From an uncultured Algibacter sp. (GTDB lineage: Bacteria > Bacteroidota > Bacteroidia > Flavobacteriales > Flavobacteriaceae), in NCBI RefSeq assembly GCF_947487605.1, contig NZ_CANKXK010000008.1:62001-126000 (forward strand): a stretch of DNA of 64,000 nt, given 5' to 3'. The notes beneath the pieces are model-generated. The model was not told the DNA's origin. It was given only the letters and a program-made list of their open reading frames with translations, and made no database searches. Below are positions 1 through 64,000 of this stretch, piece by piece. Both the position numbers and the translations under genes were made by a program. Positions within the stretch are counted from its first letter, which is position 1, and each line of letters begins with the position of its first letter.

Positions 1-1
1 T

Positions 2-661
2 AAAACCTCCTTTGGTAAAACCGTTTCTATGGCAAAAGGCGCCTATTTGGTAATTGAACATACCGAAGCACTGCATGTTATAGATGTAAACAGCGGTAAT
101 AGATCTAACAAAGCAAACAACCAAGAGGACACAGCATTAGAAGTTAATTTAATTGCAGCAACAGAAATGGCGCGCCAATTGCGATTACGCGATATGGGTG
201 GTATTATAGTTGTTGATTTTATTGATATGACCAATGCTGCAAACAGGCAAAAATTGTTTAACCACCTTCGTGATGAAATGAAGGATGACAGAGCTAAACA
301 TAAAATATTGCCTCCAAGTAAATTTGGATTGATACAAATAACAAGACAACGTGTACGACCAGAAATGAACATTAAAACCAGAGAGGAAAACCCTAATGGC
401 ATTAATGGTTCTGAGGTTGAAGCACCCATAGGATTGGTGCAAAAAATAAATCACGATCTTGAGGGACTATTAAAAAAAGACTATAAAAAGTTGACTTTAA
501 ACACACATCCTTTTATAGCAGCCTTTTTAACAAAAGGTTTTCCATCTGTACGTTCAAAATGGTTTTTTGAACACAAAAAATGGGTTAAAGTTTTACCAAG
601 AGATGCTTACACATACCTTGAATATCATTTTTTCGATAAAAATGGTAAACAAATTAAATAA
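2..661 (+). CDS. rng: Ribonuclease G/E family protein, C-terminal part (5' end outside window)
   Basis: The reading frame is open from the left edge, so the start lies upstream; the Met codon at 29 is internal. The visible 219 residues carry the RNase E/G catalytic core. HVIDVNSGNR and GGIIVVDFIDM hold the two aspartates that, in the family, bind the catalytic magnesium. They are followed by the ITRQRVRP segment. The family endonuclease cuts single-stranded RNA in rRNA maturation and mRNA turnover in the cytoplasm. Where E. coli enzymes have the zinc-link CPxCxG motif, this protein reads REENPNG, without cysteines. A strong hairpin terminator follows the stop codon directly. The identification is secure; RNase G rather than RNase E is inferred from the short C-terminus. 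Confidence 0.9.
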   Translation, partial: KTSFGKTVSMAKGAYLVIEHTEALHVIDVNSGNRSNKANNQEDTALEVNLIAATEMARQLRLRDMGGIIVVDFIDMTNAANRQKLFNHLRDEMKDDRAKHKILPPSKFGLIQITRQRVRPEMNIKTREENPNGINGSEVEAPIGLVQKINHDLEGLLKKDYKKLTLNTHPFIAAFLTKGFPSVRSKWFFEHKKWVKVLPRDAYTYLEYHFFDKNGKQIK

Positions 662-663
662 TT

Positions 664-700
664 AAAAACCCGCTACTTTTAATGTTTGCGGGTTTTTTTG
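664..700 (+). terminator. Rho-independent terminator after RNase G
   Basis: AAAAACCCGC pairs with GCGGGTTTTT across a 14-nt loop, followed by a T-rich tract. It lies three bases after the rng stop, between convergent genes. Confidence 0.8.
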
Positions 701-709
701 TTTTTTAAC

Positions 710-1363
710 TTAATTGGAATTAATTATTTTTCCTGACCCAGAAATATTAGCCTCTATAACTGGTGCTCCTATGTAATACACATCTCCACTTCCTTCAATA
801 CGAACATTTAAATTATTAGTGCAATTGACTTTACAATCACCACTTCCAATGATATTTACATTACAATCATTTATTGTAAATAAAAGTCCTTCAAAATTTC
901 CACTACCCTCATTTTTTAAAGTAAGGCTTTTGGCACCCCCTTCAATACTAATATCTCCTGTGCCAGAATTATAAACATAAAAATCCCCAATAGTGTCAAC
1001 ATCTATTATTGTAATATTTCCAATACCAGAATTCTTAATACTATTAATGCTTGGAACAATAATATTGACTTTTAGACTAATGCCTCGATAATTATAATCA
1101 TCATCAAGATAAAGTTTTAACTCATCATCTTCAACGTTGGTTTTTACTTCGTTAATTATATTATCATCTGCAATTACTTCTATAGATTGAGAAGCTCCTT
1201 GTGTAATTATTACATTAAAAACACCTTCACTATCAACTTTAGTGAAATTTGCAACATTTCTAAACTCTGAAGTAAGACTACCTGAACCAGTAATGGTATC
1301 TCTTGAGCATGAAGATAGAAAGGTCAATAATAAGGCTATGGGTAAAATAACTAGGTTTTTCAT
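710..1363 (-). CDS. DUF2807 (head GIN domain) lipoprotein
   Basis: The 217-residue protein starts MKNLVILPIALLLTFLSSC, a lipoprotein signal with lipobox cysteine. The rest is repetitive beta-rich sequence with many GSG, GTG and SGN turns (NSGIGNITI, NSGTGDISI, GSGNFEG, GSGDCKVN, GSGDVYYIG). This is the pattern of the DUF2807 putative auto-transporter adhesin domain, a right-handed beta-helix-like fold common in Bacteroidota. Its role is unknown; a surface or periplasmic location is inferred from the signal. I chose the start at 1363 because it begins the signal peptide, although the frame stays open for 52 more codons up to an ATG at 1519. It lies downstream of the TonB-dependent receptor gene and may be co-transcribed with it. 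Confidence 0.8.
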   Translation of the reverse strand: MKNLVILPIALLLTFLSSCSRDTITGSGSLTSEFRNVANFTKVDSEGVFNVIITQGASQSIEVIADDNIINEVKTNVEDDELKLYLDDDYNYRGISLKVNIIVPSINSIKNSGIGNITIIDVDTIGDFYVYNSGTGDISIEGGAKSLTLKNEGSGNFEGLLFTINDCNVNIIGSGDCKVNCTNNLNVRIEGSGDVYYIGAPVIEANISGSGKIINSN

Positions 1364-1577
1364 TTTGTTTGTAATTATATTTAATTCATTATTTAGTTTT
1401 ACTGTAGGAATCCAATGGAAATTAATAGGAGACCATCCTTCTTTGTGATTTTTCAAATAAACTGTACTCTCTTTCTTTCCTGAATACACATGTTTCGTTT
1501 TAATAGTTTTTGTTTTCATTTATATTAAAATTTATTGTTTTTATTTATCTGTAATTATAGTGAATGCTGTTTATTGG

Positions 1578-3923
1578 CTAGAACTCAATTTTATAACTTA
1601 AATTTGGGATAACGACTTTACTGAATTTAGTTTCTACTAGACCAGTATTTAAATTGTATATATCTTTATCAAACTCCTTAGTTTGTCCTGAATTTAAAAC
1701 TTGTAATGACCAAACAGACGCATGTTTTTTCTTATTTTTTCTGAAAGAAACTGAGAAAGAAGTTATTGGCACATCATTAAATTTTTTTGCAAATGAAAGC
1801 TCACCATTTGTTTCTCCATAAACAACATCTTGTTTATCTATTGACCTTTGCTCATCTATAGATTCGATTCGGTTTCCGCCAAGGTAATTAAGTCTAATAT
1901 TGGCACTTAATAAGTTGTTCTTACTTTTGCCTACTTGCCACTCTTTACCAATCAATGCATTTATAACATAGTTTTTATTGAATATGGTGTTTCTTTCTAC
2001 TCCATCAATAGCAGTATATTTTGAATCAAAAAAGGAAGCCGATAATACATAATAAAGCCCTTTGTTTAAATAACGCTCAAGCGATAAATCGACACCTATA
2101 TTTCTTCCTTTACCAGAGCTTAATAACTCATAATCAAAAAATAGACTGTTTTCAAGATTAAGCGTTGATATATAACCCGTTGGAGCTACAGGAACATCTG
2201 TTAAAGATTGATAATAAGGCTCTATAATTATTTTTAAATTGTTAGTAGGCATATAATCATATGAAATCACAAAATGATTAGATTTCATTAGCTTTAAATC
2301 TTTGTTAGGCTGACTACCGTTTACATTTACAAAATATATTGGTAGCGATTCAATTCTACTATGTCTTCCATACGCAAATGATAAATTTTGTTTTTGATTT
2401 AGGTTATATTTTAATGCTATACGTGGTTCAAGAGAATGATCTTTGTTTAATTCGAAATATTGGAAATGTAGACCTGCATTTAATACTAGTTTTTGGTTTA
2501 GCTTAAATTTTGATTGACTAAAAAATTGATATAACATTGAATTCCCTTTTCCATCTACAATAGTCTTGAGAGTTGAATCTAGTGTTTCAAATCCGTTTTT
2601 GATTTCCAAATCATAGCCTAAACGATTTACATAAAACCCTGTTCTATTGTAATGATTATTATTAAAATATGTATTAATCTGTGATTGAAATGTCAACTTA
2701 TAAGTGCTTTTTTTAGAATCTGAAGGAAATGTTTCTTCAAGATCATCCTCCAAGTATTGCTCTTTAAAGGTTATCCCATTTCCAGAAAAAGCTAAAGTTG
2801 AATTAAGAAATGATTTATCACCTATTGATAGTTTATGATTTAAACCTGAACCTAATAAATACTGACTCAATTGAGAACTCCATCTATCATCATCCGACTC
2901 CCATTTTTCTTGCTCTAAGGCCTCAGAATCAATACTATCATATGCCCCAATTCCCCAAATAGAAAACGTTCCTGTATTTTTTGTTGGAAGCTTAATTTTG
3001 TATGATAAATCCTGATACTTAAGTATTCCTGCATCACTTGGTAAAAAAGGCGTTATAAGTGCTAATGTTGAGTAACGATAATTAACCAAATAAGTAGCAT
3101 CTTTCCCTTTTGTAAAAGGACCCTCAGTAGCAAAATCAATACCTAGAATTCCAGCTTGAGCAGTGTACTCTCGTTTCGATTCGTTTCCTGATCGTAGATT
3201 AATATCGAACACTCCAGATGTAGCATTTCCATATTCTGCTGGAAAAGCACCCGTATAAAAATCACTATTACCCATTACTTGACTACTCAATACGGTTAAA
3301 GCGCCTGCACCTGCAATTTCTAAATCGGCAAAGTGATTTGGGCTGGGTATTTCTACACCTTCAATTCTCCATAATAGCCCTGAAGGACTATTCCCTCTTA
3401 CCGAAATACCATTACTACTAATAGAAGGTGCCGCTACTCCAGCAAACGAAGAAACCAAACGTGCCGGATCATTTAATCCTCCTGCAAAGCGCTCTGATTC
3501 TTCAACAGTAAATTGTCGACTGCTTAAAGTTGCCATCGTGTTAAGAGGTTTTTCTTTCTGTCTTTTTGGTGTTAACACAATCTCATTTAATTGTGTTGCA
3601 ACTTCTTGAAGTTTAACGTTAAATAAAACTTGTTTTCCTGAACTTACTAGAATATCATTAATATGAATAGTTTCATAACCAAGCATTGAGACTTTAAAGC
3701 TTCGTCTACCAACAGGCACATTTTTCATAAGAAAACCACCATCGAGGTTAGACATAGTTCCTATTAATGGTTGAGAGTCAATAAGGGTAATATTTGCTCC
3801 AACTATTGGTTCTTGAGTAATTTTGTTAAAAACCTTGCCTTTAACTGTTTGTGTGATGTCTTGTGAAAAAGACAACCCGAAAAACCCTATTACACATACA
3901 AGTGTTAATAATATTTTTTTCAT
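1578..3923 (-). CDS. TonB-dependent receptor with carboxypeptidase-regulatory-like domain
   Basis: The 781-residue outer-membrane receptor has a signal peptide (residues 1-20, ending SFSQ). A carboxypeptidase-regulatory-like beta-sandwich follows at about 26-110 (VKGKVFNKITQEPIVGANI). The plug is at about 125-240, with the typical NGISVRGNSPSGLLWRIEGVEIPSPNHF and PAEYGNATSGVFDINLRSG. The remainder should form the 22-strand barrel, ending in phenylalanine (YKIEF). The family imports large substrates with energy from TonB; the substrate here cannot be told. No SusD partner is adjacent. Its ATG overlaps the stop of the CPBP protease gene by 3-4 bases (ATGA), so the two are translationally coupled. 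Confidence 0.9.
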   Translation of the reverse strand: MKKILLTLVCVIGFFGLSFSQDITQTVKGKVFNKITQEPIVGANITLIDSQPLIGTMSNLDGGFLMKNVPVGRRSFKVSMLGYETIHINDILVSSGKQVLFNVKLQEVATQLNEIVLTPKRQKEKPLNTMATLSSRQFTVEESERFAGGLNDPARLVSSFAGVAAPSISSNGISVRGNSPSGLLWRIEGVEIPSPNHFADLEIAGAGALTVLSSQVMGNSDFYTGAFPAEYGNATSGVFDINLRSGNESKREYTAQAGILGIDFATEGPFTKGKDATYLVNYRYSTLALITPFLPSDAGILKYQDLSYKIKLPTKNTGTFSIWGIGAYDSIDSEALEQEKWESDDDRWSSQLSQYLLGSGLNHKLSIGDKSFLNSTLAFSGNGITFKEQYLEDDLEETFPSDSKKSTYKLTFQSQINTYFNNNHYNRTGFYVNRLGYDLEIKNGFETLDSTLKTIVDGKGNSMLYQFFSQSKFKLNQKLVLNAGLHFQYFELNKDHSLEPRIALKYNLNQKQNLSFAYGRHSRIESLPIYFVNVNGSQPNKDLKLMKSNHFVISYDYMPTNNLKIIIEPYYQSLTDVPVAPTGYISTLNLENSLFFDYELLSSGKGRNIGVDLSLERYLNKGLYYVLSASFFDSKYTAIDGVERNTIFNKNYVINALIGKEWQVGKSKNNLLSANIRLNYLGGNRIESIDEQRSIDKQDVVYGETNGELSFAKKFNDVPITSFSVSFRKNKKKHASVWSLQVLNSGQTKEFDKDIYNLNTGLVETKFSKVVIPNLSYKIEF

Positions 3924-4750
3924 GATATATTGTTTGTTTGATTAAAAAAGAATGCTTTATCGTTTAGAATGATATAAAGTGCAAACACTATTAATAAACA
4001 GGTTTGAATAACCTTACTCATTGGATGTGTTGCAAATATTTCGTTAAAAAAACCTGCTGCTATATGAAAAAGAATAGGCAGAATAATGTTACGGTTGGCT
4101 TTATAATAAATCCAATTCATTATGATTACAAAAGGAAAAAGACTTACAATAAAATTCAGAGAATAAATCCAACCCTCTTCAACTAGATTGCTATGGTAAT
4201 AATTATTGATGCTTGCTAGTGGTAAATGCCAAATCCCCCAGAATAAAGCAAACAGAATAGATGTTTTTAAAAGATTGTGTCGTGAACGTAAAGAATCTGT
4301 TCCGTATGAGTGCCATGCCAATTCTTCAAGAAGTGGAGCAATAATGAGCATAAACCAAACTGGGAAAACGCCTGACGTAAAAGAAAATGAGTTTGCAAGT
4401 TGGAACTGCTCTATACTATAACCAAATAAAAGGGAAACTGCTTGTGCTATTAAAATGCTAAATGGCATCAGAATAATTGTAAGTATAATGTAAACTGAAT
4501 TGATGCCTTTAAAATTAAAGAAACGCTTCTTTAAATCATGTACCATTTGTTTATTGCCTTTGGCAAGAAAAAGGGTAATAATAACTGGAGCTAATAATCC
4601 CAAAAAGGCTACAATACTAGACCATAATTGAGGTGCTTTACTTCTGGTTTCAATATGGCTTATATAACCAGCGATAAACCACAATACCCATGGTATTAAA
4701 GTTGATAAGCCAAAAAATAATCCTGATTTTTTGTAAATATGGATATTCAT
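3920..4750 (-). CDS. CPBP family intramembrane glutamic endopeptidase (CAAX protease-like)
   Basis: The 276-residue protein has about eight hydrophobic segments. It carries the family motifs inside membrane helices: EELAWHSYG (the EExxx motif with the catalytic glutamate), FALFWGIWHLPL (FxxxH motif), and LFHIAAGFFNE (HxxxN-type motif). The third position of motif 1 is W rather than the more usual W/R arrangement, but all expected Glu, His and Asn residues are present. Members cleave proteins within the membrane, or act in bacteriocin immunity and maturation; the substrate here is unknown. It is coupled by an ATGA overlap to the downstream TonB-dependent receptor, and lies 178 bp downstream of the AraC-type regulator gene in the same orientation. 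Confidence 0.85.
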   Translation of the reverse strand: MNIHIYKKSGLFFGLSTLIPWVLWFIAGYISHIETRSKAPQLWSSIVAFLGLLAPVIITLFLAKGNKQMVHDLKKRFFNFKGINSVYIILTIILMPFSILIAQAVSLLFGYSIEQFQLANSFSFTSGVFPVWFMLIIAPLLEELAWHSYGTDSLRSRHNLLKTSILFALFWGIWHLPLASINNYYHSNLVEEGWIYSLNFIVSLFPFVIIMNWIYYKANRNIILPILFHIAAGFFNEIFATHPMSKVIQTCLLIVFALYIILNDKAFFFNQTNNIS

Positions 4751-4928
4751 AACGTTTCACTTTTGAAATGTTTATGATGCAAAGATTCATCATAAACAAA
4801 GGGGAATCGCCCGAACGTGAAAGACTGAACTTTTTTAAAGTGCGAACGTAAAGGATAGGACTAGAAATAGATTATTTTACGGAGTACGACACACAAAAAA
4901 TTATTTATTTTTGAATGATAGGAATTAT

Positions 4929-6053
4929 TTATTGTTCCTTTAAATTGGTAATATACTGGGAAGGTGTAACAGATTTAAACTTTTTAAAAACACTATTAAA
5001 TGTAGATTTAGAATTAAACCCAGAGTCATAAGCATGACCAAGTAAACTGAAGCTTTTGTTTCTCTGTGCTTTTAATATAAATTCTTCTACTCTGTACTTA
5101 TTTACAAAATCATGAAAGTTTACTTCTTCATACTGATTGATAATTTGGGATAAATGGTTGTTTGATATGGATAATCTTTTTGCAAGTTCAGTTAACGTAA
5201 GTTTCGGGTTTAAAAAAGGCTTATCATCATTCATCAACTGTAATAATTTATCATGCTTCTCTTTAGCTACCTCAATCTTTAAGCTTGATTTTTTATACAA
5301 ACTCACTGTTTTAACAAGCTCTTCTTCGTTTAACTTTGTATTCGAAAATAAATCTTGTTGCCGTATTCCCGAATATCCAACAAAAACGACAAAACCAACA
5401 ATAATTGAATAAAACAAAATATCGGCATTGAACGGAAACTGAAAACCAACTACTTCACGCAAAATAGACACTAAAGCAGCAGTTATAAAAATAGATACAA
5501 TTCCCAAAATAGCATAGCGCAACCAGTTCAAATTAATACGGTTACTATATGAAAAATTCTCTTCTACAACCCGCTCGCGTTGCACAAGTTTTCGATAAGA
5601 CAATACCGAATAGCCTATTCCTGATAAAATAAAACCAAGAAGAAGAAGATTAGAAAAAAGGTTATGATCATTAACCAAACCTTTATCAACTTGTACTTTT
5701 TCTTCGGCTGTATAGAAAAAATAAAATGGTATCATGTACAAATAGGAAAGCAATGCTGGAGCAAAGTGTAAATAATCTGTTTTTCGTAAACGATTTTTAC
5801 TTTTTATGGAATACGAAACATATAAATATAGAAACGGTCCATACAAAAACGGTAATGGTGCAGTAATTCCAATTAGGTGTGGGTAAATCTCCCAATACCC
5901 TTTGTTGTATATATAGGTGCTTGTTAAATGAATGCCGATAGCAACCAACCAAAGCGATAAAATATTATCAGTAAGGACTTTGTCCTTTTTTGAAAATAAA
6001 AGAACCCCTAAAAAGAAAGATAGTACAATACCAATATTTAATACAATTGCCAT
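4929..6053 (-). CDS. Membrane-anchored AraC family transcriptional regulator
   Basis: The 374-residue protein starts with about seven predicted membrane helices (residues 1-240). It ends with an AraC/XylS DNA-binding domain of two helix-turn-helix units at about 275-370 (LTLTELAKRLSISNNHLSQIIN, then LLGHAYDSGFNSKSTFNSVFKKFKSVTPSQY). This 7TM-AraC form is common in Flavobacteriia and is thought to sense a signal at the membrane. No periplasmic ligand domain is evident. The gene lies immediately upstream of the CPBP protease and TonB-dependent receptor genes on the same strand, so regulation of that pair is a plausible inference. Confidence 0.85.
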   Translation of the reverse strand: MAIVLNIGIVLSFFLGVLLFSKKDKVLTDNILSLWLVAIGIHLTSTYIYNKGYWEIYPHLIGITAPLPFLYGPFLYLYVSYSIKSKNRLRKTDYLHFAPALLSYLYMIPFYFFYTAEEKVQVDKGLVNDHNLFSNLLLLGFILSGIGYSVLSYRKLVQRERVVEENFSYSNRINLNWLRYAILGIVSIFITAALVSILREVVGFQFPFNADILFYSIIVGFVVFVGYSGIRQQDLFSNTKLNEEELVKTVSLYKKSSLKIEVAKEKHDKLLQLMNDDKPFLNPKLTLTELAKRLSISNNHLSQIINQYEEVNFHDFVNKYRVEEFILKAQRNKSFSLLGHAYDSGFNSKSTFNSVFKKFKSVTPSQYITNLKEQ

Positions 6054-6189
6054 ACTAAAGTTATCTTATAATAATCATGTTTTTTATTCAGATTTTACAT
6101 TTAGACACCTATCTAAAGATACTTATAATTTGTATTTAATTTTATGTAATATGTTATAAATAGATAAAAAGGGTTTTCATAAAGTCAAC

Positions 6190-6225
6190 AATCAACTAGC
6201 TGGATTAGGTATAGTCTCATGAACC
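6190..6225 (-). pseudogene. Remnant of an aldo/keto reductase 3' end
   Basis: Read on the minus strand, this stretch encodes AVHETIPNPAS followed by a stop. The intact neighbouring gene ends AVHNVIPNPAP and a stop, so 8 of 11 residues match. The two copies are about 60 bases apart in the same orientation. Upstream of the remnant the similarity fades into about ten unrelated codons and then a stop. I infer a partial 3' duplication, or what is left of a second tandem reductase gene after deletion. Confidence 0.5.
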
Positions 6226-6288
6226 GCCCCACCACCACTAAGTGGAGCAAGCAGTAGCATAATTGGAAATTAATTCAGTATGAAATAG

Positions 6289-7320
6289 TTATGGTGCCGG
6301 ATTAGGAATTACATTATGTACTGCGTTTATTTGAGCCAATACATCATCACTTAATGTAATATTTATACTGTCAATATTCTCCTTAAGTTGCTCTAAATTA
6401 GTAGCGCCAATAATATTACTAGTTACAAAAGGTTGCTGGTTTACAAATGCTAAACTCATTTGTGCTAAAGACATATTATTATCCTCTGCTATTTTTAAGT
6501 AGTGTTTTGCTGCTTCAGTGGCTGTATCTCCGCTATATCTAGCAAACCTTGGAAATAATTTTAGGCGTGCATTATCTTCTGCAGTTCCTTTTATATATTT
6601 TCCAGAAAGTACCCCAAAAGCCATTGGGGAATAGGCTAACAGGCCAACATTTTCTCTTAAAGATACTTCTGCTAAATCAGTTTCAAAAGTTCTTGTTAGC
6701 ATGGAGTAGGCATTTTGTATCGTTGCTACTCTTGGTAGATTATGGTTTTTAGATTCTTCTAAATAACGCATGGTTCCCCATGAGTTTTCATTCGAGATTC
6801 CTATGTTTCTTATTCTACCTGCTTTAATTTCAGCATCTAAACTGTGTAGTACTTCGTTAAAATTATCTTCCCATTTGGTGTCAAGCTTAAAATCTCTAAT
6901 TCCAAATCTATTGGTATCTCGCTCTGGCCAATGGAGTTGATATAAATCTATATAATTGGTTTGTAATCTTTTTAGTTCTAAATCAATCGCTTCTTTTATG
7001 GAAGCTGGACTAAATCCTGTGGTTCTGATGTGTGCTGTATAATCTCCTCCGCCTGCAATTTTAGAGGCGATAATAACTTTATCCCTATTCCCCGATTTTT
7101 TTAACCATGTCCCAATTATTTTACTGGTTCGACCACTTATTTCGGCTGTGGCAGGAACAGGATATAATTCGGCAGTATCAATAAAATTAACACCTTGGTC
7201 TATGGCATAGTCCATTTGCTCGTGTCCTTCGGCCTCGGTATTTTGATTTCCCCAAGTCATAGAACCTAAACATATTTTGCTAACTTTTATGTTGGTGTTT
7301 GGGATGGTTGTGTATTTCAT
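6289..7320 (-). CDS. Aldo/keto reductase, Tas-like
   Basis: The 343-residue protein is a full-length aldo/keto reductase that should reduce carbonyls with NADPH in the cytoplasm. The catalytic tetrad is visible: Asp48 and Tyr53 in FIDTAELYP, Lys87 in VIIASKIAG, and His130 in LYQLHWPERD. The N-terminus (LGSMTWGNQN) and AELYPVP resemble E. coli Tas. The physiological substrate is unknown. The gene is isolated: repeats lie upstream and a decayed copy of its own 3' end lies downstream. Confidence 0.9.
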   Translation of the reverse strand: MKYTTIPNTNIKVSKICLGSMTWGNQNTEAEGHEQMDYAIDQGVNFIDTAELYPVPATAEISGRTSKIIGTWLKKSGNRDKVIIASKIAGGGDYTAHIRTTGFSPASIKEAIDLELKRLQTNYIDLYQLHWPERDTNRFGIRDFKLDTKWEDNFNEVLHSLDAEIKAGRIRNIGISNENSWGTMRYLEESKNHNLPRVATIQNAYSMLTRTFETDLAEVSLRENVGLLAYSPMAFGVLSGKYIKGTAEDNARLKLFPRFARYSGDTATEAAKHYLKIAEDNNMSLAQMSLAFVNQQPFVTSNIIGATNLEQLKENIDSINITLSDDVLAQINAVHNVIPNPAP

Positions 7321-7333
7321 ATTTTATTTTTAT

Positions 7334-7353
7334 TATTCTCGCGAAGGCGGGAA
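7334..7353. repeat. REP-like palindrome, first arm
   Basis: ATTCTCGCGAAGGCGGGAAT is an imperfect palindrome. It is a variant of the second palindrome about 35 bases further on and is GC-rich against an AT-rich background. It has no coding role. Confidence 0.5.
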
Positions 7354-7383
7354 TCTTTTTAATTGGAACTTAAAACTTAATTG

Positions 7384-7410
7384 TGGAATCCTGCCTGCGC
7401 AGGAATGACA
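7384..7410. repeat. REP-like palindrome (GGAATCCTGCC...GGAATGACA type)
   Basis: The core CCTGCGCAGG (7394-7403) is a perfect palindrome flanked by GGAAT on one side and GGAATGACA on the other. A related copy is at 33979-34003 and a decayed one at about 60729-60752. This is a dispersed intergenic repeat. Confidence 0.55.
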
Positions 7411-7442
7411 AATCGATTTTCTTTTACAAGAAACGTAAAGAT

Positions 7443-7482
7443 AAAAAACCTTTAAAAGCTAATTAGCTTTTAAAGGTTTTTT
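7443..7482. terminator. Perfect 40-nt palindrome, bidirectional terminator-like
   Basis: AAAAAACCTTTAAAAGCTAA continues into its exact reverse complement, giving a 20-bp stem with A- and T-runs at its ends. It can form a terminator hairpin on either strand. It lies downstream of the OmpA-like gene and directly before the structured repeat element. Confidence 0.6.
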
Positions 7483-7484
7483 AT

Positions 7485-7567
7485 GCGTTAGGGATTGAAC
7501 GATCTGTTTGAGCTCGCCGACGTAGGAGGAAGCGAGTAGTGAAAGCCCGACCCTTGTGGTAACGCCC
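7485..7567 (+). ncRNA. Structured intergenic element, candidate Flavo-1 RNA, copy A
   Basis: It begins GCGTTAGGGATTGAA and ends AGCCCGACCCTTGTGGTAAC plus GCCC. The outer GCGTTA and TAACGC pair, and a middle GCTCGC/GCGAGT hairpin is present. Copy B at 39970-40057 has the same ends with a different middle hairpin. The conserved ends match my memory of a common flavobacterial intergenic structured element (the Flavo-1 motif). The name is uncertain; the repeat family is clear. It ends 18 bases from the stop of the OmpA-like gene, which runs the other way. Confidence 0.55.
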
Positions 7568-7584
7568 TAATACTTTTTCTTATT

Positions 7585-8556
7585 CTACTCGCTTAACAGC
7601 TTAGAAAGTTCATCTAACTTTGGTGTTAAAATAACTTCAATACGTCTGTTTTTGGCTTTACCATTAGCAGTATCGTTTGAAGCAATTGGTGCAAATTCGC
7701 CTCGACCAGCAGCTGTTAGATTTTCTGGATTAATAGTCGCATTTTCTCGTAATATGTTTACAATAGCTGTAGCTCGTTTGGTCGATAAATCCCAGTTACC
7801 ACTTAATTGACCCGAACCTTTGTATGGAACATTATCTGTATGTCCTTCAATTAACACTGCGATATCTGGATTATCTCCTAATACATTGCCCAATTGTTCA
7901 ACTGCTCTTCGACCTTCACTGCCTACTGCCCAACTACCAGAACTGAACAATAACTTATTTTCCATAGAAACGTAGACTTTCCCATCGCGTTGTTCTACGG
8001 TTAAACCCTTGCCTTCAAAATCGGTTAGTGCTCTAGAAATAGCATCTTTTAAAGCTGTCATTGCCGCATCTTTAGAGGCAATAACGTTTTCTAATTCTGC
8101 TACGCGGTTAGAACGGTCTTCTAATTCTTTTTTAAGCTTTTCTAAGCGTGCGTTTTCTGCTGCTAAAGCTTGTTCTTTTGCTTCAAGTTGCGCCAATAAC
8201 TCTCTATTTTTTTTCGAGTTCTCTGCTATAGCTGCAGAACTGTTAGCTTCTAATGCATTGTAAGATGATTTTAAATTATCATAATTTGCCTTGATTGCGC
8301 TATAATCGGCTTGTAACTTATCGCGATTTGCAAGTGCCTCCTCATAAGCTGCTTGAATTTGTTTTAATTCGTTTTCTGCTGCATTTTTTGCGCTTAATAA
8401 GGTTTCATTTTCATTAGAAAGTTTTCTGTTTTCGTTTTTTAGATTGGCATATTTCGCCTCTAATTCTTTATATACTTTTGGAGAAACACAAGATGCTAAA
8501 ACGACAAGTGCTAATAATGTGAATACGCTTTTTTTAATCATTTTATTCGGGTTCAT
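7585..8556 (-). CDS. OmpA family lipoprotein with long coiled coil
   Basis: The 323-residue protein has a lipoprotein signal (LLALVVLASC), then a coiled coil rich in Glu, Lys, Ala and Asn from about 30 to 185. A peptidoglycan-binding OmpA-like domain follows at about 205-310, with the motif GHTDNVPYKGSGQLSGNWDLS, then KRATAIV and KNRRIEVIL. It should tie the outer membrane to the cell wall. The start at 8556 gives MNPNKMIKK; Met6 at 8541 is an equally good start, since either leaves a complete signal. It follows the exonuclease III gene by 23 bases on the same strand, so the two are probably co-transcribed. Confidence 0.9.
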   Translation of the reverse strand: MNPNKMIKKSVFTLLALVVLASCVSPKVYKELEAKYANLKNENRKLSNENETLLSAKNAAENELKQIQAAYEEALANRDKLQADYSAIKANYDNLKSSYNALEANSSAAIAENSKKNRELLAQLEAKEQALAAENARLEKLKKELEDRSNRVAELENVIASKDAAMTALKDAISRALTDFEGKGLTVEQRDGKVYVSMENKLLFSSGSWAVGSEGRRAVEQLGNVLGDNPDIAVLIEGHTDNVPYKGSGQLSGNWDLSTKRATAIVNILRENATINPENLTAAGRGEFAPIASNDTANGKAKNRRIEVILTPKLDELSKLLSE

Positions 8557-8579
8557 TTGTTATTGTTTTATAAATACTA

Positions 8580-9362
8580 TTAATTTTCAATTTCTACTAG
8601 AATAGGGCAATGGTCGCTATGTTTTGCTTCAGACAGTATAACGGCTCTTGTAATACTTTCTTGTAATGGTTTAGACACCATGGCATAATCTAATCGCCAA
8701 CCTTTATTATTTGCTCTGGCATTGGCACGATAACTCCACCAACTATACTGTTGTAATTCAGGGTTTATATAACGAAAAGAATCAATAAACCCGCTTTTAA
8801 TAAAACTACCTATCCACTCGCGTTCTACAGGTAGAAAGCCTGAGACGCCTTTCATTTTAGGGTTATGTATATCCATTTCTTCATGGCAAATATTATAATC
8901 GCCACAAATTACTAAGTTTGGAATATCTGCTTTTAGATTGTTAATATAGTCCTGAAACATATCCATATACTCTAACTTATGATTCAACCTTGCATCATTT
9001 GTTCCAGATGGTAAGTATAAGCTCATAACAGATACACTATCACCGCCTGCGGAACGGGCAGGAAAATCGGCACGTATATTACGCCCTTCAAAATCCATAG
9101 ATTCTATTCCTGTACCATATTCAACGTGGTTAGGTTCTATCTTGCTTAAAATAGCTACGCCACTGTACCCTTTTTTTTGTGCACTAAACCAATAATGGAA
9201 TTTATAGCCTGCCTCTTCAAAAAGACTCAAATCTAACTGTTCTTTTAACGCCTTAATTTCTTGTAAACATATTACGTCTGGGTTGGCGCTAATTAACCAA
9301 TCGATAAAACCCTTATTAATGGCTGCACGAATACCGTTTACGTTATAGGATATTATTTTCAT
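8580..9362 (-). CDS. xth: Exodeoxyribonuclease III (AP endonuclease)
   Basis: The 260-residue protein has the expected length and the endonuclease/exonuclease/phosphatase fold motifs in order: NVNGIRAA near the start, CLQEIKA (metal-binding Glu), GDYNICH (catalytic Asp and Asn), and the closing SDHCPILVE (Asp/His pair). It repairs abasic sites and trims 3' ends in DNA. It is the first gene of a likely two-gene unit with the OmpA-like lipoprotein; no functional link is apparent. Confidence 0.95.
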   Translation of the reverse strand: MKIISYNVNGIRAAINKGFIDWLISANPDVICLQEIKALKEQLDLSLFEEAGYKFHYWFSAQKKGYSGVAILSKIEPNHVEYGTGIESMDFEGRNIRADFPARSAGGDSVSVMSLYLPSGTNDARLNHKLEYMDMFQDYINNLKADIPNLVICGDYNICHEEMDIHNPKMKGVSGFLPVEREWIGSFIKSGFIDSFRYINPELQQYSWWSYRANARANNKGWRLDYAMVSKPLQESITRAVILSEAKHSDHCPILVEIEN

Positions 9363-9417
9363 TTTTTAGTTAAATTTTTAGAATCAGACTGTCTAAAAAG
9401 TAAGATTCTATATAATA

Positions 9418-9477
9418 TTGAGCTTGTCGAAATATTTTAACTCACTAATAAATCAAAACCCGTTTCGATAAGCTCAA
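9418..9477. repeat. Inverted repeat of the GAGCTTGTCGAAA type
   Basis: TTGAGCTTGTCGAAAT at 9418-9433 is the near-exact reverse complement of TTTCGATAAGCTCAA at 9463-9477, with one wobble position and a 29-nt loop. It lies in the 274-bp gap between divergent xth and the large outer-membrane protein gene. A decayed relative is at 31150-31217. The rest of this gap shows no gene. Confidence 0.6.
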
Positions 9478-9636
9478 CTTGACATATTAAATTCAATGTC
9501 TTTAACTTTCTTTTTAATCAAGAAGTTAATTTCAGCTAAAATAAATAATGCGTTACATTTACACTATTAAATATATCAGGAGTTTTAACGAAGCTATCAA
9601 CAAAATATTTTAAACGAAATACAGTTTAAGTATCAA

Positions 9637-12600
9637 ATGAAATTTATAGTTACTTTTTTTCTTTTTCTACTTAGTTTTTGTGTTTCTGCTCAAAGTAAAA
9701 CTTCAAACTATAAAACCAAGAAAATTGCTGTAAAGGATTCGATTAAAATAGATAGTGTTAGTATTAACTCCAATTATTTTGAACTTAAAACCAAACAAGG
9801 CACTATAATCGACACTTCATTTTATCATGTTGATTTTACTAAAAGTATTTTAACCTTTAAAAAACCTTTAGAGACAGATTCTTTAACAATAAATTATTTA
9901 AAATTTCCAGATTTTCTTACCAAAACTTATAAGCAATTGGATGAGAATATTATTGTTGAGAATACCGATAATCTTCAAAAGCTTTACAAACTTTCTGAAT
10001 CTAATATTTCCAAGAGTTTCATTCCTTTTGATGGCTTAACTACCTCTGGAAGTATCTCGCGTGGTGTTACCGTTGGTAATAATCAAAATTCTGTTTTAAA
10101 TAGCGAACTTGACCTTCAAATTACAGGAAAGCTTAACGACAAAGTATCCCTTAGGGCTTCAATTCAAGATGCTAATATACCCCTACAAGAAAGTGGCTAT
10201 TCGCAACGGTTAGATGAATTCGATCAAGTATTTATAGAACTTTTTAGCAACCGCTGGAACATTCGTGCTGGAGACATCGATTTACAAAACTCAAATTCCT
10301 ATTTTGCCGAGTTTTCTAAACGTGTTCAAGGGCTTTTTATTAATGCCAAATTAGGTAGTGAGCAACAAACCAATGTGTTTGCTGCTGGCGCATTAGTTAG
10401 AGGTCAATTTACTACAAGTCAATTTACAGCTCAAGAAGGAAACCAAGGTCCTTATAAGCTGCAAGGACAAAACGGCGAATTATTTGTACTTATAGTATCT
10501 GGTAGTGAAACCGTTTACGTAAATGGTGTTACTGTTGAAAGAGGCGAGGACAAAGACTATATTATCGATTATAACGCTGGAGAAATTATTTTTAATTCTA
10601 CCTTTCCTATTACTTCCGAGATGCGTATTACGGTAGATTATCAATTTAGTGATCGCAATTATTCTCGTTTGGTAGCTTATGGTGGTGGGAATTATGAAAC
10701 CGAAAAGCTGAAAATTGGTGTTTCTGTATATTCTGAAAACGATTCTAAAAATCAACCATTACAGCAGAATCTTTCAGAAGAACAAGTGCAAATATTGTCT
10801 GAAGCAGGAGATGACAGAAACTTAATGGTAGCCCCTTCTGAAGTTTTAGAGACACTAAACGAAAACAGAATATTATACAAAAAAGAGCTCATTAATGGCG
10901 CTGAAGCTTTTGTTTTTTCTAATAACCCAGAAGATGACCTTTATAGAGTAACATTTACTTTCGTTGGCGATAATCAAGGCGACTATAACTTAAGTAGTAT
11001 TAATGCCATTAATAATATATTCGAATATGCTGGCGTTTCACAAGGTAATTATGCACCTGTTGTACAGCTAGTTGCTCCAACACAACTTCAAATTGCAGTT
11101 TTAAATGGTGAATACAAACCAAATGATAAAACCAATATTAGCTTTGAAGCTTCCGGAAGTAAAAACGACCTAAATTTATTTTCTGATATTGGTGATGATG
11201 ACAATGAAGGTTTTGCTGGAAAACTTAAAGTTGAACAAGCCATTGTTAAGCAAGATAGTTCTTGGATATTAAAAGCTTTTATTGACAGTGATTTTATTGA
11301 GTCTAATTATAGAAATATCCAAGGCTTATATAATCCAGAATTTAATAGAGATTGGAATTTAGACCAACAGCCAACAAGTAATCAAATAGCTATTGGTTTA
11401 GGAAATCAAAAATTAATCTATTCTGGTTTACAAGCTTATCATCCAAAAAAAGGCAATTTGACTTACCAATTTGAACATTTGAATTTTTCTGAAGGCTTCA
11501 ATGGTAATAGACATGTCGCTAGTGCTAATTTGATTTTAAATAAATTTTTATTTCGATCTAATTCTAGTTTTTTATCTGCAAAATCAAATCAAAATACTTC
11601 CACTTTCTTAAGATCTGAAAACATATTATCCTACAGTTTTAAAAAATCATGGGTTGGCACAAAATTGGCTATTGAAGATAATGAACAAGAAGATATTGCT
11701 ACGCAAACATTAACGCCTCTTAGTCAAAAATTCAAATCCTATGAGGTTTTTTCTGGTGTTGGAGATAGCACTAAAGTTTTTGTTCAAGTAGGCTACAAAA
11801 ACCGTGTAAATGATAGTATAAGAAATAACGAACTTAAAAAAGTAAATACTTCTAACACCTTTTATTTAGATTCTAGATTAATAAAAAATAAGCAAACCAA
11901 TCTTTCATTATATGCTAACTACAGGAATTTACAAAGTGCGGATGCTGGTGTAAACGACGAACAATCTATAAATTCTAGGCTACAGTATAACCAAAAACTT
12001 TTTAATCAAATTATCATTTGGAATACCATTTTCGAAACCAATTCTGGCACACTTCCACAACAAGATTTCACCTATGTTGAAGTAGAAACTGGACAGGGTA
12101 TTTATACTTGGATAGATTATAACAACAATGGCATACAAGAATTAGAAGAATTTGAAATAGCACAATTTCAAGATGAAGGTAAATATATACGTGTGTTGTT
12201 ACCTAATCGTGTTTTTATAAAAACACACCAAAATAGGTTAAGTCAAACGCTTACAATTAATCCAACCCAATGGTCCGGAAGTGAAAAAAAATCTCAAAAA
12301 TTCTGGTCTCATTTTTATAGCCAAACAAGTTATTTAATTGATAGAAAGTTAAAGCGTGAGGGTACAAGTTTTAATTTGAATCCTTTTGAAAACAATCCAG
12401 ATAATCAATTGGCACTTCAATTAAATTTTAGAAATGTTCTTTTTTATAATCGTGGAAAACAACGCTATACAACGTCTTACACATATCTATCCAATAAATC
12501 AAGAAATGTTTTATCTATTGGCTTTATTGAAAACAATTTAAAAAGTCATCAATTTAATTTTAACCATAAAATAGCTGAAAGTTGGCTCATTACGCTAACA

Positions 12601-13059
12601 TCAAGTTTTGATAATAATGAAAGTGTCAGCGAAAATTTTGCCAGTAGAAACTATAATTTTGATGAAACTAGATTGAACCCAAAACTTTCTTATTTATTTA
12701 GTGATAATTCAAGGTTCGATGTATTCTATGAACACGCAAACAAAGACAATACCATTGGTAATCTAGAGTCACTAACTCAACAAAAATATGGTGTTTCGTT
12801 TAATTTTTCGAAAAATGAAAAAGGCGCTATAAATGGAGAAGTTAATTATTTTTCAAACAACTTTTCTGGTAACGCTAACACACCTGTTGCCTACCAAATG
12901 TTAGAAGGATTGCAACCAGGAAAAAACTTTACTTGGACTTTATTGGCTCAAAAAAAGCTAACAAATTTCTTAGATCTTAATATTAGCTATTTTGGAAGAA
13001 AAACGGAAACCAGTAAAACAATACATACAGGTTCAATACAGTTGAAAGCTTATTTTTAA
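9637..13059 (+). CDS. Large predicted outer-membrane beta-barrel protein, function unknown
   Basis: The 1140-residue protein has a signal peptide (residues 1-19, FCVSAQS). The rest alternates polar and aromatic residues, as in long outer-membrane barrels. Around residues 130-210 it reads LTTSGSISRGVTVGNNQN, SLRASIQDANIPLQESGYS and IRAGDIDLQNSNSYFAEFSK. This is a segment I associate with a conserved, uncharacterised Bacteroidota surface protein. The C-terminus ends in aromatic F (LKAYF), as barrels do. I see no TonB plug and no enzyme motif. Its stop overlaps the stop of the convergent M28 peptidase gene by 4 bases. I recognise the protein type only, not its function. Confidence 0.75.
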   Translation: MKFIVTFFLFLLSFCVSAQSKTSNYKTKKIAVKDSIKIDSVSINSNYFELKTKQGTIIDTSFYHVDFTKSILTFKKPLETDSLTINYLKFPDFLTKTYKQLDENIIVENTDNLQKLYKLSESNISKSFIPFDGLTTSGSISRGVTVGNNQNSVLNSELDLQITGKLNDKVSLRASIQDANIPLQESGYSQRLDEFDQVFIELFSNRWNIRAGDIDLQNSNSYFAEFSKRVQGLFINAKLGSEQQTNVFAAGALVRGQFTTSQFTAQEGNQGPYKLQGQNGELFVLIVSGSETVYVNGVTVERGEDKDYIIDYNAGEIIFNSTFPITSEMRITVDYQFSDRNYSRLVAYGGGNYETEKLKIGVSVYSENDSKNQPLQQNLSEEQVQILSEAGDDRNLMVAPSEVLETLNENRILYKKELINGAEAFVFSNNPEDDLYRVTFTFVGDNQGDYNLSSINAINNIFEYAGVSQGNYAPVVQLVAPTQLQIAVLNGEYKPNDKTNISFEASGSKNDLNLFSDIGDDDNEGFAGKLKVEQAIVKQDSSWILKAFIDSDFIESNYRNIQGLYNPEFNRDWNLDQQPTSNQIAIGLGNQKLIYSGLQAYHPKKGNLTYQFEHLNFSEGFNGNRHVASANLILNKFLFRSNSSFLSAKSNQNTSTFLRSENILSYSFKKSWVGTKLAIEDNEQEDIATQTLTPLSQKFKSYEVFSGVGDSTKVFVQVGYKNRVNDSIRNNELKKVNTSNTFYLDSRLIKNKQTNLSLYANYRNLQSADAGVNDEQSINSRLQYNQKLFNQIIIWNTIFETNSGTLPQQDFTYVEVETGQGIYTWIDYNNNGIQELEEFEIAQFQDEGKYIRVLLPNRVFIKTHQNRLSQTLTINPTQWSGSEKKSQKFWSHFYSQTSYLIDRKLKREGTSFNLNPFENNPDNQLALQLNFRNVLFYNRGKQRYTTSYTYLSNKSRNVLSIGFIENNLKSHQFNFNHKIAESWLITLTSSFDNNESVSENFASRNYNFDETRLNPKLSYLFSDNSRFDVFYEHANKDNTIGNLESLTQQKYGVSFNFSKNEKGAINGEVNYFSNNFSGNANTPVAYQMLEGLQPGKNFTWTLLAQKKLTNFLDLNISYFGRKTETSKTIHTGSIQLKAYF

Positions 13060-13955
13060 AATGATGAATTATCTATTTTCTTGAAAACAGAGATAATAAC
13101 ATTAACAGCTTCGGTATAAAACTCTGGATGAATATTTTCATAATCATCGGTAGGTTTATGATAATCTTCATGATCTTCAACACCAAAATAAAGAAAAGGG
13201 ATACCCGCTTTATAAAATGATGCATGGTCTGAAGAATATGTCCAATTATCTAAGCCATCGTATCCATCATGTCCAGCTATAAGTTTAACTTTCCCACAGG
13301 TTGATTTATAACTTTTAACGATACTTTTTAAATTTTCATTAAATGAAGTACCAACCGCAAACAATTCATTTTTATCACTTCTACTAATCATATCCATATT
13401 AACATTAGCAATAATTTGTTTCGATGGAACTACAGGATGTTTTACATAATACTTCGAACCTTGTAGCCCTAATTCTTCAGCATCAAAAGCAGCTAATATT
13501 ACTGAATGCTTAGGTGGATGCTCTTGAAAATGCTCCGCAAAACTAAATAAGGCAGATACGCCAGAAGCATTATCATCTGCACCATTATAAATACGCTCAT
13601 GTTTAACACCCTCGTGGTCATAATGTGCGCTTATAACAATATACTTTTCTGGTTTTAAAGTTCCCTTAATAAACCCTAAAACATTAACACCTTTATAGTC
13701 CCTTCTATGTTGTGAGAACGAAAATGATTGCTCAAAGGTCTTGCCTAATGGCTTAACTTTTAAACTATAAAACTGATTTATGATATATTTTTTTGTTTTA
13801 ATAGCACCTTCAGTTCCTGTCCTTCTTCCTTCAAAACTATCAGATGATAATGTCTTAACATGTTGCAACAAAGATGATTTACTGAAACAACTTTGAGAGG
13901 AACTAAAATTCACAGATAAAAAACAAGCCAGTAAGAGGTAATATATTTTAGGCAT
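13056..13955 (-). CDS. M28 family metallopeptidase, secreted
   Basis: The 299-residue protein has a signal peptide (about residues 1-20, VNFSSSQ). It shows the M28 di-zinc site: His111 in SAHYDHEG, Asp127 in YNGADDNASG, Glu160 (catalytic) and Glu161 in FDAEELGLQGS, Asp188 in NVNMDMIS, and His266 in DYHKPTDD. Family members are aminopeptidases or carboxypeptidases acting on peptides in the periplasm or outside the cell. Its length fits the short single-domain M28 form. It converges on the large outer-membrane protein gene with a 4-base overlap of stops; no terminator is visible between them. Confidence 0.9.
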   Translation of the reverse strand: MPKIYYLLLACFLSVNFSSSQSCFSKSSLLQHVKTLSSDSFEGRRTGTEGAIKTKKYIINQFYSLKVKPLGKTFEQSFSFSQHRRDYKGVNVLGFIKGTLKPEKYIVISAHYDHEGVKHERIYNGADDNASGVSALFSFAEHFQEHPPKHSVILAAFDAEELGLQGSKYYVKHPVVPSKQIIANVNMDMISRSDKNELFAVGTSFNENLKSIVKSYKSTCGKVKLIAGHDGYDGLDNWTYSSDHASFYKAGIPFLYFGVEDHEDYHKPTDDYENIHPEFYTEAVNVIISVFKKIDNSSF

Positions 13956-14040
13956 TTATAAGTATTCTAATGAATTGCCCAAGATACATTTTTTTTAAAA
14001 AACTTATTAGTAATTTAGTATTACTATGAATTTAAAAAAC

Positions 14041-14075
14041 GAAAAGCTCATACCACAAAATGATATGAGCTTTTC
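14041..14075 (-). terminator. Terminator of the sdhCAB operon
   Basis: GAAAAGCTCATA and TATGAGCTTTTC pair perfectly (12 bp, 11-nt loop). On the minus strand the hairpin is followed by GTTTTTT. It lies 19 bases beyond the sdhB stop. Confidence 0.85.
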
Positions 14076-14093
14076 AATTTATAAAATTTTGTT

Positions 14094-14834
14094 TTAAATA
14101 GAAGCCTTCATAAGCTCTCTATTCATACGTGCAATATTATCTAACGAAATTCCTTTAGGACATTCTACCTCGCAAGCCCCTGTATTGGTGCAGTTTCCAA
14201 ATCCTTCTAAGTCCATTTGCGCTACCATGTTTTTAACACGGTCTGCGGCTTCAACCTGTCCTTGTGGTAATAATGCATATTGAGAGACTTTAGCTCCAAC
14301 AAATAACATAGCACTTGAATTTTTACAAGTGGCTACACAAGCTCCACAACCAATGCAAGTTGCAGCGTCCATAGCTTCGTCTGCTGCATGTTTTGAAATA
14401 GGGAGCGAATTAGCATCTTGAGTATTTCCTGAGGTATTAACAGAAATATACCCTCCAGCTTGCTGAATACGCTCAAAAGCCATTCTATCTACAACTAAAT
14501 CTTTAATTACAGGAAATGCTGCTGCTCTAAAAGGCTCGATAGTAATGGTATCACCATCTTTAAACATACGCATATGCAATTGACAAGTTGTAATGCCTCT
14601 ATCTGGTCCGTGAGCTTCTCCATTAATATATAAAGAACACATCCCACAGATCCCTTCTCTACAGTCATGATCAAAAGCTACTGGCTCTTCCCCAGAGTTT
14701 ACCAATTGCTCATTTAAAACATCCATCATTTCAAGAAAGGACATATGCTCTGAGATATCATTAACTTTATAATCGACCATTTGACCCTTAGCAGAAGCGT
14801 CTTTTTGTCTCCAAATTTTAAGTGTTAAATTCAT
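14094..14834 (-). CDS. sdhB: Succinate dehydrogenase iron-sulfur subunit
   Basis: The 246-residue protein carries electrons from the flavin of SdhA to the quinone site. Cysteines for the three clusters are all present: CREGICGMC with a later TC for [2Fe-2S], [11 protein letters not shown] with a distal cysteine, and [12 protein letters not shown] for the [4Fe-4S]/[3Fe-4S] pair. It is the last gene of sdhCAB, 10 bases after sdhA, and is followed by a strong terminator. It acts on the inner face of the cytoplasmic membrane. Confidence 0.97.
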
Positions 14835-14844
14835 AATGTCAATC

Positions 14845-16860
14845 TTATTTGTATGAACGTTGTTTTAGTTCAATATCTTTAAATTCTAATTCTTCTTTAT
14901 GTAATACTGCATCAGCAGGTTCTCCTTTGTATTCCCAAGCTGAAACAAATGCAAAATCTTTGTCATTTCGTTTTGCTTCTCCTTTTTGTGGTCCATCCAA
15001 TTCTGCAGATTCTTCTCTAAAGTGCCCTCCACAAGATTCTTCTCTAGTTAAAGCATCTTTAGCGAATAACTCACCTAACTCTAAGAAATCAGCAACACGA
15101 CCCGCTTTTTCTAATTCTGGATTCATTTCATTTGCTGTTCCAGGAACAGAAACTTCTTTCCAGAATTCTTCACGAATGGTTTTAATCTCAGCCATGGCTT
15201 CTTTTAAGCCTTTTTCGTTCCTAGACATTCCACATTTATCCCACATCACTTTACCAAGTTTTTTATGGAAGTAATCAACAGACTTTGTTCCTTTATTAGT
15301 GACAAAGAAATCTATTTTAGCTTTTACTTCTTTTTCAGCTTCATCAAATTCTTTTGTATCCGTTGGAATTTTTCCTGTCCTAATATCATCAGCCAAATAA
15401 TCTCCAATAGTATATGGTAACACAAAATACCCATCAGCCAAACCTTGCATTAAGGCTGAAGCTCCAAGTCTATTAGCACCATGATCAGAGAAATTAGCTT
15501 CACCAATACAATACAATCCAGGAACCGTAGTCATTAAATTATAATCAACCCAAACACCTCCCATTGTATAATGTACTGCAGGGTAAATCATCATTGGAGT
15601 TTTGTATGGATTTTGATCTACAATTTTCTCATACATTTGGAATAAGTTTCCATATTTAGCTTCAACAATAGCTTGACCTAACTCGTATATTTTTGCATCT
15701 GAAGCATTTTCAATATTATGAATTTTAGCTTGCTCTTTTCCATAACGTTCAATCGCTGCAGCAAAATCTAAATATACAGCTTCACCTGTCGCATTTACAC
15801 CATAGCCAGCATCACAACGCTCTTTGGCTGCACGAGATGCTACATCTCGAGGTACTAAGTTACCAAAGGCAGGGTAACGACGTTCTAAGTAATAATCTCT
15901 TTCGTCTTCTGATAAATCTGTTGGTTTTTTACGTCCTTCACGAATTGCTTTTACATCCTCTAAACTTTTTGGCACCCAAATACGTCCATCATTACGTAAC
16001 GATTCAGACATCAAGGTTAATTTAGATTGATAATCTCCCGAACGTGGAATGCATGTTGGGTGAATTTGAGTATAACAAGGGTTTGCAAAATATGCCCCTT
16101 TTTTATGAATTTTCCACGCAGCAGTAACATTACTACCCATGGCATTTGTTGATAAGAAATAAACGTTACCATAACCCCCAGTCGCTACAACTACCGCATG
16201 AGCTGAATGGCGTTCAATTTCTCCTGTAATTAAGTTTCTTGCAATAATACCTCTTGCTTTTCCATCAACTTTTACAACATCAAGCATCTCGTGACGATTG
16301 AACATTTCAATCTTACCGCGAGCAATTTGACGGTTCATTGCTGAATATGCTCCAAGTAGTAATTGTTGTCCTGTTTGCCCTTTAGCATAAAACGTTCTAG
16401 ATACTAATACCCCACCAAATGAACGATTATCTAACAATCCGCCATAATCACGTGCAAAAGGCACACCTTGAGCTACGCATTGATCGATGATATTTGCAGA
16501 CACCTCAGCTAAACGGTAAACGTTAGCTTCACGCGAACGGTAATCGCCTCCTTTTACAGTATCATAAAATAATCTATATGTAGAATCTCCATCACCTTGA
16601 TAGTTTTTTGCAGCATTAATACCTCCTTGTGCAGCAATAGAGTGTGCACGTCTAGGAGAATCTTGATAAGCAAAAGCTTTTACATTATACCCTAACTCTG
16701 CTAGCGTTGCGGCTGCAGAACCTCCAGCCAAACCTGTACCCACAACTATAATATCTATGTGACGTTTATTAGCTGGGTTAACTAGGTTAATTTTATTTTT
16801 ATAATCTGTCCACTTATCTTTAATTGGACCCTTAGGTACTTTTGAATCTAAAGTTGCCAT
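14845..16860 (-). CDS. sdhA: Succinate dehydrogenase flavoprotein subunit
   Basis: The 671-residue protein oxidises succinate to fumarate with covalently bound FAD. Visible marks are the FAD-binding [20 protein letters not shown], the [15 protein letters not shown] segment (the His is the usual flavin attachment site), the substrate-site [20 protein letters not shown] and the MGGVWVDYN segment. The length fits the long form paired with a diheme cytochrome b subunit in Bacteroidota and epsilonproteobacteria. It starts 3 bases after the sdhC stop and runs into sdhB. Confidence 0.97.
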
Positions 16861-16863
16861 ATG

Positions 16864-17550
16864 CTATGATAATACGTGTTTAAGATGATGAAATAAAGCA
16901 ATAATAATAAACCCTAACGGAATTAATATAGAATATGCTTTACCTATATTTTGAAGTCTCTTTTTACGACCTGCTGTAACTCCCATTGATTGGAATGCAG
17001 ATGTAAATCCATGTGCCAAATGCAGTCCTAAAAGAATGAACGAAACAACGTATGCAATTGTCCTTAAATGACTGTGAAACTTATGCGTAAGTTCTTCAAA
17101 ATATCTAAAATTTTGAGTTCCCTCTATAAGTCCAGACATATCGCCAGCTACATATTTAACGCTTAATTCTGGAATCCAGAAATCAATAAAATGTAACACG
17201 ATAAAAGCTAGAATAACCAAGCCACTATAAATCATATTTCTACTCATCCAAGTAGAATTAGCAGCACCATTATTTTTAGCATAACTAACACCGTTAGCTT
17301 TTTTATTTTTGACTTCTAATACAAATCCCATAACAAAATGGAATACTACGCCAAATATTAAAACTGGTTGTAATGCAAATTGCACTAGCGGATTTGTTCC
17401 CATAAAATGAGATAAATCGTTAAATAATTCTTCACTAAAAAGTGAAGTAATATTTACCGCCAAATGAATTATTAAGAAAAACATGAGGAAGAATGCAGAA
17501 AGCGCCATGGCTACCTTTCTTCCAATCGAAGATTTAAAAAATCCGCTCAT
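16864..17550 (-). CDS. sdhC: Succinate dehydrogenase cytochrome b558 subunit
   Basis: The 228-residue membrane protein has five hydrophobic helices. Histidines in or near them (IIHLAVN, FHFVMGF, VLHFIDF, HSHLRTIAY, GLHLAHGF) are the expected ligands for two b-type haems. It anchors SdhAB and passes electrons to menaquinone. One large anchor subunit instead of separate SdhC and SdhD is typical for this phylum. It is first in sdhCAB and is preceded by a good promoter. Confidence 0.93.
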   Translation of the reverse strand: MSGFFKSSIGRKVAMALSAFFLMFFLIIHLAVNITSLFSEELFNDLSHFMGTNPLVQFALQPVLIFGVVFHFVMGFVLEVKNKKANGVSYAKNNGAANSTWMSRNMIYSGLVILAFIVLHFIDFWIPELSVKYVAGDMSGLIEGTQNFRYFEELTHKFHSHLRTIAYVVSFILLGLHLAHGFTSAFQSMGVTAGRKKRLQNIGKAYSILIPLGFIIIALFHHLKHVLS

Positions 17551-17577
17551 TTTTAAGAAGTTATTTTAAGATTCTTA

Positions 17578-17609
17578 CAAAGGTAGGTTAGCGACGAGTT
17601 ATAGACAAA
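17578..17609 (-). promoter_or_regulatory. Promoter of sdhCAB
   Basis: On the minus strand TTTG, exactly 20 nt, then TACCTTTG fits the Bacteroidota sigma-A consensus (TTTG, about 20 nt, TAnnTTTG). The -7 box ends 27 bases before the sdhC ATG. Confidence 0.65.
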
Positions 17610-17664
17610 TAACAAATGTCATGTTTTCACTATTTAGAATGAGTTTAATTAAATAAAGAATTAA

Positions 17665-18528
17665 TTAATTTACTATAGGAATAAGTCCTCTTAAGCCCAT
17701 GTCAACAAGCATTTCTCCTGCATTAGGTTCAAACTTCCCATCAGCGTTTACTTCGATCCATTCAAAACTATTGTTAACAGAAAAGGACAATATCACTTCT
17801 ACATCTTCAGTTTCATTACCAGAGATGAGTAACCCATTTTCAAATTCTCCTGTTACTACACAGGATCCTTGAGGTATTGGCGAGGTATTAAATAATGGGT
17901 TTGGAACCGTAGTTGCACCTTCTGGTGCTTGCCCCGAAGAAGAAAAGCCTAAAGATTCAAACGCCCAAAAACCTTGTTTTTTATTTTCGTTTACTACAAT
18001 AGAACTTCCATTTAAATCGAAAGAGGTAATATAATTATTGTAGCCTACAAAACTTGCTAGAGTGCCATTAAAATTGGTTCCATTTAGAAGAAAATCAATA
18101 TTTCCTTCTTGGTAAGCTAAAGAAACTCTTACCCATTTGTAGTTTCCAACAGATACTTCATTTAAAGGGATTGTTATAAACATTTCGTTGTTTCCAGCAA
18201 ATTTTGCTTTCTGAAAATCGATTGCTTTACTTCCACCTGCTTCTGTTTCTTCCCCATTAAAAATAATTTCCCCTTCACCTAAAAGCGTAGTTGCTGTTTG
18301 GGCAAACTCAATATAATTCGCGCTCATTTTAGCAAACGAAGGCGATTGCGCTGCATTGCCACTTGCTATATTTGCTGGTTGTCCTAAATTATTTAAGCGC
18401 TCTTGAGTAGGATCGAATTTAAATTTAATAACAAGATTGTTTTGGCTTGTATTGTTAGCATCATTGTTGTCTTTACTGCAAGAAGTTAATACAATTAGTA
18501 AAACTATAATTGAGCTAAATGATTTCAT
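17665..18528 (-). CDS. Lipoprotein of unknown function
   Basis: The 287-residue protein starts MKSFSSIIVLLIVLTSCSKDNND, a clear lipoprotein signal followed by the acidic/Asn stretch often seen in exported flavobacterial lipoproteins. The mature part is beta-rich, with segments such as NNLVIKFKFDPTQERLNNLG, WVRVSLAYQEGNIDFLLNG and GSCVVTGEFENGLLISGNETEDVEVILSFSVNNSFEW. I recognise no domain. The last part (ADGKFEPNAGEMLVDMGLRGLIPIVN) resembles the end of metal-associated or MbnP-like proteins only loosely, and I do not assign it. It stands alone between sdhC and the divergent aminopeptidase gene. Confidence 0.75.
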   Translation of the reverse strand: MKSFSSIIVLLIVLTSCSKDNNDANNTSQNNLVIKFKFDPTQERLNNLGQPANIASGNAAQSPSFAKMSANYIEFAQTATTLLGEGEIIFNGEETEAGGSKAIDFQKAKFAGNNEMFITIPLNEVSVGNYKWVRVSLAYQEGNIDFLLNGTNFNGTLASFVGYNNYITSFDLNGSSIVVNENKKQGFWAFESLGFSSSGQAPEGATTVPNPLFNTSPIPQGSCVVTGEFENGLLISGNETEDVEVILSFSVNNSFEWIEVNADGKFEPNAGEMLVDMGLRGLIPIVN

Positions 18529-18692
18529 GATATTGGGTTTGTGTTCACATATTTAACAGAAAAAAACACAATTTCTTATATGCTCACAAAACAAAATTTT
18601 TAAAATTGAATCTATTTGATATAGAAATAAAGAAATTCTCAGTATAGTATTATTCTGTTTGCTTAATTTTAGGGAATTAAAAATTTAATAAT

Positions 18693-19985
18693 ATGAAGTA
18701 CCATTCCATAAGCAAAGAGCTTTTTATAAAAAACCGTAAAAATTTCGCTTCTAAAATGAAAGCTAATAGTTTGGCGGTATTTAATTCGAATGACATATAT
18801 CCTATTAGCGCAGACAGCACTATGCCTTTCGAACAACATCGAGATATTTTTTACTTAAGTGGTGTTGACCAAGAGGAAAGTATTCTGGTGTTATTCCCCG
18901 ATTGTCCAAAGGAAAAACACCAAGAAATACTATTTTTAAAAGAAACTAACGAGCATATTGCTATTTGGGAAGGCGAAAAACTAACTAAAGAAAAAGCATT
19001 TGAAACTAGCGGTGTGAAAACAATATATTGGTTGCAGGACATGGAGAAAATTATGTTTGAAATTATGACCCAATGCGATACTGTTTATGTTAATACCAAT
19101 GAACATTATCGAGCCAATGTTGAAACAGAAACACGTGAAGACCGTTTCACCAAATGGCTTAAAAATAAATACCCAGCACATAGTGTTGCCAAAAGCAATC
19201 CTATATTACAAAGATTACGTTCTGTAAAAGACGCTATTGAAATTGAATTAATACAGCAAGCTTGCAATATTACCGAAAAAGGGTTTCGACGTATTTTAAA
19301 TTTTGTGAAACCAAAAGTTTGGGAATATAATATTGAGGCAGAATTTATGCATGAATTTTTAAATAACCGCTCAAAAGGGTTTGCTTATACACCTATTGTA
19401 GCCTCTGGAAATAATGCCAATGTACTGCACTACATAGAAAACAACCAACAGTGTAAATCTGGCGACCTAATATTAATGGATGTTGGAGCAGAGTATGCAA
19501 ATTACTCAAGCGACATGACACGAACTATTCCTGTTTCTGGTAAGTTTTCTAAAAGGCAAAAAGCCGTTTATAATGCTGTAAATAGAGTTAAAAATGAAGC
19601 CACTAAAATGCTGATTCCCGGAACAGATTGGGCAGCATATCATATTGAAGTTGGCAAAATAATGACCAACGAATTGTTAGGTCTTGGTTTATTAGATAAA
19701 GCCGATGTACAAAATGAAAACGCCAACTGGCCTGCTTATAAAAAGTACTTCATGCATGGTACTTCGCATCATATGGGACTCGACACACATGACTATGGTA
19801 TTTTAACAGAGCCTATGCAAGCTAATATGGTTTTTACTGTAGAACCTGGAATTTATATTCCTGATGAAGGCTTTGGTATTCGATTGGAAGATGATGTTGT
19901 TATTCAAGAAAAAGGAGAGCCTTTTAATTTAATGCGCAATATTCCCATTGAAGCAGACGAAATTGAGGAAATAATGAATAGTTAA
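18693..19985 (+). CDS. pepP: Aminopeptidase P family protein (M24B)
   Basis: The 430-residue protein has an N-terminal creatinase/prolidase-type domain (1-170) and a C-terminal pita-bread domain. The five metal ligands are visible: Asp263 and Asp274 (LMDVGAEYANYSSDMTRT), His355 (FMHGTSHHMG), Glu384 (VEPGIYI) and Glu399 (IRLEDDV). It removes an N-terminal residue preceding proline in the cytoplasm. The length matches the PepP group rather than the shorter prolidases. A bidirectional terminator separates it from convergent aspartokinase. Confidence 0.93.
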   Translation: MKYHSISKELFIKNRKNFASKMKANSLAVFNSNDIYPISADSTMPFEQHRDIFYLSGVDQEESILVLFPDCPKEKHQEILFLKETNEHIAIWEGEKLTKEKAFETSGVKTIYWLQDMEKIMFEIMTQCDTVYVNTNEHYRANVETETREDRFTKWLKNKYPAHSVAKSNPILQRLRSVKDAIEIELIQQACNITEKGFRRILNFVKPKVWEYNIEAEFMHEFLNNRSKGFAYTPIVASGNNANVLHYIENNQQCKSGDLILMDVGAEYANYSSDMTRTIPVSGKFSKRQKAVYNAVNRVKNEATKMLIPGTDWAAYHIEVGKIMTNELLGLGLLDKADVQNENANWPAYKKYFMHGTSHHMGLDTHDYGILTEPMQANMVFTVEPGIYIPDEGFGIRLEDDVVIQEKGEPFNLMRNIPIEADEIEEIMNS

Positions 19986-20005
19986 AAAATAATCTCTTAT
20001 AATAT

Positions 20006-20035
20006 AAAAGGGTCGTTTAAAAAAACGACCCTTTT
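20006..20035. terminator. Bidirectional terminator between pepP and lysC
   Basis: AAAAGGGTCGTTT pairs with AAACGACCCTTTT (13 bp, 4-nt loop). A/T runs on both ends let it serve both convergent genes. Confidence 0.85.
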
Positions 20036-20059
20036 GCTAACAATACTAAATTTTGCAAT

Positions 20060-21382
20060 TTAAAGAGTGACTAATTCAAATAAATAATTGTTTAGTTTGT
20101 TCAGCGAAGTAACTTTACCTTTTGAGTTTATTAAGAGTGAAATATTATTTTTGCTTCCGCCATAAGAAATCATTCTAATTTTTACATCTTTTAAAATTTG
20201 AAATAGCTTAAAAGTACTTTCATGATTCACAATTGAATGCCCTACTAGACATACAATGGTTTGTCCTTTATCGACTTCTATGGTTCCAAATTCTTCTAAT
20301 TCAGTAATAATTTTATCTAAATTTCTATCGTCATCAATAGTAAGTGACACAGCAACTTCAGAAGTTGTAATCATGTCTATCGACGTTTCATAAACTTCAA
20401 AAATCTCAAATACTTTCTTCAAGAAACCATGCGCTTGCAACATGCGCCCTGATTTAATTTTTATAGCTGTAATATTATCTTTGGCTGCAATTGCTTTAAT
20501 ACCATTTTCAGATGTTTGGCTAGATATTAAAGTCCCATGAGCTTCTGGAGCCATTGTATTTTTTAAACGTACTGGAATGCCGTCTTCCCTAACAGGCAAT
20601 ATGGTTTGAGGGTGTAATATTTTTGCGCCAAAATAAGCAAGTTCGGCAGCCTCATCGAACGACAAGTTTGAAATAGGATTTGTGTTTTCTACATATCTAG
20701 GATCATTGTTATGCATCCCGTCTATGTCTGTCCAAATTTCTACTTCTTGCGCTTTTATGGCAGCACCTATAATAGTTGCGGTATAATCACTTCCACCACG
20801 TTGTAAATTAGAAACATCTCCCTTTTGATCTAAACAAATAAACCCTTGTGTTATATAAATATTGGTCTCTGGAGCAGAAGCCATTACATTTTTCAACTGC
20901 TTTTTAATATAGAAATGATCAGGTTCTTTTACACCATTTATACGCATAAATTCTAATGCTGGTAATAGGGTCGAACTAATTCCTTCTTGATTTAAATAAG
21001 CGTTAAACATATAAGTTGAAAGCAACTCGCCTTGAGCTACAATATTATTCTCTAATTTTTTTGAATAGCCTTCATAGGTACATGTTACTAAAAAATTAAA
21101 TATACCTGTTACGTATGCTTTGGTTTCATCTTTTAACTGTGTGTTAGAAAGAAGTGCATCAATGGTTTTAAAATAAGATTCATGCAATGTATTAATTGCA
21201 TCAATGGCTTTGTTTGGCGTCTTTTCAAAAATATAATTTGCAATTTCTACTAAAGCATTAGTAGTACCAGACATAGCAGATAACACTACGACTTTCTTTG
21301 TGCCATCATTTATAATGTTCTTCACATTACACATGTTTTTAACTGACCCAACAGAAGTACCTCCAAATTTTAATACTTTCAT
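20060..21382 (-). CDS. lysC: Aspartate kinase
   Basis: The 440-residue monofunctional aspartokinase phosphorylates aspartate, the first step toward lysine, threonine and methionine. It has KFGGTSVGS at the start (nucleotide site), LQRGGSDYTA, EIWTDIDGMHNNDPR, and two C-terminal ACT domains (about 300-440) expected to bind an end-product amino acid. No homoserine dehydrogenase domain is fused. It stands divergent to an ACT-like protein gene with a 97-bp spacer, in which I see no riboswitch. Confidence 0.93.
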   Translation of the reverse strand: MKVLKFGGTSVGSVKNMCNVKNIINDGTKKVVVLSAMSGTTNALVEIANYIFEKTPNKAIDAINTLHESYFKTIDALLSNTQLKDETKAYVTGIFNFLVTCTYEGYSKKLENNIVAQGELLSTYMFNAYLNQEGISSTLLPALEFMRINGVKEPDHFYIKKQLKNVMASAPETNIYITQGFICLDQKGDVSNLQRGGSDYTATIIGAAIKAQEVEIWTDIDGMHNNDPRYVENTNPISNLSFDEAAELAYFGAKILHPQTILPVREDGIPVRLKNTMAPEAHGTLISSQTSENGIKAIAAKDNITAIKIKSGRMLQAHGFLKKVFEIFEVYETSIDMITTSEVAVSLTIDDDRNLDKIITELEEFGTIEVDKGQTIVCLVGHSIVNHESTFKLFQILKDVKIRMISYGGSKNNISLLINSKGKVTSLNKLNNYLFELVTL

Positions 21383-21479
21383 CCTACTTAATTTGATTAC
21401 GAAATTATAATCATTTGATACAATAACCGCATTTTTAAAAAAAATAGATTATTTTTACACAAATTGTTAAATAGTTAAC

Positions 21480-22136
21480 ATGAAAACTGTAAGTAATTGT
21501 GTTGAAGACATATTAATAACCCAACCTTACTTGGAAGAAGCCCTTTCAAGAAACATTATAAACTTTAGTGCTTTAGCGGTAGAATTGACTGAGCCAATAA
21601 GTAAAATGCTTAAAAAAGATGTAAAACCAGGTGCGATTATGATGGCTTTAAGACGCTATAGTCCGCCTCCTACTTTATCGAATTCGGTTAAAATGAAGAA
21701 GGTAATTAAGAATTTAGGCGATATTACCGTGCGTTCTAACCTTACAGATTTTACAGTTAAAAATTCGGAAACCTTAATAGATAATCATGCCAAGATTCTG
21801 GAAAAAATAAATTCGGAATCTAAATTATTTTATACGTTTACGCGTGGTATTCATGAAAGTAATATTATTATTTCAAGTAGTTTAAAAGATTTTATTTTAG
21901 AACATTTAAAGCTCGAAACATTTTTGGCTGTTCAAGATGGTCTTACCGCTATAAGCATCAATTTACCTGAAGACAACTCGAAAATAGCAGGGTTATATTA
22001 TCACTTTTTTAAACGTTTAGCTTGGGAAGGTGTCGTACTATACGAAGTTATTTCTACAACAAACGAGTTTACTATTTTAGTTGAAGACGATTTTGTAGAC
22101 AAAGCCTTCACTGCTATTAAGAAGGTGAAATCATGA
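21480..22136 (+). CDS. ACT-like domain protein, function unknown
   Basis: The 218-residue protein has no export signal. Residues about 1-60 (VEDILITQPYLEEALSRNIINFSALAVELTEPISKML, then DVKPGAIMMALRRYS) look like a small helical domain. The last part (about 150-218: GLTAISINLPEDNSKIAGLY, then LVEDDFVDKAFTAI) has the beta-alpha-beta-beta-alpha-beta pattern of an ACT domain like those of aspartokinase. It is divergent to lysC and overlaps the next gene by 4 bases (ATGA). A role in amino-acid sensing is inferred from the fold pattern and position only. Confidence 0.7.
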   Translation: MKTVSNCVEDILITQPYLEEALSRNIINFSALAVELTEPISKMLKKDVKPGAIMMALRRYSPPPTLSNSVKMKKVIKNLGDITVRSNLTDFTVKNSETLIDNHAKILEKINSESKLFYTFTRGIHESNIIISSSLKDFILEHLKLETFLAVQDGLTAISINLPEDNSKIAGLYYHFFKRLAWEGVVLYEVISTTNEFTILVEDDFVDKAFTAIKKVKS

Positions 22137-22909
22137 TTTTAGAGTACAAAGGTGTAAACATTTTTTACACCGATAACGGTCATGGGAAAACAGTCGTTTT
22201 CCTTCACGGTTTTTTAGAAAACAGCTCTATATGGAATCCTTTTATTCCTGAATTAGCAAAAAATAACCGAATTATTTGTATTGATTTATTAGGCCATGGT
22301 AAAACTGAATGCATGGGATATATTCATACTATGGAAACCATGGCAGAAGCTGTTCAAGCGGTTTTAGAACATTTAAAAATTAAGGAAGCCATATTGGTTG
22401 GTCATTCTATGGGTGGTTATGTCGCATTAGCTTTTGCTGAAAAATATTTAAACCTTACAAAAGGTATAGCATTGGTTAATTCTACATCTAAAGCAGATAG
22501 TGCAGAGAAGAAAACTAATAGAGATCGTGCTATTGCAGCTGTAAAGCATGACTATAAAACATTTGTTAGAATTGCTATTTCTAATCTTTTTAATCCAGAT
22601 AAAAAAAGCAGTCTAAAAAAAGAAATTACAACCATTATTAATAACGCTTTAAAAACACCATTACAGGGAATTATTGCTGCACTTGAAGGCATGAAAATAC
22701 GCAAAGAAAGAACAGACATTCTTCAAAATTTTAAGCACAGAAAGATGCTTATTGCCAGCAGAGAAGATCCAGTATTAAATTACAAATCTCTTTTAGAAGA
22801 AGCCAAAAAAACAGGAGTAAAAGTGGTAAAATTTCCAGATGGACATATGTCGTTAATCGAAAACGAAGCCTTATTCTTTCAAAATATTATGTATTTCATC
22901 GAAAATTAA
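22133..22909 (+). CDS. Alpha/beta hydrolase
   Basis: The 258-residue protein is a single-domain alpha/beta hydrolase. It has the oxyanion-hole region FLHGF (about 23-27), the nucleophile elbow GHSMGG with Ser92, an acid candidate in SREDPVLNY, and the catalytic His in PDGHMSLIE near the end. It resembles MenH/BioH-type esterases but the substrate is not evident. Its ATG overlaps the stop of the ACT-like gene (ATGA), so the two are co-translated and possibly act together. Confidence 0.88.
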   Translation: MILEYKGVNIFYTDNGHGKTVVFLHGFLENSSIWNPFIPELAKNNRIICIDLLGHGKTECMGYIHTMETMAEAVQAVLEHLKIKEAILVGHSMGGYVALAFAEKYLNLTKGIALVNSTSKADSAEKKTNRDRAIAAVKHDYKTFVRIAISNLFNPDKKSSLKKEITTIINNALKTPLQGIIAALEGMKIRKERTDILQNFKHRKMLIASREDPVLNYKSLLEEAKKTGVKVVKFPDGHMSLIENEALFFQNIMYFIEN

Positions 22910-22970
22910 TTACTTTTCAACGATTATTTGATTTTTTTTACTATGTTTATCAAGCCTTAAATCAAATATC

Positions 22971-23237
22971 ATGGAAAAAACTACACAAAAACCTACCATT
23001 GCATCCAAAATGTACTGCAATTTTTTTGGTCATGATTATCACGTAACTAAAAAAGTAACACAGCATGTTAAAGAGTATCAATGTAGCCATTGTAAAAAGG
23101 AATTAACCACAAATAGCAACGGCAAACTAACAGAATTAACTGCAACTTTTAAGGAAATAAACGACATCTTAGAATTTATGTATCGTAAAAAACTTATGAG
23201 AATGCGAGAAAGAATGTACGGAACAAATGCTGCTTAA
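22971..23237 (+). CDS. Small zinc-ribbon-like protein (DUF1660-like), copy 1
   Basis: The 88-residue protein reads MYCNFFGHDYHVTKKVTQHV, then EYQCSHCKKELTTNSNGKLTEL. A first Cys and His (CNFFGHD) and a CxxC pair suggest one zinc site. The C-terminus is helical and basic (FMYRKKLMRMRERMYG). It is clearly paralogous to the next gene: GHDY/GHDF, HVKEYQC/HVKEFKC, KLTELTATFKEIN/HLTKLTPKYREIN. The function is unknown. Confidence 0.75.
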   Translation: MEKTTQKPTIASKMYCNFFGHDYHVTKKVTQHVKEYQCSHCKKELTTNSNGKLTELTATFKEINDILEFMYRKKLMRMRERMYGTNAA

Positions 23238-23305
23238 TGAGTTTTTGCTTTTCTAATAATATTTTATACCTTTAACTCCCTTATAATTAGTTAATAGCAT
23301 AAAAT

Positions 23306-23530
23306 ATGAAGAGCATTTATTGTTCGCTTTTTGGTCATGATTTTAAAGTGACCAAACAAATTACATATCACGTAAAAGAATTTAAGTGTGTCCAGTGTCA
23401 AGAACAGTTCACTACAGATGAGTCTGGACATTTAACTAAGCTTACCCCTAAATATAGAGAGATTAATTTGGTGCTAGAAAAAATTCACAATAAAAAGTTG
23501 CGCCGTAAATCTTATCAAGCAGTTAGCTAG
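23306..23530 (+). CDS. Small zinc-ribbon-like protein (DUF1660-like), copy 2
   Basis: The 74-residue tandem paralogue has MKSIYCSLFGHDFKVTK, HVKEFKCVQCQEQFTTDESG and a basic tail (KKLRRKS). The Cys, GHD and CxxC residues are conserved with copy 1, which supports metal binding. It lacks the first 11 residues of copy 1. Its end overlaps the stop of convergent thiL by 8 bases. Such short CxxC proteins occur beside phage genes elsewhere, but nothing phage-like is seen here. Confidence 0.75.
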   Translation: MKSIYCSLFGHDFKVTKQITYHVKEFKCVQCQEQFTTDESGHLTKLTPKYREINLVLEKIHNKKLRRKSYQAVS

Positions 23531-24569
23531 AAAAGTTTTTCCACCCTTGTGCTTTCAAAGGAATTTTAGAACCCGCCCTTGTTACTAAATGCATTCCTGA
23601 GTTTTTATCAGCCATATATCCAATTATCGTAAAATTTGGATTTGCCTTAATCTTTGGAAAATCCTCTTGCGAAATAGAGAAAAGTAATTCGTAATCTTCA
23701 CCTCCATTTAAAGCAACCGTTGTACTATCAATATTAAACTCTTCACAAGTTGCAATTACTTGTGGATCTAAAGGAATTTTTTCTTCATAAACATCACAAC
23801 CTACATTACTCTGTTTGCATAGGTGCAAAATTTCAGAAGATAACCCATCACTTACATCAATCATCGAGGTTGGTTTTACATCTAAATCTTTTAATAATTT
23901 AATAATATCTTTCCTAGCTTCAGGTTTTAATTGTCGCTCAATTATATAAGAATAAGATTCTAAATCTGGCTGGCTATTAGGATTTACTTTATAAACTTCC
24001 TTCTCACGCTCAAGTACTTGCAATCCCATATAAGCTGCCCCTAAATCTCCAGAAACAACCAATAAATCATTTGGTTTTGCACCAGACCTGTACACCTCAT
24101 TATCACTTTCTACTTCACCAATAGCAGTAACAGAAATTAATAATCCAGTTGTTGAGGATGTTGTGTCACCACCAATTAAATCTACATTATATATTTTTGC
24201 AGCCGTTTGTATTCCTGAGTATAAATCTTCAAGTGCTTCTAAAGGAAACCTGTTAGACACAGCTATAGATACGGTTACTTGAGTTGCTGTTGCATTCATT
24301 GCATACACATCGGATAAGTTTACCATAATGGCTTTATAGCCTAAATGTTTTAACGGCATATAACTTAAATCGAAATGAACATTTTCGACTAACAGATCTG
24401 TTGTAACAACTATTTTTTTATTTTCAAAATTCAAGACAGCTGCGTCATCTCCAATTCCTTTAACCGTAGACACTTGTTTAATTTCAAATTGCTTTGTTAA
24501 ATGCTCTATAAGAGCAAACTCTCCTAACTCGCTTAATGGTGTTCGCTGTTGATTTTTATCTTCTATCAT
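23523..24569 (-). CDS. thiL: Thiamine-monophosphate kinase
   Basis: The 348-residue protein phosphorylates thiamine monophosphate to the active cofactor thiamine diphosphate. It has the AIR-synthase-like fold marks of ThiL: GIGDDAAVL near residue 40, TTDLLVENVHFDL, GYKAIMVNLSDVYAMNA, LIGGDTTSS, and SMIDVSDGLSSEI, then GGEDYELLF. The gene stands alone, convergent on the zinc-ribbon pair with an 8-base overlap. A TATTTTTG box lies 4 bases upstream of its start (24574-24581), which would imply a very short leader or a slightly later start. Confidence 0.93.
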   Translation of the reverse strand: MIEDKNQQRTPLSELGEFALIEHLTKQFEIKQVSTVKGIGDDAAVLNFENKKIVVTTDLLVENVHFDLSYMPLKHLGYKAIMVNLSDVYAMNATATQVTVSIAVSNRFPLEALEDLYSGIQTAAKIYNVDLIGGDTTSSTTGLLISVTAIGEVESDNEVYRSGAKPNDLLVVSGDLGAAYMGLQVLEREKEVYKVNPNSQPDLESYSYIIERQLKPEARKDIIKLLKDLDVKPTSMIDVSDGLSSEILHLCKQSNVGCDVYEEKIPLDPQVIATCEEFNIDSTTVALNGGEDYELLFSISQEDFPKIKANPNFTIIGYMADKNSGMHLVTRAGSKIPLKAQGWKNFSS

Positions 24570-24709
24570 GCCGCAAAAATAAGAAGCTATTTTATAACCA
24601 TATCATTTCTACTAAGGAAAAACACCTTAATAAGTTCGTTTAATGAAAATTTTATACACATTTAGACGTTAAAATGATAAAGTCCTATGGCTTATAACTA
24701 TATATCTGT

Positions 24710-24717
24710 TAAATTTG
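24710..24717 (+). promoter_or_regulatory. Candidate -7 box of the MbnP/MbnH operon
   Basis: TAAATTTG fits TAnnTTTG and lies 28 bases before the first ATG of the four-lipoprotein operon. At the -33 position the sequence is TATG rather than TTTG, so the match is partial. Confidence 0.4.
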
Positions 24718-24745
24718 ATAGAAAAAGTATTAAAAAAATTACGCT

Positions 24746-25999
24746 ATGAATTTCTTTAAAAATAACATCAAATATATTACTATCCTGTTTTCTGGACTTT
24801 TTGTTTTATTCGGATTAATTGCATGCGATAATGAAGATAATAATAATTCAACTATAATAGAATCGGATGCATTGTTTCCATGCGAAAATGGATTTGCCGA
24901 TATTTATCCCTGTAACGGTTATGAATTAATGGCTCAAATACCATTAAGTACTTTCGCGGCTTCTGCTGGAAATGATTCTTGGGGTTGGACCGACCCAACA
25001 ACTGGTAAAGAATATGCCTTAATGGGATTAGATAACGGGACAGCTTTTGTTGATATTACAGACCCATTAGAAACTATTTACTTAGGAAAACTACCTACAG
25101 AAACAATAAGTAATAGTTGGAGAGATATAAAAGTTTTTAATAATCATGCATTTATAGTAGCAGATGTTGCTGGAAACCATGGCATGCAAGTATTTGATTT
25201 AACAAGATTGCGAAATGTAGCAAACCCACCTGAAACATTCACTACTGATGCTTTATATACAGGTGTTGATAGCTGCCATAACGTTGTAATTAATGAAAAT
25301 GAAAGTATCGCTTATTTAGTTGGTTGCTCGAACAATGGTGGAGGGCCAATTTTTATAGATATATCTTCCCCTACAAACCCAACATTTTTAGGAGAATATA
25401 CAGCCGAGGGATATTCGCATGATGCACAAGTTGTAACCTATAATGGTCCTGACGTAGAACACCAAGGCAAGCAAATTTATATAGGCAGCAACGGTTATAG
25501 TAATAACGTCGTTATTTTAGATGTTACAGATAAAAGCAATATAATTCCAATAAGCAGTCTTAGCTATCCACAAGAAGAATTTGCTCATCAGGGTTGGTTT
25601 ACTGAAGATCAACGTTATTTTATTCTCGGAGATGAGCTTGACGAAGGAGCATTTGGATTTAATACCAAAACAATTATTTTTGATTTTAATGATTTGGATA
25701 ACCCTGTTTTGTCCTCAACATTTTTCGGCCCAACCCTAGCAGTCGATCATAATGGCTATGTAAAAGACAATACTTATTATTTATCGAATTACAGAGCTGG
25801 TATGCGAGTTTTAGATATTTCGAATATTTCTGATTCTAGCAACCCTATGACAGAAATAGGCTTTTTCGACACATACCCAGAAAATAATAACGCAGGCACT
25901 GTTGGTGCGTGGAACGTTTACCCTTATTTTGAAAGTGGAAATATAATTATAAGCGATATTATTCGAGGTCTGTTTGTCGTTAGAAAAAGTAATTTATAA
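24746..25999 (+). CDS. Choice-of-anchor B family lipoprotein (LVIVD repeats)
   Basis: The 417-residue protein has a lipoprotein signal (LFVLFGLIACDNE). The mature part contains several repeats of the LVIVD/choice-of-anchor B type, each with a beta-strand followed by a D-I/V-T/S motif: TAFVDITDPLETIYLGKL, MQVFDLTRLRNV, PIFIDISSPTNPTFLGEY, VVILDVTDKSNI, MRVLDISNISD. It also carries the family segments GNDSWGWTDPTTGKEYALMG and EFAHQGWFTEDQRYFILGDELDE. It probably forms a beta-propeller at the cell surface. It is the first gene of a four-lipoprotein operon, with 18 bases to the next gene. Its function is unknown. Confidence 0.88.
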   Translation: MNFFKNNIKYITILFSGLFVLFGLIACDNEDNNNSTIIESDALFPCENGFADIYPCNGYELMAQIPLSTFAASAGNDSWGWTDPTTGKEYALMGLDNGTAFVDITDPLETIYLGKLPTETISNSWRDIKVFNNHAFIVADVAGNHGMQVFDLTRLRNVANPPETFTTDALYTGVDSCHNVVINENESIAYLVGCSNNGGGPIFIDISSPTNPTFLGEYTAEGYSHDAQVVTYNGPDVEHQGKQIYIGSNGYSNNVVILDVTDKSNIIPISSLSYPQEEFAHQGWFTEDQRYFILGDELDEGAFGFNTKTIIFDFNDLDNPVLSSTFFGPTLAVDHNGYVKDNTYYLSNYRAGMRVLDISNISDSSNPMTEIGFFDTYPENNNAGTVGAWNVYPYFESGNIIISDIIRGLFVVRKSNL

Positions 26000-26017
26000 T
26001 ATTCTGAAAGTTCCATA

Positions 26018-27355
26018 ATGAAAATAATAAAATACAATTATCGCTTTTGTATTCTTATAGTATTTATAGGCATTTTTAATTGTTCTTCAGATGAAAGTAC
26101 CGAAAAAACGACTCCTTTATTTGGTGTTAAAGTTCTGGGAGGCTCGCTAAACGATAGCGCCCAAGCTATTACAAGCACAATAGATGGAGGTTACGCTGTT
26201 TTAGGGTTTTCGCAAAGTGATGATGGCGATGTAACTTCTAAACAAAACAAAACATTTGACTATTGGTTGCTAAAATTCGATTCTAATAACGCACTAAGTT
26301 GGCAAAAAACTTATGGAGGGAGTGGCGACGACAGAGGTAATGATATTATTCAAACTAACGATAATGGTTATATCATTTTTGGCCAAAGTTCAAGTAGCGA
26401 TGGCAATATAACCAACAATGCTGGTTCTTTAGATTTTTGGCTATCTAAAATAGATAGTTCTGGTAATATAATTTGGAATAACTCCTTTGGTTTTTCTGGG
26501 GTAGATAATGGCATCTCACTAATTGAGACAAAAGACAATGGTTATCTATTAACAGGAGTTTTAGACGTTACTGCATCAGGAGGTGAAGGAAATAGTAAGT
26601 TTTCAACTTCAAAAAGGCATGCTGGAGGAGATTATTGGGCTATCAAATTAAATTCTAACGGAGACAAACAATGGAGTAAATTCTATGGTGGTACATTTAC
26701 CGATACACCAAATGATGTCATTCAAACTACAGATAATGGCTATTTAATTATTGGTTCATCCGACAGTAATGATGTTGACATTAGTGACAATAAAGGTTCC
26801 TATGATATGTGGATTATTAAAATTTCGGAAACTGGAAATCTTCTTTGGGAAAAATCTTTTGGCGGTTCAGAAATTGATGAAGCTTACAACATAACAAGCA
26901 CTAACGATGGAAATTATTTAATAGTTGGTAACACTAGAAGTAGCGACAACGACGTTTCTTTTAATAATGGTGCAGCCGATTTATGGATGATAAAAATTTC
27001 GGAAACTGGTAATATGCTATGGGAAAAAACTTTGGGCGGAAACAATTTTGACTCCGGAAGTGCTGTTTCAAAAACACAAGATGGCGGGTTTATTTTAAGC
27101 GGTAATTCAAGAAGTTTAAATGGAAATCTTATAGAAAACAAAAGTCAGAATGATGCTTGGCTTATCAAAATAGATGCAAATGCTAATATAGAATGGCAAA
27201 AAACAATTGGCGGAACTGAAATCGATTTTGCTAACGATATCACCCAATTGAATGATGGCACTTATGTTGCAGTTGGAGAAACTAGTAGTTCCAATGAAGA
27301 TATTACAGAAAACAAAGGGTTTGCAGACCTATTAATTATCACAATAAATGAATAA
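26018..27355 (+). CDS. Lipoprotein with seven propeller-like repeats
   Basis: The 445-residue protein has a lipoprotein signal (IFNCSSDES). The mature part consists of seven repeats of about 52-65 residues. Each runs roughly as K-(T/S)-(Y/F/L)-GG-(S/T)-x-x-D, I-x-x-T-x-D-G/N-GY, a G-x-(S/T)-x-S-x-(D/N)-x-D segment, D-x-W-(L/I)-x-K-(I/L), then G-x-x-x-W. Seven such four-strand units strongly suggest a closed seven-bladed beta-propeller. Repeat 3 has a short insertion (ASGGEGNSKFSTSKRHAGG). The 3' end overlaps the MbnP-like gene by 8 bases, so translation is coupled. A scaffold or partner role for the neighbouring enzyme pair is inferred from position. Confidence 0.82.
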   Translation: MKIIKYNYRFCILIVFIGIFNCSSDESTEKTTPLFGVKVLGGSLNDSAQAITSTIDGGYAVLGFSQSDDGDVTSKQNKTFDYWLLKFDSNNALSWQKTYGGSGDDRGNDIIQTNDNGYIIFGQSSSSDGNITNNAGSLDFWLSKIDSSGNIIWNNSFGFSGVDNGISLIETKDNGYLLTGVLDVTASGGEGNSKFSTSKRHAGGDYWAIKLNSNGDKQWSKFYGGTFTDTPNDVIQTTDNGYLIIGSSDSNDVDISDNKGSYDMWIIKISETGNLLWEKSFGGSEIDEAYNITSTNDGNYLIVGNTRSSDNDVSFNNGAADLWMIKISETGNMLWEKTLGGNNFDSGSAVSKTQDGGFILSGNSRSLNGNLIENKSQNDAWLIKIDANANIEWQKTIGGTEIDFANDITQLNDGTYVAVGETSSSNEDITENKGFADLLIITINE

Positions 27356-28118
27356 AGTAGCTTCAATATTTCTGTTTGTTTTTATTACGCTTGTTTCATG
27401 CCATAAAGACAATGATGACAACGTTTCAAACGTAAATATCTCACTCCATTTTACTCATAATTGGGATGGCATTCCTGTTTCTAATTCAGATTTTAACGCT
27501 CTTAAATTCACTAATGAAAATGGAGAAATGTTGAGCATAGAACGCTTACGTTATTTAATATCAGACATAACATTAACTAACTCCACAGGAGAGTCTTTAA
27601 CAATTGACGCATACAATTTGGTTGATGTAACAAATAACGGAAATTTAGAATTTTCACCAGAAGTATTAATCCCAACTGATGCATACACCAACATTTCATT
27701 TACTTTCGGCTTTACTAACGAAAAAAATATTGATGCTGCATACCAAGATTTAAATTCTGCTTCTTGGTTTGTTCCAGCCATGTTAGGTGGCGGTTATCAT
27801 TACATACAGTTTGATGGAAAATTTTTAAATAGTTCTAACATCGAACAAGGGTTTAATTATCATGCCATAAGAGCGGTGGATAATCCTGGAGCAAACCCAA
27901 CCTTTCCACAAGACACTTTTATAACCGTTAATTTAGGCGCAGTCACTATTACAAGTAATATCGTTTTTAATATTGAAATGAATATTGCCGAATGGTTTAA
28001 AACTCCTAACATATGGGATTTAAATGTATTCAACCAATCGCTTATGCCAAATTCTACCGCGCAAATTATGATGTTTGAAAACGGGCAAAATGTATTTAGT
28101 TTAAAATCAACAAAATAA
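27348..28118 (+). CDS. MbnP family lipoprotein (putative copper-binding)
   Basis: The 256-residue protein has a lipoprotein signal (FITLVSCHKD) and the layout of the MbnP family: an N-terminal strand with HFTHNWDG (His34, His37, Trp39), then LSIERLRYLISDITL, a middle with SFTFGF, SASWFVPAMLGGGYHYIQFDGKF (Trp140, His151), and a final beta region. In methanotrophs MbnP binds copper after a partner diheme enzyme (MbnH) converts a tryptophan to kynurenine. The MbnH-like gene follows after 7 bases. Which Trp or His matters here cannot be told from sequence alone. Confidence 0.8.
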   Translation: MNKVASIFLFVFITLVSCHKDNDDNVSNVNISLHFTHNWDGIPVSNSDFNALKFTNENGEMLSIERLRYLISDITLTNSTGESLTIDAYNLVDVTNNGNLEFSPEVLIPTDAYTNISFTFGFTNEKNIDAAYQDLNSASWFVPAMLGGGYHYIQFDGKFLNSSNIEQGFNYHAIRAVDNPGANPTFPQDTFITVNLGAVTITSNIVFNIEMNIAEWFKTPNIWDLNVFNQSLMPNSTAQIMMFENGQNVFSLKSTK

Positions 28119-28125
28119 TTAAAAT

Positions 28126-29193
28126 TTGAAACGTTGGACATTACATATCTTAATTATTGTTGCTTTTATTATAACATCTTGTTCTAATAAAAGTGTAGAA
28201 GTCTATACCTCTACTCCAAGCCCACTAAATATACCGCAGCTTTTTCAAGACAAAATTCTAAACCCCGTAATTCCAATTGATAATCCACAAACAGTTGAAG
28301 GAATCGCTTTGGGTAAAAAATTATTTTTTGACCCCATTTTATCTGCAGATAATTCTCAAGCCTGCGCCGATTGTCATGCTCCAGAAAATGCCTTCTCGGA
28401 TTCTGATAGGTTTAGTGATGGTATTGATGGAAGTTTAGGAAACCGAAACTCCATGCCACTTTTTAACTTGGCTTGGAATTACGATGAAAAATTCTTTTGG
28501 GATGGTAACACATTTAGTCTAGAACATCAGGCTTTTGTTCCTGTTACAGACCCTACTGAAATGGCAAGCAATTGGACTCAGGTTGAAGAAAAATTACAAC
28601 AGCATTCAGAATATCCAAATCTTTTTAATCAAGCTTTTGGCACTTCAGCTATAGACTCTACTTTGGTAACAAAAGCCATCGCTCAGTTTGAACGTACGTT
28701 AATTTCATCAAATTCAAAATTCGATAAATTTTTACTAGGGGTAGCCACTTTAACCCCAGAAGAACAAAATGGCTTTAATATTTTTATGGATGAAAACAAA
28801 GGTGACTGCTTTCATTGCCACGGTAGTGAAAATAATCCACTATGGACAGATAATATTTTTCATAACAATGGCTTAGATAACACATTTACCGATTTAGGTT
28901 TAGGAGCAGTTACTGGAGACCCAGCAGATAATGGAAAATTCAAATCCCCTTCCCTCAGGAATTTAGCATTCACAGCACCTTATATGCACGATGGTAGATT
29001 TGCTACTTTAGAAGAAGTTATCAATCATTACAGTGAAGGGCTAAAACAATCATCAACCATCGACCCATTAATGAAAAAAGTAGCCCAAGGTGGTGTGCAA
29101 CTTTCAGTACAAGACAAAGCCGATTTAAAAACCTTTCTTTTATCCCTTTCAGATTATGAATTTATAAATAATTCTGCCTTTAACAATCAATAA
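28126..29193 (+). CDS. Diheme cytochrome c peroxidase family lipoprotein (MbnH/MauG-like)
   Basis: The 355-residue protein has a TTG start, supported by the signal that follows at once (MKRWTLHILIIVAFIITSC) and the 7-base gap to the previous gene. Two CxxCH haem sites are present: Cys80-Cys83-His84 (ACADCH) and Cys228-Cys231-His232 (CFHCH). The family segments VEGIALGKKLFFDPILSAD, GNRNSMPLFNLAW, KAIAQFERTLIS and YMHDGRFATLEEVINHYSEG are clear. Members are peroxidases or, as MauG and MbnH, modify tryptophan in a partner protein. The MbnP-like gene next to it favours the MbnH role; peroxidase activity remains possible. Confidence 0.88.
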   Translation: MKRWTLHILIIVAFIITSCSNKSVEVYTSTPSPLNIPQLFQDKILNPVIPIDNPQTVEGIALGKKLFFDPILSADNSQACADCHAPENAFSDSDRFSDGIDGSLGNRNSMPLFNLAWNYDEKFFWDGNTFSLEHQAFVPVTDPTEMASNWTQVEEKLQQHSEYPNLFNQAFGTSAIDSTLVTKAIAQFERTLISSNSKFDKFLLGVATLTPEEQNGFNIFMDENKGDCFHCHGSENNPLWTDNIFHNNGLDNTFTDLGLGAVTGDPADNGKFKSPSLRNLAFTAPYMHDGRFATLEEVINHYSEGLKQSSTIDPLMKKVAQGGVQLSVQDKADLKTFLLSLSDYEFINNSAFNNQ

Positions 29194-29258
29194 CAAAAAA
29201 CTATAAAACCATATATTAATATAATGTTAGGTTATATGGAAATCGATGACTTATATTG

Positions 29259-29266
29259 TATATTTG
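29259..29266 (+). promoter_or_regulatory. Candidate -7 box upstream of sufA
   Basis: TATATTTG fits TAnnTTTG, 67 bases before the sufA ATG, in the 140-bp gap after the MbnH-like gene. No exact TTG lies at the -33 position. Confidence 0.4.
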
Positions 29267-29333
29267 CTCTCTATTTAGAAACTGTCTTAATAAAATATTA
29301 TTAATTTATTTCTAAATTTAATAAAAAATAAAT

Positions 29334-29663
29334 ATGATAAAAGTCTCTGAAACAGCTAAAAAGAAGGTCGTAGAACTTATGACTGACGATGGCTATAATG
29401 CTACTACTGACTATGTACGCGTGGGTGTAAAAAGTGGAGGATGTTCTGGATTATCTTACGATTTAAAGTTTGATAAAGAACAACAAGATGGCGATAAAGT
29501 ATTTGAAGATAATGGTGTTAAAATTATAGTTGACAAAAAGAGCTTTTTATACCTTATAGGAACTACTCTAGAATATTCGGGAGGTTTAAACGGAACAGGT
29601 TTCGTGTTTAATAATCCTAACGCTAACCGTACTTGTGGTTGTGGCGAATCATTTTCATTATAA
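29334..29663 (+). CDS. sufA: HesB/IscA family iron-sulfur assembly protein
   Basis: The 109-residue protein is an A-type carrier. Its three cluster-binding cysteines are visible: Cys37 in SGGCSGLSY and Cys101/Cys103 in RTCGCGESF. It receives clusters from the SufBCD scaffold and passes them to targets. It heads the suf gene group, 17 bases before sufB. Carriers of this type in a suf operon are usually called SufA; the separation from IscA rests on the context. Confidence 0.93.
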   Translation: MIKVSETAKKKVVELMTDDGYNATTDYVRVGVKSGGCSGLSYDLKFDKEQQDGDKVFEDNGVKIIVDKKSFLYLIGTTLEYSGGLNGTGFVFNNPNANRTCGCGESFSL

Positions 29664-29680
29664 CAAAATAAGAAAGCATT

Positions 29681-31129
29681 ATGTCGAAGTACACCGAGGA
29701 TGATTTACGCGAAGAGCTAAAAACCAAAGAATATGAGTATGGGTTTTATACTGATATTGAGTCTGATACATTTCCAAACGGTTTAAATGAAGATATTGTT
29801 CGTGCCATTTCTAAAAAGAAAGAAGAGCCTGAATGGATGACTGAATGGCGCCTAGAAGCATTTCGTGTTTGGAAAAACATGGACGAACCAGATTGGGCAA
29901 ACGTAAATTACGTAAAACCAGATTTTCAAGGCATCTCTTACTACTCTGCACCAAATAGCAAACCTAAATACGACAGTATTGATGAGGTTGATCCAGAATT
30001 ATTAGCAACTTTTGAAAAGCTAGGTATTTCTCTTGACGAACAAAAGAAACTTGCTGGTGTAGCTATGGATGTGGTTGTAGATTCTGTTTCGGTAGCAACA
30101 ACCTTTAAGAAAACTTTAGGTGAAAAGGGTATTATTTTTATGAGTATCTCCGAAGCTATTAAAGAGCATCCAGAACTTGTAAAAAAACATCTAGGAACCG
30201 TAGTTCCAACAAAGGATAATTTTTATGCCGCTTTAAATTCAGCTGTGTTTAGTGATGGCTCTTTCTGTTATATTCCAAAAGGCGTAAAATGTCCAATGGA
30301 ATTATCAACATACTTTAGAATTAATCAAGCAGGAACTGGTCAATTTGAAAGAACTTTGGTAATTGCTGATGAAGGTAGTTATGTAAGTTATTTAGAAGGC
30401 TGTACAGCTCCTAGTCGTGATGAAAACCAACTACATGCAGCCGTTGTAGAGCTTATTGCTTTAGATGATGCTGAAATAAAATACTCCACAGTACAAAACT
30501 GGTATCCAGGAAATGCTGAAGGTAAAGGTGGTGTTTACAACTTTGTAACCAAGCGCGGTTTGTGTGAAAAAAATGCAAAAATCTCTTGGACACAAGTAGA
30601 AACTGGTTCTGCTGTTACTTGGAAATATCCAAGCTGCGTATTAAAAGGTGATAATTCAGTTGGCGAATTTTACTCTATTGCTGTTACCAATAATTATCAG
30701 CAAGCAGATACGGGAACAAAAATGATTCACTTAGGAAAGAATACGAAGTCCACTATTATTTCAAAAGGTATTTCTGCTGGAAAATCTCAAAATAGTTACC
30801 GTGGTTTAGTACAAATTAGTTCTAGAGCAGAAAATGCACGTAACTTTTCGCAATGTGATAGTTTATTAATGGGTAATGACTGTGGTGCACACACCTTCCC
30901 ATATATAGAAGCTAAAAATAAAACAGCAAAAATAGAGCACGAAGCAACAACTAGTAAAATTGGTGAAGACCAAATTTTCTATTGCAATCAACGTGGTATA
31001 GATACAGAAAAAGCCATTGCCCTTATTGTAAATGGCTTTAGCAAAGAAGTATTAAATAAATTACCAATGGAGTTTGCTGTTGAAGCTCAAAAACTATTAG
31101 AAATAAGTTTAGAAGGATCTGTAGGATAG
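29681..31129 (+). CDS. sufB: Fe-S cluster assembly scaffold protein SufB
   Basis: The 482-residue protein has the normal SufB length and motifs: [24 protein letters not shown] near the N-terminus, the beta-helix core, and a C-terminal segment with [34 protein letters not shown] and [19 protein letters not shown]. It forms the SufBC2D complex where [4Fe-4S] clusters are built. It follows sufA by 17 bases and is followed by a 113-bp repeat-bearing spacer. Confidence 0.96.
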
Positions 31130-31149
31130 ATAAATTTTAACGAAATGTC

Positions 31150-31217
31150 ACACTAAGCATTACCGAAATGAAAATATATTTTCATTGAAAGTACCGAAGC
31201 AGAGCTTCACTAAGTGT
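31150..31217. repeat. Decayed inverted repeat between sufB and the suf lipoprotein
   Basis: ACACT at 31150 pairs with AGTGT at 31213. A perfect 18-nt palindrome (ATGAAAATATATTTTCAT, 31168-31185) sits inside. The fragments GTCACACTAAGC and ACCGAAGCAGAGCTTC look like worn copies of the TTGAGCTTGTCGAAA repeat at 9418. Confidence 0.4.
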
Positions 31218-31242
31218 CTCATCAATTAAAACTTTAATTTAA

Positions 31243-31659
31243 ATGAAAAAAATACTTTTATTCTCTTTAGCGCTAACAGTATTTGTTAGTTGTAAAAAAG
31301 AAACCAAATCTGAAAAAACAGAAGAAACAATTTCTGCTGATAGTACAGAAAAAACAGCAAAGCAAAGCGATGGGTTAACTTTATTAAAAGGTGATTTTGT
31401 TTATTATGATGGTGCTGCTGTATTACAAACACATGCCGATATTTATGGTGTTTTTGTAACCGATAAAATGTTGGAATTAAACACGCAAGCTGAATCTTTT
31501 AAAAAAGTACCAACCGATATGGTACAAGTTGAAATAAGAGGAAAGATTACCAATAAAAAAGACGAAAAAATTCTTTGGGAACGCAAAGTAGAAATTGTAG
31601 AAATTTTAAAAGTTTCTGCTCCAAAAGAAGATAACGACGTTGTAAAACTAGGAAATTAA
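31243..31659 (+). CDS. Small lipoprotein within the suf operon
   Basis: The 138-residue protein has a lipoprotein signal (LALTVFVSCKKE) and a low-complexity Glu/Lys/Thr linker (about 20-45). A compact beta domain follows: LLKGDFVYYDGAAVLQTHAD, IYGVFVTDKMLELNTQAESF, then KVPTDMVQVEIRGKIT and ILWERKVEIVEIL. The domain looks OB-like, similar in layout to the NlpE C-terminal domain, but I cannot confirm that. It lies between sufB and sufC on the same strand, so it is probably transcribed with them; a link to metal or oxidative stress sensing is speculation from position. Confidence 0.75.
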   Translation: MKKILLFSLALTVFVSCKKETKSEKTEETISADSTEKTAKQSDGLTLLKGDFVYYDGAAVLQTHADIYGVFVTDKMLELNTQAESFKKVPTDMVQVEIRGKITNKKDEKILWERKVEIVEILKVSAPKEDNDVVKLGN

Positions 31660-31675
31660 TCAAAATATAAGAATC

Positions 31676-31748
31676 AAATTCCAAATTCCAAACCTAAAAG
31701 AACAGATTAAACAAACCATTATAATTTGGTGCTTTAAATTTGGGATTT
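31676..31748. repeat. AAATTCCAAA-type spacer repeat before sufC
   Basis: AAATTCCAAATTCCAAA at 31676-31692 faces a near-complement TTTGGGATTT at 31739-31748. It fills the 101-bp gap between the lipoprotein gene and sufC and shows no coding potential. Confidence 0.35.
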
Positions 31749-31760
31749 TAAATATTTAAT

Positions 31761-32513
31761 ATGTTAAAAATAAACAACTTACACGCAAGTGTTGAAGATA
31801 AAAGTATCTTAAAAGGTATTAACCTTGAAGTGAAACCAGGTGAAGTACATGCAATCATGGGACCCAATGGGTCTGGAAAAAGCACTCTAGCATCTGTTAT
31901 TGCTGGGAAAGAAGAATACGAAGTAACCAAAGGTAATATTGAATTTGATGGCGAAGATATTGACGAACTAGCTGCCGAAGAACGCGCTCATAAAGGTGTG
32001 TTTTTATCATTCCAATATCCTGTTGAAATTCCAGGAGTGTCGGTAACTAATTTTATTAAAACGGCTATTAACGAATCTCGTAAAGCCAAAGGCTTAGATG
32101 ATATGCCAGCTAAGGAAATGTTGAAATTAATTCGTGATAAAGCCGATTTATTAGAAATAGATCGAAAATTCTTATCGCGTTCTCTTAACGAAGGGTTTTC
32201 TGGTGGCGAGAAAAAGAGAAACGAGATTTTCCAAATGGCTATGTTAGAACCTAAATTAGCAATTCTTGATGAAACCGACTCAGGTTTAGATATCGATGCC
32301 TTAAGAATTGTTGCAAATGGTGTAAATAAACTAAAAAACAAGGACAACGCAGTAGTTGTTATAACGCATTATCAACGATTGTTAGACCATATCGTCCCAG
32401 ATTTTGTTCATGTATTACACAATGGTAAAATTGTAAAATCGGGAACAAAAGAATTAGCGCACGAACTCGAGAAAAAAGGATACGACTGGATTAAAGAAGA
32501 AGTTGGCGCTTAA
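31761..32513 (+). CDS. sufC: Fe-S cluster assembly ATPase SufC
   Basis: The 250-residue ABC-type ATPase powers the SufBCD scaffold. It shows Walker A (GPNGSGKSTLA), the ABC signature in its SufC form (FSGGEKKRNEI), Walker B (LAILDETDSGLD) and the H-loop (VVVITHYQRLL). It is cytoplasmic and not a transporter. It lies between sufB and sufD with repeat-filled spacers of 101 bp (before) and 143 bp (after). Confidence 0.97.
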   Translation: MLKINNLHASVEDKSILKGINLEVKPGEVHAIMGPNGSGKSTLASVIAGKEEYEVTKGNIEFDGEDIDELAAEERAHKGVFLSFQYPVEIPGVSVTNFIKTAINESRKAKGLDDMPAKEMLKLIRDKADLLEIDRKFLSRSLNEGFSGGEKKRNEIFQMAMLEPKLAILDETDSGLDIDALRIVANGVNKLKNKDNAVVVITHYQRLLDHIVPDFVHVLHNGKIVKSGTKELAHELEKKGYDWIKEEVGA

Positions 32514-32523
32514 CACGAATAAG

Positions 32524-32652
32524 CAGTATTCTGTTACTGTTAGCAGTCTGCTTACTTGTAACCGAACACTAAAAAAGTTTAAAAAAATAGTAAACAGTTT
32601 TTTTGTTTTATTCTCATTATCTGAATACTGAACACTGCAACTGAAAACTGAA
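32524..32652. repeat. CAGTATTC/GAATACTG spacer repeat between sufC and sufD
   Basis: The 143-bp spacer has CAGTATTC at 32524-32531 and its complement GAATACTG at 32623-32630. It also has short imperfect tandem units of the CTGAAnACTG type on the right arm and related units in reverse on the left. It has no open frame of note. This looks like an inserted palindromic repeat. Confidence 0.4.
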
Positions 32653-32656
32653 AAGA

Positions 32657-33970
32657 ATGGAATTAAAAGAAAAATTATTATCATCATTCATGGTCTTCGA
32701 AGACAAAGTAGATATAGATACTTATGTTCACGATATTAGAAATGAGGCAATAAAAACATTTGAAGAAAAAGGTTTCCCTACAAAAAAGGAAGAAGCTTGG
32801 AAATACACATCTTTAAACAAACTATTGAAAGAAGATTATAGTGTTTTTCCTAAACAAGAGAACGCTATTGAATATCGTGATGTAAAAAAATATTTTATTT
32901 ACGATATTGATACTTATAAAATAGTATTTATAGATGGTAAATATTCTTCTCACCTGTCACAAACTACACATGATGGAATGGATGTTTGCCTTATGTCTGC
33001 AGCACTTACTAAACCAAAATACCGTTTAGTAATTGAAAATTATTTTAATAAAGCAGCCACAAAAGATAGCTTACCATCTCTTAATACTGCATTTTCAAGT
33101 GAGGGTGCTTATATCCATATTCCTAAGAATAAATTAGTAGAAAAGCCTATTCAAATAATTCACTTTTCTACAGGAAATGAATCTGCAACCATGTTACAAC
33201 CTCGTAACTTGATTGTCGTTGAAGAAAACTCACATGTTCAAATAATTGAACGTCACCAAAGTTTAACAAGTAACCCAGTACTAACCAATAGTGTTACCGA
33301 GGTATTTGCAAAAAAACGCGCTATAGTCGATTATTATAAAATACAAAACGACAACCTTAAAGCATCACTTATAGACAATACCTTTCTTAAACAAAAACAA
33401 GAAAGTATTTGCTCGGTTCACACGTTTGCATTTGGAGGAAAGTTAATACGTAATAATCTTAATTTTTATCAAGAAGGTCAACGTATTGATTCTATTTTGA
33501 AAGGGGTTACCATTATTGGAAATAAGCAACACGTAGATCATAATACACTTGTACATCATATCGAACCTAATTGCGAAAGTCATCAAGATTATAAAGGTAT
33601 TTTTGGCGAAAACTCTACAGGTGTTTTTAACGGAAAAATTGTTGTTGAAAAAGAAGCGCAAAAAACAAATGCTTTCCAATCGAACAATAATATTTTAATA
33701 AGCGACAAAGCCACAATTAACACCAAACCACAATTAGAAATTTTTGCAGACGATGTTAAATGCTCACACGGTTGCACCATCGGTCAATTAGACGAAAGTG
33801 CCATGTTCTATATGCGATCGCGAGGTATTCCAGAAAAAGAAGCCAAGGCGCTTTTAATGTATGCATTTAGTAACGATGTTATGAATTCTGTTAAAATTCC
33901 AGAATTAAAACAGCGCATCACCAAAATTATAGCCAATAAACTAGGTGTAAATCTTGGATTCGATTTATAA
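32657..33970 (+). CDS. sufD: Fe-S cluster assembly protein SufD
   Basis: The 437-residue protein shares the beta-helix and C-terminal segment of SufB. Its features are TKKEEAWKYTSL near the N-terminus, HTLVHHIEPNCESHQDYKG, NTKPQLEIFADDVKCSHGCTIGQLD and MLMYAFSNDVMNSVKIPELKQR-like C-terminal helices. It is a scaffold partner of SufB and SufC. It lies after a repeat-filled spacer and is followed by a second one before sufS. Confidence 0.95.
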   Translation: MELKEKLLSSFMVFEDKVDIDTYVHDIRNEAIKTFEEKGFPTKKEEAWKYTSLNKLLKEDYSVFPKQENAIEYRDVKKYFIYDIDTYKIVFIDGKYSSHLSQTTHDGMDVCLMSAALTKPKYRLVIENYFNKAATKDSLPSLNTAFSSEGAYIHIPKNKLVEKPIQIIHFSTGNESATMLQPRNLIVVEENSHVQIIERHQSLTSNPVLTNSVTEVFAKKRAIVDYYKIQNDNLKASLIDNTFLKQKQESICSVHTFAFGGKLIRNNLNFYQEGQRIDSILKGVTIIGNKQHVDHNTLVHHIEPNCESHQDYKGIFGENSTGVFNGKIVVEKEAQKTNAFQSNNNILISDKATINTKPQLEIFADDVKCSHGCTIGQLDESAMFYMRSRGIPEKEAKALLMYAFSNDVMNSVKIPELKQRITKIIANKLGVNLGFDL

Positions 33971-33978
33971 TCCATTAT

Positions 33979-34003
33979 GTCATTCCTTCAAAAGGAAGGA
34001 ATC
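33979..34003. repeat. REP-like palindrome after sufD
   Basis: CATTCCTTC, a short loop, then GGAAGGAAT forms a hairpin. On the minus strand it reads GATTCC...AGGAATGACA, the same framework as the repeat at 7384-7410. It starts 8 bases after the sufD stop. Confidence 0.5.
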
Positions 34004-34033
34004 TCATAATACTAATTAAAACATTATTAATTT

Positions 34034-34124
34034 GAAGCTATTTCCCGCTATCCGCTGTATCTTTTTCTCGTTCCTCAAAAAAGATTAAGACTATAAAAAT
34101 AGTCGAACGGCGACTACGGGGCTA
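34034..34124 (-). ncRNA. Structured intergenic element, candidate Flavo-1-like, copy C
   Basis: On the minus strand it begins TAGCCCCG and ends with AGATACAGCGGATAGC, GGGAAATAGC and TTC, with an internal AATCTTTTTTGAGGAACGAG / AAAAAGAT-type stem. Copy D at 59203-59276 has the same framework (TAGCCCTG ... GGAAATAGCTTC). It fills most of the sufD-sufS gap and stops 11 bases before the sufS ATG. Confidence 0.5.
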
Positions 34125-34135
34125 AACTATCTGCC

Positions 34136-35350
34136 ATGTTCAATGTAGAAGACATAAGAAAGGACTTTCCTATACTATCCCGTAAAGTAAACGGCAAATC
34201 TTTGGTGTATTTAGATAATGCTGCTACTTCGCAAACACCACAACAGGTAATTGATGCAATAGTCGATTATTATTCAAATTATAACGCGAATATCCATAGA
34301 GGTGTACATACCCTAAGTCAAGAAGCAACTGATTTATACGAGCAAGCTCGTCAAAAAATTCAAGCACATTTTAATGCAAAATTTTCGCATGAAATAATTT
34401 TTACCTCTGGAACAACCCATAGTATTAATTTAGTAGCAAACGGGTTTTCCTCATTACTAAAAAAAGGTGATAACATTATAGTTTCTGCACTAGAACACCA
34501 TAGCAATATTGTGCCATGGCAAATGTTATGTGAACGAACAGGAGCAACATTACAAGTTATTCCTATGAACGAGGATGGTGAATTGGTAATAACAGAATAC
34601 AACAAGCTACTTTCTAAAAACACAAAGTTAGTTTTTGTAAATCACGTTTCTAATGCATTAGGAACTGTTAACCCTATCCAATATATTATTGAAAAAGCGC
34701 ATAACGTAGGCGCAGCAGTATTAATAGATGGTGCCCAATCGAGTCCGCATATTAAAGCAGATGTGCAAAACCTAGATGCCGATTTCTATGTGGCTTCAGC
34801 ACATAAAATGTGTGGTCCAACAGGCGTTGGTATGCTCTACGGAAAAGAGTCATGGTTAAAAAAATTACCGCCCTATCAAGGCGGTGGTGAAATGATTGCA
34901 GAAGTAACTTTTGAAAAAACCACATACGCCGATTTACCCCATAAATTTGAAGCTGGCACACCAAATATCGCTGGAGGTATTGTTTTTGGTGCAGCAATAG
35001 ATTATATGAACTCAATAGGCTTCGAAAACATTGCTACCTACGAAAACGAATTACTAGAATACGCCACAGAAAAACTTTTGCAAATAGAAGGCTTAAAAAT
35101 CTATGGGACTTCTAAACATAAAACGGCTGTTATTTCTTTTAATCTTAAAGGAATACACCCTTATGATATTGGCACAATACTAGATAAATTAGGAATTGCT
35201 GTCCGCACTGGGCATCATTGCGCCCAACCCATTATGGATTTCTACAAAATACCTGGAACTGTTAGAGCCTCATTTTCATTCTATAATACAAAAGCAGAAA
35301 TAGATTCGCTGGTAGATAGTATTAAGAAAGCTAAAATGATGCTATCCTAA
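34136..35350 (+). CDS. sufS: Cysteine desulfurase SufS
   Basis: The 404-residue PLP enzyme takes sulfur from cysteine for cluster assembly. Lys224 in ASAHKMCGPTG is the PLP lysine and Cys362 in RTGHHCAQPIMDFY is the persulfide-forming cysteine. AALIDGAQS-type (VLIDGAQSSPH) and GTPNIAGGIVFGAA are also typical of the group II (SufS/CsdA) form. Its sulfur acceptor SufE is encoded about 2.1 kb downstream. A hairpin with T-run follows the gene. Confidence 0.96.
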   Translation: MFNVEDIRKDFPILSRKVNGKSLVYLDNAATSQTPQQVIDAIVDYYSNYNANIHRGVHTLSQEATDLYEQARQKIQAHFNAKFSHEIIFTSGTTHSINLVANGFSSLLKKGDNIIVSALEHHSNIVPWQMLCERTGATLQVIPMNEDGELVITEYNKLLSKNTKLVFVNHVSNALGTVNPIQYIIEKAHNVGAAVLIDGAQSSPHIKADVQNLDADFYVASAHKMCGPTGVGMLYGKESWLKKLPPYQGGGEMIAEVTFEKTTYADLPHKFEAGTPNIAGGIVFGAAIDYMNSIGFENIATYENELLEYATEKLLQIEGLKIYGTSKHKTAVISFNLKGIHPYDIGTILDKLGIAVRTGHHCAQPIMDFYKIPGTVRASFSFYNTKAEIDSLVDSIKKAKMMLS

Positions 35351-35404
35351 GTATTATTAATTTTCACAATTCAATCAAAAAAACATCTTCCAACTTACAT
35401 TTTT

Positions 35405-35459
35405 ACTGTTAATTATCTAACAGTTGAATGCTGTTTGTCGAATAATTAACAGTTTTTTT
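35405..35459 (+). terminator. Terminator after sufS with nested hairpin
   Basis: ACTGTTAATTAT (35405-35416) and ATAATTAACAGT (35442-35453) pair perfectly over 12 bp and are followed by a T-run. The 25-nt loop holds a second small hairpin (AACAG/CTGTT, 35419-35435). It ends the suf transcript before the M43 protease gene. Confidence 0.65.
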
Positions 35460-35526
35460 AATAAATTTTTAATTATTTAACAAAAAAAACTATCTTCCCC
35501 GTCGACTAATTCAAATAATTTTTAAA

Positions 35527-36588
35527 ATGAGAAAAGTACTTTTAAGTATGGCTGCTGTAGCCCTATTATTTACAGCGTGTAATGATGATTCTAAAGCAAT
35601 AAATCAAGAACAAGAAATCGACATGAGCGATTTTTATGTTTATACTGATGGCGATGATGGATCAGCTTCCAAATCTGCAAATTCAAAGAACAAATTAAAA
35701 ACCTGTCATACTATGAATATATTGAACAGGCAACTAAACGAAAACCCTGGGCTTGCCAAAAAAATGTATGATATTGAATATCAAACAAGAGCATTCATCG
35801 CTGGAAAAAAAGGTGGCAATGGCAATGGCAACGGTGGTGGTGGAAACGGAGGAGGTGGAGAACCTACACCAGATAATTTAGGAATAATAAATATTCCCGT
35901 TTATGTACATGTTGTGTATAGCAATTCTAATGAAAACATAAGTGATCAGCAAATTGCTTCGCAAATAACTGTTTTAAATAAGGATTTTAGAAAAACAAAT
36001 AATGATATTACTCTTGTACCTTCAGAATTTGATGCAGTAGTAGCCGATAGTGAAATTACATTTTCATTAGCGCAAACTTTCAGACATTCTAATTCTAGAG
36101 CCTCTTGGGGAACAAACAATGATGTTAAAAGCACCTACCCACCAGTATCTCCATCTACTCATTTAAATATTTGGGTTTGCAATATCGGAGGTGGAATTTT
36201 AGGTTATGCTCAATTTCCAGGTGGTAGCCCATCTACAGACGGTGTAGTTATATCACCTCAATATTTTGGAACCCAAGGTTATGTTTCTGCTCCTTTTAAT
36301 GGAGGTAGAACTGCTACTCATGAAGTTGGTCACTATTTGAACCTTCGTCATATTTGGGGAGATGGAAGATGTCGTCAAGACGATTTCGTTTCAGACACAC
36401 CTTCATCTGATAGACCAAATTACGGATGTCCATCTTATCCAACAGCACATTGTAGAAGTAATGATATGACTATGAATTACATGGATTATGTTGATGATGC
36501 TTGTATGTATATGTTCTCTGAAGGTCAAAAATCAAGAATGCGTGCTATTTTTGCTTCAGGTGGTCCTCGTGAGAGTATGGCTCCATAA
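35527..36588 (+). CDS. Secreted zinc metalloprotease, M43 pappalysin-like lipoprotein
   Basis: The 353-residue protein has a lipoprotein signal (VALLFTACNDD), a prodomain-like region, and a glycine/asparagine-rich linker at about 94-111 (GGNGNGNGGGGNGGGGE). The catalytic domain carries HEVGHYLNLRH: His265, His269 and His275 bind zinc and Glu266 is the catalytic base. The Met-turn region MNYMDYVDDACMYMFS follows, with several cysteines likely to form disulfides. The end (SRMRAIFASGGPRESMAP) is usual for the flavobacterial members. It acts on proteins outside the cell. Terminators on both sides make it a single-gene unit inside the suf region. Confidence 0.9.
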   Translation: MRKVLLSMAAVALLFTACNDDSKAINQEQEIDMSDFYVYTDGDDGSASKSANSKNKLKTCHTMNILNRQLNENPGLAKKMYDIEYQTRAFIAGKKGGNGNGNGGGGNGGGGEPTPDNLGIINIPVYVHVVYSNSNENISDQQIASQITVLNKDFRKTNNDITLVPSEFDAVVADSEITFSLAQTFRHSNSRASWGTNNDVKSTYPPVSPSTHLNIWVCNIGGGILGYAQFPGGSPSTDGVVISPQYFGTQGYVSAPFNGGRTATHEVGHYLNLRHIWGDGRCRQDDFVSDTPSSDRPNYGCPSYPTAHCRSNDMTMNYMDYVDDACMYMFSEGQKSRMRAIFASGGPRESMAP

Positions 36589-36608
36589 ATAATACTTTAA
36601 ATAATATT

Positions 36609-36637
36609 AAAAAGACGCCAACTTTGGCGTCTTTTTT
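36609..36637 (+). terminator. Terminator after the M43 protease gene
   Basis: AAAAAGACGCCAA pairs with TTGGCGTCTTTTT (13 bp, 2-nt gap between arms, likely 4-nt loop) and is followed by T. Confidence 0.85.
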
Positions 36638-36667
36638 GTACATTAAATTGAAAACAAAATTACTTCA

Positions 36668-37459
36668 ATGAAATTCATCATAGCTATTCTAAGTATAATT
36701 ATACTTCGTTGTTGTTGGGGACCCTCTGAATATCAAGTCATGCAAAGTTTACAACTCAACGATTCAATTATGAAAGAACTAAACGGAACCTATAAAATCA
36801 CAAACTTGCATAACGCAGATGTTTCATCATTTGAATTGAATATAACATTCAACAAAGACACGAAGGGAGTAAATGGTTTTTCTGGGTGTAATCGCTTCTT
36901 TGGTTCATATACACTAGATAATGAAAAACTCAAATTTGACTCATTGGGGTCTACAAGAATGTCCTGTCAAGATGATGCCAATAACATTGAAGCGCAACTG
37001 CTAAAAGCACTAGAAAGTGCGAATACTATTCTGTTTAATGAAGAAGGTTTTTCATTATTTAAAAATAAAATCTTACTTCTTTCCGCTATAAAAGAAACAC
37101 AAATCATACTGAATTTTGAATACACTGCTAGCTCTCGTGGCTACTATAAGAACATAAAAATTAACAAAAAGCAAATTTTAGTCTCTAATAAAAGAGGAAA
37201 CGAGCCAAAAAGTAATGTGTGTTCAAAATCTAATTATAATAAGCTTATTGAGTTTGCAAAAAAGATTGAAATCAATAATCTTCCAAACTTAGAACCGCCA
37301 TCTAAAAACCATCAATTTGATGGAGCTCCCTTAGCTAGACTAAACATTACTTACAATGGAGATACATATGAAACTCAAAGTTTCGATCATGGCAATCCTC
37401 ATATAACAATAGCATCACTTGTTAAAGAAATCTTATCAATAGCCGAAAACATTGAATAG
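36668..37459 (+). CDS. META domain-containing lipoprotein
   Basis: The 263-residue protein has a short signal with a lipobox-like IILRCC. Residues about 37-140 form a META (HslJ-like) domain: LNGTYKITNLHNADV, NITFNKDTKGVNGFSGCNRFFGSYTL, then LGSTRMSCQDDANNIEAQLL, with the typical G-x-S-G-C-N-x-F and STRMxC motifs. The C-terminal half (about 150-263: LNFEYTASSRGYYKNIKINK ... APLARLNITYNGDTYETQSFDHG) is a second beta domain that I do not recognise with certainty. Its function is unknown; META proteins are linked to stress and heat resistance in other bacteria. Confidence 0.82.
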   Translation: MKFIIAILSIIILRCCWGPSEYQVMQSLQLNDSIMKELNGTYKITNLHNADVSSFELNITFNKDTKGVNGFSGCNRFFGSYTLDNEKLKFDSLGSTRMSCQDDANNIEAQLLKALESANTILFNEEGFSLFKNKILLLSAIKETQIILNFEYTASSRGYYKNIKINKKQILVSNKRGNEPKSNVCSKSNYNKLIEFAKKIEINNLPNLEPPSKNHQFDGAPLARLNITYNGDTYETQSFDHGNPHITIASLVKEILSIAENIE

Positions 37460-37482
37460 CAACTTTTGATGTTGTATTTTTG
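37452..37482 (+). promoter_or_regulatory. Promoter of the sufE operon
   Basis: TTG (37452-37454), 20 nt, then TATTTTTG (37475-37482) fits the Bacteroidota consensus. It overlaps the end of the META gene and places transcription start within about 12 bases of the sufE start, so the leader is very short. Confidence 0.6.
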
Positions 37483-37499
37483 CATTAAAATTTGTGATT

Positions 37500-37922
37500 G
37501 TGACTATTAAAAACATCCAAGACGAAATAATAGACGAATTCTCAATGTTTGAAGATTGGGAAGAACGTTATCAATATATGATTGATTTAGGGAAAGAATT
37601 ACCCCTAATAAACGACCAATATAAAACGGAAAGCAACATCATAAAAGGTTGTCAAAGTAAAGTATGGGTGCATGCAGAAATGAAAGATGATAAAATTATA
37701 TTTACTGCCGATAGTGATGCCATTATTACTAAAGGTATTATAGCAATTTTGATTCGCACGTTTTCAAATCAACACCCAAAAGATATTATTGATGCCAACA
37801 CCGATTTTATTGATAAAATAGGATTAAAAGAACATCTATCGCCTACCCGAGCAAACGGATTGGTAAGTATGGTAAAGCAACTAAAAATGTATGCAATAGC
37901 ATATCAAACACAGTTGAATTAA
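37500..37922 (+). CDS. sufE: Cysteine desulfuration protein SufE
   Basis: The 140-residue protein accepts the persulfide from SufS and delivers it to SufB. The acceptor cysteine is in IIKGCQSKVWV, and the N-terminus (TIKNIQDEIIDEFSMFEDWEERYQYMIDLGKELP) is typical. Two GTG codons are possible starts, 37494 and 37500. I chose 37500 because the family usually begins MT-I-K, which this start reproduces. No ATG fits. It leads a group with the DUF59 and DUF2480 genes. Confidence 0.93.
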   Translation: MTIKNIQDEIIDEFSMFEDWEERYQYMIDLGKELPLINDQYKTESNIIKGCQSKVWVHAEMKDDKIIFTADSDAIITKGIIAILIRTFSNQHPKDIIDANTDFIDKIGLKEHLSPTRANGLVSMVKQLKMYAIAYQTQLN

Positions 37923-37999
37923 GCTAATGGTTTGCTGTGGAGTCGTTTAGAGCCTTCTCGACTTAACATCAAACAACTTAACAACAAACAATTTAGATT

Positions 38000-38326
38000 A
38001 TGAGTGAAGCAACAATAGATACCGCCGAATTAGGTGAAAAAATAGTAAACGTTTTAAAAACAATTTACGACCCAGAAATACCTGTTGATATATACGAACT
38101 TGGGCTAATCTACGACGTTTTTGTAAACGAAGATTACGATGTTAAAATATTAATGACCTTAACAACACCTAACTGTCCCGTAGCAGAAACATTACCTTTA
38201 GAGGTTGAAGAAAAAGTAAAATCGTTAAACGATGTAAAAGATGCCGAAGTTGAAATTACTTTTGACCCACCTTGGACACAAGATTTAATGAGTGAAGAAG
38301 CAAAACTTGAATTGGGAATGCTTTAA
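38000..38326 (+). CDS. DUF59 / MIP18 family Fe-S assembly protein
   Basis: The 108-residue protein carries the family core DPEIPVDIYELGLIYDV and the conserved cysteine in LTTPNCPVAETLP, then VEITFDPPWTQDLMSEEAKLELGML. Homologues in suf operons (SufT-type) help mature or deliver iron-sulfur clusters. Its place 77 bases after sufE and before DUF2480 supports that role. Confidence 0.9.
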   Translation: MSEATIDTAELGEKIVNVLKTIYDPEIPVDIYELGLIYDVFVNEDYDVKILMTLTTPNCPVAETLPLEVEEKVKSLNDVKDAEVEITFDPPWTQDLMSEEAKLELGML

Positions 38327-38388
38327 TTTAGTTATAATTGTCCTTATACCTAACTGGTTAACTACAAAAATTGAAACACCATATTTCC

Positions 38389-38895
38389 ATGCCAGACGAA
38401 ATTATAAATCGCGTTGCGAATAGCAAATTAGCAACTATTGATTTGGAAGATTTTTATCCAGAAGGAAAACGCATTCTATTCGATATTAAAGATTGGTTGT
38501 TTGAAGGTTTTGTGCTCCGTGAAAAAGACTTTAGAGATCAAGTATCAAATCATGACTGGAGTCAATATAAAGACGCTTATGTTGCATTAACATGTAGCAC
38601 CGATGCCATTATTCCAGGATGGGCCTATATGCTATTAAGCATACATTTAGAACCGTATACTAATCGGGTGATAACTGGTGATTTAGAACAACTAGAAACT
38701 TCCATTTACCAAGATATTATTAATAATCTTGATGTTTCAGATTATAAAAATAAACCTATTATTATTAAAGGCTGTGCTAACAAGCCCGTACCACAGAATG
38801 CCTACATTATGCTTACCAACAAGCTTAAACCTTTTGCAAAATCAATTATGTATGGGGAAGCCTGCTCTTCGGTACCCTTATACAAGAAAAAATAA
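38389..38895 (+). CDS. DUF2480 family protein
   Basis: The 168-residue protein begins MPDEIINRVANSKLATIDLEDFYPEGKRILFDIKDWLFEGFVLREKDFR, the usual start of the DUF2480 family, which in Flavobacteriia sits beside SUF genes. I chose the ATG at 38389; the frame is open from a TTG at 38371, but the extra residues are not family-like. Cysteines in LTCSTDAI, KGCANKPVP and GEACSSVPL are candidates for metal or cluster binding. The biochemical function is unknown. Confidence 0.88.
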   Translation: MPDEIINRVANSKLATIDLEDFYPEGKRILFDIKDWLFEGFVLREKDFRDQVSNHDWSQYKDAYVALTCSTDAIIPGWAYMLLSIHLEPYTNRVITGDLEQLETSIYQDIINNLDVSDYKNKPIIIKGCANKPVPQNAYIMLTNKLKPFAKSIMYGEACSSVPLYKKK

Positions 38896-38932
38896 TTGTT
38901 AGTGACCAATATATATTACAGTGTCTAAACCT

Positions 38933-38940
38933 TATATTTG
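38933..38940 (+). promoter_or_regulatory. Candidate -7 box upstream of DUF3078 gene
   Basis: TATATTTG fits TAnnTTTG and ends 18 bases before the ATG at 38959. It overlaps the upstream TTG codon at 38938, which argues against that codon as the start. Confidence 0.45.
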
Positions 38941-38958
38941 CACAAATTTTATACCCAA

Positions 38959-39909
38959 ATGAAAATGAAAAAATTATTACTCGTGTGTGCCTTTTTTATT
39001 GGAATTATTTCAATGCATGCACAAACAAAGGAAGAATTACAAGCTCAAAAAGCCGAAAAGCAAGCCGAAGCCGATGCTGCTCAAGCTGAAGCTAACGCAT
39101 TGCAAGCCCAAATTGACGCTCTTCCAGGGTGGCGCACAGGTGCATTTGGAACCATTGGTGGTAGCTTGTCTAATTTTAATAATTGGTATGCACAAGGAAC
39201 TCCTAACAACTCCTCTGGAAACATTGGATTTACATTTAATGGTTACGCCAATTTAATCCAAGAAAAATTCTTTTGGAGAAACGCTTTAACCACCAACCTA
39301 AACTGGGTAAAGCTTGATAACAAAGATGATCCTAATGACGATGATAGTTTTAACCCTACAACTGATGTCTTTAATTTGTCTTCGCTTTACGGAAGAAATA
39401 TTACCAAAACATTAGCTATCTCTGGGTTAATGGAATATAGAACTACCTTACTCGATAACTTTAACGACCCAGGCTATTTAGATCTTGGTGTTGGAGCAAC
39501 TTGGACACCTATTGAAAACTTGATAGTGGTTATTCATCCATTAAACTACAACTTTGTATTTAGTAGTGGAGATACTGTGTTCGAATCTTCACTTGGCGCA
39601 AAAATAGTGGCAGATTACACCAGACAAATTGGAGCTATTAACTTTAAAACGAACTTATCTATGTTTCAAAGTTATAAAAGCTCAGATTTTTCAAATTGGA
39701 CCTGGACCAACTCTTTTAGCTATACTCTGTGGAAAATGATTGGTGTTGGTTTTGATTTTGGATTAAGAAGCAATAAACAAGAAGCCTTAAATTACGTATT
39801 AGGACAATTTGATCCTTTGGCAGTGCCTGCTCAAACAGAACCAACTTTTGAAAATATAGATAACGACTTACAAACCTATTATACAGTTGGTTTAAGTTAT
39901 AAATTCTAA
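38959..39909 (+). CDS. DUF3078 domain-containing outer-membrane protein
   Basis: The 316-residue protein has a signal peptide (MKMKKLLLVCAFFIGIISMHAQ) and a short Ala/Gln/Glu coiled coil (about 23-55: EELQAQKAEKQAEADAAQAE). The DUF3078 region follows: WRTGAFGTIGGSLSNFNNWYAQG, then WRNALTTNLNWVKLDNKDD. The alternating pattern and the final YKF suggest a small outer-membrane barrel. Start 38959 is chosen because it begins the signal and lies just after a promoter box. The function is unknown. Confidence 0.85.
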   Translation: MKMKKLLLVCAFFIGIISMHAQTKEELQAQKAEKQAEADAAQAEANALQAQIDALPGWRTGAFGTIGGSLSNFNNWYAQGTPNNSSGNIGFTFNGYANLIQEKFFWRNALTTNLNWVKLDNKDDPNDDDSFNPTTDVFNLSSLYGRNITKTLAISGLMEYRTTLLDNFNDPGYLDLGVGATWTPIENLIVVIHPLNYNFVFSSGDTVFESSLGAKIVADYTRQIGAINFKTNLSMFQSYKSSDFSNWTWTNSFSYTLWKMIGVGFDFGLRSNKQEALNYVLGQFDPLAVPAQTEPTFENIDNDLQTYYTVGLSYKF

Positions 39910-39930
39910 ACATCAATTATAACTACTATT

Positions 39931-39969
39931 AAAAAATGTGCTTTCTTGAAAAAAGGAAGCGCATTTTTT
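39931..39969 (+). terminator. Terminator after DUF3078 gene
   Basis: AAAAATGTGCTT and AAGCGCATTTTTT pair with wobble positions. The T-run ends where the structured element copy B begins. Confidence 0.65.
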
Positions 39970-40057
39970 GCGTTAGGGATAGAAGTGGTAGCTTTTTGTC
40001 CCGCTAGGGCGGGAAGCCAAAACTATTAACGGATAGCCCGACCCTTGTGGTAACGCC
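39970..40057 (+). ncRNA. Structured intergenic element, candidate Flavo-1 RNA, copy B
   Basis: It starts GCGTTAGGGATAGAA and ends ATAGCCCGACCCTTGTGGTA and ACGCC, nearly identical to copy A at 7485-7567. The middle hairpin differs (TCCCGC, loop TAG, GGCGGGA). The end pairing GCGTTA/TAACGC is kept. It ends 6 bases from the stop of convergent hflX. Confidence 0.6.
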
Positions 40058-40063
40058 ATAACA

Positions 40064-41281
40064 CTACTCCATGTCTTCGTAATTATAATCTGGATATAAG
40101 AAATGGTTATATGGAAAACGGGTGATATGAATCTGCCTAACCTCATCGTAAACCCGCTTTTTAAAATCTTCAAGATTTTGCTTGTTCAATGCAGAAATAA
40201 ACAAAGCGTTATTACCCACTTTGCTCATCCAGGTACTTTTCCATTCGTCAAGAGAATAATGTTTTTCTGTACGTTCTGTTTCTAAATCATCTTCATCTAG
40301 TGGTTCTGCTTCATAAGCATCAATTTTATTAAACACCATAATGGTTGGTTTATCCCCACTTTTAATTTCGCCTAAAATTTTCTCTACAGAAGCAATATGC
40401 TCTTCGAAATTAGGATGCGAAATATCTACAACGTGCAGTAACAAATCGGCTTCTCTAACTTCATCTAAAGTACTTTTAAAACTATCTACCAATTGGGTTG
40501 GTAACTTTCTAATAAACCCAACCGTGTCGCTTAATAAAAATGGTAAGTTTTGAATAACAACTTTCCTAACGGTTGTATCAAGTGTTGCAAATAGTTTATT
40601 CTCGGCAAATACTTCGCTCTTACTAATAGTATTCATTAAGGTAGATTTACCAACATTTGTATAGCCTACCAAAGCAACCCTAACCATTTTTCCTCGGTTA
40701 CCGCGCTGCACTGCCATTTGTTTATCGATGGTTTTAATACGTGCCTTTAACAATGCTATTTTATCTCGAACAATACGTCTATCTGTTTCAATTTCTGTTT
40801 CACCTGGTCCGCGCATTCCAATACCCCCTTTTTGACGTTCAAGGTGTGTCCACATTCCTCTTAATCGTGGTAACAAATATTCGCATTGGGCTAATTCTAC
40901 CTGTGTTCTGGCATAGCTTGTTTGTGCGCGTTGCGCAAAAATATCAAGTATTAGATTTGTTCTGTCCAGCACCTTAACATTTAGTATTTTACTAATGTTA
41001 CGTTCTTGTGCTGCAGATAATTCGTCATCAAAAATGGCTGTACTAATATCATGTTCTTCAATATATTCTCGTACATCTTCCATCTTACCTGTTCCTATAA
41101 ATGTTTTAGGGTTAGGCATCTCCATTTTCTGTGTAAAACGTTTCATGGCATATCCCCCAGCGGTAAAAGTTAGAAACTCTAACTCATCTAAATATTCTTT
41201 AGATTTTTCTTCGTTCTGATCTTTAGTAATAACACCAATTAACACTGCTTTTTCTAATGCACTATCTTTCTTTTCAATCAT
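40064..41281 (-). CDS. hflX: GTPase HflX
   Basis: The 405-residue protein is a ribosome-associated GTPase. It has an N-terminal HflX domain (1-190, with GTGKMEDV, ILDRTNLILDIFAQRAQTSYART-like sequence and RGPGETEIETDRR). The G domain has G1 (GYTNVGKSTLMN), G3 (DTVGFIRKLP) and G4 (FNKID). It rescues or splits stalled ribosomes in other bacteria. It is a single-gene unit; a TAACTTTG box lies just upstream. Confidence 0.95.
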   Translation of the reverse strand: MIEKKDSALEKAVLIGVITKDQNEEKSKEYLDELEFLTFTAGGYAMKRFTQKMEMPNPKTFIGTGKMEDVREYIEEHDISTAIFDDELSAAQERNISKILNVKVLDRTNLILDIFAQRAQTSYARTQVELAQCEYLLPRLRGMWTHLERQKGGIGMRGPGETEIETDRRIVRDKIALLKARIKTIDKQMAVQRGNRGKMVRVALVGYTNVGKSTLMNTISKSEVFAENKLFATLDTTVRKVVIQNLPFLLSDTVGFIRKLPTQLVDSFKSTLDEVREADLLLHVVDISHPNFEEHIASVEKILGEIKSGDKPTIMVFNKIDAYEAEPLDEDDLETERTEKHYSLDEWKSTWMSKVGNNALFISALNKQNLEDFKKRVYDEVRQIHITRFPYNHFLYPDYNYEDME

Positions 41282-41297
41282 ATAATTAAATATGTTG

Positions 41298-41305
41298 CAA
41301 AGTTA
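41298..41305 (-). promoter_or_regulatory. Candidate -7 box of hflX
   Basis: On the minus strand TAACTTTG fits TAnnTTTG, 16 bases before the hflX ATG. No clear -33 box is visible. Confidence 0.4.
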
Positions 41306-41355
41306 CATAATTGAACTCATTTTCGTTTTTATATTTTTAAGCCTATTTTTGATTT

Positions 41356-42324
41356 ATGACAAACACCTTCGACGATATACCCGTACGCCACAATATGCAA
41401 ACCGTGGCGTTTTACAATCTTGAAAACTTATTCGACCTTAATGATGACCCGCATACAAATGACAACGACTTTCTGCATACATCTGTGAAAAAGTGGACAC
41501 CTAAACGCTATAAAAATAAATTAAGAAAATTAGGCTTTGCTATTTCTAATATTGGAAGAAGAGAAACAGGAAAGCATCCTGCTATTGTTGGACTAGCCGA
41601 AGTTGAAAATGCCAAAGTAATTGAAGATTTAATCGCATCGAAACATCTAGAAAATTGTAATTATAGCTACATTCATTATGATTCTTTAGATGAGCGTGGT
41701 ATTGATGTTGCTCTTTTATATGATAGCACAGCCTTTGTTGTGCAGCATTCTGAAACATTTACAATTCAATTAACAGATGATGATGGGACTCCTGACTACA
41801 CACGAGACATCTTGCTCGTATCTGGATTACTTGATAATGAATATATTCATGTTATAGTTAATCATTGGTCATCAAGACGTGAAGGCGAAAAAGAGACAGA
41901 ACATAAACGAATTGCTTCTTCTGATAAAGCTGGAGAAATAATATCGTCCATACGAGCTAATAATCCTGATGCTAAAATTATAGTAATTGGCGATTTTAAT
42001 GATGACCCATCTAACAATAGCATTAAACGTTTAGTAGAAGGTTTTGATTTGCACAACCCAATGGAAACTCTGCGTTCTTTTAATCGAGGCACCACAAACC
42101 ATAACCGCCAATGGAATTTATTTGATCAAATATTTTTTTCAACTAACTTTTTTAAAAGTACTCGCGATAAGTTTGAATTTAGCTCTGCTAATATTTTTGA
42201 TGAAGATTTTTTAAAGCTATTTAACGGCAAATATAAGGGCACACCGTTTAGAACTTATGTAGGTAAAAGATATAAGGGTGGTTATAGTGATCATTTCCCT
42301 GTATATGCCATTTTTAAGAAGTAA
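41356..42324 (+). CDS. Endonuclease/exonuclease/phosphatase family protein, no signal peptide
   Basis: The 322-residue protein has the EEP fold marks: VAFYNLENLFDLNDDP, VGLAEVENAKVI (metal Glu), GIDVALLYD, VNHWSSRREGE, GDFNDDPSNNS (catalytic Asp/Asn) and the final YSDHFPVYAIF (Asp/His pair). It is clearly related to the protein at 47162-48211, sharing nearly all these motifs. Unlike that one it lacks a signal peptide at this start. An internal Met at residue 14 (MQTVAFYN) is an alternative start. A hairpin repeat follows. Substrate (DNA, RNA or another phosphoester) is not evident. Confidence 0.85.
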   Translation: MTNTFDDIPVRHNMQTVAFYNLENLFDLNDDPHTNDNDFLHTSVKKWTPKRYKNKLRKLGFAISNIGRRETGKHPAIVGLAEVENAKVIEDLIASKHLENCNYSYIHYDSLDERGIDVALLYDSTAFVVQHSETFTIQLTDDDGTPDYTRDILLVSGLLDNEYIHVIVNHWSSRREGEKETEHKRIASSDKAGEIISSIRANNPDAKIIVIGDFNDDPSNNSIKRLVEGFDLHNPMETLRSFNRGTTNHNRQWNLFDQIFFSTNFFKSTRDKFEFSSANIFDEDFLKLFNGKYKGTPFRTYVGKRYKGGYSDHFPVYAIFKK

Positions 42325-42329
42325 CATTA

Positions 42330-42362
42330 GACCTGTCAGGTTTAAAAACCTAACAGGCCTGT
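42330..42362. repeat. Palindromic repeat of the ACCTGTCAGGTTT type
   Basis: ACCTGTCAGGTTT faces AAACCTAACAGGCCT across a few bases, giving a hairpin between the convergent EEP gene and the small membrane protein gene. It could also act as a terminator. Confidence 0.5.
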
Positions 42363-42367
42363 AACAA

Positions 42368-42745
42368 TTAAACTGCTTGATATACTATATATGTTAAACC
42401 CAAAACAGCAAAGGGTAATAACCAAAGGAGGTATATGTTGTGTGTTTTAGATTTCTTTTTAATCATTTTTGTATTTATCATCATACGTCTTTTGCCGGTG
42501 TATTGCATCCAGTTTTTAAAATAAATAAAAACCATGGCTAAGACAAATAAACCCCATGCTTTGGTCGACGACATAGTAACCATATTCATTTGCCTAAAAA
42601 ACCCAGCAAAAAATACGCCTAAAAGTAGAAGCAATGTTCCTTGCAAAAAGGAAATATATACAATGGCAATACTATTGGCTTTTTGTTTATGGTTATTTTT
42701 ATAAAATGAAAATACGGTATAAAAAAATTCATCAAAGACTGTCAT
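42368..42745 (-). CDS. Small membrane protein of unknown function
   Basis: The 125-residue protein has about three membrane helices (SIAIVYISFLQGTLLLLLGV, then WGLFVLAMVFIYF and LLWLLPFAVLGLTYIVY) and a basic loop (GKRRMMINTKMIKKKSKTH). I recognise no family. It is convergent to the EEP gene and lies downstream of the DUF5689 gene and its terminator on the same strand. Confidence 0.65.
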   Translation of the reverse strand: MTVFDEFFYTVFSFYKNNHKQKANSIAIVYISFLQGTLLLLLGVFFAGFFRQMNMVTMSSTKAWGLFVLAMVFIYFKNWMQYTGKRRMMINTKMIKKKSKTHNIYLLWLLPFAVLGLTYIVYQAV

Positions 42746-42759
42746 GGGCTAAAAATATA

Positions 42760-42784
42760 AAAGCCTGCTAGATTAGCAGGCTTT
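42760..42784 (-). terminator. Terminator after the DUF5689 gene
   Basis: AAAGCCTGCTA pairs with TAGCAGGCTTT (11 bp, 3-nt loop) and is followed on the minus strand by a T-rich stretch. Confidence 0.8.
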
Positions 42785-42805
42785 ATGTTTGAAAATATTA
42801 AATAT

Positions 42806-44176
42806 TTATGGAACAGAAATTTTAACCAAACTAATATCAATGTTGGTAGAAACTGTAGCATCAGCACTATCATAAACAAATGCAATTACAGCATTTCCAG
42901 ATATACCTGACATGTCTATTGGGTTTGTGCGTTCATAAATATTATCATAAAAACCTGTATTGTCTTCTAATGCATCAATTTCAGATGAGCCTATCTCAAC
43001 CCAAGTAGCAATAGAAGGATCCTGACCAGCACTGTAGTCTTCTGAGTAATATGCCTTTAATGGCTGACCATTACTAAACGCATCGCCTATTTCTAGTATC
43101 ATTTCTTCATTTTCTTGAGCATCAAAATCTATTGATGGTGAAATTAACCAACTTACCATTTGTACAATATTTCCAGATGAAAACGCAGTTCCCCTAGCAT
43201 AAGAAACTCCTCCAAAACCAGCAGCTCTCCAGCTTTGAGTGCCTACAGTATTGGTCACTTCCCACCCATCTAAGCCATCGTTAAAGTTTTCTTCAAAAAC
43301 AGGGTCGCAACGTTGTCCGTTATCAAAACTTATATCTCCAGCACTATTAGTTATTAGAACACTAAAGTCGTCTCTAAAATCTCTACTGTAGATTCCTTTA
43401 ATAGATCCCCTGTCTTGTGGAATCTGCAAAGATTTAAAATCTGCAAAAGTACTTGTTTGCAACTCAATTTCTCCTGTTGCATCACAACTTAAAATAGTTC
43501 TAAAACCATCAAAATTATCACTAGGTTCACCTGCAAAAGTTAATGGTAACTCTCCTAAACCAAACTGAACATTGTCTAATTGAATATAAGTGTTTTCGTC
43601 ATCCTCAGTTAAATCTTCAATAGCAGAAATTTTAGGTGTAATTTCAGAAACCTCAGAACTTCTTATAACTATATCTTTGTATTCAAATTCTTGAATTTGT
43701 TCTAAGTCTTCCCCTTCTCCTTTTGCAATAACTAATACCCCATTTGAAACTCCAATTGTTAGTCCACTTAACTTTACATATACTTTACGACCAAACTCAT
43801 ATGTGTTATATAAACTACCAACATTTACTTCTACTTTAAAACCTAGTCTTGGATCTTCAGTTGGGTCGCTATCATCTATTTTATTTTGAATGATTAACTC
43901 TTCAAAAAAGTTACTTGCTTTATCGCTTGATACTACATATCCTTCAATATATAACTCTTCATCTAAACCTATTATTGCCGTAGGATCTCCATTAGCTTGA
44001 GCTTGTTCTAATCTCGATTGGATAGCTTTAAATGTTGTTATTTTATCTGTTGGAATATCTGGTTCGTTAATGGTTAAATTTGGCGTGTCATAATCGTCGT
44101 CGTGCACACATGATGCTAAAACAATTATAAATGCAAATACACTTAAAAGGGATATAATTTTATTCACTTTATTCAT
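42806..44176 (-). CDS. DUF5689 lipoprotein with choice-of-anchor J-like domain
   Basis: The 456-residue protein starts MNKVNKIISLLSVFAFIIVLASC, a lipoprotein signal followed by VHDDDYD, an acidic surface-export-like stretch. A DUF5689 domain (OB-like, about 60-290) has EELYIEGYVVSSDKASNFFEELIIQN, YVKLSGLTIGV and GIYSRDFRDDFSVLITN. A C-terminal beta-jelly-roll of the choice-of-anchor J type (about 300-456) has EENFNDGLDGWEVTNTVGTQSW and VSWLISPSIDFD. The start at 44176 is chosen because it begins the signal; 14 codons upstream are open. It follows its TonB-dependent receptor gene by 55 bases. Such proteins may bind or process polymers for the receptor. Confidence 0.85.
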   Translation of the reverse strand: MNKVNKIISLLSVFAFIIVLASCVHDDDYDTPNLTINEPDIPTDKITTFKAIQSRLEQAQANGDPTAIIGLDEELYIEGYVVSSDKASNFFEELIIQNKIDDSDPTEDPRLGFKVEVNVGSLYNTYEFGRKVYVKLSGLTIGVSNGVLVIAKGEGEDLEQIQEFEYKDIVIRSSEVSEITPKISAIEDLTEDDENTYIQLDNVQFGLGELPLTFAGEPSDNFDGFRTILSCDATGEIELQTSTFADFKSLQIPQDRGSIKGIYSRDFRDDFSVLITNSAGDISFDNGQRCDPVFEENFNDGLDGWEVTNTVGTQSWRAAGFGGVSYARGTAFSSGNIVQMVSWLISPSIDFDAQENEEMILEIGDAFSNGQPLKAYYSEDYSAGQDPSIATWVEIGSSEIDALEDNTGFYDNIYERTNPIDMSGISGNAVIAFVYDSADATVSTNIDISLVKISVP

Positions 44177-44231
44177 AATTAGGTTTTTTTCTGATTCTGG
44201 AAATGCTAAGCATTTCATATATGTTTTATTA

Positions 44232-47036
44232 TTAAAATCTAAAGTTTACGTTTACAAAATATGTTGTTCCGCGTCCATACCAATATTTAGATCCAAATAC
44301 AGGTGTATCCAAAGCTTTATCGTCTCGTAACTGTCTATAGTTGGCATTTCTACCTTGTTCAAACCCTCCAGTTTTATATACTTCATCTAATAGGTTATTA
44401 ACACTAGCAAATATGCTAATGTACTTATCGCCTAATTTCCAGGATTTACCTCCAATAAGATTAACGACCATATAATCATTAAAACGCTCTTGTTCTAACA
44501 ACTCTCTTGCTAAGTCTTCATCGTAGTCATTAAACGTGTTTCCATCAAAATCTGAAGTGAAATTTTCAGATCTGGTTAATGGACTAACATCAATATATGT
44601 GTTGGTGAAAAAATTAGCCGTTGCTCCAACCCACCAGTAATCTGGATCTCGATATTCGAACCCAACAGAATATGCTCTATGTGGTCCAGCAGCCAATTTA
44701 TAATCTTTTAAGTTAGCTTGTCCAAAATCCTTAAATCCTTCAACAAAACCTGCTGCTATTGACTCATCATCAGCTTCAGTTGTTAGAAATAGGTTTGGAT
44801 TATTATCGTAAGTATATTGACCTACCGAAGCAACTCCTTTTAATTTAATAGTAGGTGTTACTTGTGCTTCAATCGCTAATTCACTACCAATGTGTCTTTT
44901 ATCAATGCCTTGCAATATTTCTTGAACAAATGCGGTATTATCTCCACCTATACCATCTGCAAAAAAGAAAGATATCTCGCTCGCATCTTCAATTTTAGTA
45001 TAATACCCTGTTAATTTAGCCTTCACGATAGGAGAGCGAAAAATATAGCTCGCATCAACCGATGCTATTTTTTCTTCTGTTATATTAGGAACGACATTAT
45101 GATTTTCTCTAGAATTAGAATAGGTGTTTCTTAGTGATGGCGCACGTGTTATATAGCCCGCATTAACATCAAATAAATGCTTACCAGTAAGTTTATATGT
45201 TAAACCTCCTTTTGCTCCAATACCAGTAAAACTAAGTTTGTCTCCTTTACCTACTGAATTATCTGGAAAGCCTCCATTTTGGTAAATACCTTCTCTTTGA
45301 TATTGGGTACTTGTAACGCTACCAGACAAGTAAAAGTCTACTTTGTTATATTTAAATTGGGCTTGGGCATAACCGTTAATAATATTTGCAAATAAATTAT
45401 AATTATATGCGAATCTATCGCCCTCACCTACTAATCGGTTAGGATTTAATAGATCGTTTTGAGCTTCATCAATATCGGTTGCAAAGCCATCTACATCTAA
45501 ATAAGTTGTCGCTCCTAATAAATCAATTATCTCAGCAAAATTTTCAGATTTTAGCGATTTATAATTTAAAGCCGCATTGATTATAATATTTTCATTCAAC
45601 TCGGTATTAAATATTGTATTAACGGTAAGTTGTTTGTCGTCTACTCGGTCTTCATATAGCGCAAAAATAGCATTACCACCATTTTGTGCGTTTGAAATAT
45701 TTGCTTGATACAAAGCATTCCAATCTATTTGACCATCATTAATAAATTTTTGTTGAGCACCAAAAGCAAACTCTAAATCATCTGGAAAGTTCCTAACTAA
45801 ATAACTTGGTAATTTTTGATAATATGCTGGACTTGGATTTTGCGCTCCTCCTTCTGGAAAACCATTAACTAAATCTGTGCCGTTATTATTTAAACGGCTG
45901 TTTCCAATTTTTCCGAATTGATATCCAATATTTGTATTTAATGATGTTTTGCTATTTATATCCCAATAATGATTAAGCATAACAATAGGCTCCTCCACTT
46001 CTTTTATACGTGAATTACGCTTTTCTCCATCTTGCCAACCCCAATACTCATTGTATCTAATATCTTTTAAATCATATATTTCTTGAGTATTAGGCGAAGA
46101 TTTTCCTCTTCTATTAGGTGTGTAAATAGACGTAAAACTTAAACTATGCTTATCATTAAACTTCTTCTCAACAGAAGCAAAAAAGGAATTAGAATTGTAA
46201 AGTGTGGCATCTTGATAACCTTCATCACCCCAACGACGCGCAACAGAAAAAGTGTATGCAAAACCATTTTTTAACAATCCAGATGCATATGTAGCCATTA
46301 GTCTATTAGTATAACTTCTATTTGAAGATGAATACGTAACGCGACCTCCAGGTCTTGCCTGAGATGCACGAACATTAATGTTTGTAGTCCCTAGAATACC
46401 TCCAAAATTATAACTAGAAGGTGTTAACCCGACTGTTAGCTCTTGGTTTCTTACCACATCATTTAATCCACCCCAATTACTCCATTGTGGTCTTCCGTTA
46501 TAGAGCTTATTCATTTCTATACCGTTAATAAGCACTGACCCATTATCGGAGTCTAAACCTCGAACTCTAAAGAATGACGAGCTAAACTCGAATGCAGCGG
46601 TTCTTTGAAATAAATCTAGTGAAGATGCTAGTAAACCTGAAATATTATCGGCTCCACTTTCATCATTATCCAATTGGTCATCGGAGAGTGTGATTGTAAA
46701 TAATTCATCGGAAGATGAATTATCAACTTCTAGAGTCATATCCGTAATATTTACTGTTTGATTTTCGTTGACAATAATAGGATACCTCTTAGTAGCATAA
46801 CCAATTTTTGAAATTCTTAAAATCTGCTCTCCTAAAGGCACATTCTGTGTAAATTGAAACTCTCCAAGTTCATTTGTTTGAGTTGTTTGTTCAGTTTCTT
46901 CAATAGTAACTAAAACGTCCACTATAGGTTCGAAAGATAAAGCCTCTTTTACACTTCCTTTTATTAGTGTTTGTTGTGAAAATGCTGTGAAAATTGAAAA
47001 AAAACCGAATAAAAAAATAAGTAATTTTTTCTTCAT
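44232..47036 (-). CDS. TonB-dependent receptor (with DUF5689 partner)
   Basis: The 934-residue receptor has a signal peptide (MKKKLLIFLFGFFSIFTAFSQ) and a carboxypeptidase-regulatory-like domain (about 22-110: IKGSVKEALSFEPIVDVLVT). The plug (about 130-250) has FRVRGLDSDNGSVLINGIEMNKLYNGRPQWSNWGGLND. A long barrel ends in VNVNFRF. I start it at 47036, where the signal begins; the frame is open to 47081, but a promoter box sits exactly there. It resembles the second receptor at 50462-53011 in the GRxxWSNWxGLxDV plug segment. It is divergent to the secreted EEP enzyme and co-oriented with the DUF5689 gene. Confidence 0.92.
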   Translation of the reverse strand: MKKKLLIFLFGFFSIFTAFSQQTLIKGSVKEALSFEPIVDVLVTIEETEQTTQTNELGEFQFTQNVPLGEQILRISKIGYATKRYPIIVNENQTVNITDMTLEVDNSSSDELFTITLSDDQLDNDESGADNISGLLASSLDLFQRTAAFEFSSSFFRVRGLDSDNGSVLINGIEMNKLYNGRPQWSNWGGLNDVVRNQELTVGLTPSSYNFGGILGTTNINVRASQARPGGRVTYSSSNRSYTNRLMATYASGLLKNGFAYTFSVARRWGDEGYQDATLYNSNSFFASVEKKFNDKHSLSFTSIYTPNRRGKSSPNTQEIYDLKDIRYNEYWGWQDGEKRNSRIKEVEEPIVMLNHYWDINSKTSLNTNIGYQFGKIGNSRLNNNGTDLVNGFPEGGAQNPSPAYYQKLPSYLVRNFPDDLEFAFGAQQKFINDGQIDWNALYQANISNAQNGGNAIFALYEDRVDDKQLTVNTIFNTELNENIIINAALNYKSLKSENFAEIIDLLGATTYLDVDGFATDIDEAQNDLLNPNRLVGEGDRFAYNYNLFANIINGYAQAQFKYNKVDFYLSGSVTSTQYQREGIYQNGGFPDNSVGKGDKLSFTGIGAKGGLTYKLTGKHLFDVNAGYITRAPSLRNTYSNSRENHNVVPNITEEKIASVDASYIFRSPIVKAKLTGYYTKIEDASEISFFFADGIGGDNTAFVQEILQGIDKRHIGSELAIEAQVTPTIKLKGVASVGQYTYDNNPNLFLTTEADDESIAAGFVEGFKDFGQANLKDYKLAAGPHRAYSVGFEYRDPDYWWVGATANFFTNTYIDVSPLTRSENFTSDFDGNTFNDYDEDLARELLEQERFNDYMVVNLIGGKSWKLGDKYISIFASVNNLLDEVYKTGGFEQGRNANYRQLRDDKALDTPVFGSKYWYGRGTTYFVNVNFRF

Positions 47037-47080
47037 ACTTGAATTTATAATTAATACCTTCATCATGTATTTAAGGAACA

Positions 47081-47088
47081 CAAATTTA
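47081..47088 (-). promoter_or_regulatory. Candidate -7 box of the TonB receptor/DUF5689 operon
   Basis: On the minus strand TAAATTTG fits TAnnTTTG, 44 bases before the ATG at 47036, in the 125-bp gap shared with the divergent EEP gene. No good -33 box is seen. Confidence 0.45.
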
Positions 47089-47161
47089 CATTTTTTCTAG
47101 ATAATTCATAATTTTGGCTCAAGATTTGTAGTCAAAATAACGATAAATTAATATTCTGCTA

Positions 47162-48211
47162 ATGAGAACATCAATACCTCTTCTACTTATAGCTTTTTTT
47201 TGTTTGTTTTTTAATGCTGAAGCACAGCAAAAAAAATATAAAATTCACACCATTGCATTTTATAATCTCGAAAATTTATTCGACACTATAAATGACATTA
47301 CTAAATTTGATGAAGCGAGCCCCATGATGGAATTAAAAGGAAATCGTGATGTCGTTTATAAGAAAAAAGTTAAAAATATGGCTCGCGTTATTGCCGATAT
47401 TGGAAGTGACGTTACTAATAACACGCCTGCTATTATTGGTGTATCCGAAATTGAAAACCGAGAGGTGCTTGAAGATGTTGTTAATGATTCTTCATTGATT
47501 TCTAAAGATTATGGTATTATTCATTACCATTCTCCAGATGCTAGAGGAATAGATGTTGCCTTATTATATCAAAAGAAATTATTTACCCCTATTTCTACTA
47601 GCAGTCATGAATTAAAAATTTATGATGACTTGTCCAGAAAACGAGTTTATACTAGAGATCAGCTATTAGTTACGGGTAAACTAGAAGGAGACCTGATACA
47701 TGTTATAGTCAATCATTGGCCTTCTAGAAGTGGTGGTGAAGCGCGTAGCAGACCAAAACGTGTCGCTGCTGCCAAATTGAGTAAATATTTAGTCGATTCT
47801 TTACAAGTTATAGATCCATATGCAAAGGTTTTTATTATGGGCGATTTCAATGATGACCCAACCAACAATAGCGTAAAAGATGTATTAAAAGCTCAAAAAA
47901 ACAGAAAAAAGGTTGGTCTTAAAGGTATTTACAATCCTTATGAAAACTTCTTTAAAGATGGTTTGGGCACGACAGCCTATAGAGACGCATGGAGTTTGTT
48001 TGACCAAATACTTATTACAAAACCATTACTTGAAAAAGACTATTCGTCCTTTCGTTTTTACAAAGCAGGAATTTTTAACAAAAACTATTTGATTAATAAA
48101 AAAGGGCAATATAAAGGATACCCTTTTAGAAGTTTTTCTAACGGTGGTTTTACCGATGGTTTTAGCGATCACTTTCCTGTATATACGTTCGTTATAAGGG
48201 AAGTGAAATAA
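47162..48211 (+). CDS. Secreted endonuclease/exonuclease/phosphatase family protein
   Basis: The 349-residue protein has a signal peptide (MRTSIPLLLIAFFCLFFNAEAQ), so it is exported. The EEP core is complete: IAFYNLENLFDTIND, IIGVSEIENREVLEDV, ARGIDVALLYQ, HVIVNHWPSRSGGEARSRPKR, FIMGDFNDDPTNNS and GFSDHFPVYTFV. It is closely related to the enzyme at 41356-42324 and, more distantly, to exonuclease III. It stands divergent to a TonB-dependent receptor, which fits release of nucleotides or phosphate from extracellular nucleic acid for uptake. That is an inference; the substrate is untested. Confidence 0.88.
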   Translation: MRTSIPLLLIAFFCLFFNAEAQQKKYKIHTIAFYNLENLFDTINDITKFDEASPMMELKGNRDVVYKKKVKNMARVIADIGSDVTNNTPAIIGVSEIENREVLEDVVNDSSLISKDYGIIHYHSPDARGIDVALLYQKKLFTPISTSSHELKIYDDLSRKRVYTRDQLLVTGKLEGDLIHVIVNHWPSRSGGEARSRPKRVAAAKLSKYLVDSLQVIDPYAKVFIMGDFNDDPTNNSVKDVLKAQKNRKKVGLKGIYNPYENFFKDGLGTTAYRDAWSLFDQILITKPLLEKDYSSFRFYKAGIFNKNYLINKKGQYKGYPFRSFSNGGFTDGFSDHFPVYTFVIREVK

Positions 48212-48243
48212 AAAAGGGAGCTAATTAATTAGCTCCCTTTTTT
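48210..48243. terminator. Bidirectional terminator, perfect palindrome
   Basis: AAAAAAGGGAGCTAATT continues into its exact complement ending CTCCCTTTTTT. It lies between convergent EEP and small membrane protein genes and can end both transcripts. Confidence 0.85.
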
Positions 48244-48244
48244 A

Positions 48245-48685
48245 TTAACCTAACCAAGCATTCCATGGAATTCTCGATAAAAACAATGCCAAAGCTATAC
48301 TATAGAAAATAGCAATTGTTTTTAACTTGCCTTTAGAGGTTAATTTCTTTTTATGCTTTGAATACCCAATGGTTATTAAAGCAACAGCGATAATGTTTAT
48401 TAATGGGTGTTCAACTAAATACAATCTATTTACCGCATCTTTCATTATTTCTCCCATACCAAGCTCGCTAAACAAACTTAAACGCGGCGATACAAAATAT
48501 AATACGAGTCCAATTAACAATTGAATGTGCGAAACAATTAAGGTAAACAATGATATTCTAAAATCTTTTGCTTCGTATTCTTTTCCTCCTATTGATTTAA
48601 TTATGGCATTACCTGTTGCTAATATTAAAATTAATAAAACTAAATATGCCCAATATGAGTGTAATATTTGAACGCTACTATACAT
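48245..48685 (-). CDS. Four-helix membrane protein of unknown function
   Basis: The 146-residue protein has four membrane helices with histidines near their ends (His9 in QILHSYWAYL, IVSHIQLLIGL, LVEHPLINIIA and YSKHKKKL). This spacing recalls small haem-binding membrane proteins, and I have the impression that homologues are sometimes annotated as cytochrome b, but the sequence alone does not prove haem binding. A TACATTTG box lies 27 bases upstream. Confidence 0.7.
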   Translation of the reverse strand: MYSSVQILHSYWAYLVLLILILATGNAIIKSIGGKEYEAKDFRISLFTLIVSHIQLLIGLVLYFVSPRLSLFSELGMGEIMKDAVNRLYLVEHPLINIIAVALITIGYSKHKKKLTSKGKLKTIAIFYSIALALFLSRIPWNAWLG

Positions 48686-48712
48686 TGTATTTGATTAATT
48701 AGTTATGTTGCA

Positions 48713-48720
48713 CAAATGTA
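48713..48720 (-). promoter_or_regulatory. Candidate -7 box of the four-helix membrane protein gene
   Basis: On the minus strand TACATTTG fits TAnnTTTG, 27 bases before the ATG at 48685. Confidence 0.4.
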
Positions 48721-48734
48721 ATAATTTAAAGTAT

Positions 48735-48764
48735 AAAAAAACCGCTTCAATTGAAGCGGTTTTT
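48735..48764 (-). terminator. Terminator after the surface lipoprotein gene
   Basis: AAAAAACCGCTTCAATTGAAGCGGTTTTT is written here as two arms: AAAAACCGCTTCAA and its complement. It is a near-perfect palindrome, 21 bases beyond the stop at 48785. Confidence 0.85.
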
Positions 48765-48784
48765 AAGTTATTTAAAAGCAAAAT

Positions 48785-50455
48785 TTAATTGGCTACCCAT
48801 TCACCTCCTGTTTTTATAAGCGAAAAATCTTCGGTTGAATCACCTGGAGCCCATGTTGCAATTGTAATAATATATTTTTGCCCTTCTGCAGCACTTGGAT
48901 CCAAACTTTCTAATACAATAGCAAGACCAGTAACTACCATTTCGTCACTCCAGTTTGTACTTCCTCCAGATCTATTAAAGTTTCCAAAGCTATTTAAGTT
49001 ACCTGCAGCATCCTCAAATCCAGGTTCTGTAAGTAATGCAGTTGCCACTAAATCATAATCTGATGCGACCAAAGTATATCTAATTGTGTTGTCTGGCACC
49101 CAAACTCCGTCTTCTAAACCAAATTGTAAACTTGTACGTATTACTTGCTCATGTCCAACCCAATTGCCATCAGTAAACGTATATCTATTACCTCTAATTT
49201 GAGCTCCACTAAAACTAGAAAAATAGTCGTATACCATTATAACTTCGTCTTCTTCCTGCCCATAAGCCCATGGTTCTGTGAGTCTTAAAAAGGTTGGCAA
49301 ATAATCTTCTGCTGGAGTTGAACTTCCAAAATTATTAAATCGTCCTGGTTGACCAGATTCTTCACCCATTGAATCAAAATCTGAAGCACTTAAAAAATAC
49401 ACTCCATCTACAACTTCCCATTCACCTCCATCATAAACAAAATGCGTACCTTTTTTATCGGTACTTCCGGTAACACCTATAGTTTTTATTGCAAAAGATT
49501 CTACACGCCATCGTGGAGAGTCTGAGTCAGTAGAACTGTATTTAAGTGCAACATGAATAGTAGCTCCTCCATACGGGAAGTCTATGTCTTCGGAAAGTGA
49601 CATATCTCCAAACAATGATTTATCAAAACTTACAGCCGTCCAAGTTGCTGCCATAGGATCACCTCCTGTTGTATAGTCAGTTGAAATTAATACATCAAAT
49701 AATGAAGGATCCCCTAAGAAATCAATTTCCTGATTTATCTGAAATTTTAAATTGGTCATTCCAGTTAAATCAATTTCAGGAGAAATTAACCAATCTTCAT
49801 TGGCTAAAGCTCCTCCATTAAATCCTGACCCTTGAGCATATCCAGATTGCGAGGTCCAACCTTCTGCTCCTAAAACATCAATATTCTCAAAATCACCAAA
49901 ATTAGCAGGGAACGATGCTTGGTATACGTTAGCCAAACCAACTTCTGGATTTTCAAAATATTGCTCGTATTTAGCTAACACAATATCTCCTTCTGTAGCA
50001 CCTGTAATAGCTGCATCTAAAACAGCAGGAATTTCTTCGTTTGCATAAACGTTAGGATAAAACCCAAAAGCATCACTACCTGTTGAAGCATAGTCGGCAT
50101 TGGTTAACTGATAAATATCTGCCCCTGAATAATCGCTAACTCCTTCTGCATTACCAATAAATAAATTATAATTTACAGTTACAGAAGACCCATCACCTAA
50201 AAATGGATATAACTCTGCTAAAAAATCTGGTAACATAGTTTTAGCATCGTCTTCAGAATCAAATCTTGTACGATCTAAGCCCAAACCTCCATCATCTATG
50301 TCTTCAGTATAATCATCATCAGTAAGTGTAAGTTCCACTGCCTCAATAACACCAGGTTTATTTGCATTAATTTCATTATTAATATCTTCCAAAGGATTGC
50401 AACCAATCATGATTGATCCTAATATAATTACGTATAAATAATATATTCTTTTCAT
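48785..50455 (-). CDS. Surface lipoprotein with choice-of-anchor J-like domain, TonB-receptor partner
   Basis: The 556-residue protein has a lipoprotein signal (LGSIMIGCNPLED). The first third is acidic (TDDDYTEDIDDGGLGLD). A choice-of-anchor J-like jelly roll lies at about 185-330 (QASFPANFGDFENIDVLGAEGW, then NEDWLISPEIDLTG and RWRVESFAIKTIG). The last part has repeated segments such as VDGVYFLSASDFDSMG and DGVWVPDNTIRYTLVASDYDLV. I recognise no catalytic site. It follows its TonB-dependent receptor gene by 6 bases, so the two proteins probably form an outer-membrane uptake unit. Confidence 0.82.
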   Translation of the reverse strand: MKRIYYLYVIILGSIMIGCNPLEDINNEINANKPGVIEAVELTLTDDDYTEDIDDGGLGLDRTRFDSEDDAKTMLPDFLAELYPFLGDGSSVTVNYNLFIGNAEGVSDYSGADIYQLTNADYASTGSDAFGFYPNVYANEEIPAVLDAAITGATEGDIVLAKYEQYFENPEVGLANVYQASFPANFGDFENIDVLGAEGWTSQSGYAQGSGFNGGALANEDWLISPEIDLTGMTNLKFQINQEIDFLGDPSLFDVLISTDYTTGGDPMAATWTAVSFDKSLFGDMSLSEDIDFPYGGATIHVALKYSSTDSDSPRWRVESFAIKTIGVTGSTDKKGTHFVYDGGEWEVVDGVYFLSASDFDSMGEESGQPGRFNNFGSSTPAEDYLPTFLRLTEPWAYGQEEDEVIMVYDYFSSFSGAQIRGNRYTFTDGNWVGHEQVIRTSLQFGLEDGVWVPDNTIRYTLVASDYDLVATALLTEPGFEDAAGNLNSFGNFNRSGGSTNWSDEMVVTGLAIVLESLDPSAAEGQKYIITIATWAPGDSTEDFSLIKTGGEWVAN

Positions 50456-50461
50456 CTTTTT

Positions 50462-53011
50462 TTAAAAATTAACTGTTAATCCTACACTATATGTTCTACC
50501 TGGACCATAGTATACTAAGGCTGTTGCTGAAGTTCCATCTACATCATTTGCATCTGCTACATATTCTGTATTAAATACATTATTAATTTTAGCATTTAAT
50601 ATTGCTTCAAATGAACCCATGCTAAAGGCATGACTTATTCCTGTATCAAATAAACCAAACTCTGGAACTTTCCATGTATCTGGAAGGCCAGCAGTTCCTC
50701 TATTTGTAACTTGATATGACGCATACATATCTCCTGCATAATTATAATCTACATAAAAACTAGATTTTGTAGCAAATTTATAATTTGCCCCTAATGCAAA
50801 TGTTGTTTGAGCCGCATCACCAACTTTTAAATCTTCGGCAAATACATCTACTTCGCCAACTGGAGTTCCATCTTGTGTTCTAACAATAGCAGAAACGTTA
50901 CTTTTCCATTTCCAATCACCAATAGAAGCCATTCCTGTAAAAGTTAACTCATCGGAAAACTTATATCTAAAATCAATTTCAATACCTTGGTGTAGTGCAT
51001 CCATACCAAGTAGGTTATATAAAACTCTTTCATCTCCTGGATTCACACCTGGAAGTGAGCCATTTATACCTTTATCTAACCAAGTTGTTCTATAAAGGTT
51101 AACATTAGCAGAAAGCTTTTCGCCTCTATAACCGTAACCCAATTCGACACTAAATACTTTTTCGTTTTCTGCTTCCTCATTTGGGTCTAATAAATCGTCA
51201 TCTTGAAAAGCAACACCATCTAAAAATGGTGCTTTTGAAAAATATCCTACATTAACAAATACATTATTATTTATATCTAGGTTATAATTACCACCTCCTT
51301 TAATACCAAAGCCAAAGAAATTAATCGCATCCGACTCTCTATCATTAATAGGTATATCGGAATTCATAAATTCTTTCTTTTTATAATTTGTATTTGAAAT
51401 GTCTGCAGCCATAAATAAATTTAAAGACTCATTAACCTGATATTCTGCCTGACCAAAAATACCCGATCTTAAAACAATACCATCATAATCTTTATTATAG
51501 CGATCTCCGACTCTTAAAGGTTTTCCAAAGGCAAACGTATCATCTTCATTATCTAAGAAAAATTGCCCTCCTAATAAATCTTCTACTTCATACCAGTGAT
51601 GACCTACATAATAACGCGCATCTAATCCTCCTGAAATGGTTAACTTATCATTAATTGTATTCTTATAAGTAGACAAAATTCCATACCATTCATGAGAATT
51701 TCTTGAAGCAGAAATAATATCGGTAGAGCCTGCTGCTCCATTAGCTATATTCTCGGAAACAATTCTATCAAAATCGATTGGTTGTAATCCTGAACTACCA
51801 ATTCTATAATCGCTTGAACCAATCTTAGAACCTTCATCTCTTCTTCCACCACCTGATCCAAAAGATGTATACAATGCAGTAGACAAAACAGAATTATCAT
51901 TTATTTCCCATAAATGATTTAAAGAGATTTGAGGTTTATGATAAAAATTATAGGATGCATGATACACTTCACCATTTTTATAACCCCAGTCTTTATTTGC
52001 CTTTTGTGGTCCAGAATCTGTATCTAATAATTCTGCAATAGTTGAGCGATTAAAACGTTGTCCATGAGTTTGCTGAGCTCCAAATGCCGTAAACGTAAGT
52101 CTATTTCTTTCATTTAATTGTTTTGATAAACTTAAAAAATAATTGTATCCTGAAAATTCTCCACCATCAATATAACCATCACCAGAAATTTTTGATGCAC
52201 TAACAGTTGCCGCAAATCCTTTATCTGATAATCCCGTAGAATATGTCATTCCATATTTAAAATAGCCATCATTAGCAATACCAGTATTAATAATACCGCC
52301 TTGTGTTGCATCTGTACTTTTAGTTATAATGTTTATTGTTCCACCAATTGATGGTACAGCAACCTTAGAAGCTCCTAGGCCTCTTTGCACTTGCATTGTG
52401 CTCGTAACATCTCCAAGACCAGCCCAGTTAGACCAAAATATTCGTCCATTCTCCATATCATTTACCGGAACACCATTAATCATTACAGCAATGTTTTCGG
52501 AACTAAAACCTCTGAGGTTAATTCTTCCATCTCCATAACCACCACCCGCTCTAGTAGCATACACACCAGGTGTAGATTTTAAAATTTCAGGAAATTCTTG
52601 TGTACTTAATTTTAAGGAAATGTCAGCCGCTTTTATCGTAGAAACTGCAACAGGTGTTTTTCTGTCTACAGCAACAGATGCAATAATTTGCACCTCTTCT
52701 AGACCAACTTGGCTAGACTCTAGCACTACATTTCCCAATGCTATATCTCCAGTAAAGGCTATAGTTTTGCTAGTGTACCCTATATAAGTAATAACAATTT
52801 CTCCTGATGATGTTTGGGTTTTAATAGTAAAGTTCCCATCAAAGTCTGATGTAACTCCATTAGTAGTCCCTTTTTCAATAACGTTAGCTCCAGGGAGTGG
52901 CAGACCTGTTCCAGTCTCCAATACTGTACCAGAAATAGTACTTTGAGCCATAGCAGAAATGGTAAATAATAAAACCATAGCTACCATTAAAAAATGAGTA
53001 GTTTTTTTCAT
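50462..53011 (-). CDS. TonB-dependent receptor (with choice-of-anchor J partner)
   Basis: The 849-residue receptor has a signal peptide (MKKTTHFLMVAMVLLFTISAMAQ) and a carboxypeptidase-regulatory-like domain (about 24-105: ISGTVLETGTGLPLPGANVI). The plug (about 115-230) has RINLRGFSSENIAVMINGVPVNDMENGRIFWSNW split around GLGDVTSTMQVQRGLGASKVAVP. The barrel ends in VGLTVNF. The motif GRIFWSNWAGLGDV parallels GRPQWSNWGGLNDV of the receptor at 44232-47036, indicating a shared ancestry. It is followed by its lipoprotein partner after 6 bases. Confidence 0.93.
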   Translation of the reverse strand: MKKTTHFLMVAMVLLFTISAMAQSTISGTVLETGTGLPLPGANVIEKGTTNGVTSDFDGNFTIKTQTSSGEIVITYIGYTSKTIAFTGDIALGNVVLESSQVGLEEVQIIASVAVDRKTPVAVSTIKAADISLKLSTQEFPEILKSTPGVYATRAGGGYGDGRINLRGFSSENIAVMINGVPVNDMENGRIFWSNWAGLGDVTSTMQVQRGLGASKVAVPSIGGTINIITKSTDATQGGIINTGIANDGYFKYGMTYSTGLSDKGFAATVSASKISGDGYIDGGEFSGYNYFLSLSKQLNERNRLTFTAFGAQQTHGQRFNRSTIAELLDTDSGPQKANKDWGYKNGEVYHASYNFYHKPQISLNHLWEINDNSVLSTALYTSFGSGGGRRDEGSKIGSSDYRIGSSGLQPIDFDRIVSENIANGAAGSTDIISASRNSHEWYGILSTYKNTINDKLTISGGLDARYYVGHHWYEVEDLLGGQFFLDNEDDTFAFGKPLRVGDRYNKDYDGIVLRSGIFGQAEYQVNESLNLFMAADISNTNYKKKEFMNSDIPINDRESDAINFFGFGIKGGGNYNLDINNNVFVNVGYFSKAPFLDGVAFQDDDLLDPNEEAENEKVFSVELGYGYRGEKLSANVNLYRTTWLDKGINGSLPGVNPGDERVLYNLLGMDALHQGIEIDFRYKFSDELTFTGMASIGDWKWKSNVSAIVRTQDGTPVGEVDVFAEDLKVGDAAQTTFALGANYKFATKSSFYVDYNYAGDMYASYQVTNRGTAGLPDTWKVPEFGLFDTGISHAFSMGSFEAILNAKINNVFNTEYVADANDVDGTSATALVYYGPGRTYSVGLTVNF

Positions 53012-53054
53012 AATTTTAGAAAAGAATTAATTAATTATTTGAAATTAGTCAAGC

Positions 53055-53062
53055 CAAAAATA
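53055..53062 (-). promoter_or_regulatory. Candidate -7 box of the second TonB receptor operon
   Basis: On the minus strand TATTTTTG fits TAnnTTTG, 43 bases before the ATG at 53011. Confidence 0.4.
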
Positions 53063-53122
53063 AGCATAAAGCACTGATTATCATTAAGCAAATGTTAAGA
53101 AATTTAACAATTGTTAATAACT

Positions 53123-53160
53123 AAAAAAGCTGTTAACATTTCCATATTAACAGCTTTTTT
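53123..53160 (-). terminator. Terminator after pgi
   Basis: AAAAAAGCTGTTAA pairs with TTAACAGCTTTTTT (14 bp, 10-nt loop), 28 bases beyond the pgi stop. Confidence 0.85.
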
Positions 53161-53188
53161 CGAATATTGTAATGATATTGTTACGTTT

Positions 53189-54808
53189 CTAACTCTTACT
53201 CTTATAATAACTCAACAAATTACTGGTTGATGAATCATGTTTATTAACAGCATCACTGTTAAATTCATGTAAAATTTTGTTCGCCAATTGCTTTCCAAGT
53301 TCGACCCCAAATTGATCATAGCTAAAGATATTCCAAATAATACCTTGTACAAATATTTTATGTTCGTACATAGCAATTAGCTTTCCTAAGCTCTCTGGAG
53401 TTAATTTGTTTATAAAAATTGTGTTTGTTGGTTTATTCCCTTGAAATATTTTAAAAGGGATGATATTATCGTTTGTTCCTTCTGCTACAACTTCTTCTTT
53501 TGTTTTACCATTTAATAAAGCTTCGGTTTGTGCTAAAAAATTCGACGTTAATTTATCTTGATGGTCTTGATTTCCATGCAATGACTTTGTGAAACCAATA
53601 AAATCGGCTGGAATTAATTTAGTCCCTTGATGAATTAACTGAAAAAAAGCATGCTGCGAGTTTGTTCCTGGTTCTCCCCAAATAATAGTTCCTGTTTGAT
53701 AGTCTATTGCTTTGCCATTTCTATCTACACTTTTCCCGTTACTTTCCATGATACCTTGTTGTAAGTAGGTAGCAAATTGATTTAAGTATTGTGAGTAAGG
53801 AATAATCGCTTCACTTTCAGCTTTAAAAAAGTTATTATACCACACACTAATTAATGCTAGAATAACTGGAATATTAGTATTAAAATCTTCGTTTTTAAAG
53901 TGCATATCCATTTTGTTAGCTCCTTTTAACAAGCTATCAAAATTGTTATATCCAACTGCCAAACTAATTGTTAAACCAACAGCACTCCACAATGAGAATC
54001 GACCACCAACCCAATCCCACATTGGAAATATATTGTTTTCATCAATTCCGAAACCTTTAACTTTTTCTATATTAGTTGAAACCGCCACAAAGTGTTTTGC
54101 AATTGCTTCTTGATTTGCCGAATGTAAAAACCACTCTTTAATAGTATTTGCATTAGATAAAGTTTCTTGTGTTGTAAAAGTTTTGGAAACTATTACAAAT
54201 AACGTTGTTTCAGGATCGAGTTTTTTAATGACTTCGTTTACATGATCGCCATCAACATTACTTACAAAATGAGTAGTTAAATGGTTTTTATAAAACTGTA
54301 GCGAATCTACAACCATTGCTGGACCAAGGTCTGAGCCACCTATACCAATATTTACAACATCGGTAAATACTTTGCCTGTAAAGCCTTTTCGTTTGCCAGT
54401 TACAACTTCGTTTGTAAAGCCTTCAATTTTTTGTTTTACTTGATAAACTTCTGGCATGACATTAATACCATCAACTTTAAATTCATCAGTTTTTGAAGCT
54501 CTTAATGCTGTGTGTAATACAGCTCTTCCTTCGGTTTGATTTATTGTCTCTCCTGAAAACTGACTCTGAATAGCTTCTTTTAATTTAACTTCTTCTGCTA
54601 ATTTTAATAGAAATTCTAAGGTGTCTTCTGAAATTCTATTCTTTGAATAATCTACATAAAAGTCTTCCCACTTTATGGTAAACTTATCTGCTCTTTTATT
54701 GTCCTTTGAAAATAAATCTTTCATGTGGACATACTTCATCTCTTTGTAGTGGGATTCTAAATTTTTCCAAGCTGTTGTAGTAGTTGGATTTATCTTTGGT
54801 AATGACAT
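53189..54808 (-). CDS. pgi: Glucose-6-phosphate isomerase
   Basis: The 539-residue protein interconverts glucose-6-phosphate and fructose-6-phosphate. It has the PGI signatures [49 protein letters not shown] and the C-terminal [13 protein letters not shown]. Its length matches the large bacterial/eukaryotic form. It starts 6 bases after the M23 peptidase stop and is the last gene of a likely DUF3108-TDO-M23-pgi unit, ended by a strong terminator. Confidence 0.97.
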
Positions 54809-54814
54809 TTTATT

Positions 54815-56134
54815 TTAAGTATCTAATTGTGTAATTATTGGTTGATTTTTTTCTTCTTCGCTTATAATTTCTGGTTGAAAAAATATATTATCTAATTTAT
54901 ATTTTATTGGTTTTATAAAGTCTAGATATTGAACTTTTAAAGAATCTGAAATGGGTTTTGCTTCTGGTAATTTTTGTTTGAATGGGTCCACTTGCTTTCC
55001 ATTTTTCCAAAAGCGATAACACACATGGGGTCCACCTGTGTTTCCTGTCATTCCTACTTTACCTATTACATCGCCTTGCTTTACAAAATCACCCACTTTA
55101 GCTAAGCGCTTACTCATATGTAAATATTGCGTTTCGTAAGTAGCATTATGCCTAATTTTTACATAATTCCCGTTGCCTCCTTTTCTTCTTGATTCAGTAA
55201 CTGTACCATTAGCCGTAGCCATAATTGGTGTGCCAATAGGGGCTGCAAAATCAGTGCCTTTATGTGCACGCACTTTATAACCGTAAACCGCAATTCGACG
55301 CCTTAAGTTATATCTAGAAGATATTCTGCTAAACTTAACTGGCGCTTTTAAAAATGCACGACGCAAATTTTTAGCTTCATCGTTAAAATAATCAACAATC
55401 CCTTTTGTTGAATCTGTTTGAAAACGAAAGGCATAAAAGGGTTCGTTTTTATGTTCAAAATACGCTGCTTTAACATCGTGTACACCTACATAAATACTAT
55501 CGTCTATATACTTGTCGGTATAAATCACTTTAAACCTATCTCCTTTTTGCAAACGATTAAAATCTATAGTCCATGCGTAAATTTCGTCTGCCAATTTATT
55601 TGTTAATACTGGGCTTGCTCCTTGCTCATCAATAGTCTCTGAAATACTACTTGTAACAATTCCTGTAATTGTTTTTTCAACATATTTAACAGGTTTTCTG
55701 CTGGTATAAGCATGGATAGAATCTTTAAAATTTATAACAACATATTCTTCTTTATTGGGTTGATAAATAAAGGTTTCTGGTAATTCTAATGAATCTTTAG
55801 AACACAAAATTGTGTAGGGTTTCCCCTGTTGAAAAAAACGTGCAATATTATAAGTTTCTTTTGTCTTTTCTGCTATATGAAAAATCTTCGGGTATCCTAT
55901 TCTATTACGTTCTAATATTTGCCCAAAACTCTCTCCAGATTTTACAGTATCTCTTTTAACCACAAAGTCGTTAAGCTTAAAACCAAATTCGAACACATCT
56001 TGTGGTTCGACTTTGGCAATTTCTTCCTTTTTTGGTGGTTGTGGGTCATCCTTACAAGCTATAAAGAATACCCCAATAACCATCAATAAAATTAAACGTC
56101 TGTTCCCCAATTTTCTAATTCTTCTTTTGTCCAT
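54815..56134 (-). CDS. M23 family metallopeptidase, lipoprotein-like
   Basis: The 439-residue protein begins MDKRRIRKLGNRRLILLMVIGVFFIAC, a basic n-region, hydrophobic stretch and lipobox cysteine. A middle region (about 40-270) of OapA/CsgA-like character precedes the M23 domain. That domain has AHKGTDFAAPIGTPI (zinc His and Asp), GNYVKIRHN, TQYLHMS and GPHVCYRFWKNGKQVDP. At the usual H-x-H site it has H-V-C. It should cut peptidoglycan cross-links in the periplasm. The start at 56134 overlaps the end of the tryptophan dioxygenase gene by 43 bases; a later Met would destroy the signal. Confidence 0.88.
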   Translation of the reverse strand: MDKRRIRKLGNRRLILLMVIGVFFIACKDDPQPPKKEEIAKVEPQDVFEFGFKLNDFVVKRDTVKSGESFGQILERNRIGYPKIFHIAEKTKETYNIARFFQQGKPYTILCSKDSLELPETFIYQPNKEEYVVINFKDSIHAYTSRKPVKYVEKTITGIVTSSISETIDEQGASPVLTNKLADEIYAWTIDFNRLQKGDRFKVIYTDKYIDDSIYVGVHDVKAAYFEHKNEPFYAFRFQTDSTKGIVDYFNDEAKNLRRAFLKAPVKFSRISSRYNLRRRIAVYGYKVRAHKGTDFAAPIGTPIMATANGTVTESRRKGGNGNYVKIRHNATYETQYLHMSKRLAKVGDFVKQGDVIGKVGMTGNTGGPHVCYRFWKNGKQVDPFKQKLPEAKPISDSLKVQYLDFIKPIKYKLDNIFFQPEIISEEEKNQPIITQLDT

Positions 56135-57009
56135 AATTCTGGAAAGAATATTCTTTTTTGATATTTTGGATGCATATATTTTACCCATTCACTTCCTCCT
56201 GTTGCTTTTGCGGTTTCTCCTCCAATATTCAAATAATGATTCGCCGTATTATAATGTGCCATTACCCATTTAATGTTAACAGTATAATCATAATGCCTCA
56301 TGGCTTTAATTAATTCTTTGTTTTCCTTGGCTTCTTTAGGTAAGCTTTTAAACTTAGACCAAAGATTGTTTTTGTTATAAAAACGCGTAAACCTTATAAA
56401 CTCATCTTTATATTTCTCTTCAAAAGCTTTTAAAAGGTAGCTCTTTTTTCCTGTTTTATAATCTTTTCCTGCAGCTTGCCAATATAGATGTTCGAACGCA
56501 TTTTCATACGACGAATTTCTATCTATTGTGCTTCTAAAACGTTTATCAATAAGGTTAATTAGCTCCGTAGAGGCAAATTCTATTTTTCGGTATTGTGCAC
56601 TTTGAAACCCGCTTGCTGGGGTTAAAGTCGTCCTAAATTTATTGTATTGATCTATATCCATTCCATCTCTCATAATGTTGAAAGAGGAAGTAAGCATATC
56701 GAAATAGCGACTAATTCGCATTAATTTTGAAGTAAACAAACACGCATCAACTTCATTTTTTTCGGCTATTTGATGAATTTCACCAAGTATCATCTTAAAT
56801 AATAACTCGTTTATCTGATGATACATTATAAATACCATCTCGTCTGGAAGAACTGTACGTTGCACCTGAAGGTTTAGGAGTGCATCTGTTTGAATGTAAT
56901 CCCAATAATTAATAGGTTTGCTATATAACAATCCTTCTAAATGGGTTTCAACGTCTTGACCAATTTGGTCGTATTTTTCTTTGAGCTGGTTGGTTATTTT
57001 TTTGTCCAA
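56092..57009 (-). CDS. kynA: Tryptophan 2,3-dioxygenase
   Basis: The 305-residue haem enzyme opens the indole ring of tryptophan to N-formylkynurenine. Visible family marks are INYWDYIQTDALLNLQ, FIMYHQINELLFKMIL (with the His next to the substrate), RDGMDIDQYNKFRTTLTPASGFQSAQYRKIE, and the C-terminal VMAHYNTANHYLNIG (haem-ligand His) with ATGGSEWVKYM. No other kynurenine-pathway gene lies in the window. It follows the DUF3108 gene by 7 bases and overlaps the M23 gene. Confidence 0.93.
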   Translation of the reverse strand: MDKKITNQLKEKYDQIGQDVETHLEGLLYSKPINYWDYIQTDALLNLQVQRTVLPDEMVFIMYHQINELLFKMILGEIHQIAEKNEVDACLFTSKLMRISRYFDMLTSSFNIMRDGMDIDQYNKFRTTLTPASGFQSAQYRKIEFASTELINLIDKRFRSTIDRNSSYENAFEHLYWQAAGKDYKTGKKSYLLKAFEEKYKDEFIRFTRFYNKNNLWSKFKSLPKEAKENKELIKAMRHYDYTVNIKWVMAHYNTANHYLNIGGETAKATGGSEWVKYMHPKYQKRIFFPELWTKEELENWGTDV

Positions 57010-57016
57010 AGTTCCT

Positions 57017-57823
57017 TTAATTATCTACAACTATTTTAAAAGGATGTTTTAAGCCTTTAAAGGCTTCTAAATCTGCTCTTAGTGACCCAACAGCAAGATC
57101 TGCCTTGATGCGCAAAGGTACTTTATTTTTATCTTTTGATACCCATAGTGTTAAACTTTCTTCCTCCTTAAATACTCTTCCTGCCATAACATATGGCCTA
57201 AATTTTAAAGACTTCACTTTACCAAAATCAGTCTTGATAGTTTCTTCTCCTAAGTATTTTAGTTTAAACCCGTAATTCTCACCATCAAAAAACATATCTA
57301 TCATTACCTCATCTCCAATTTTTAGATTGCTTGTGTCTAAATTATTACGCAAATAATAAAACGTTGAAACCATATCTTGAATATTTGGTTTCGTATTATA
57401 AACCGATTTTGTTTTATGCTTTTTATCATTTACGTAAGCTTTATTAGCTTTTTGATCAAAATTTATTTCTAAATTTTTTGTGTGACCTCCTTCATCAATA
57501 TTTCTAATAAACCTGTATGGTATTATGGTTTGTTTATCAAAATAACTTTCATATCTGTCTTTTACTTTAAAAAACCATTTTATCATACCCGTTGTCCAAC
57601 CTTTGCCAACAACGTGATAAACATCTTTATTATTTACTTTAGAATCCTTAACGGTTAAAGTTGCATTTCCTGCTTTTAAAAAACCACTATAGCTCATCTT
57701 AAATTTAAACCATTCACCAACACCAAAAGAAGACTCTTTACTTGAAATAGGTGTAGTGATGTCTTGCGAAAAAGACAACTGCATTGTACACAATGTAATT
57801 ATTATAAGTAGTATTCTTTTCAT
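57017..57823 (-). CDS. DUF3108 domain-containing periplasmic protein
   Basis: The 268-residue protein has a signal peptide (MKRILLIIITLCTMQLSFSQ). Most of the rest is the DUF3108 beta-rich domain: GEWFKFKMSYSGFLKAGNATLTV, VVGKGWTTGMIKWFFKVKDRYESYFDK, DMVSTFYYLRNNLDT and ESLTLWVSKDKNKVPLRIKADLAVGSLRADLE. The function is unknown. It heads the DUF3108-TDO-M23-pgi unit and is preceded by a strong promoter match. Confidence 0.88.
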   Translation of the reverse strand: MKRILLIIITLCTMQLSFSQDITTPISSKESSFGVGEWFKFKMSYSGFLKAGNATLTVKDSKVNNKDVYHVVGKGWTTGMIKWFFKVKDRYESYFDKQTIIPYRFIRNIDEGGHTKNLEINFDQKANKAYVNDKKHKTKSVYNTKPNIQDMVSTFYYLRNNLDTSNLKIGDEVMIDMFFDGENYGFKLKYLGEETIKTDFGKVKSLKFRPYVMAGRVFKEEESLTLWVSKDKNKVPLRIKADLAVGSLRADLEAFKGLKHPFKIVVDN

Positions 57824-57899
57824 TCTATTTTATGTAATTGTAATATAACTTTAAGCTTATTACTTTATTGTTATACTCTAGAAATTACAATTACTGTTC

Positions 57900-57931
57900 C
57901 AAAAGTATTAAAACAAAAAAACTCCATCAAA
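57900..57931 (-). promoter_or_regulatory. Promoter of the DUF3108-TDO-M23-pgi unit
   Basis: On the minus strand TTTG, exactly 20 nt, then TACTTTTG fits the Bacteroidota consensus. The -7 box ends 76 bases before the DUF3108 ATG. The -33 box lies within the hpd terminator hairpin. Confidence 0.6.
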
Positions 57932-57950
57932 ATTATTTGACAGAGTTTTC
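57917..57950 (-). terminator. Terminator after hpd
   Basis: On the minus strand GAAAACTCTGTCA pairs with TGATGGAGTTTTT, including two wobble pairs, and a T-run follows. It starts 23 bases beyond the hpd stop. Confidence 0.7.
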
Positions 57951-57972
57951 ATAAAAAAATAATAAATAGTTG

Positions 57973-59133
57973 TTAAAGTGTACCTCGATTTGCTTGTTCT
58001 CTCTCAATAGATTCGAATAGGGCTTTAAAATTTCCCGCTCCAAATCCTCGAGCACCCATGCGTTGTATGATTTCGAAGAATAACGTTGGACGATCCTCGA
58101 CTGGTTTTGTGAAAATTTGAAGCAAGTAGCCCTCCTCATCGGCATCAATCATAATTCCTAAACTTTTAAGTGTTTCTATATCTTCTCTTAATTCATGACT
58201 ATGCTCTTCTAATCTGCCTGGAACCGCTTTATAATACTCTTCTGGCGGAATAGATAAAAACTCTACCCCACGTTCCCTTAAACTAGTTACAGCTTTTATA
58301 ATATTGTCTGTAGCTACAGCTATATGCTGTACACCAGCGCCTTCATAAAAATCGAGATATTCTTCTATTTGCGAACGTTTTTTGCCTTTTGCAGGTTCGT
58401 TAATTGGAAATTTTATACGACCATTACCATTACTCATCACCTTACTCATAAGTGCTGAATATTCTGTATGGATTTGTTTATCATCAAACGACAAGAAATT
58501 TTCAAAGCCCATAACATCCTCATACCATTTAACCCATGTATTCATTTGTCCCCAACCTACATTACCAACCATATGGTCTATAAATTTTAATCCTATAGGC
58601 GTTGGATTATAATCACTTTTCCATTCCCTAAAACCTGGTAAAAAAGAACCATTATAATTTTTTCGTTCAACAAACATATGCACTGTTTCGCCATAGGTGT
58701 AAATTCCGGCTCGAACCACTTCCCCATTTTCATCTTTTTCTACAAAAGGTTCCATATACCATTTTGCGCCTCTACTTGTAGTTTCTTGATATGCTTTTCT
58801 AGCATCTTCAACCCAAAGTGCTATAACTTTAACACCATCGCCATGCTTAACTATATGATTATTTATTGATGATGAACTATTTAATGGCGTTGTTAAAACT
58901 AACTTGATTTTGTCTTGTTTTAACACGTAACTTACTGAGTCTTTTGAACCTGTTTCTAAACCTTTATATGCATACGATTGAAAACCAAATGCTGTTTTGT
59001 AAAAATGTGCCGATTGCTTAGCGTTGCCTACATAGAACTCGACATAATCTGTTCCTAAAAGTGGTAGGAAATCTTGCGCGCCTTCAAATATTTTTTCTAA
59101 ACCGTAGTTTACTGTTTTTATTTCTTTACTCAT
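57973..59133 (-). CDS. hpd: 4-hydroxyphenylpyruvate dioxygenase
   Basis: The 386-residue non-haem iron enzyme converts 4-hydroxyphenylpyruvate to homogentisate in tyrosine breakdown. It has two vicinal-oxygen-chelate halves. The iron ligands are the His in FIDHMVGNV, the His in GVQHIAVATDN and the Glu in LFFEIIQRMGARGFGAGNFKALFE. The last segment is the gate helix typical of the enzyme. It lies downstream of hmgA, the next pathway step, on the same strand, with a 154-bp spacer that holds a structured repeat. Confidence 0.96.
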   Translation of the reverse strand: MSKEIKTVNYGLEKIFEGAQDFLPLLGTDYVEFYVGNAKQSAHFYKTAFGFQSYAYKGLETGSKDSVSYVLKQDKIKLVLTTPLNSSSSINNHIVKHGDGVKVIALWVEDARKAYQETTSRGAKWYMEPFVEKDENGEVVRAGIYTYGETVHMFVERKNYNGSFLPGFREWKSDYNPTPIGLKFIDHMVGNVGWGQMNTWVKWYEDVMGFENFLSFDDKQIHTEYSALMSKVMSNGNGRIKFPINEPAKGKKRSQIEEYLDFYEGAGVQHIAVATDNIIKAVTSLRERGVEFLSIPPEEYYKAVPGRLEEHSHELREDIETLKSLGIMIDADEEGYLLQIFTKPVEDRPTLFFEIIQRMGARGFGAGNFKALFESIEREQANRGTL

Positions 59134-59202
59134 TGTTTTAAAGTTTATTCGTTTATGAGTTTAATTGTTTATTCGTAAAGTTAAATTTTAACTCTTATTT
59201 AA

Positions 59203-59276
59203 TAGCCCTGATTGAAGTGGCATCCTTTTTTGATTTTTCTTCAAAAAAGATACAACAGAAAGCAGGAAATAGCTTC
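59203..59276 (+). ncRNA. Structured intergenic element, candidate Flavo-1-like, copy D
   Basis: It reads TAGCCCTGATTGAAGTGGCA at the 5' end and AAGCAGGAAATAGCTTC at the 3' end. A strong internal stem is formed by ATCCTTTTTTGA and TCAAAAAAGAT around a 7-8 nt loop. Copy C at 34034-34124 shares this framework. It ends 12 bases from the stop of hmgA, which runs the other way. Confidence 0.6.
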
Positions 59277-59287
59277 TAATAAAAAAT

Positions 59288-60445
59288 TTATTCTAACCAA
59301 GATTTATAATAATCGTCATCGGCTATTTTCATAGCTTCTTCGGTAACCATTAATGGTTTAAAAGTATCTACCATAACCGCAAGTTCGTCGGTTTTCACTT
59401 TACCTATACTACGCTCTGCAGCTCCTGGATGTGGCCCATGTGGAATACCCGCTGGGTGCAACGAAATATGGCCTGCATCGATATCGTTTCTACTCATAAA
59501 ATCGCCATCTACATAATATAAAACCTCATCACTATCTATATTACTATGATTGTATGGAGCAGGAATGGACTCTGGATGATAATCGTACAACCTAGGTACA
59601 AAACTACAGACTACAAAAGCATCGGTCTCGAATGTTTGATGTACTGGCGGTGGTTGATGAATACGTCCTGTTATAGGTTCGAAATCGTGAATTGAAAAAG
59701 CATATGGGTAGTTATACCCATCATAACCAATAACATCAAAAGGATGTGAGGCATAAACCATTTCAATAATATCATCTTGTTTTTTGACTTTAATTAAAAA
59801 ATCGCCAGACTCGTTATAGGTCTCTAGTTCTTGAGGCCTGCGAATATCGCGTTCGCAAAATGGCGCATGTTCTAATAATTGTCCAAACCAGTTTCTATAA
59901 CGTTTAGGCGTGTAAATTGGTCGACGGGATTCTACAATAAACAATCTATTATCTTCTGTATTAAAGTCAATTTTATATATAATTCCACGAGGAACCAACA
60001 AATAATCTCCATATTTAAAATCGAGATTGCCTAGCATGGTTCTTAATTTACCAGTGCCTTTATGGATGAAAATTAATTCATCTGCATCTGTGTTTTTATA
60101 AAAATAATCGCTTGTGGATTGTTTGGGAGCTGCCAAAATAATGGCACAATCGCTATTAATTAAAACTGTTTTTCTGCTTTCTAAAAAATCTTCCTCTGGA
60201 CTTACTTGAAAACCTCTTAAACGATAGGACTTAATATTATTTGCTTTAGCAATCTTAGGCGCAACACTGTATTGGTTTTTTATTTTTTTAACCTGTGTTG
60301 GTCGTTGCTCATGATAACTGTTTGTTGACATGCCATCAAACCCAATAGTTCCAAATAATTGTTCGTAATACAAACTGCCATCTGGCTTTCTAAATTGAAT
60401 ATGACGTTTATAGGGGATTTTCCCTAACTTATGATAAAAAGGCAT
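59288..60445 (-). CDS. hmgA: Homogentisate 1,2-dioxygenase
   Basis: The 385-residue cupin-type enzyme opens the homogentisate ring to maleylacetoacetate. Visible marks are ADELIFIHKGTGKL, VPRGIIYKIDF, HDFEPITGRIHQPPPVHQTFE, FVPRLYDYHPESIPAPYNHSNIDSDEVLYYVDGDF and the GIPHGPHPGAAERSIG segment with the iron-binding His and Glu residues. It is shorter than the human enzyme, as in other Bacteroidota. It is paired with hpd; fumarylacetoacetase and maleylacetoacetate isomerase genes are not in the window. Confidence 0.94.
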   Translation of the reverse strand: MPFYHKLGKIPYKRHIQFRKPDGSLYYEQLFGTIGFDGMSTNSYHEQRPTQVKKIKNQYSVAPKIAKANNIKSYRLRGFQVSPEEDFLESRKTVLINSDCAIILAAPKQSTSDYFYKNTDADELIFIHKGTGKLRTMLGNLDFKYGDYLLVPRGIIYKIDFNTEDNRLFIVESRRPIYTPKRYRNWFGQLLEHAPFCERDIRRPQELETYNESGDFLIKVKKQDDIIEMVYASHPFDVIGYDGYNYPYAFSIHDFEPITGRIHQPPPVHQTFETDAFVVCSFVPRLYDYHPESIPAPYNHSNIDSDEVLYYVDGDFMSRNDIDAGHISLHPAGIPHGPHPGAAERSIGKVKTDELAVMVDTFKPLMVTEEAMKIADDDYYKSWLE

Positions 60446-60763
60446 ATTTTAAATATTAAATATTAAAAACTATAATATAACCTTCTGCTATTTGAAGGTG
60501 GTATTTAACTGAAAATGGACGTATCTAAAGATACAAAAAAATGCCTGCTTACTCAGGGTTTCTCTTGATAAGGTAGTGAAGAAATGATAATAAGTCTTTC
60601 CAATAAAGTTTCATCTGAATACAAATATCGGAAAAATAACGACATTATAAAAAGAATAGCTTCACACCCATTAATGAGATTCATTAATTTGGTTTCTTAA
60701 TATCATTATTTTATATATTTTAAAAGGTTTATGCCTTTGCGGAAATGACAAACAAGCAATTTT
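60446..60763. other. 318-bp gene-free region with a decayed repeat
   Basis: I see no convincing gene: frames are short and without family-like sequence. At about 60729-60752 the stretch TTTATGCCTTTGCGGAAATGACA resembles, in its second half, the GGAATGACA repeat of 7384-7410. TTGAAG-type fragments elsewhere are too weak to assign. It presumably holds the hmgA promoter, but no clean TAnnTTTG box was found. Confidence 0.5.
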
Positions 60764-63001
60764 CTAGAACCAGAAACCTATATTAAAAAACCAAGTGCTT
60801 TGTTTCTGTTCTGGGGAATAACTAAATTTTCCTTGAATAGGACCAATAAATGTATCAATGCCATACCCTAAAGAATAGCCTCTATAATCTGGAAGTGTAA
60901 ACCATTCTCCCGTTTCAAAAATATCGTCATCTATATTAGCCCAATTTCCTTCTACAGTAACATGATGCTTTTTAAACACCTCATAATCTGCAACAAAAGA
61001 TGCTTTGACAAAGCTATTTCCTGTAAGTGACACAAAATCGTAACCCAAAAAAGGAATAAAATTATTTATTAAATTGTTACCATAACCTCCCAAAGCAAAA
61101 TCTAGTGCTTGTGTTGATTTATCTCCCAATTTAAACCCACCTCCTATTTGTAAATTAAAAGCAAGTTTATTAGAGACACTAAAAGCATATCCCAAATCTG
61201 CTTTTGATATGGAAAAATTATCAAAAGTCTCATTAAAATGCGATGCAAATAAGTACATATGTATATCGCCATCAAAATAAAACCCTTTTTTTGGAAAATA
61301 TTTATTGTCGTAAGTGTCCAACTTAAGCCCTCCGAATGCACTAAAATAGTCGGTATTTTCAAATTGAAATTCATCTCCTATATTGTTACCCGTTATTGTT
61401 TCGGAGTCTATTTTTAAACGCTTATGTTCTGCTCCAATGCTTAATGCAAAATCTCTTAAAAATATAGTTTGCAAATAAAATTGATTGGTTTGATCACGAA
61501 GCTTTACATCAATTTTATTTAATTCTGGAGTTATTATTTGAGATTCGTCCAATAGTAATTGTGCACTAATATTTTTTTCAAATTGATTATATCTAGATCT
61601 TATTCCAACACTCCAATAAAAACCTTTATCGATCAAATATTCGAAATTATAGCGCACATTATCGCCGAGAATAATATCTAATGAAGCTAAGTCGTTTTTA
61701 AAAAGTAAGCGTTTTTTTGTTAAGTTTAAAAGTGCAGCACTCTTATATAAATCGTCATAATGAATTCCTAATTTGAAAAAAGTGTTGACTTGAGACTCCT
61801 TTATATTTGAAACTAAATCATAACCTTCTTTATCTTCAGAATTCTTTAATTGATATTCGAACGAATCAAAATTATTAGTTGCGACTACATTATTTATGCC
61901 TTTTCTAAAATCCTCATAACTAATTTTTTTCTCATTTTTAAATTTGAGTTTTCCTAATATATAAGACCTAGTATAGTTCTTATTACCTTTTATTGTTATG
62001 CTATTAATTTTAACACTATCTGTTACAGGTGGTTCTAACTTTAAGTTATCTACCTTTTTTCTTAACGCTAACTCTCTTAAAATATTTAATTTAGACATGG
62101 CAGCATATCTGCCCGCCTCTATAATTTTAGCACCATCATTAAACGACACAACATTAAAATCTTTTATATTAGGCTTAATATACACATCTGTTTTCGGGAC
62201 TTTGAGCTTCATATCTTTAATCGTCCTGAAATTATTAATTTGAATGAGTACATCTGGAGCCGAGGTTAACTCGTCTCGATTAAGCAAGTCGTCTTGCACA
62301 TCAACTCCAATTATAATATCAACGCCTTTTGCCCGTAACTCATCTATGGGATAATTATTCACAACACCACCATCAATTAAAACGGTATCATTAATTTCTA
62401 CTGGTTGAAACAATGATGGTAAAGCCCCACTAGCCATAATTGCTTGTGTTAAATTGCCTTTGTCTAAAATTACCTGTTTACCTGTTTCGGCATTTGTAGC
62501 AATACAAAAAAACGGAATTGGGAGCTTACTAAAATCCTTTATCTCATTTACATGCAAAGTCAATTTTAACAATAAACTGTAAGTATTATAGCCTTTTGAA
62601 AGTGCAGATGGCAGCTTAATTTTAAAATTATCGAAAGGCAACTTTAGCGCGTACTTTTCATTATTATCTCTTTCTAAAAATGATTTGGATGCTCTAGGTA
62701 AGTCGTCGTTTATAATATCATCAAAATTAATTTCTTGAAACAAAGAATCTAATTGATTTCCTGTATACCCAGATGCATATAAGGCACCAACAATAGCCCC
62801 CATACTTGTTCCTGCAATATAATTGACCTTAACGCCTAAGCTATCCATCACTTTTAAAACCCCTATATGCGCTAGTCCTTTTGCGCCGCCACCACTAAGT
62901 ACTAGGCCAACTTTGGGTATCTTTTCTTGTGTTTCATTTTGCGCTTGTGCGGAAAATAAAGCAAGTAAGCATAGGGTTAATATGATAATTTTGTGATTCA
63001 A
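60764..63001 (-). CDS. Patatin-like phospholipase with POTRA and outer-membrane barrel (PlpD-like)
   Basis: The 745-residue protein has a signal peptide (LLALFSAQAQ). The patatin domain (about 28-220) has the glycine-rich LVLSGGGAKGLAHIG, the nucleophile Ser66 in GTSMGAI and Asp210 in LIDGGVVNNYP, a complete Ser/Asp dyad. A POTRA-like segment (about 325-400: VKINSITIKGNKNYTRSYILGKL) and an Omp85-type barrel ending FNIGFWF follow. In PlpD-like proteins the lipase domain lies on one side of the outer membrane and the barrel anchors it. It starts 18 bases after the uvrC stop. Confidence 0.92.
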   Translation of the reverse strand: MNHKIIILTLCLLALFSAQAQNETQEKIPKVGLVLSGGGAKGLAHIGVLKVMDSLGVKVNYIAGTSMGAIVGALYASGYTGNQLDSLFQEINFDDIINDDLPRASKSFLERDNNEKYALKLPFDNFKIKLPSALSKGYNTYSLLLKLTLHVNEIKDFSKLPIPFFCIATNAETGKQVILDKGNLTQAIMASGALPSLFQPVEINDTVLIDGGVVNNYPIDELRAKGVDIIIGVDVQDDLLNRDELTSAPDVLIQINNFRTIKDMKLKVPKTDVYIKPNIKDFNVVSFNDGAKIIEAGRYAAMSKLNILRELALRKKVDNLKLEPPVTDSVKINSITIKGNKNYTRSYILGKLKFKNEKKISYEDFRKGINNVVATNNFDSFEYQLKNSEDKEGYDLVSNIKESQVNTFFKLGIHYDDLYKSAALLNLTKKRLLFKNDLASLDIILGDNVRYNFEYLIDKGFYWSVGIRSRYNQFEKNISAQLLLDESQIITPELNKIDVKLRDQTNQFYLQTIFLRDFALSIGAEHKRLKIDSETITGNNIGDEFQFENTDYFSAFGGLKLDTYDNKYFPKKGFYFDGDIHMYLFASHFNETFDNFSISKADLGYAFSVSNKLAFNLQIGGGFKLGDKSTQALDFALGGYGNNLINNFIPFLGYDFVSLTGNSFVKASFVADYEVFKKHHVTVEGNWANIDDDIFETGEWFTLPDYRGYSLGYGIDTFIGPIQGKFSYSPEQKQSTWFFNIGFWF

Positions 63002-63019
63002 AGAATACTATTTGTGATT

Positions 63020-64000
63020 TTATTTTTCATGATAATAATTATAAACCTTTTCGGCTCTTGACAAACCAACAACTGCTTCCAGTTCATCTAACTTCGCATT
63101 CGCAACTCGTTTTGCCGATTTAAAATGTTTTAACAGCTCCACTACTGTTTTTTCACCTACACCATTTATGGTTTCTAGCTCCGTATTTAAGGCACTTTTA
63201 CTACGCTTATTCCTATGATGCTCAATACCAAACCGATGTGCTTCATTACGTAATTGTTGTATTATTTTAAGTGTTTCGCTTTTTTTATCTAAATATAATG
63301 GAATTGGATCGTTTGGGTAATATAATTCTTCTAAACGTTTAGCAATTCCAACAATAGCAATTTTTCTTCTTAAATTAAGCGCATCCAAACTTTTTAGTGC
63401 AGAAGATAATTGCCCCTTCCCTCCATCTATGACGATTAATTGTGGTAAAGGTTGCGCTTCTTCTTGCAATCTTTTATATCTGCGGTAAACAACTTCTTCC
63501 ATAGAAGCAAAATCATCTGGACCTTCCACCGTTTTTATATTAAAATGGCGGTAGTCTTTTTTACTAGGTTTTCCATTTTTAAAAACTACACAAGCGGCTA
63601 CAGGATGCGTTCCTTGGATGTTTGAATTATCGAAACATTCTATATGCCTCGGCTCCTCAGTAAGGCGTAAATCGGATTTCATCTGTGCCATAATTCTATT
63701 GGCATGTCTATCGGGATCTACGATTTTCATTTGTTTGAAACGCTCCATTCTATAGTACTTTGCGTTTCTAAGCGATAAATCTAAAATATGCTTTTTATCT
63801 CCCAATTTAGGAATAGTTACTTTAATACCTTCTCCCAAATCAACCTTAAAAGGCACATAAATTTCTTTTGAATTAGAATGGAATCGTTGCCTAATTTCAG
63901 TTATTGCTAATTCTAACAATTGTTGGTCGGTTTCATCCAATTTCTTTTTTATCTCTAAAGTATGCGAACGAATAATGGATCCATAAGAAAGTTGTAAAAA
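63020..64000 (-). CDS. uvrC: Excinuclease ABC subunit C, C-terminal part (5' end outside window)
   Basis: The frame is open to the right edge, so only the last 326 residues are seen. They include the end of the UvrB-binding region, the RNase H-like endonuclease domain with HIECFDNSNIQGTHPVAACVVF and QLIVIDGGKGQLSSA (acidic active-site residues), and a C-terminal helix-hairpin-helix pair (ETINGVGEKTVVELLKHF, VVGLSRAEKVYNYY). UvrC makes both cuts around DNA lesions in nucleotide excision repair. The patatin-like gene follows after 18 bases. Confidence 0.95.
   Translation of the reverse strand, partial: FLQLSYGSIIRSHTLEIKKKLDETDQQLLELAITEIRQRFHSNSKEIYVPFKVDLGEGIKVTIPKLGDKKHILDLSLRNAKYYRMERFKQMKIVDPDRHANRIMAQMKSDLRLTEEPRHIECFDNSNIQGTHPVAACVVFKNGKPSKKDYRHFNIKTVEGPDDFASMEEVVYRRYKRLQEEAQPLPQLIVIDGGKGQLSSALKSLDALNLRRKIAIVGIAKRLEELYYPNDPIPLYLDKKSETLKIIQQLRNEAHRFGIEHHRNKRSKSALNTELETINGVGEKTVVELLKHFKSAKRVANAKLDELEAVVGLSRAEKVYNYYHEK

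Follow-up and report, generated by a model that had tools for sequence, protein, structure and literature searches.

In a stretch of 64,000 nucleotides from an uncultured Algibacter sp. (hereafter the window), four adjacent genes encode predicted lipoproteins, the last two of which form a pair consisting of an MbnP-fold protein and a MauG/MbnH-type dihaem enzyme. The four-gene order is conserved among flavobacterial relatives and the enzyme keeps its haem and associated residues nearly everywhere, while the M-x-W-x-W site of the partner is, judging from the aligned proteins, rebuilt around a GGGYH motif throughout the group to which the window protein belongs (clade A). The best explanation as a whole, which we hold as a tentative but nearly even call, is a surface lipoprotein assembly in which a MauG/MbnH-type enzyme would act with an MbnP partner carrying a rebuilt putative metal site.

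Four genes for predicted lipoproteins next to the suf operon

Of the four open reading frames (24746–29193, forward strand), the first two lie 18 bp apart, the second and third overlap by 8 bp, and 7 bp lie between the third and the fourth. Each product shows a signal peptide and a lipobox cysteine by inspection (Table 1). Promoter and terminator scans returned no signal clearly exceeding chance. The first-pass annotation had described an all-lipoprotein operon of four tightly packed genes; both the packing and the predicted lipid anchors hold in the window, but the anchors vary among relatives, since four of six AnchB relatives hand-picked for testing end in a T9SS tail.

Table 1. Features of the locus, in window coordinates.
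Feature	Position	Strand	Basis or remark
AnchB: choice-of-anchor B (TIGR04312) lipoprotein, LVIVD-type repeats	24746..25999	+	534 bits; lipobox LIAC by inspection
SBBP-like lipoprotein, seven repeats of about 58 residues	26018..27355	+	Weak model match; lipobox IFNC by inspection
MbnP-fold lipoprotein, WxW-less clade A	27348..28118	+	PF20243; AF2; 7L6G; lipobox LVSC by inspection
Codons of W140, F141, V142	27765..27773	+	Canonical M-x-W or W-x-W place; alignment ambiguous
His151 (GGGYH)	27798..27800	+	Invariant in 125/125 clade A; K, R or Q in 25/25 canonical MbnP
His172	27861..27863	+	Invariant in 125/125 clade A and 25/25 canonical MbnP
Trp223	28014..28016	+	Invariant in 125/125 clade A; Tyr in four X-type proteins
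Met233	28044..28046	+	Invariant in 125/125 clade A and 4/4 X-type; Met in 8/25 canonical
MauG/MbnH-type dihaem enzyme, lipoprotein, TTG start	28126..29193	+	PF03150; lipobox ITSC by inspection
First haem motif CADCH (C80–H84)	28363..28377	+	Sequence; enzyme alignment
Second haem motif CFHCH (C228–H232)	28807..28821	+	Sequence; enzyme alignment
Tyr302	29029..29031	+	Aligned with 6E1C Tyr (EVIDIYSEG) and with Met of two dihaem peroxidases
Start of suf operon: SufA 29334-29663, SufB 29681-31129, SufC 31761-32513	29334..32513 (context)	+	Names assigned from sequence
Small lipoprotein between sufB and sufC	31243-31659	+	Named from sequence

The first product, initially read as an LVIVD-repeat protein, is a clear member of the choice-of-anchor B family (534 bits, curated cut-off 100) with LVIVD-type repeats, the LVIVD Pfam match taken alone staying under its cut-off (18.2 vs. 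20.2 bits). Its relatives show swapped anchors, either a lipobox or a T9SS tail, and to our knowledge the family description holds no link to MbnP–MbnH. Seven repeats, as announced for the second product, were indeed counted, with successive spacings of 57–66 residues, and its match to the SBBP propeller lipoprotein model is weak (46 bits, cut-off 400). The third product is MbnP-like as proposed, scoring 91.2 bits against PF20243 (gathering score 27). Its AF2 model (pLDDT 93.4) retrieved 7L6G, the MbnP of Methylosinus trichosporium, as the sole Foldseek entry with an E-value up to 0.001, and superposes on it with a Z of 16.3 over 215 residues (rmsd 3.5), the next row having a Z of 5.0. A PDB profile search with the clade A alignment did not find MbnP; 7L6G was reached only by the canonical MbnP alignment and by fold comparison. 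The genome of the window (99.8% complete) yielded a single MbnP and a single PF03150 protein.

According to the explanation that we favour, the four products would make up an outer-membrane or cell-surface lipoprotein assembly, with the MbnP-fold partner, which is probably on the cell surface, displayed beside two propeller-type repeat proteins. Acidic residues at positions +2 to +7 after the lipid cysteine, where a surface lipoprotein signal (LES) would lie, average 2.7 in MbnP (lipobox in 123/128), as counted by a simple script with no periplasmic control set, which gives 1.68 for SBBP (117/128), 1.65 for MbnH (101/128) and 1.24 for AnchB (92/148) and assigns a number of cysteines wrongly, chiefly in MbnH and AnchB.

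Site change in the clade A MbnP proteins

Site counts for clade A cover 125 proteins with 118 distinct MbnP sequences, the named loci partly repeating the whole-genome ones. L100 (cut contig) was left out of A1, A2 and the site counts, L092 (short ORF) of A2 only, and L053 of A3 and of the direct profile alignment of W-x-W-P members with canonical MbnP; a further analysis, also without L053, took the window and alternate clade A rows. Excluded from the analysis were L067 (no MbnP by BLAST) and the weakest matches G059, G089, G117 and the G124 fragment.

In kynurenine-copper MbnP, the first Trp of an M-x-W-x-W motif is converted, and MbnP–MbnH pairs are regarded as probable kynurenine copper systems. 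The motif is present in all 25 canonical MbnP of the family sample, while some canonical proteins outside it have Leu in place of the Met (L-x-W-x-W in L194 and L204, L-H-W-G-W in L243). The clade A proteins do not have it. A Trp conserved across homologues at this site, on which the initial idea of a Trp modification depended, is largely gone: residue 142 is Val in 117 of 125 proteins (Trp in 8), residue 140 is Phe in 41 (Trp in 84), and the whole stretch is devoid of Trp in every one of these 41 F-type proteins (40 distinct sequences). No Met lies between DLN and Pro in any of the 123 clade A proteins for which the stretch could be cut out, and neither of the two positions to which the canonical Met could be aligned holds one. 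Residue 145, whose alignment place is ambiguous, is Met in 100/125 proteins and, from the sequences, could stand in for the lost canonical Met, a point that we count against our best explanation.

The window protein itself keeps a single Trp at the site, W140, so that a modification may still occur in this species. Conversion of W140 to kynurenine by the enzyme, yielding the kind of copper site found in MbnP, CorA and MopE, would agree with this residue, shared by the window and 84/125 clade A proteins, with two alignments in which W140 falls at the leading Trp of WxW (the direct profile alignment of eight W-x-W-P members with canonical MbnP, and likewise the first MAFFT alignment), with an enzyme that has the Tyr common to 6E1C and intact haem residues, and with the canonical pair occupying the same slot in four genomes. 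However, when the alignment is guided by the X-type proteins (M-x-W-P-x-x-M-GGGYH), W140 coincides with the Met and V142 with the kynurenine Trp, the canonical Met is absent under either alignment, and the enzyme is conserved beside the 41 F-x-V partners. Moreover, residue 140 changes at least eight times on the best enzyme tree, although only four independent pairs fall on well-supported branches. We regard kynurenine formation at W140 as unlikely.

His172, presumably a copper ligand, is the candidate His conserved in clade A and canonical MbnP alike. By analogy, metal binding has probably been retained in clade A MbnP, with copper as the likeliest metal, which would be held by His172 and the clade-specific His151, perhaps with Met233, and kynurenine would not be needed. 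Against this reading, canonical pairs occur in the same slot, and the clade A site could therefore do the same job as the kynurenine site.

The dihaem enzyme and its candidate substrates

The fourth product is, as first described, a dihaem protein with two CxxCH motifs, matching PF03150 at 195 bits (cut-off 25.6). It stays under the curated cut-offs of TIGR04039 (MbnH; 256.9 vs. 362.85 bits) and TIGR03791 (MauG; 189 vs. 444), and in the PDB it most closely matches the dihaem enzyme 6E1C, which we take to be MbnH. Its AF2 model is weak (mean pLDDT 73.0) and was left unused. Tyr302, at the putative distal ligand position of the second haem, is invariant in 42/42 proteins of one enzyme set, and its alignment with the Tyr of 6E1C suggests a MauG/MbnH-type rather than a peroxidase-type enzyme. 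Both CxxCH motifs, W125, Q135, P139, E145 and Y302 are retained in 124/125 enzymes, the remaining one (L130) being cut by a contig end but keeping the residues that are left. Among the enzymes facing the 41 F-type partners, 40 have all haem, peroxide and axial-Tyr residues, and the 41st is the one cut by a contig end. The MbnP/MbnH-like pair of the first-pass annotation stands for the MbnP fold and the enzyme type, but not for the canonical Trp site.

Such an enzyme would use peroxide to oxidise a residue of its MbnP partner, or would exchange electrons with it. The oxidised residue might be another one, for example the invariant W223, Y150 or M233 (each 125/125), giving a new protein-derived site; the enzyme is still conserved where the site Trp is gone, and W223 is replaced in the four X-type proteins by Tyr, which is also oxidisable. 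On the other hand, invariance may reflect folding alone and the X-type proteins also retain the canonical M-x-W, and we consider this possibility distinctly unlikely. In a covariation analysis of MbnP residue 140 and the enzyme, the top association fell at enzyme residue 124, beside W125; it was rejected because only four independent pairs lie on supported branches and, among the comparisons listed, the trait at residue 124 mostly stays unaltered across these pairs.

Finally, the dihaem protein might be a peroxidase or electron carrier that does not act on MbnP, the latter being a structural or metal-binding neighbour. PF03150 is a peroxidase family, and related enzymes show no MbnP in the short flanks read, several of them being tandem pairs (for example L258, L259, L262, L263). 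Yet Tyr302 stands at the Met position of two dihaem peroxidases, MbnP and MbnH adjoin each other in each of the 128 loci that have the complete order, and the pair is exchanged as a unit within its slot, which makes this alternative improbable.

Gene order, exchange of the pair and related systems

Of the 45 whole-genome clade A loci, 44 have the order AnchB–SBBP–MbnP–MbnH, the remaining one being cut short on a 5.4-kb contig. The same order is present in 80/80 named Flavobacteriaceae-type loci, which favour close relatives since they are the best 80 of 472, and in 4/4 C-type loci; the search for this order elsewhere, suggested at first pass, thus found it well conserved. In 125 of these 128 loci (44 + 80 + 4), sufA comes next. 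On the SBBP tree (72 rows), the presence of the pair changes only once, so that genome counts are not independent events. B-type and C-type loci were told apart by the presence of SBBP; lacking SBBP is part of the definition of B-type, whereas lacking suf is not.

The four C-type loci carry, in the same slot, a canonical MbnP–MbnH pair that is phylogenetically distinct: in the MbnH tree, these pairs group with the canonical pair L055 in one canonical subgroup (98*). The pair therefore appears to have been exchanged in place, and such an exchange points to the two repeat proteins as genuine partners, a possibility raised at first pass. Neighbourhood inertia in Flavobacteriaceae, with four functionally unlinked genes, would account for thiL–AnchB–SBBP–suf being retained in many loci whether or not the pair is there, and for the single change on the tree. 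Against it, in four genomes this very position is taken by a phylogenetically distinct pair, and the three junctions are tight, with gaps no longer than 60 bp in 126, 128 and 124 of the 128 loci, respectively. We judge it very improbable for the four genes, although the shared suf neighbourhood may be inherited inertia.

The idea that a divergent MbnP is hidden in the 24 SBBP loci in which no pair had been detected did not hold up for 23, where BLAST found no MbnP in the stretch and the next listed genes are others, mostly suf; the last one, L222, has a C-type pair. The small lipoprotein between sufB and sufC occurs in 112/117 clade A loci, 3/4 C-type loci and, by E-value, 4/20 loci without the pair (only one of these above 60 bits), but we do not claim a link to the pair, as the tree allows only one independent comparison.

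The closest known system, MbnP–MbnH of M. trichosporium (7L6G, 6E1C; TIGR04052/TIGR04039), shares the MbnP fold, the adjacent dihaem enzyme with its axial Tyr and the equivalent of His172. In contrast, clade A lacks M-x-W-x-W and has an extra Pro-x-x-Leu-Gly-Gly loop ending in His151, the window enzyme scores under the TIGR04039 cut-off, no methanobactin genes came to notice alongside the window pair, and propeller-type lipoproteins are candidate partners here. MauG resembles the window enzyme in its two haems, its Tyr at the Met position and its protein substrate (a putative one in the window), but makes tryptophan tryptophylquinone in methylamine dehydrogenase. In methanotrophs, CorA–CorB and MopE–SACCP each combine a copper protein of the cell surface with a dihaem MauG-like cytochrome, the genes of the two being co-transcribed (PMC3912023). 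Compared by description, these systems resemble ours in having a candidate surface copper protein beside a dihaem MauG-like enzyme, but the CorA/MopE site is made of two His and kynurenine, while clade A is without a conserved Trp. Among the literature matches listed for MbnP/MbnH, MopE/CorA/MauG, choice-of-anchor B/LVIVD and the metallo-mystery pair, the operon is not described, and we know of no role for MbnP–MbnH outside methanotrophs.

As no Trp is conserved in the pairs of clade A, an annotation resting solely on homology would be misleading. A bolder and somewhat unlikely proposal is that the enzyme was retained across a large marine flavobacterial clade after its partner had lost the target Trp, now introducing some other oxidative modification (or no modification at all) into a rebuilt putative His/His/Met metal site of a surface complex, with canonical and rebuilt pairs swapped in the same slot. 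The natural series M-x-W-x-W, M-x-W-P, W-x-V-P and F-x-V-P would allow one to ask what MbnH-type enzymes need in their substrate, and the conserved gene set, in which the pair stands alongside two propeller-type proteins, gives it named candidate partners.

The MbnP/MbnH-type pair and its four-gene set

The four genes at the locus are separated by 18 bp, an 8-bp overlap and 7 bp, each product bears a lipobox cysteine by inspection, and sufA lies 140 bp downstream of the last gene. Together with the family matches (see table), this confirms the first-pass annotation's description of four tightly packed lipoprotein genes including an MbnP/dihaem enzyme pair. The window's genome (99.8% complete), when searched, yielded a single MbnP and a single PF03150 protein. 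The likeness to MbnP and MbnH is likewise borne out: the enzyme is of MbnH type, and an AlphaFold2 model of MbnP (43 clade sequences; pLDDT 93.4) matched six chains of 7L6G, the MbnP of Methylosinus trichosporium, as the only Foldseek matches in the PDB with E <= 0.001, VIA-align giving Z 16.3 over 215 residues (rmsd 3.5) and Z 5.0 for the next row.

Features of the window and their profile matches
Feature	Coordinates	Match
Small CxxC-pair protein, upstream of thiL	22971-23237	no Pfam family above cut-off
Small CxxC-pair protein, upstream of thiL	23306-23530	no Pfam family above cut-off
Four-gene set, one strand	24746-29193
Gene 1, choice-of-anchor B protein (AnchB)		TIGR04312, 534 bits
Gene 2, SBBP		seven repeats
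Gene 3, MbnP-family protein		PF20243, 91 bits (cut-off 27)
Gene 4, dihaem enzyme (MbnH)		PF03150, 195 bits; TIGR04039, 257 bits (below its cut-off)
Small lipoprotein, between sufB and sufC	31243-31659

A search of 149 family genomes for MbnP gave 68 matches, which fell into two well separated score groups, the close one (clade A, the window type) and the remainder (canonical, with M-x-W-x-W). The family search provided 43 whole-genome clade A loci and a 395-genome sample of the phylum two more. The order AnchB-SBBP-MbnP-MbnH is conserved elsewhere, in 44 of these 45 loci (the exception, L100, is at a contig end) and in all 80 named loci, i.e., the best 80 of 472 confirmed matches, while four further loci (C-type: L053, L056, L062, L222) show it with a canonical pair. 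Small zinc-ribbon-like genes disregarded, sufA comes next after MbnH in 125 of the 128 ordered loci (none was recognised there in the other three), and 115 have a ThiL-like gene upstream. Among 26 canonical pairs collected from the family, the 22 outside the slot are without suf genes in the stretch, SBBP being absent there by definition. AnchB-SBBP without a detected pair occurs in 23 other genomes, and in 21 of them the stretch also contains suf genes. Across the phylum sample, scores of the clade A kind were confined to the same family (five genomes, including the window's), and related pairs (X-type, L237-L240) occurred in four other genomes. The window's nearest relative, L074, is of the same genus. 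Altogether, the window carries an MbnP-fold/MbnH-type pair as part of a conserved set of four genes for predicted lipoproteins; no description of this operon, or of the WxW-less clade, was found in the literature searched, largely without subscription papers.

Several neighbouring genes also recur. The two small CxxC-pair proteins resemble each other, and some loci have BLAST relatives of them in the MbnH-sufA interval as well. Two AnchB genes stand in tandem upstream of SBBP in L035, L040, L041, L044, L046, L077, L093, L095, L097 and L099. The small lipoprotein between sufB and sufC occurs in 112 of 117 clade A loci; of 20 loci lacking the pair, 4 have it by E-value, just one of these scoring above 60 bits. 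On the tree, however, this amounts to a single independent change. Finally, in L213, L226, L228 and L229, all without the MbnP pair, a gene downstream of sufB encodes a lipoprotein-like protein, some 290 residues long, that resembles a metallo-beta-lactamase (SHTHFDH).

The tryptophan site and the dihaem enzyme

Canonical MbnP of the family sample has M-x-W-x-W, then GY (GF in two) and a His further on (25 of 25); 7L6G has M-A-W-N-W and HVGS, and some canonical proteins outside this sample have no Met. A 2021 PNAS paper is said to report that the first Trp becomes kynurenine, with His and Met as ligands. Among 125 clade A proteins (118 distinct), the stretch is [WF]-x-[VW]-P-x-x-[LM]-GGGYH (numbering of the window's MbnP). 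Residue 140 is W 84 times and F 41 times, residue 142 is V 117 times and W 8 times, and residue 138 is never Met; Trp is missing from the whole DLN-to-GGGYH stretch of the 41 proteins with F (F-type). There are two competing ways to align the stretch with canonical MbnP. With the X-type proteins (M-x-W-P-x-x-M-GGGYH) as the bridge, residue 142 takes the kynurenine position and residue 140 that of the Met; three of these proteins cluster with clade A even after removal of the site columns (support 95). When the eight W-x-W-P members are aligned directly with canonical MbnP, residue 140 falls on the first Trp, and MAFFT gives the same. Under either alignment, the Trp sought at the MbnP site is not conserved. 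The earlier interpretation was half right: the pair in a conserved set stands, but the kynurenine chemistry cannot be taken for granted, and for 41 of the 125 relatives it is impossible at this position.

The X-type pairs, whose genomes are more distant members of the phylum, combine the canonical M-x-W with the clade A His151 and are possible intermediates. Distant MbnP relatives adjoin a dihaem enzyme in L264, L266 and L270, the site in the first two being Y-W-x-x-W, a further variation on the WxW motif. L243 has two back-to-back MbnP-enzyme pairs; one MbnP reads L-H-W-G-W, where the residue two places ahead of the Trp is not Met.

Both haem motifs, W125, Q135, P139, E145 and Y302 are kept in 124 of 125 clade A partner enzymes; the L130 enzyme is truncated by a contig end ahead of the second haem but retains the remaining key residues. 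Y302 aligns with a Tyr of the dihaem enzyme structure 6E1C and with a Met in two bacterial dihaem peroxidases. MauG has Trp93, Gln103, Pro107, Glu113 and Tyr294 at corresponding spacings. Mapped on the best tree of the enzymes, MbnP residue 140 changed at least eight times (four independent pairs on supported branches) and residue 142 at least five. Two MauG-type dihaem enzymes lie side by side in L258, L259, L262 and L263, where no MbnP was detected in the short flanks.

Candidate metal site and probable surface display

Three residues that never vary within clade A are not fixed in canonical MbnP: His151 (there K, R or Q), Trp223 (Tyr in the X-type proteins) and Met233 (Met in just 8 of the 25 canonical sequences). 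His172 is common to both groups. We infer that clade A MbnP may have a rebuilt metal site. CorA/MopE offers a precedent: according to PMC3912023, its copper site has two His, kynurenine being only a second-sphere contact at 2.9 A.

MbnP of slot loci has a mean of 2.7 acidic residues at +2 to +7 after the lipid Cys (lipobox in 123 of 128), in agreement with the export signals SDDFE and QKDDE given in PMC5080379; values for SBBP, the enzyme and AnchB are lower, in counts whose script misplaces some cysteines and which have no control set. Of six hand-picked AnchB relatives, a T9SS tail is present in four, and two (L074, L084) have thrombospondin-type repeat matches, below cut-offs, ahead of the AnchB domain; the tested copies of tandem AnchB (L041, L044, L046, L093) have the tail in 4 of 4. 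Because of these acidic residues and tails, surface display is likely for MbnP and AnchB.

Apparent exchange of the pair within the locus

According to PMC3621798, the MbnP and MbnH pair is conserved far beyond methanobactin producers, and as of 2013 no data were known there that tied close homologues to copper. In a tree of 98 enzymes, clade A forms a single group (45 rows, support 100), and the four C-type enzymes and L055 form one subgroup (support 98) within the canonical enzymes. In the SBBP tree (72 proteins), pair presence switches a single time, and the C-type loci are placed among those of clade A, some of those forks being weakly supported. Most simply, the pair was gained (or lost) once, and a canonical pair then took over the slot from a clade A pair, although this direction is unproven. 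Since pair presence changes once, the many genomes are non-independent evidence for function, and the in-place exchange is a stronger argument for function than genome counts.
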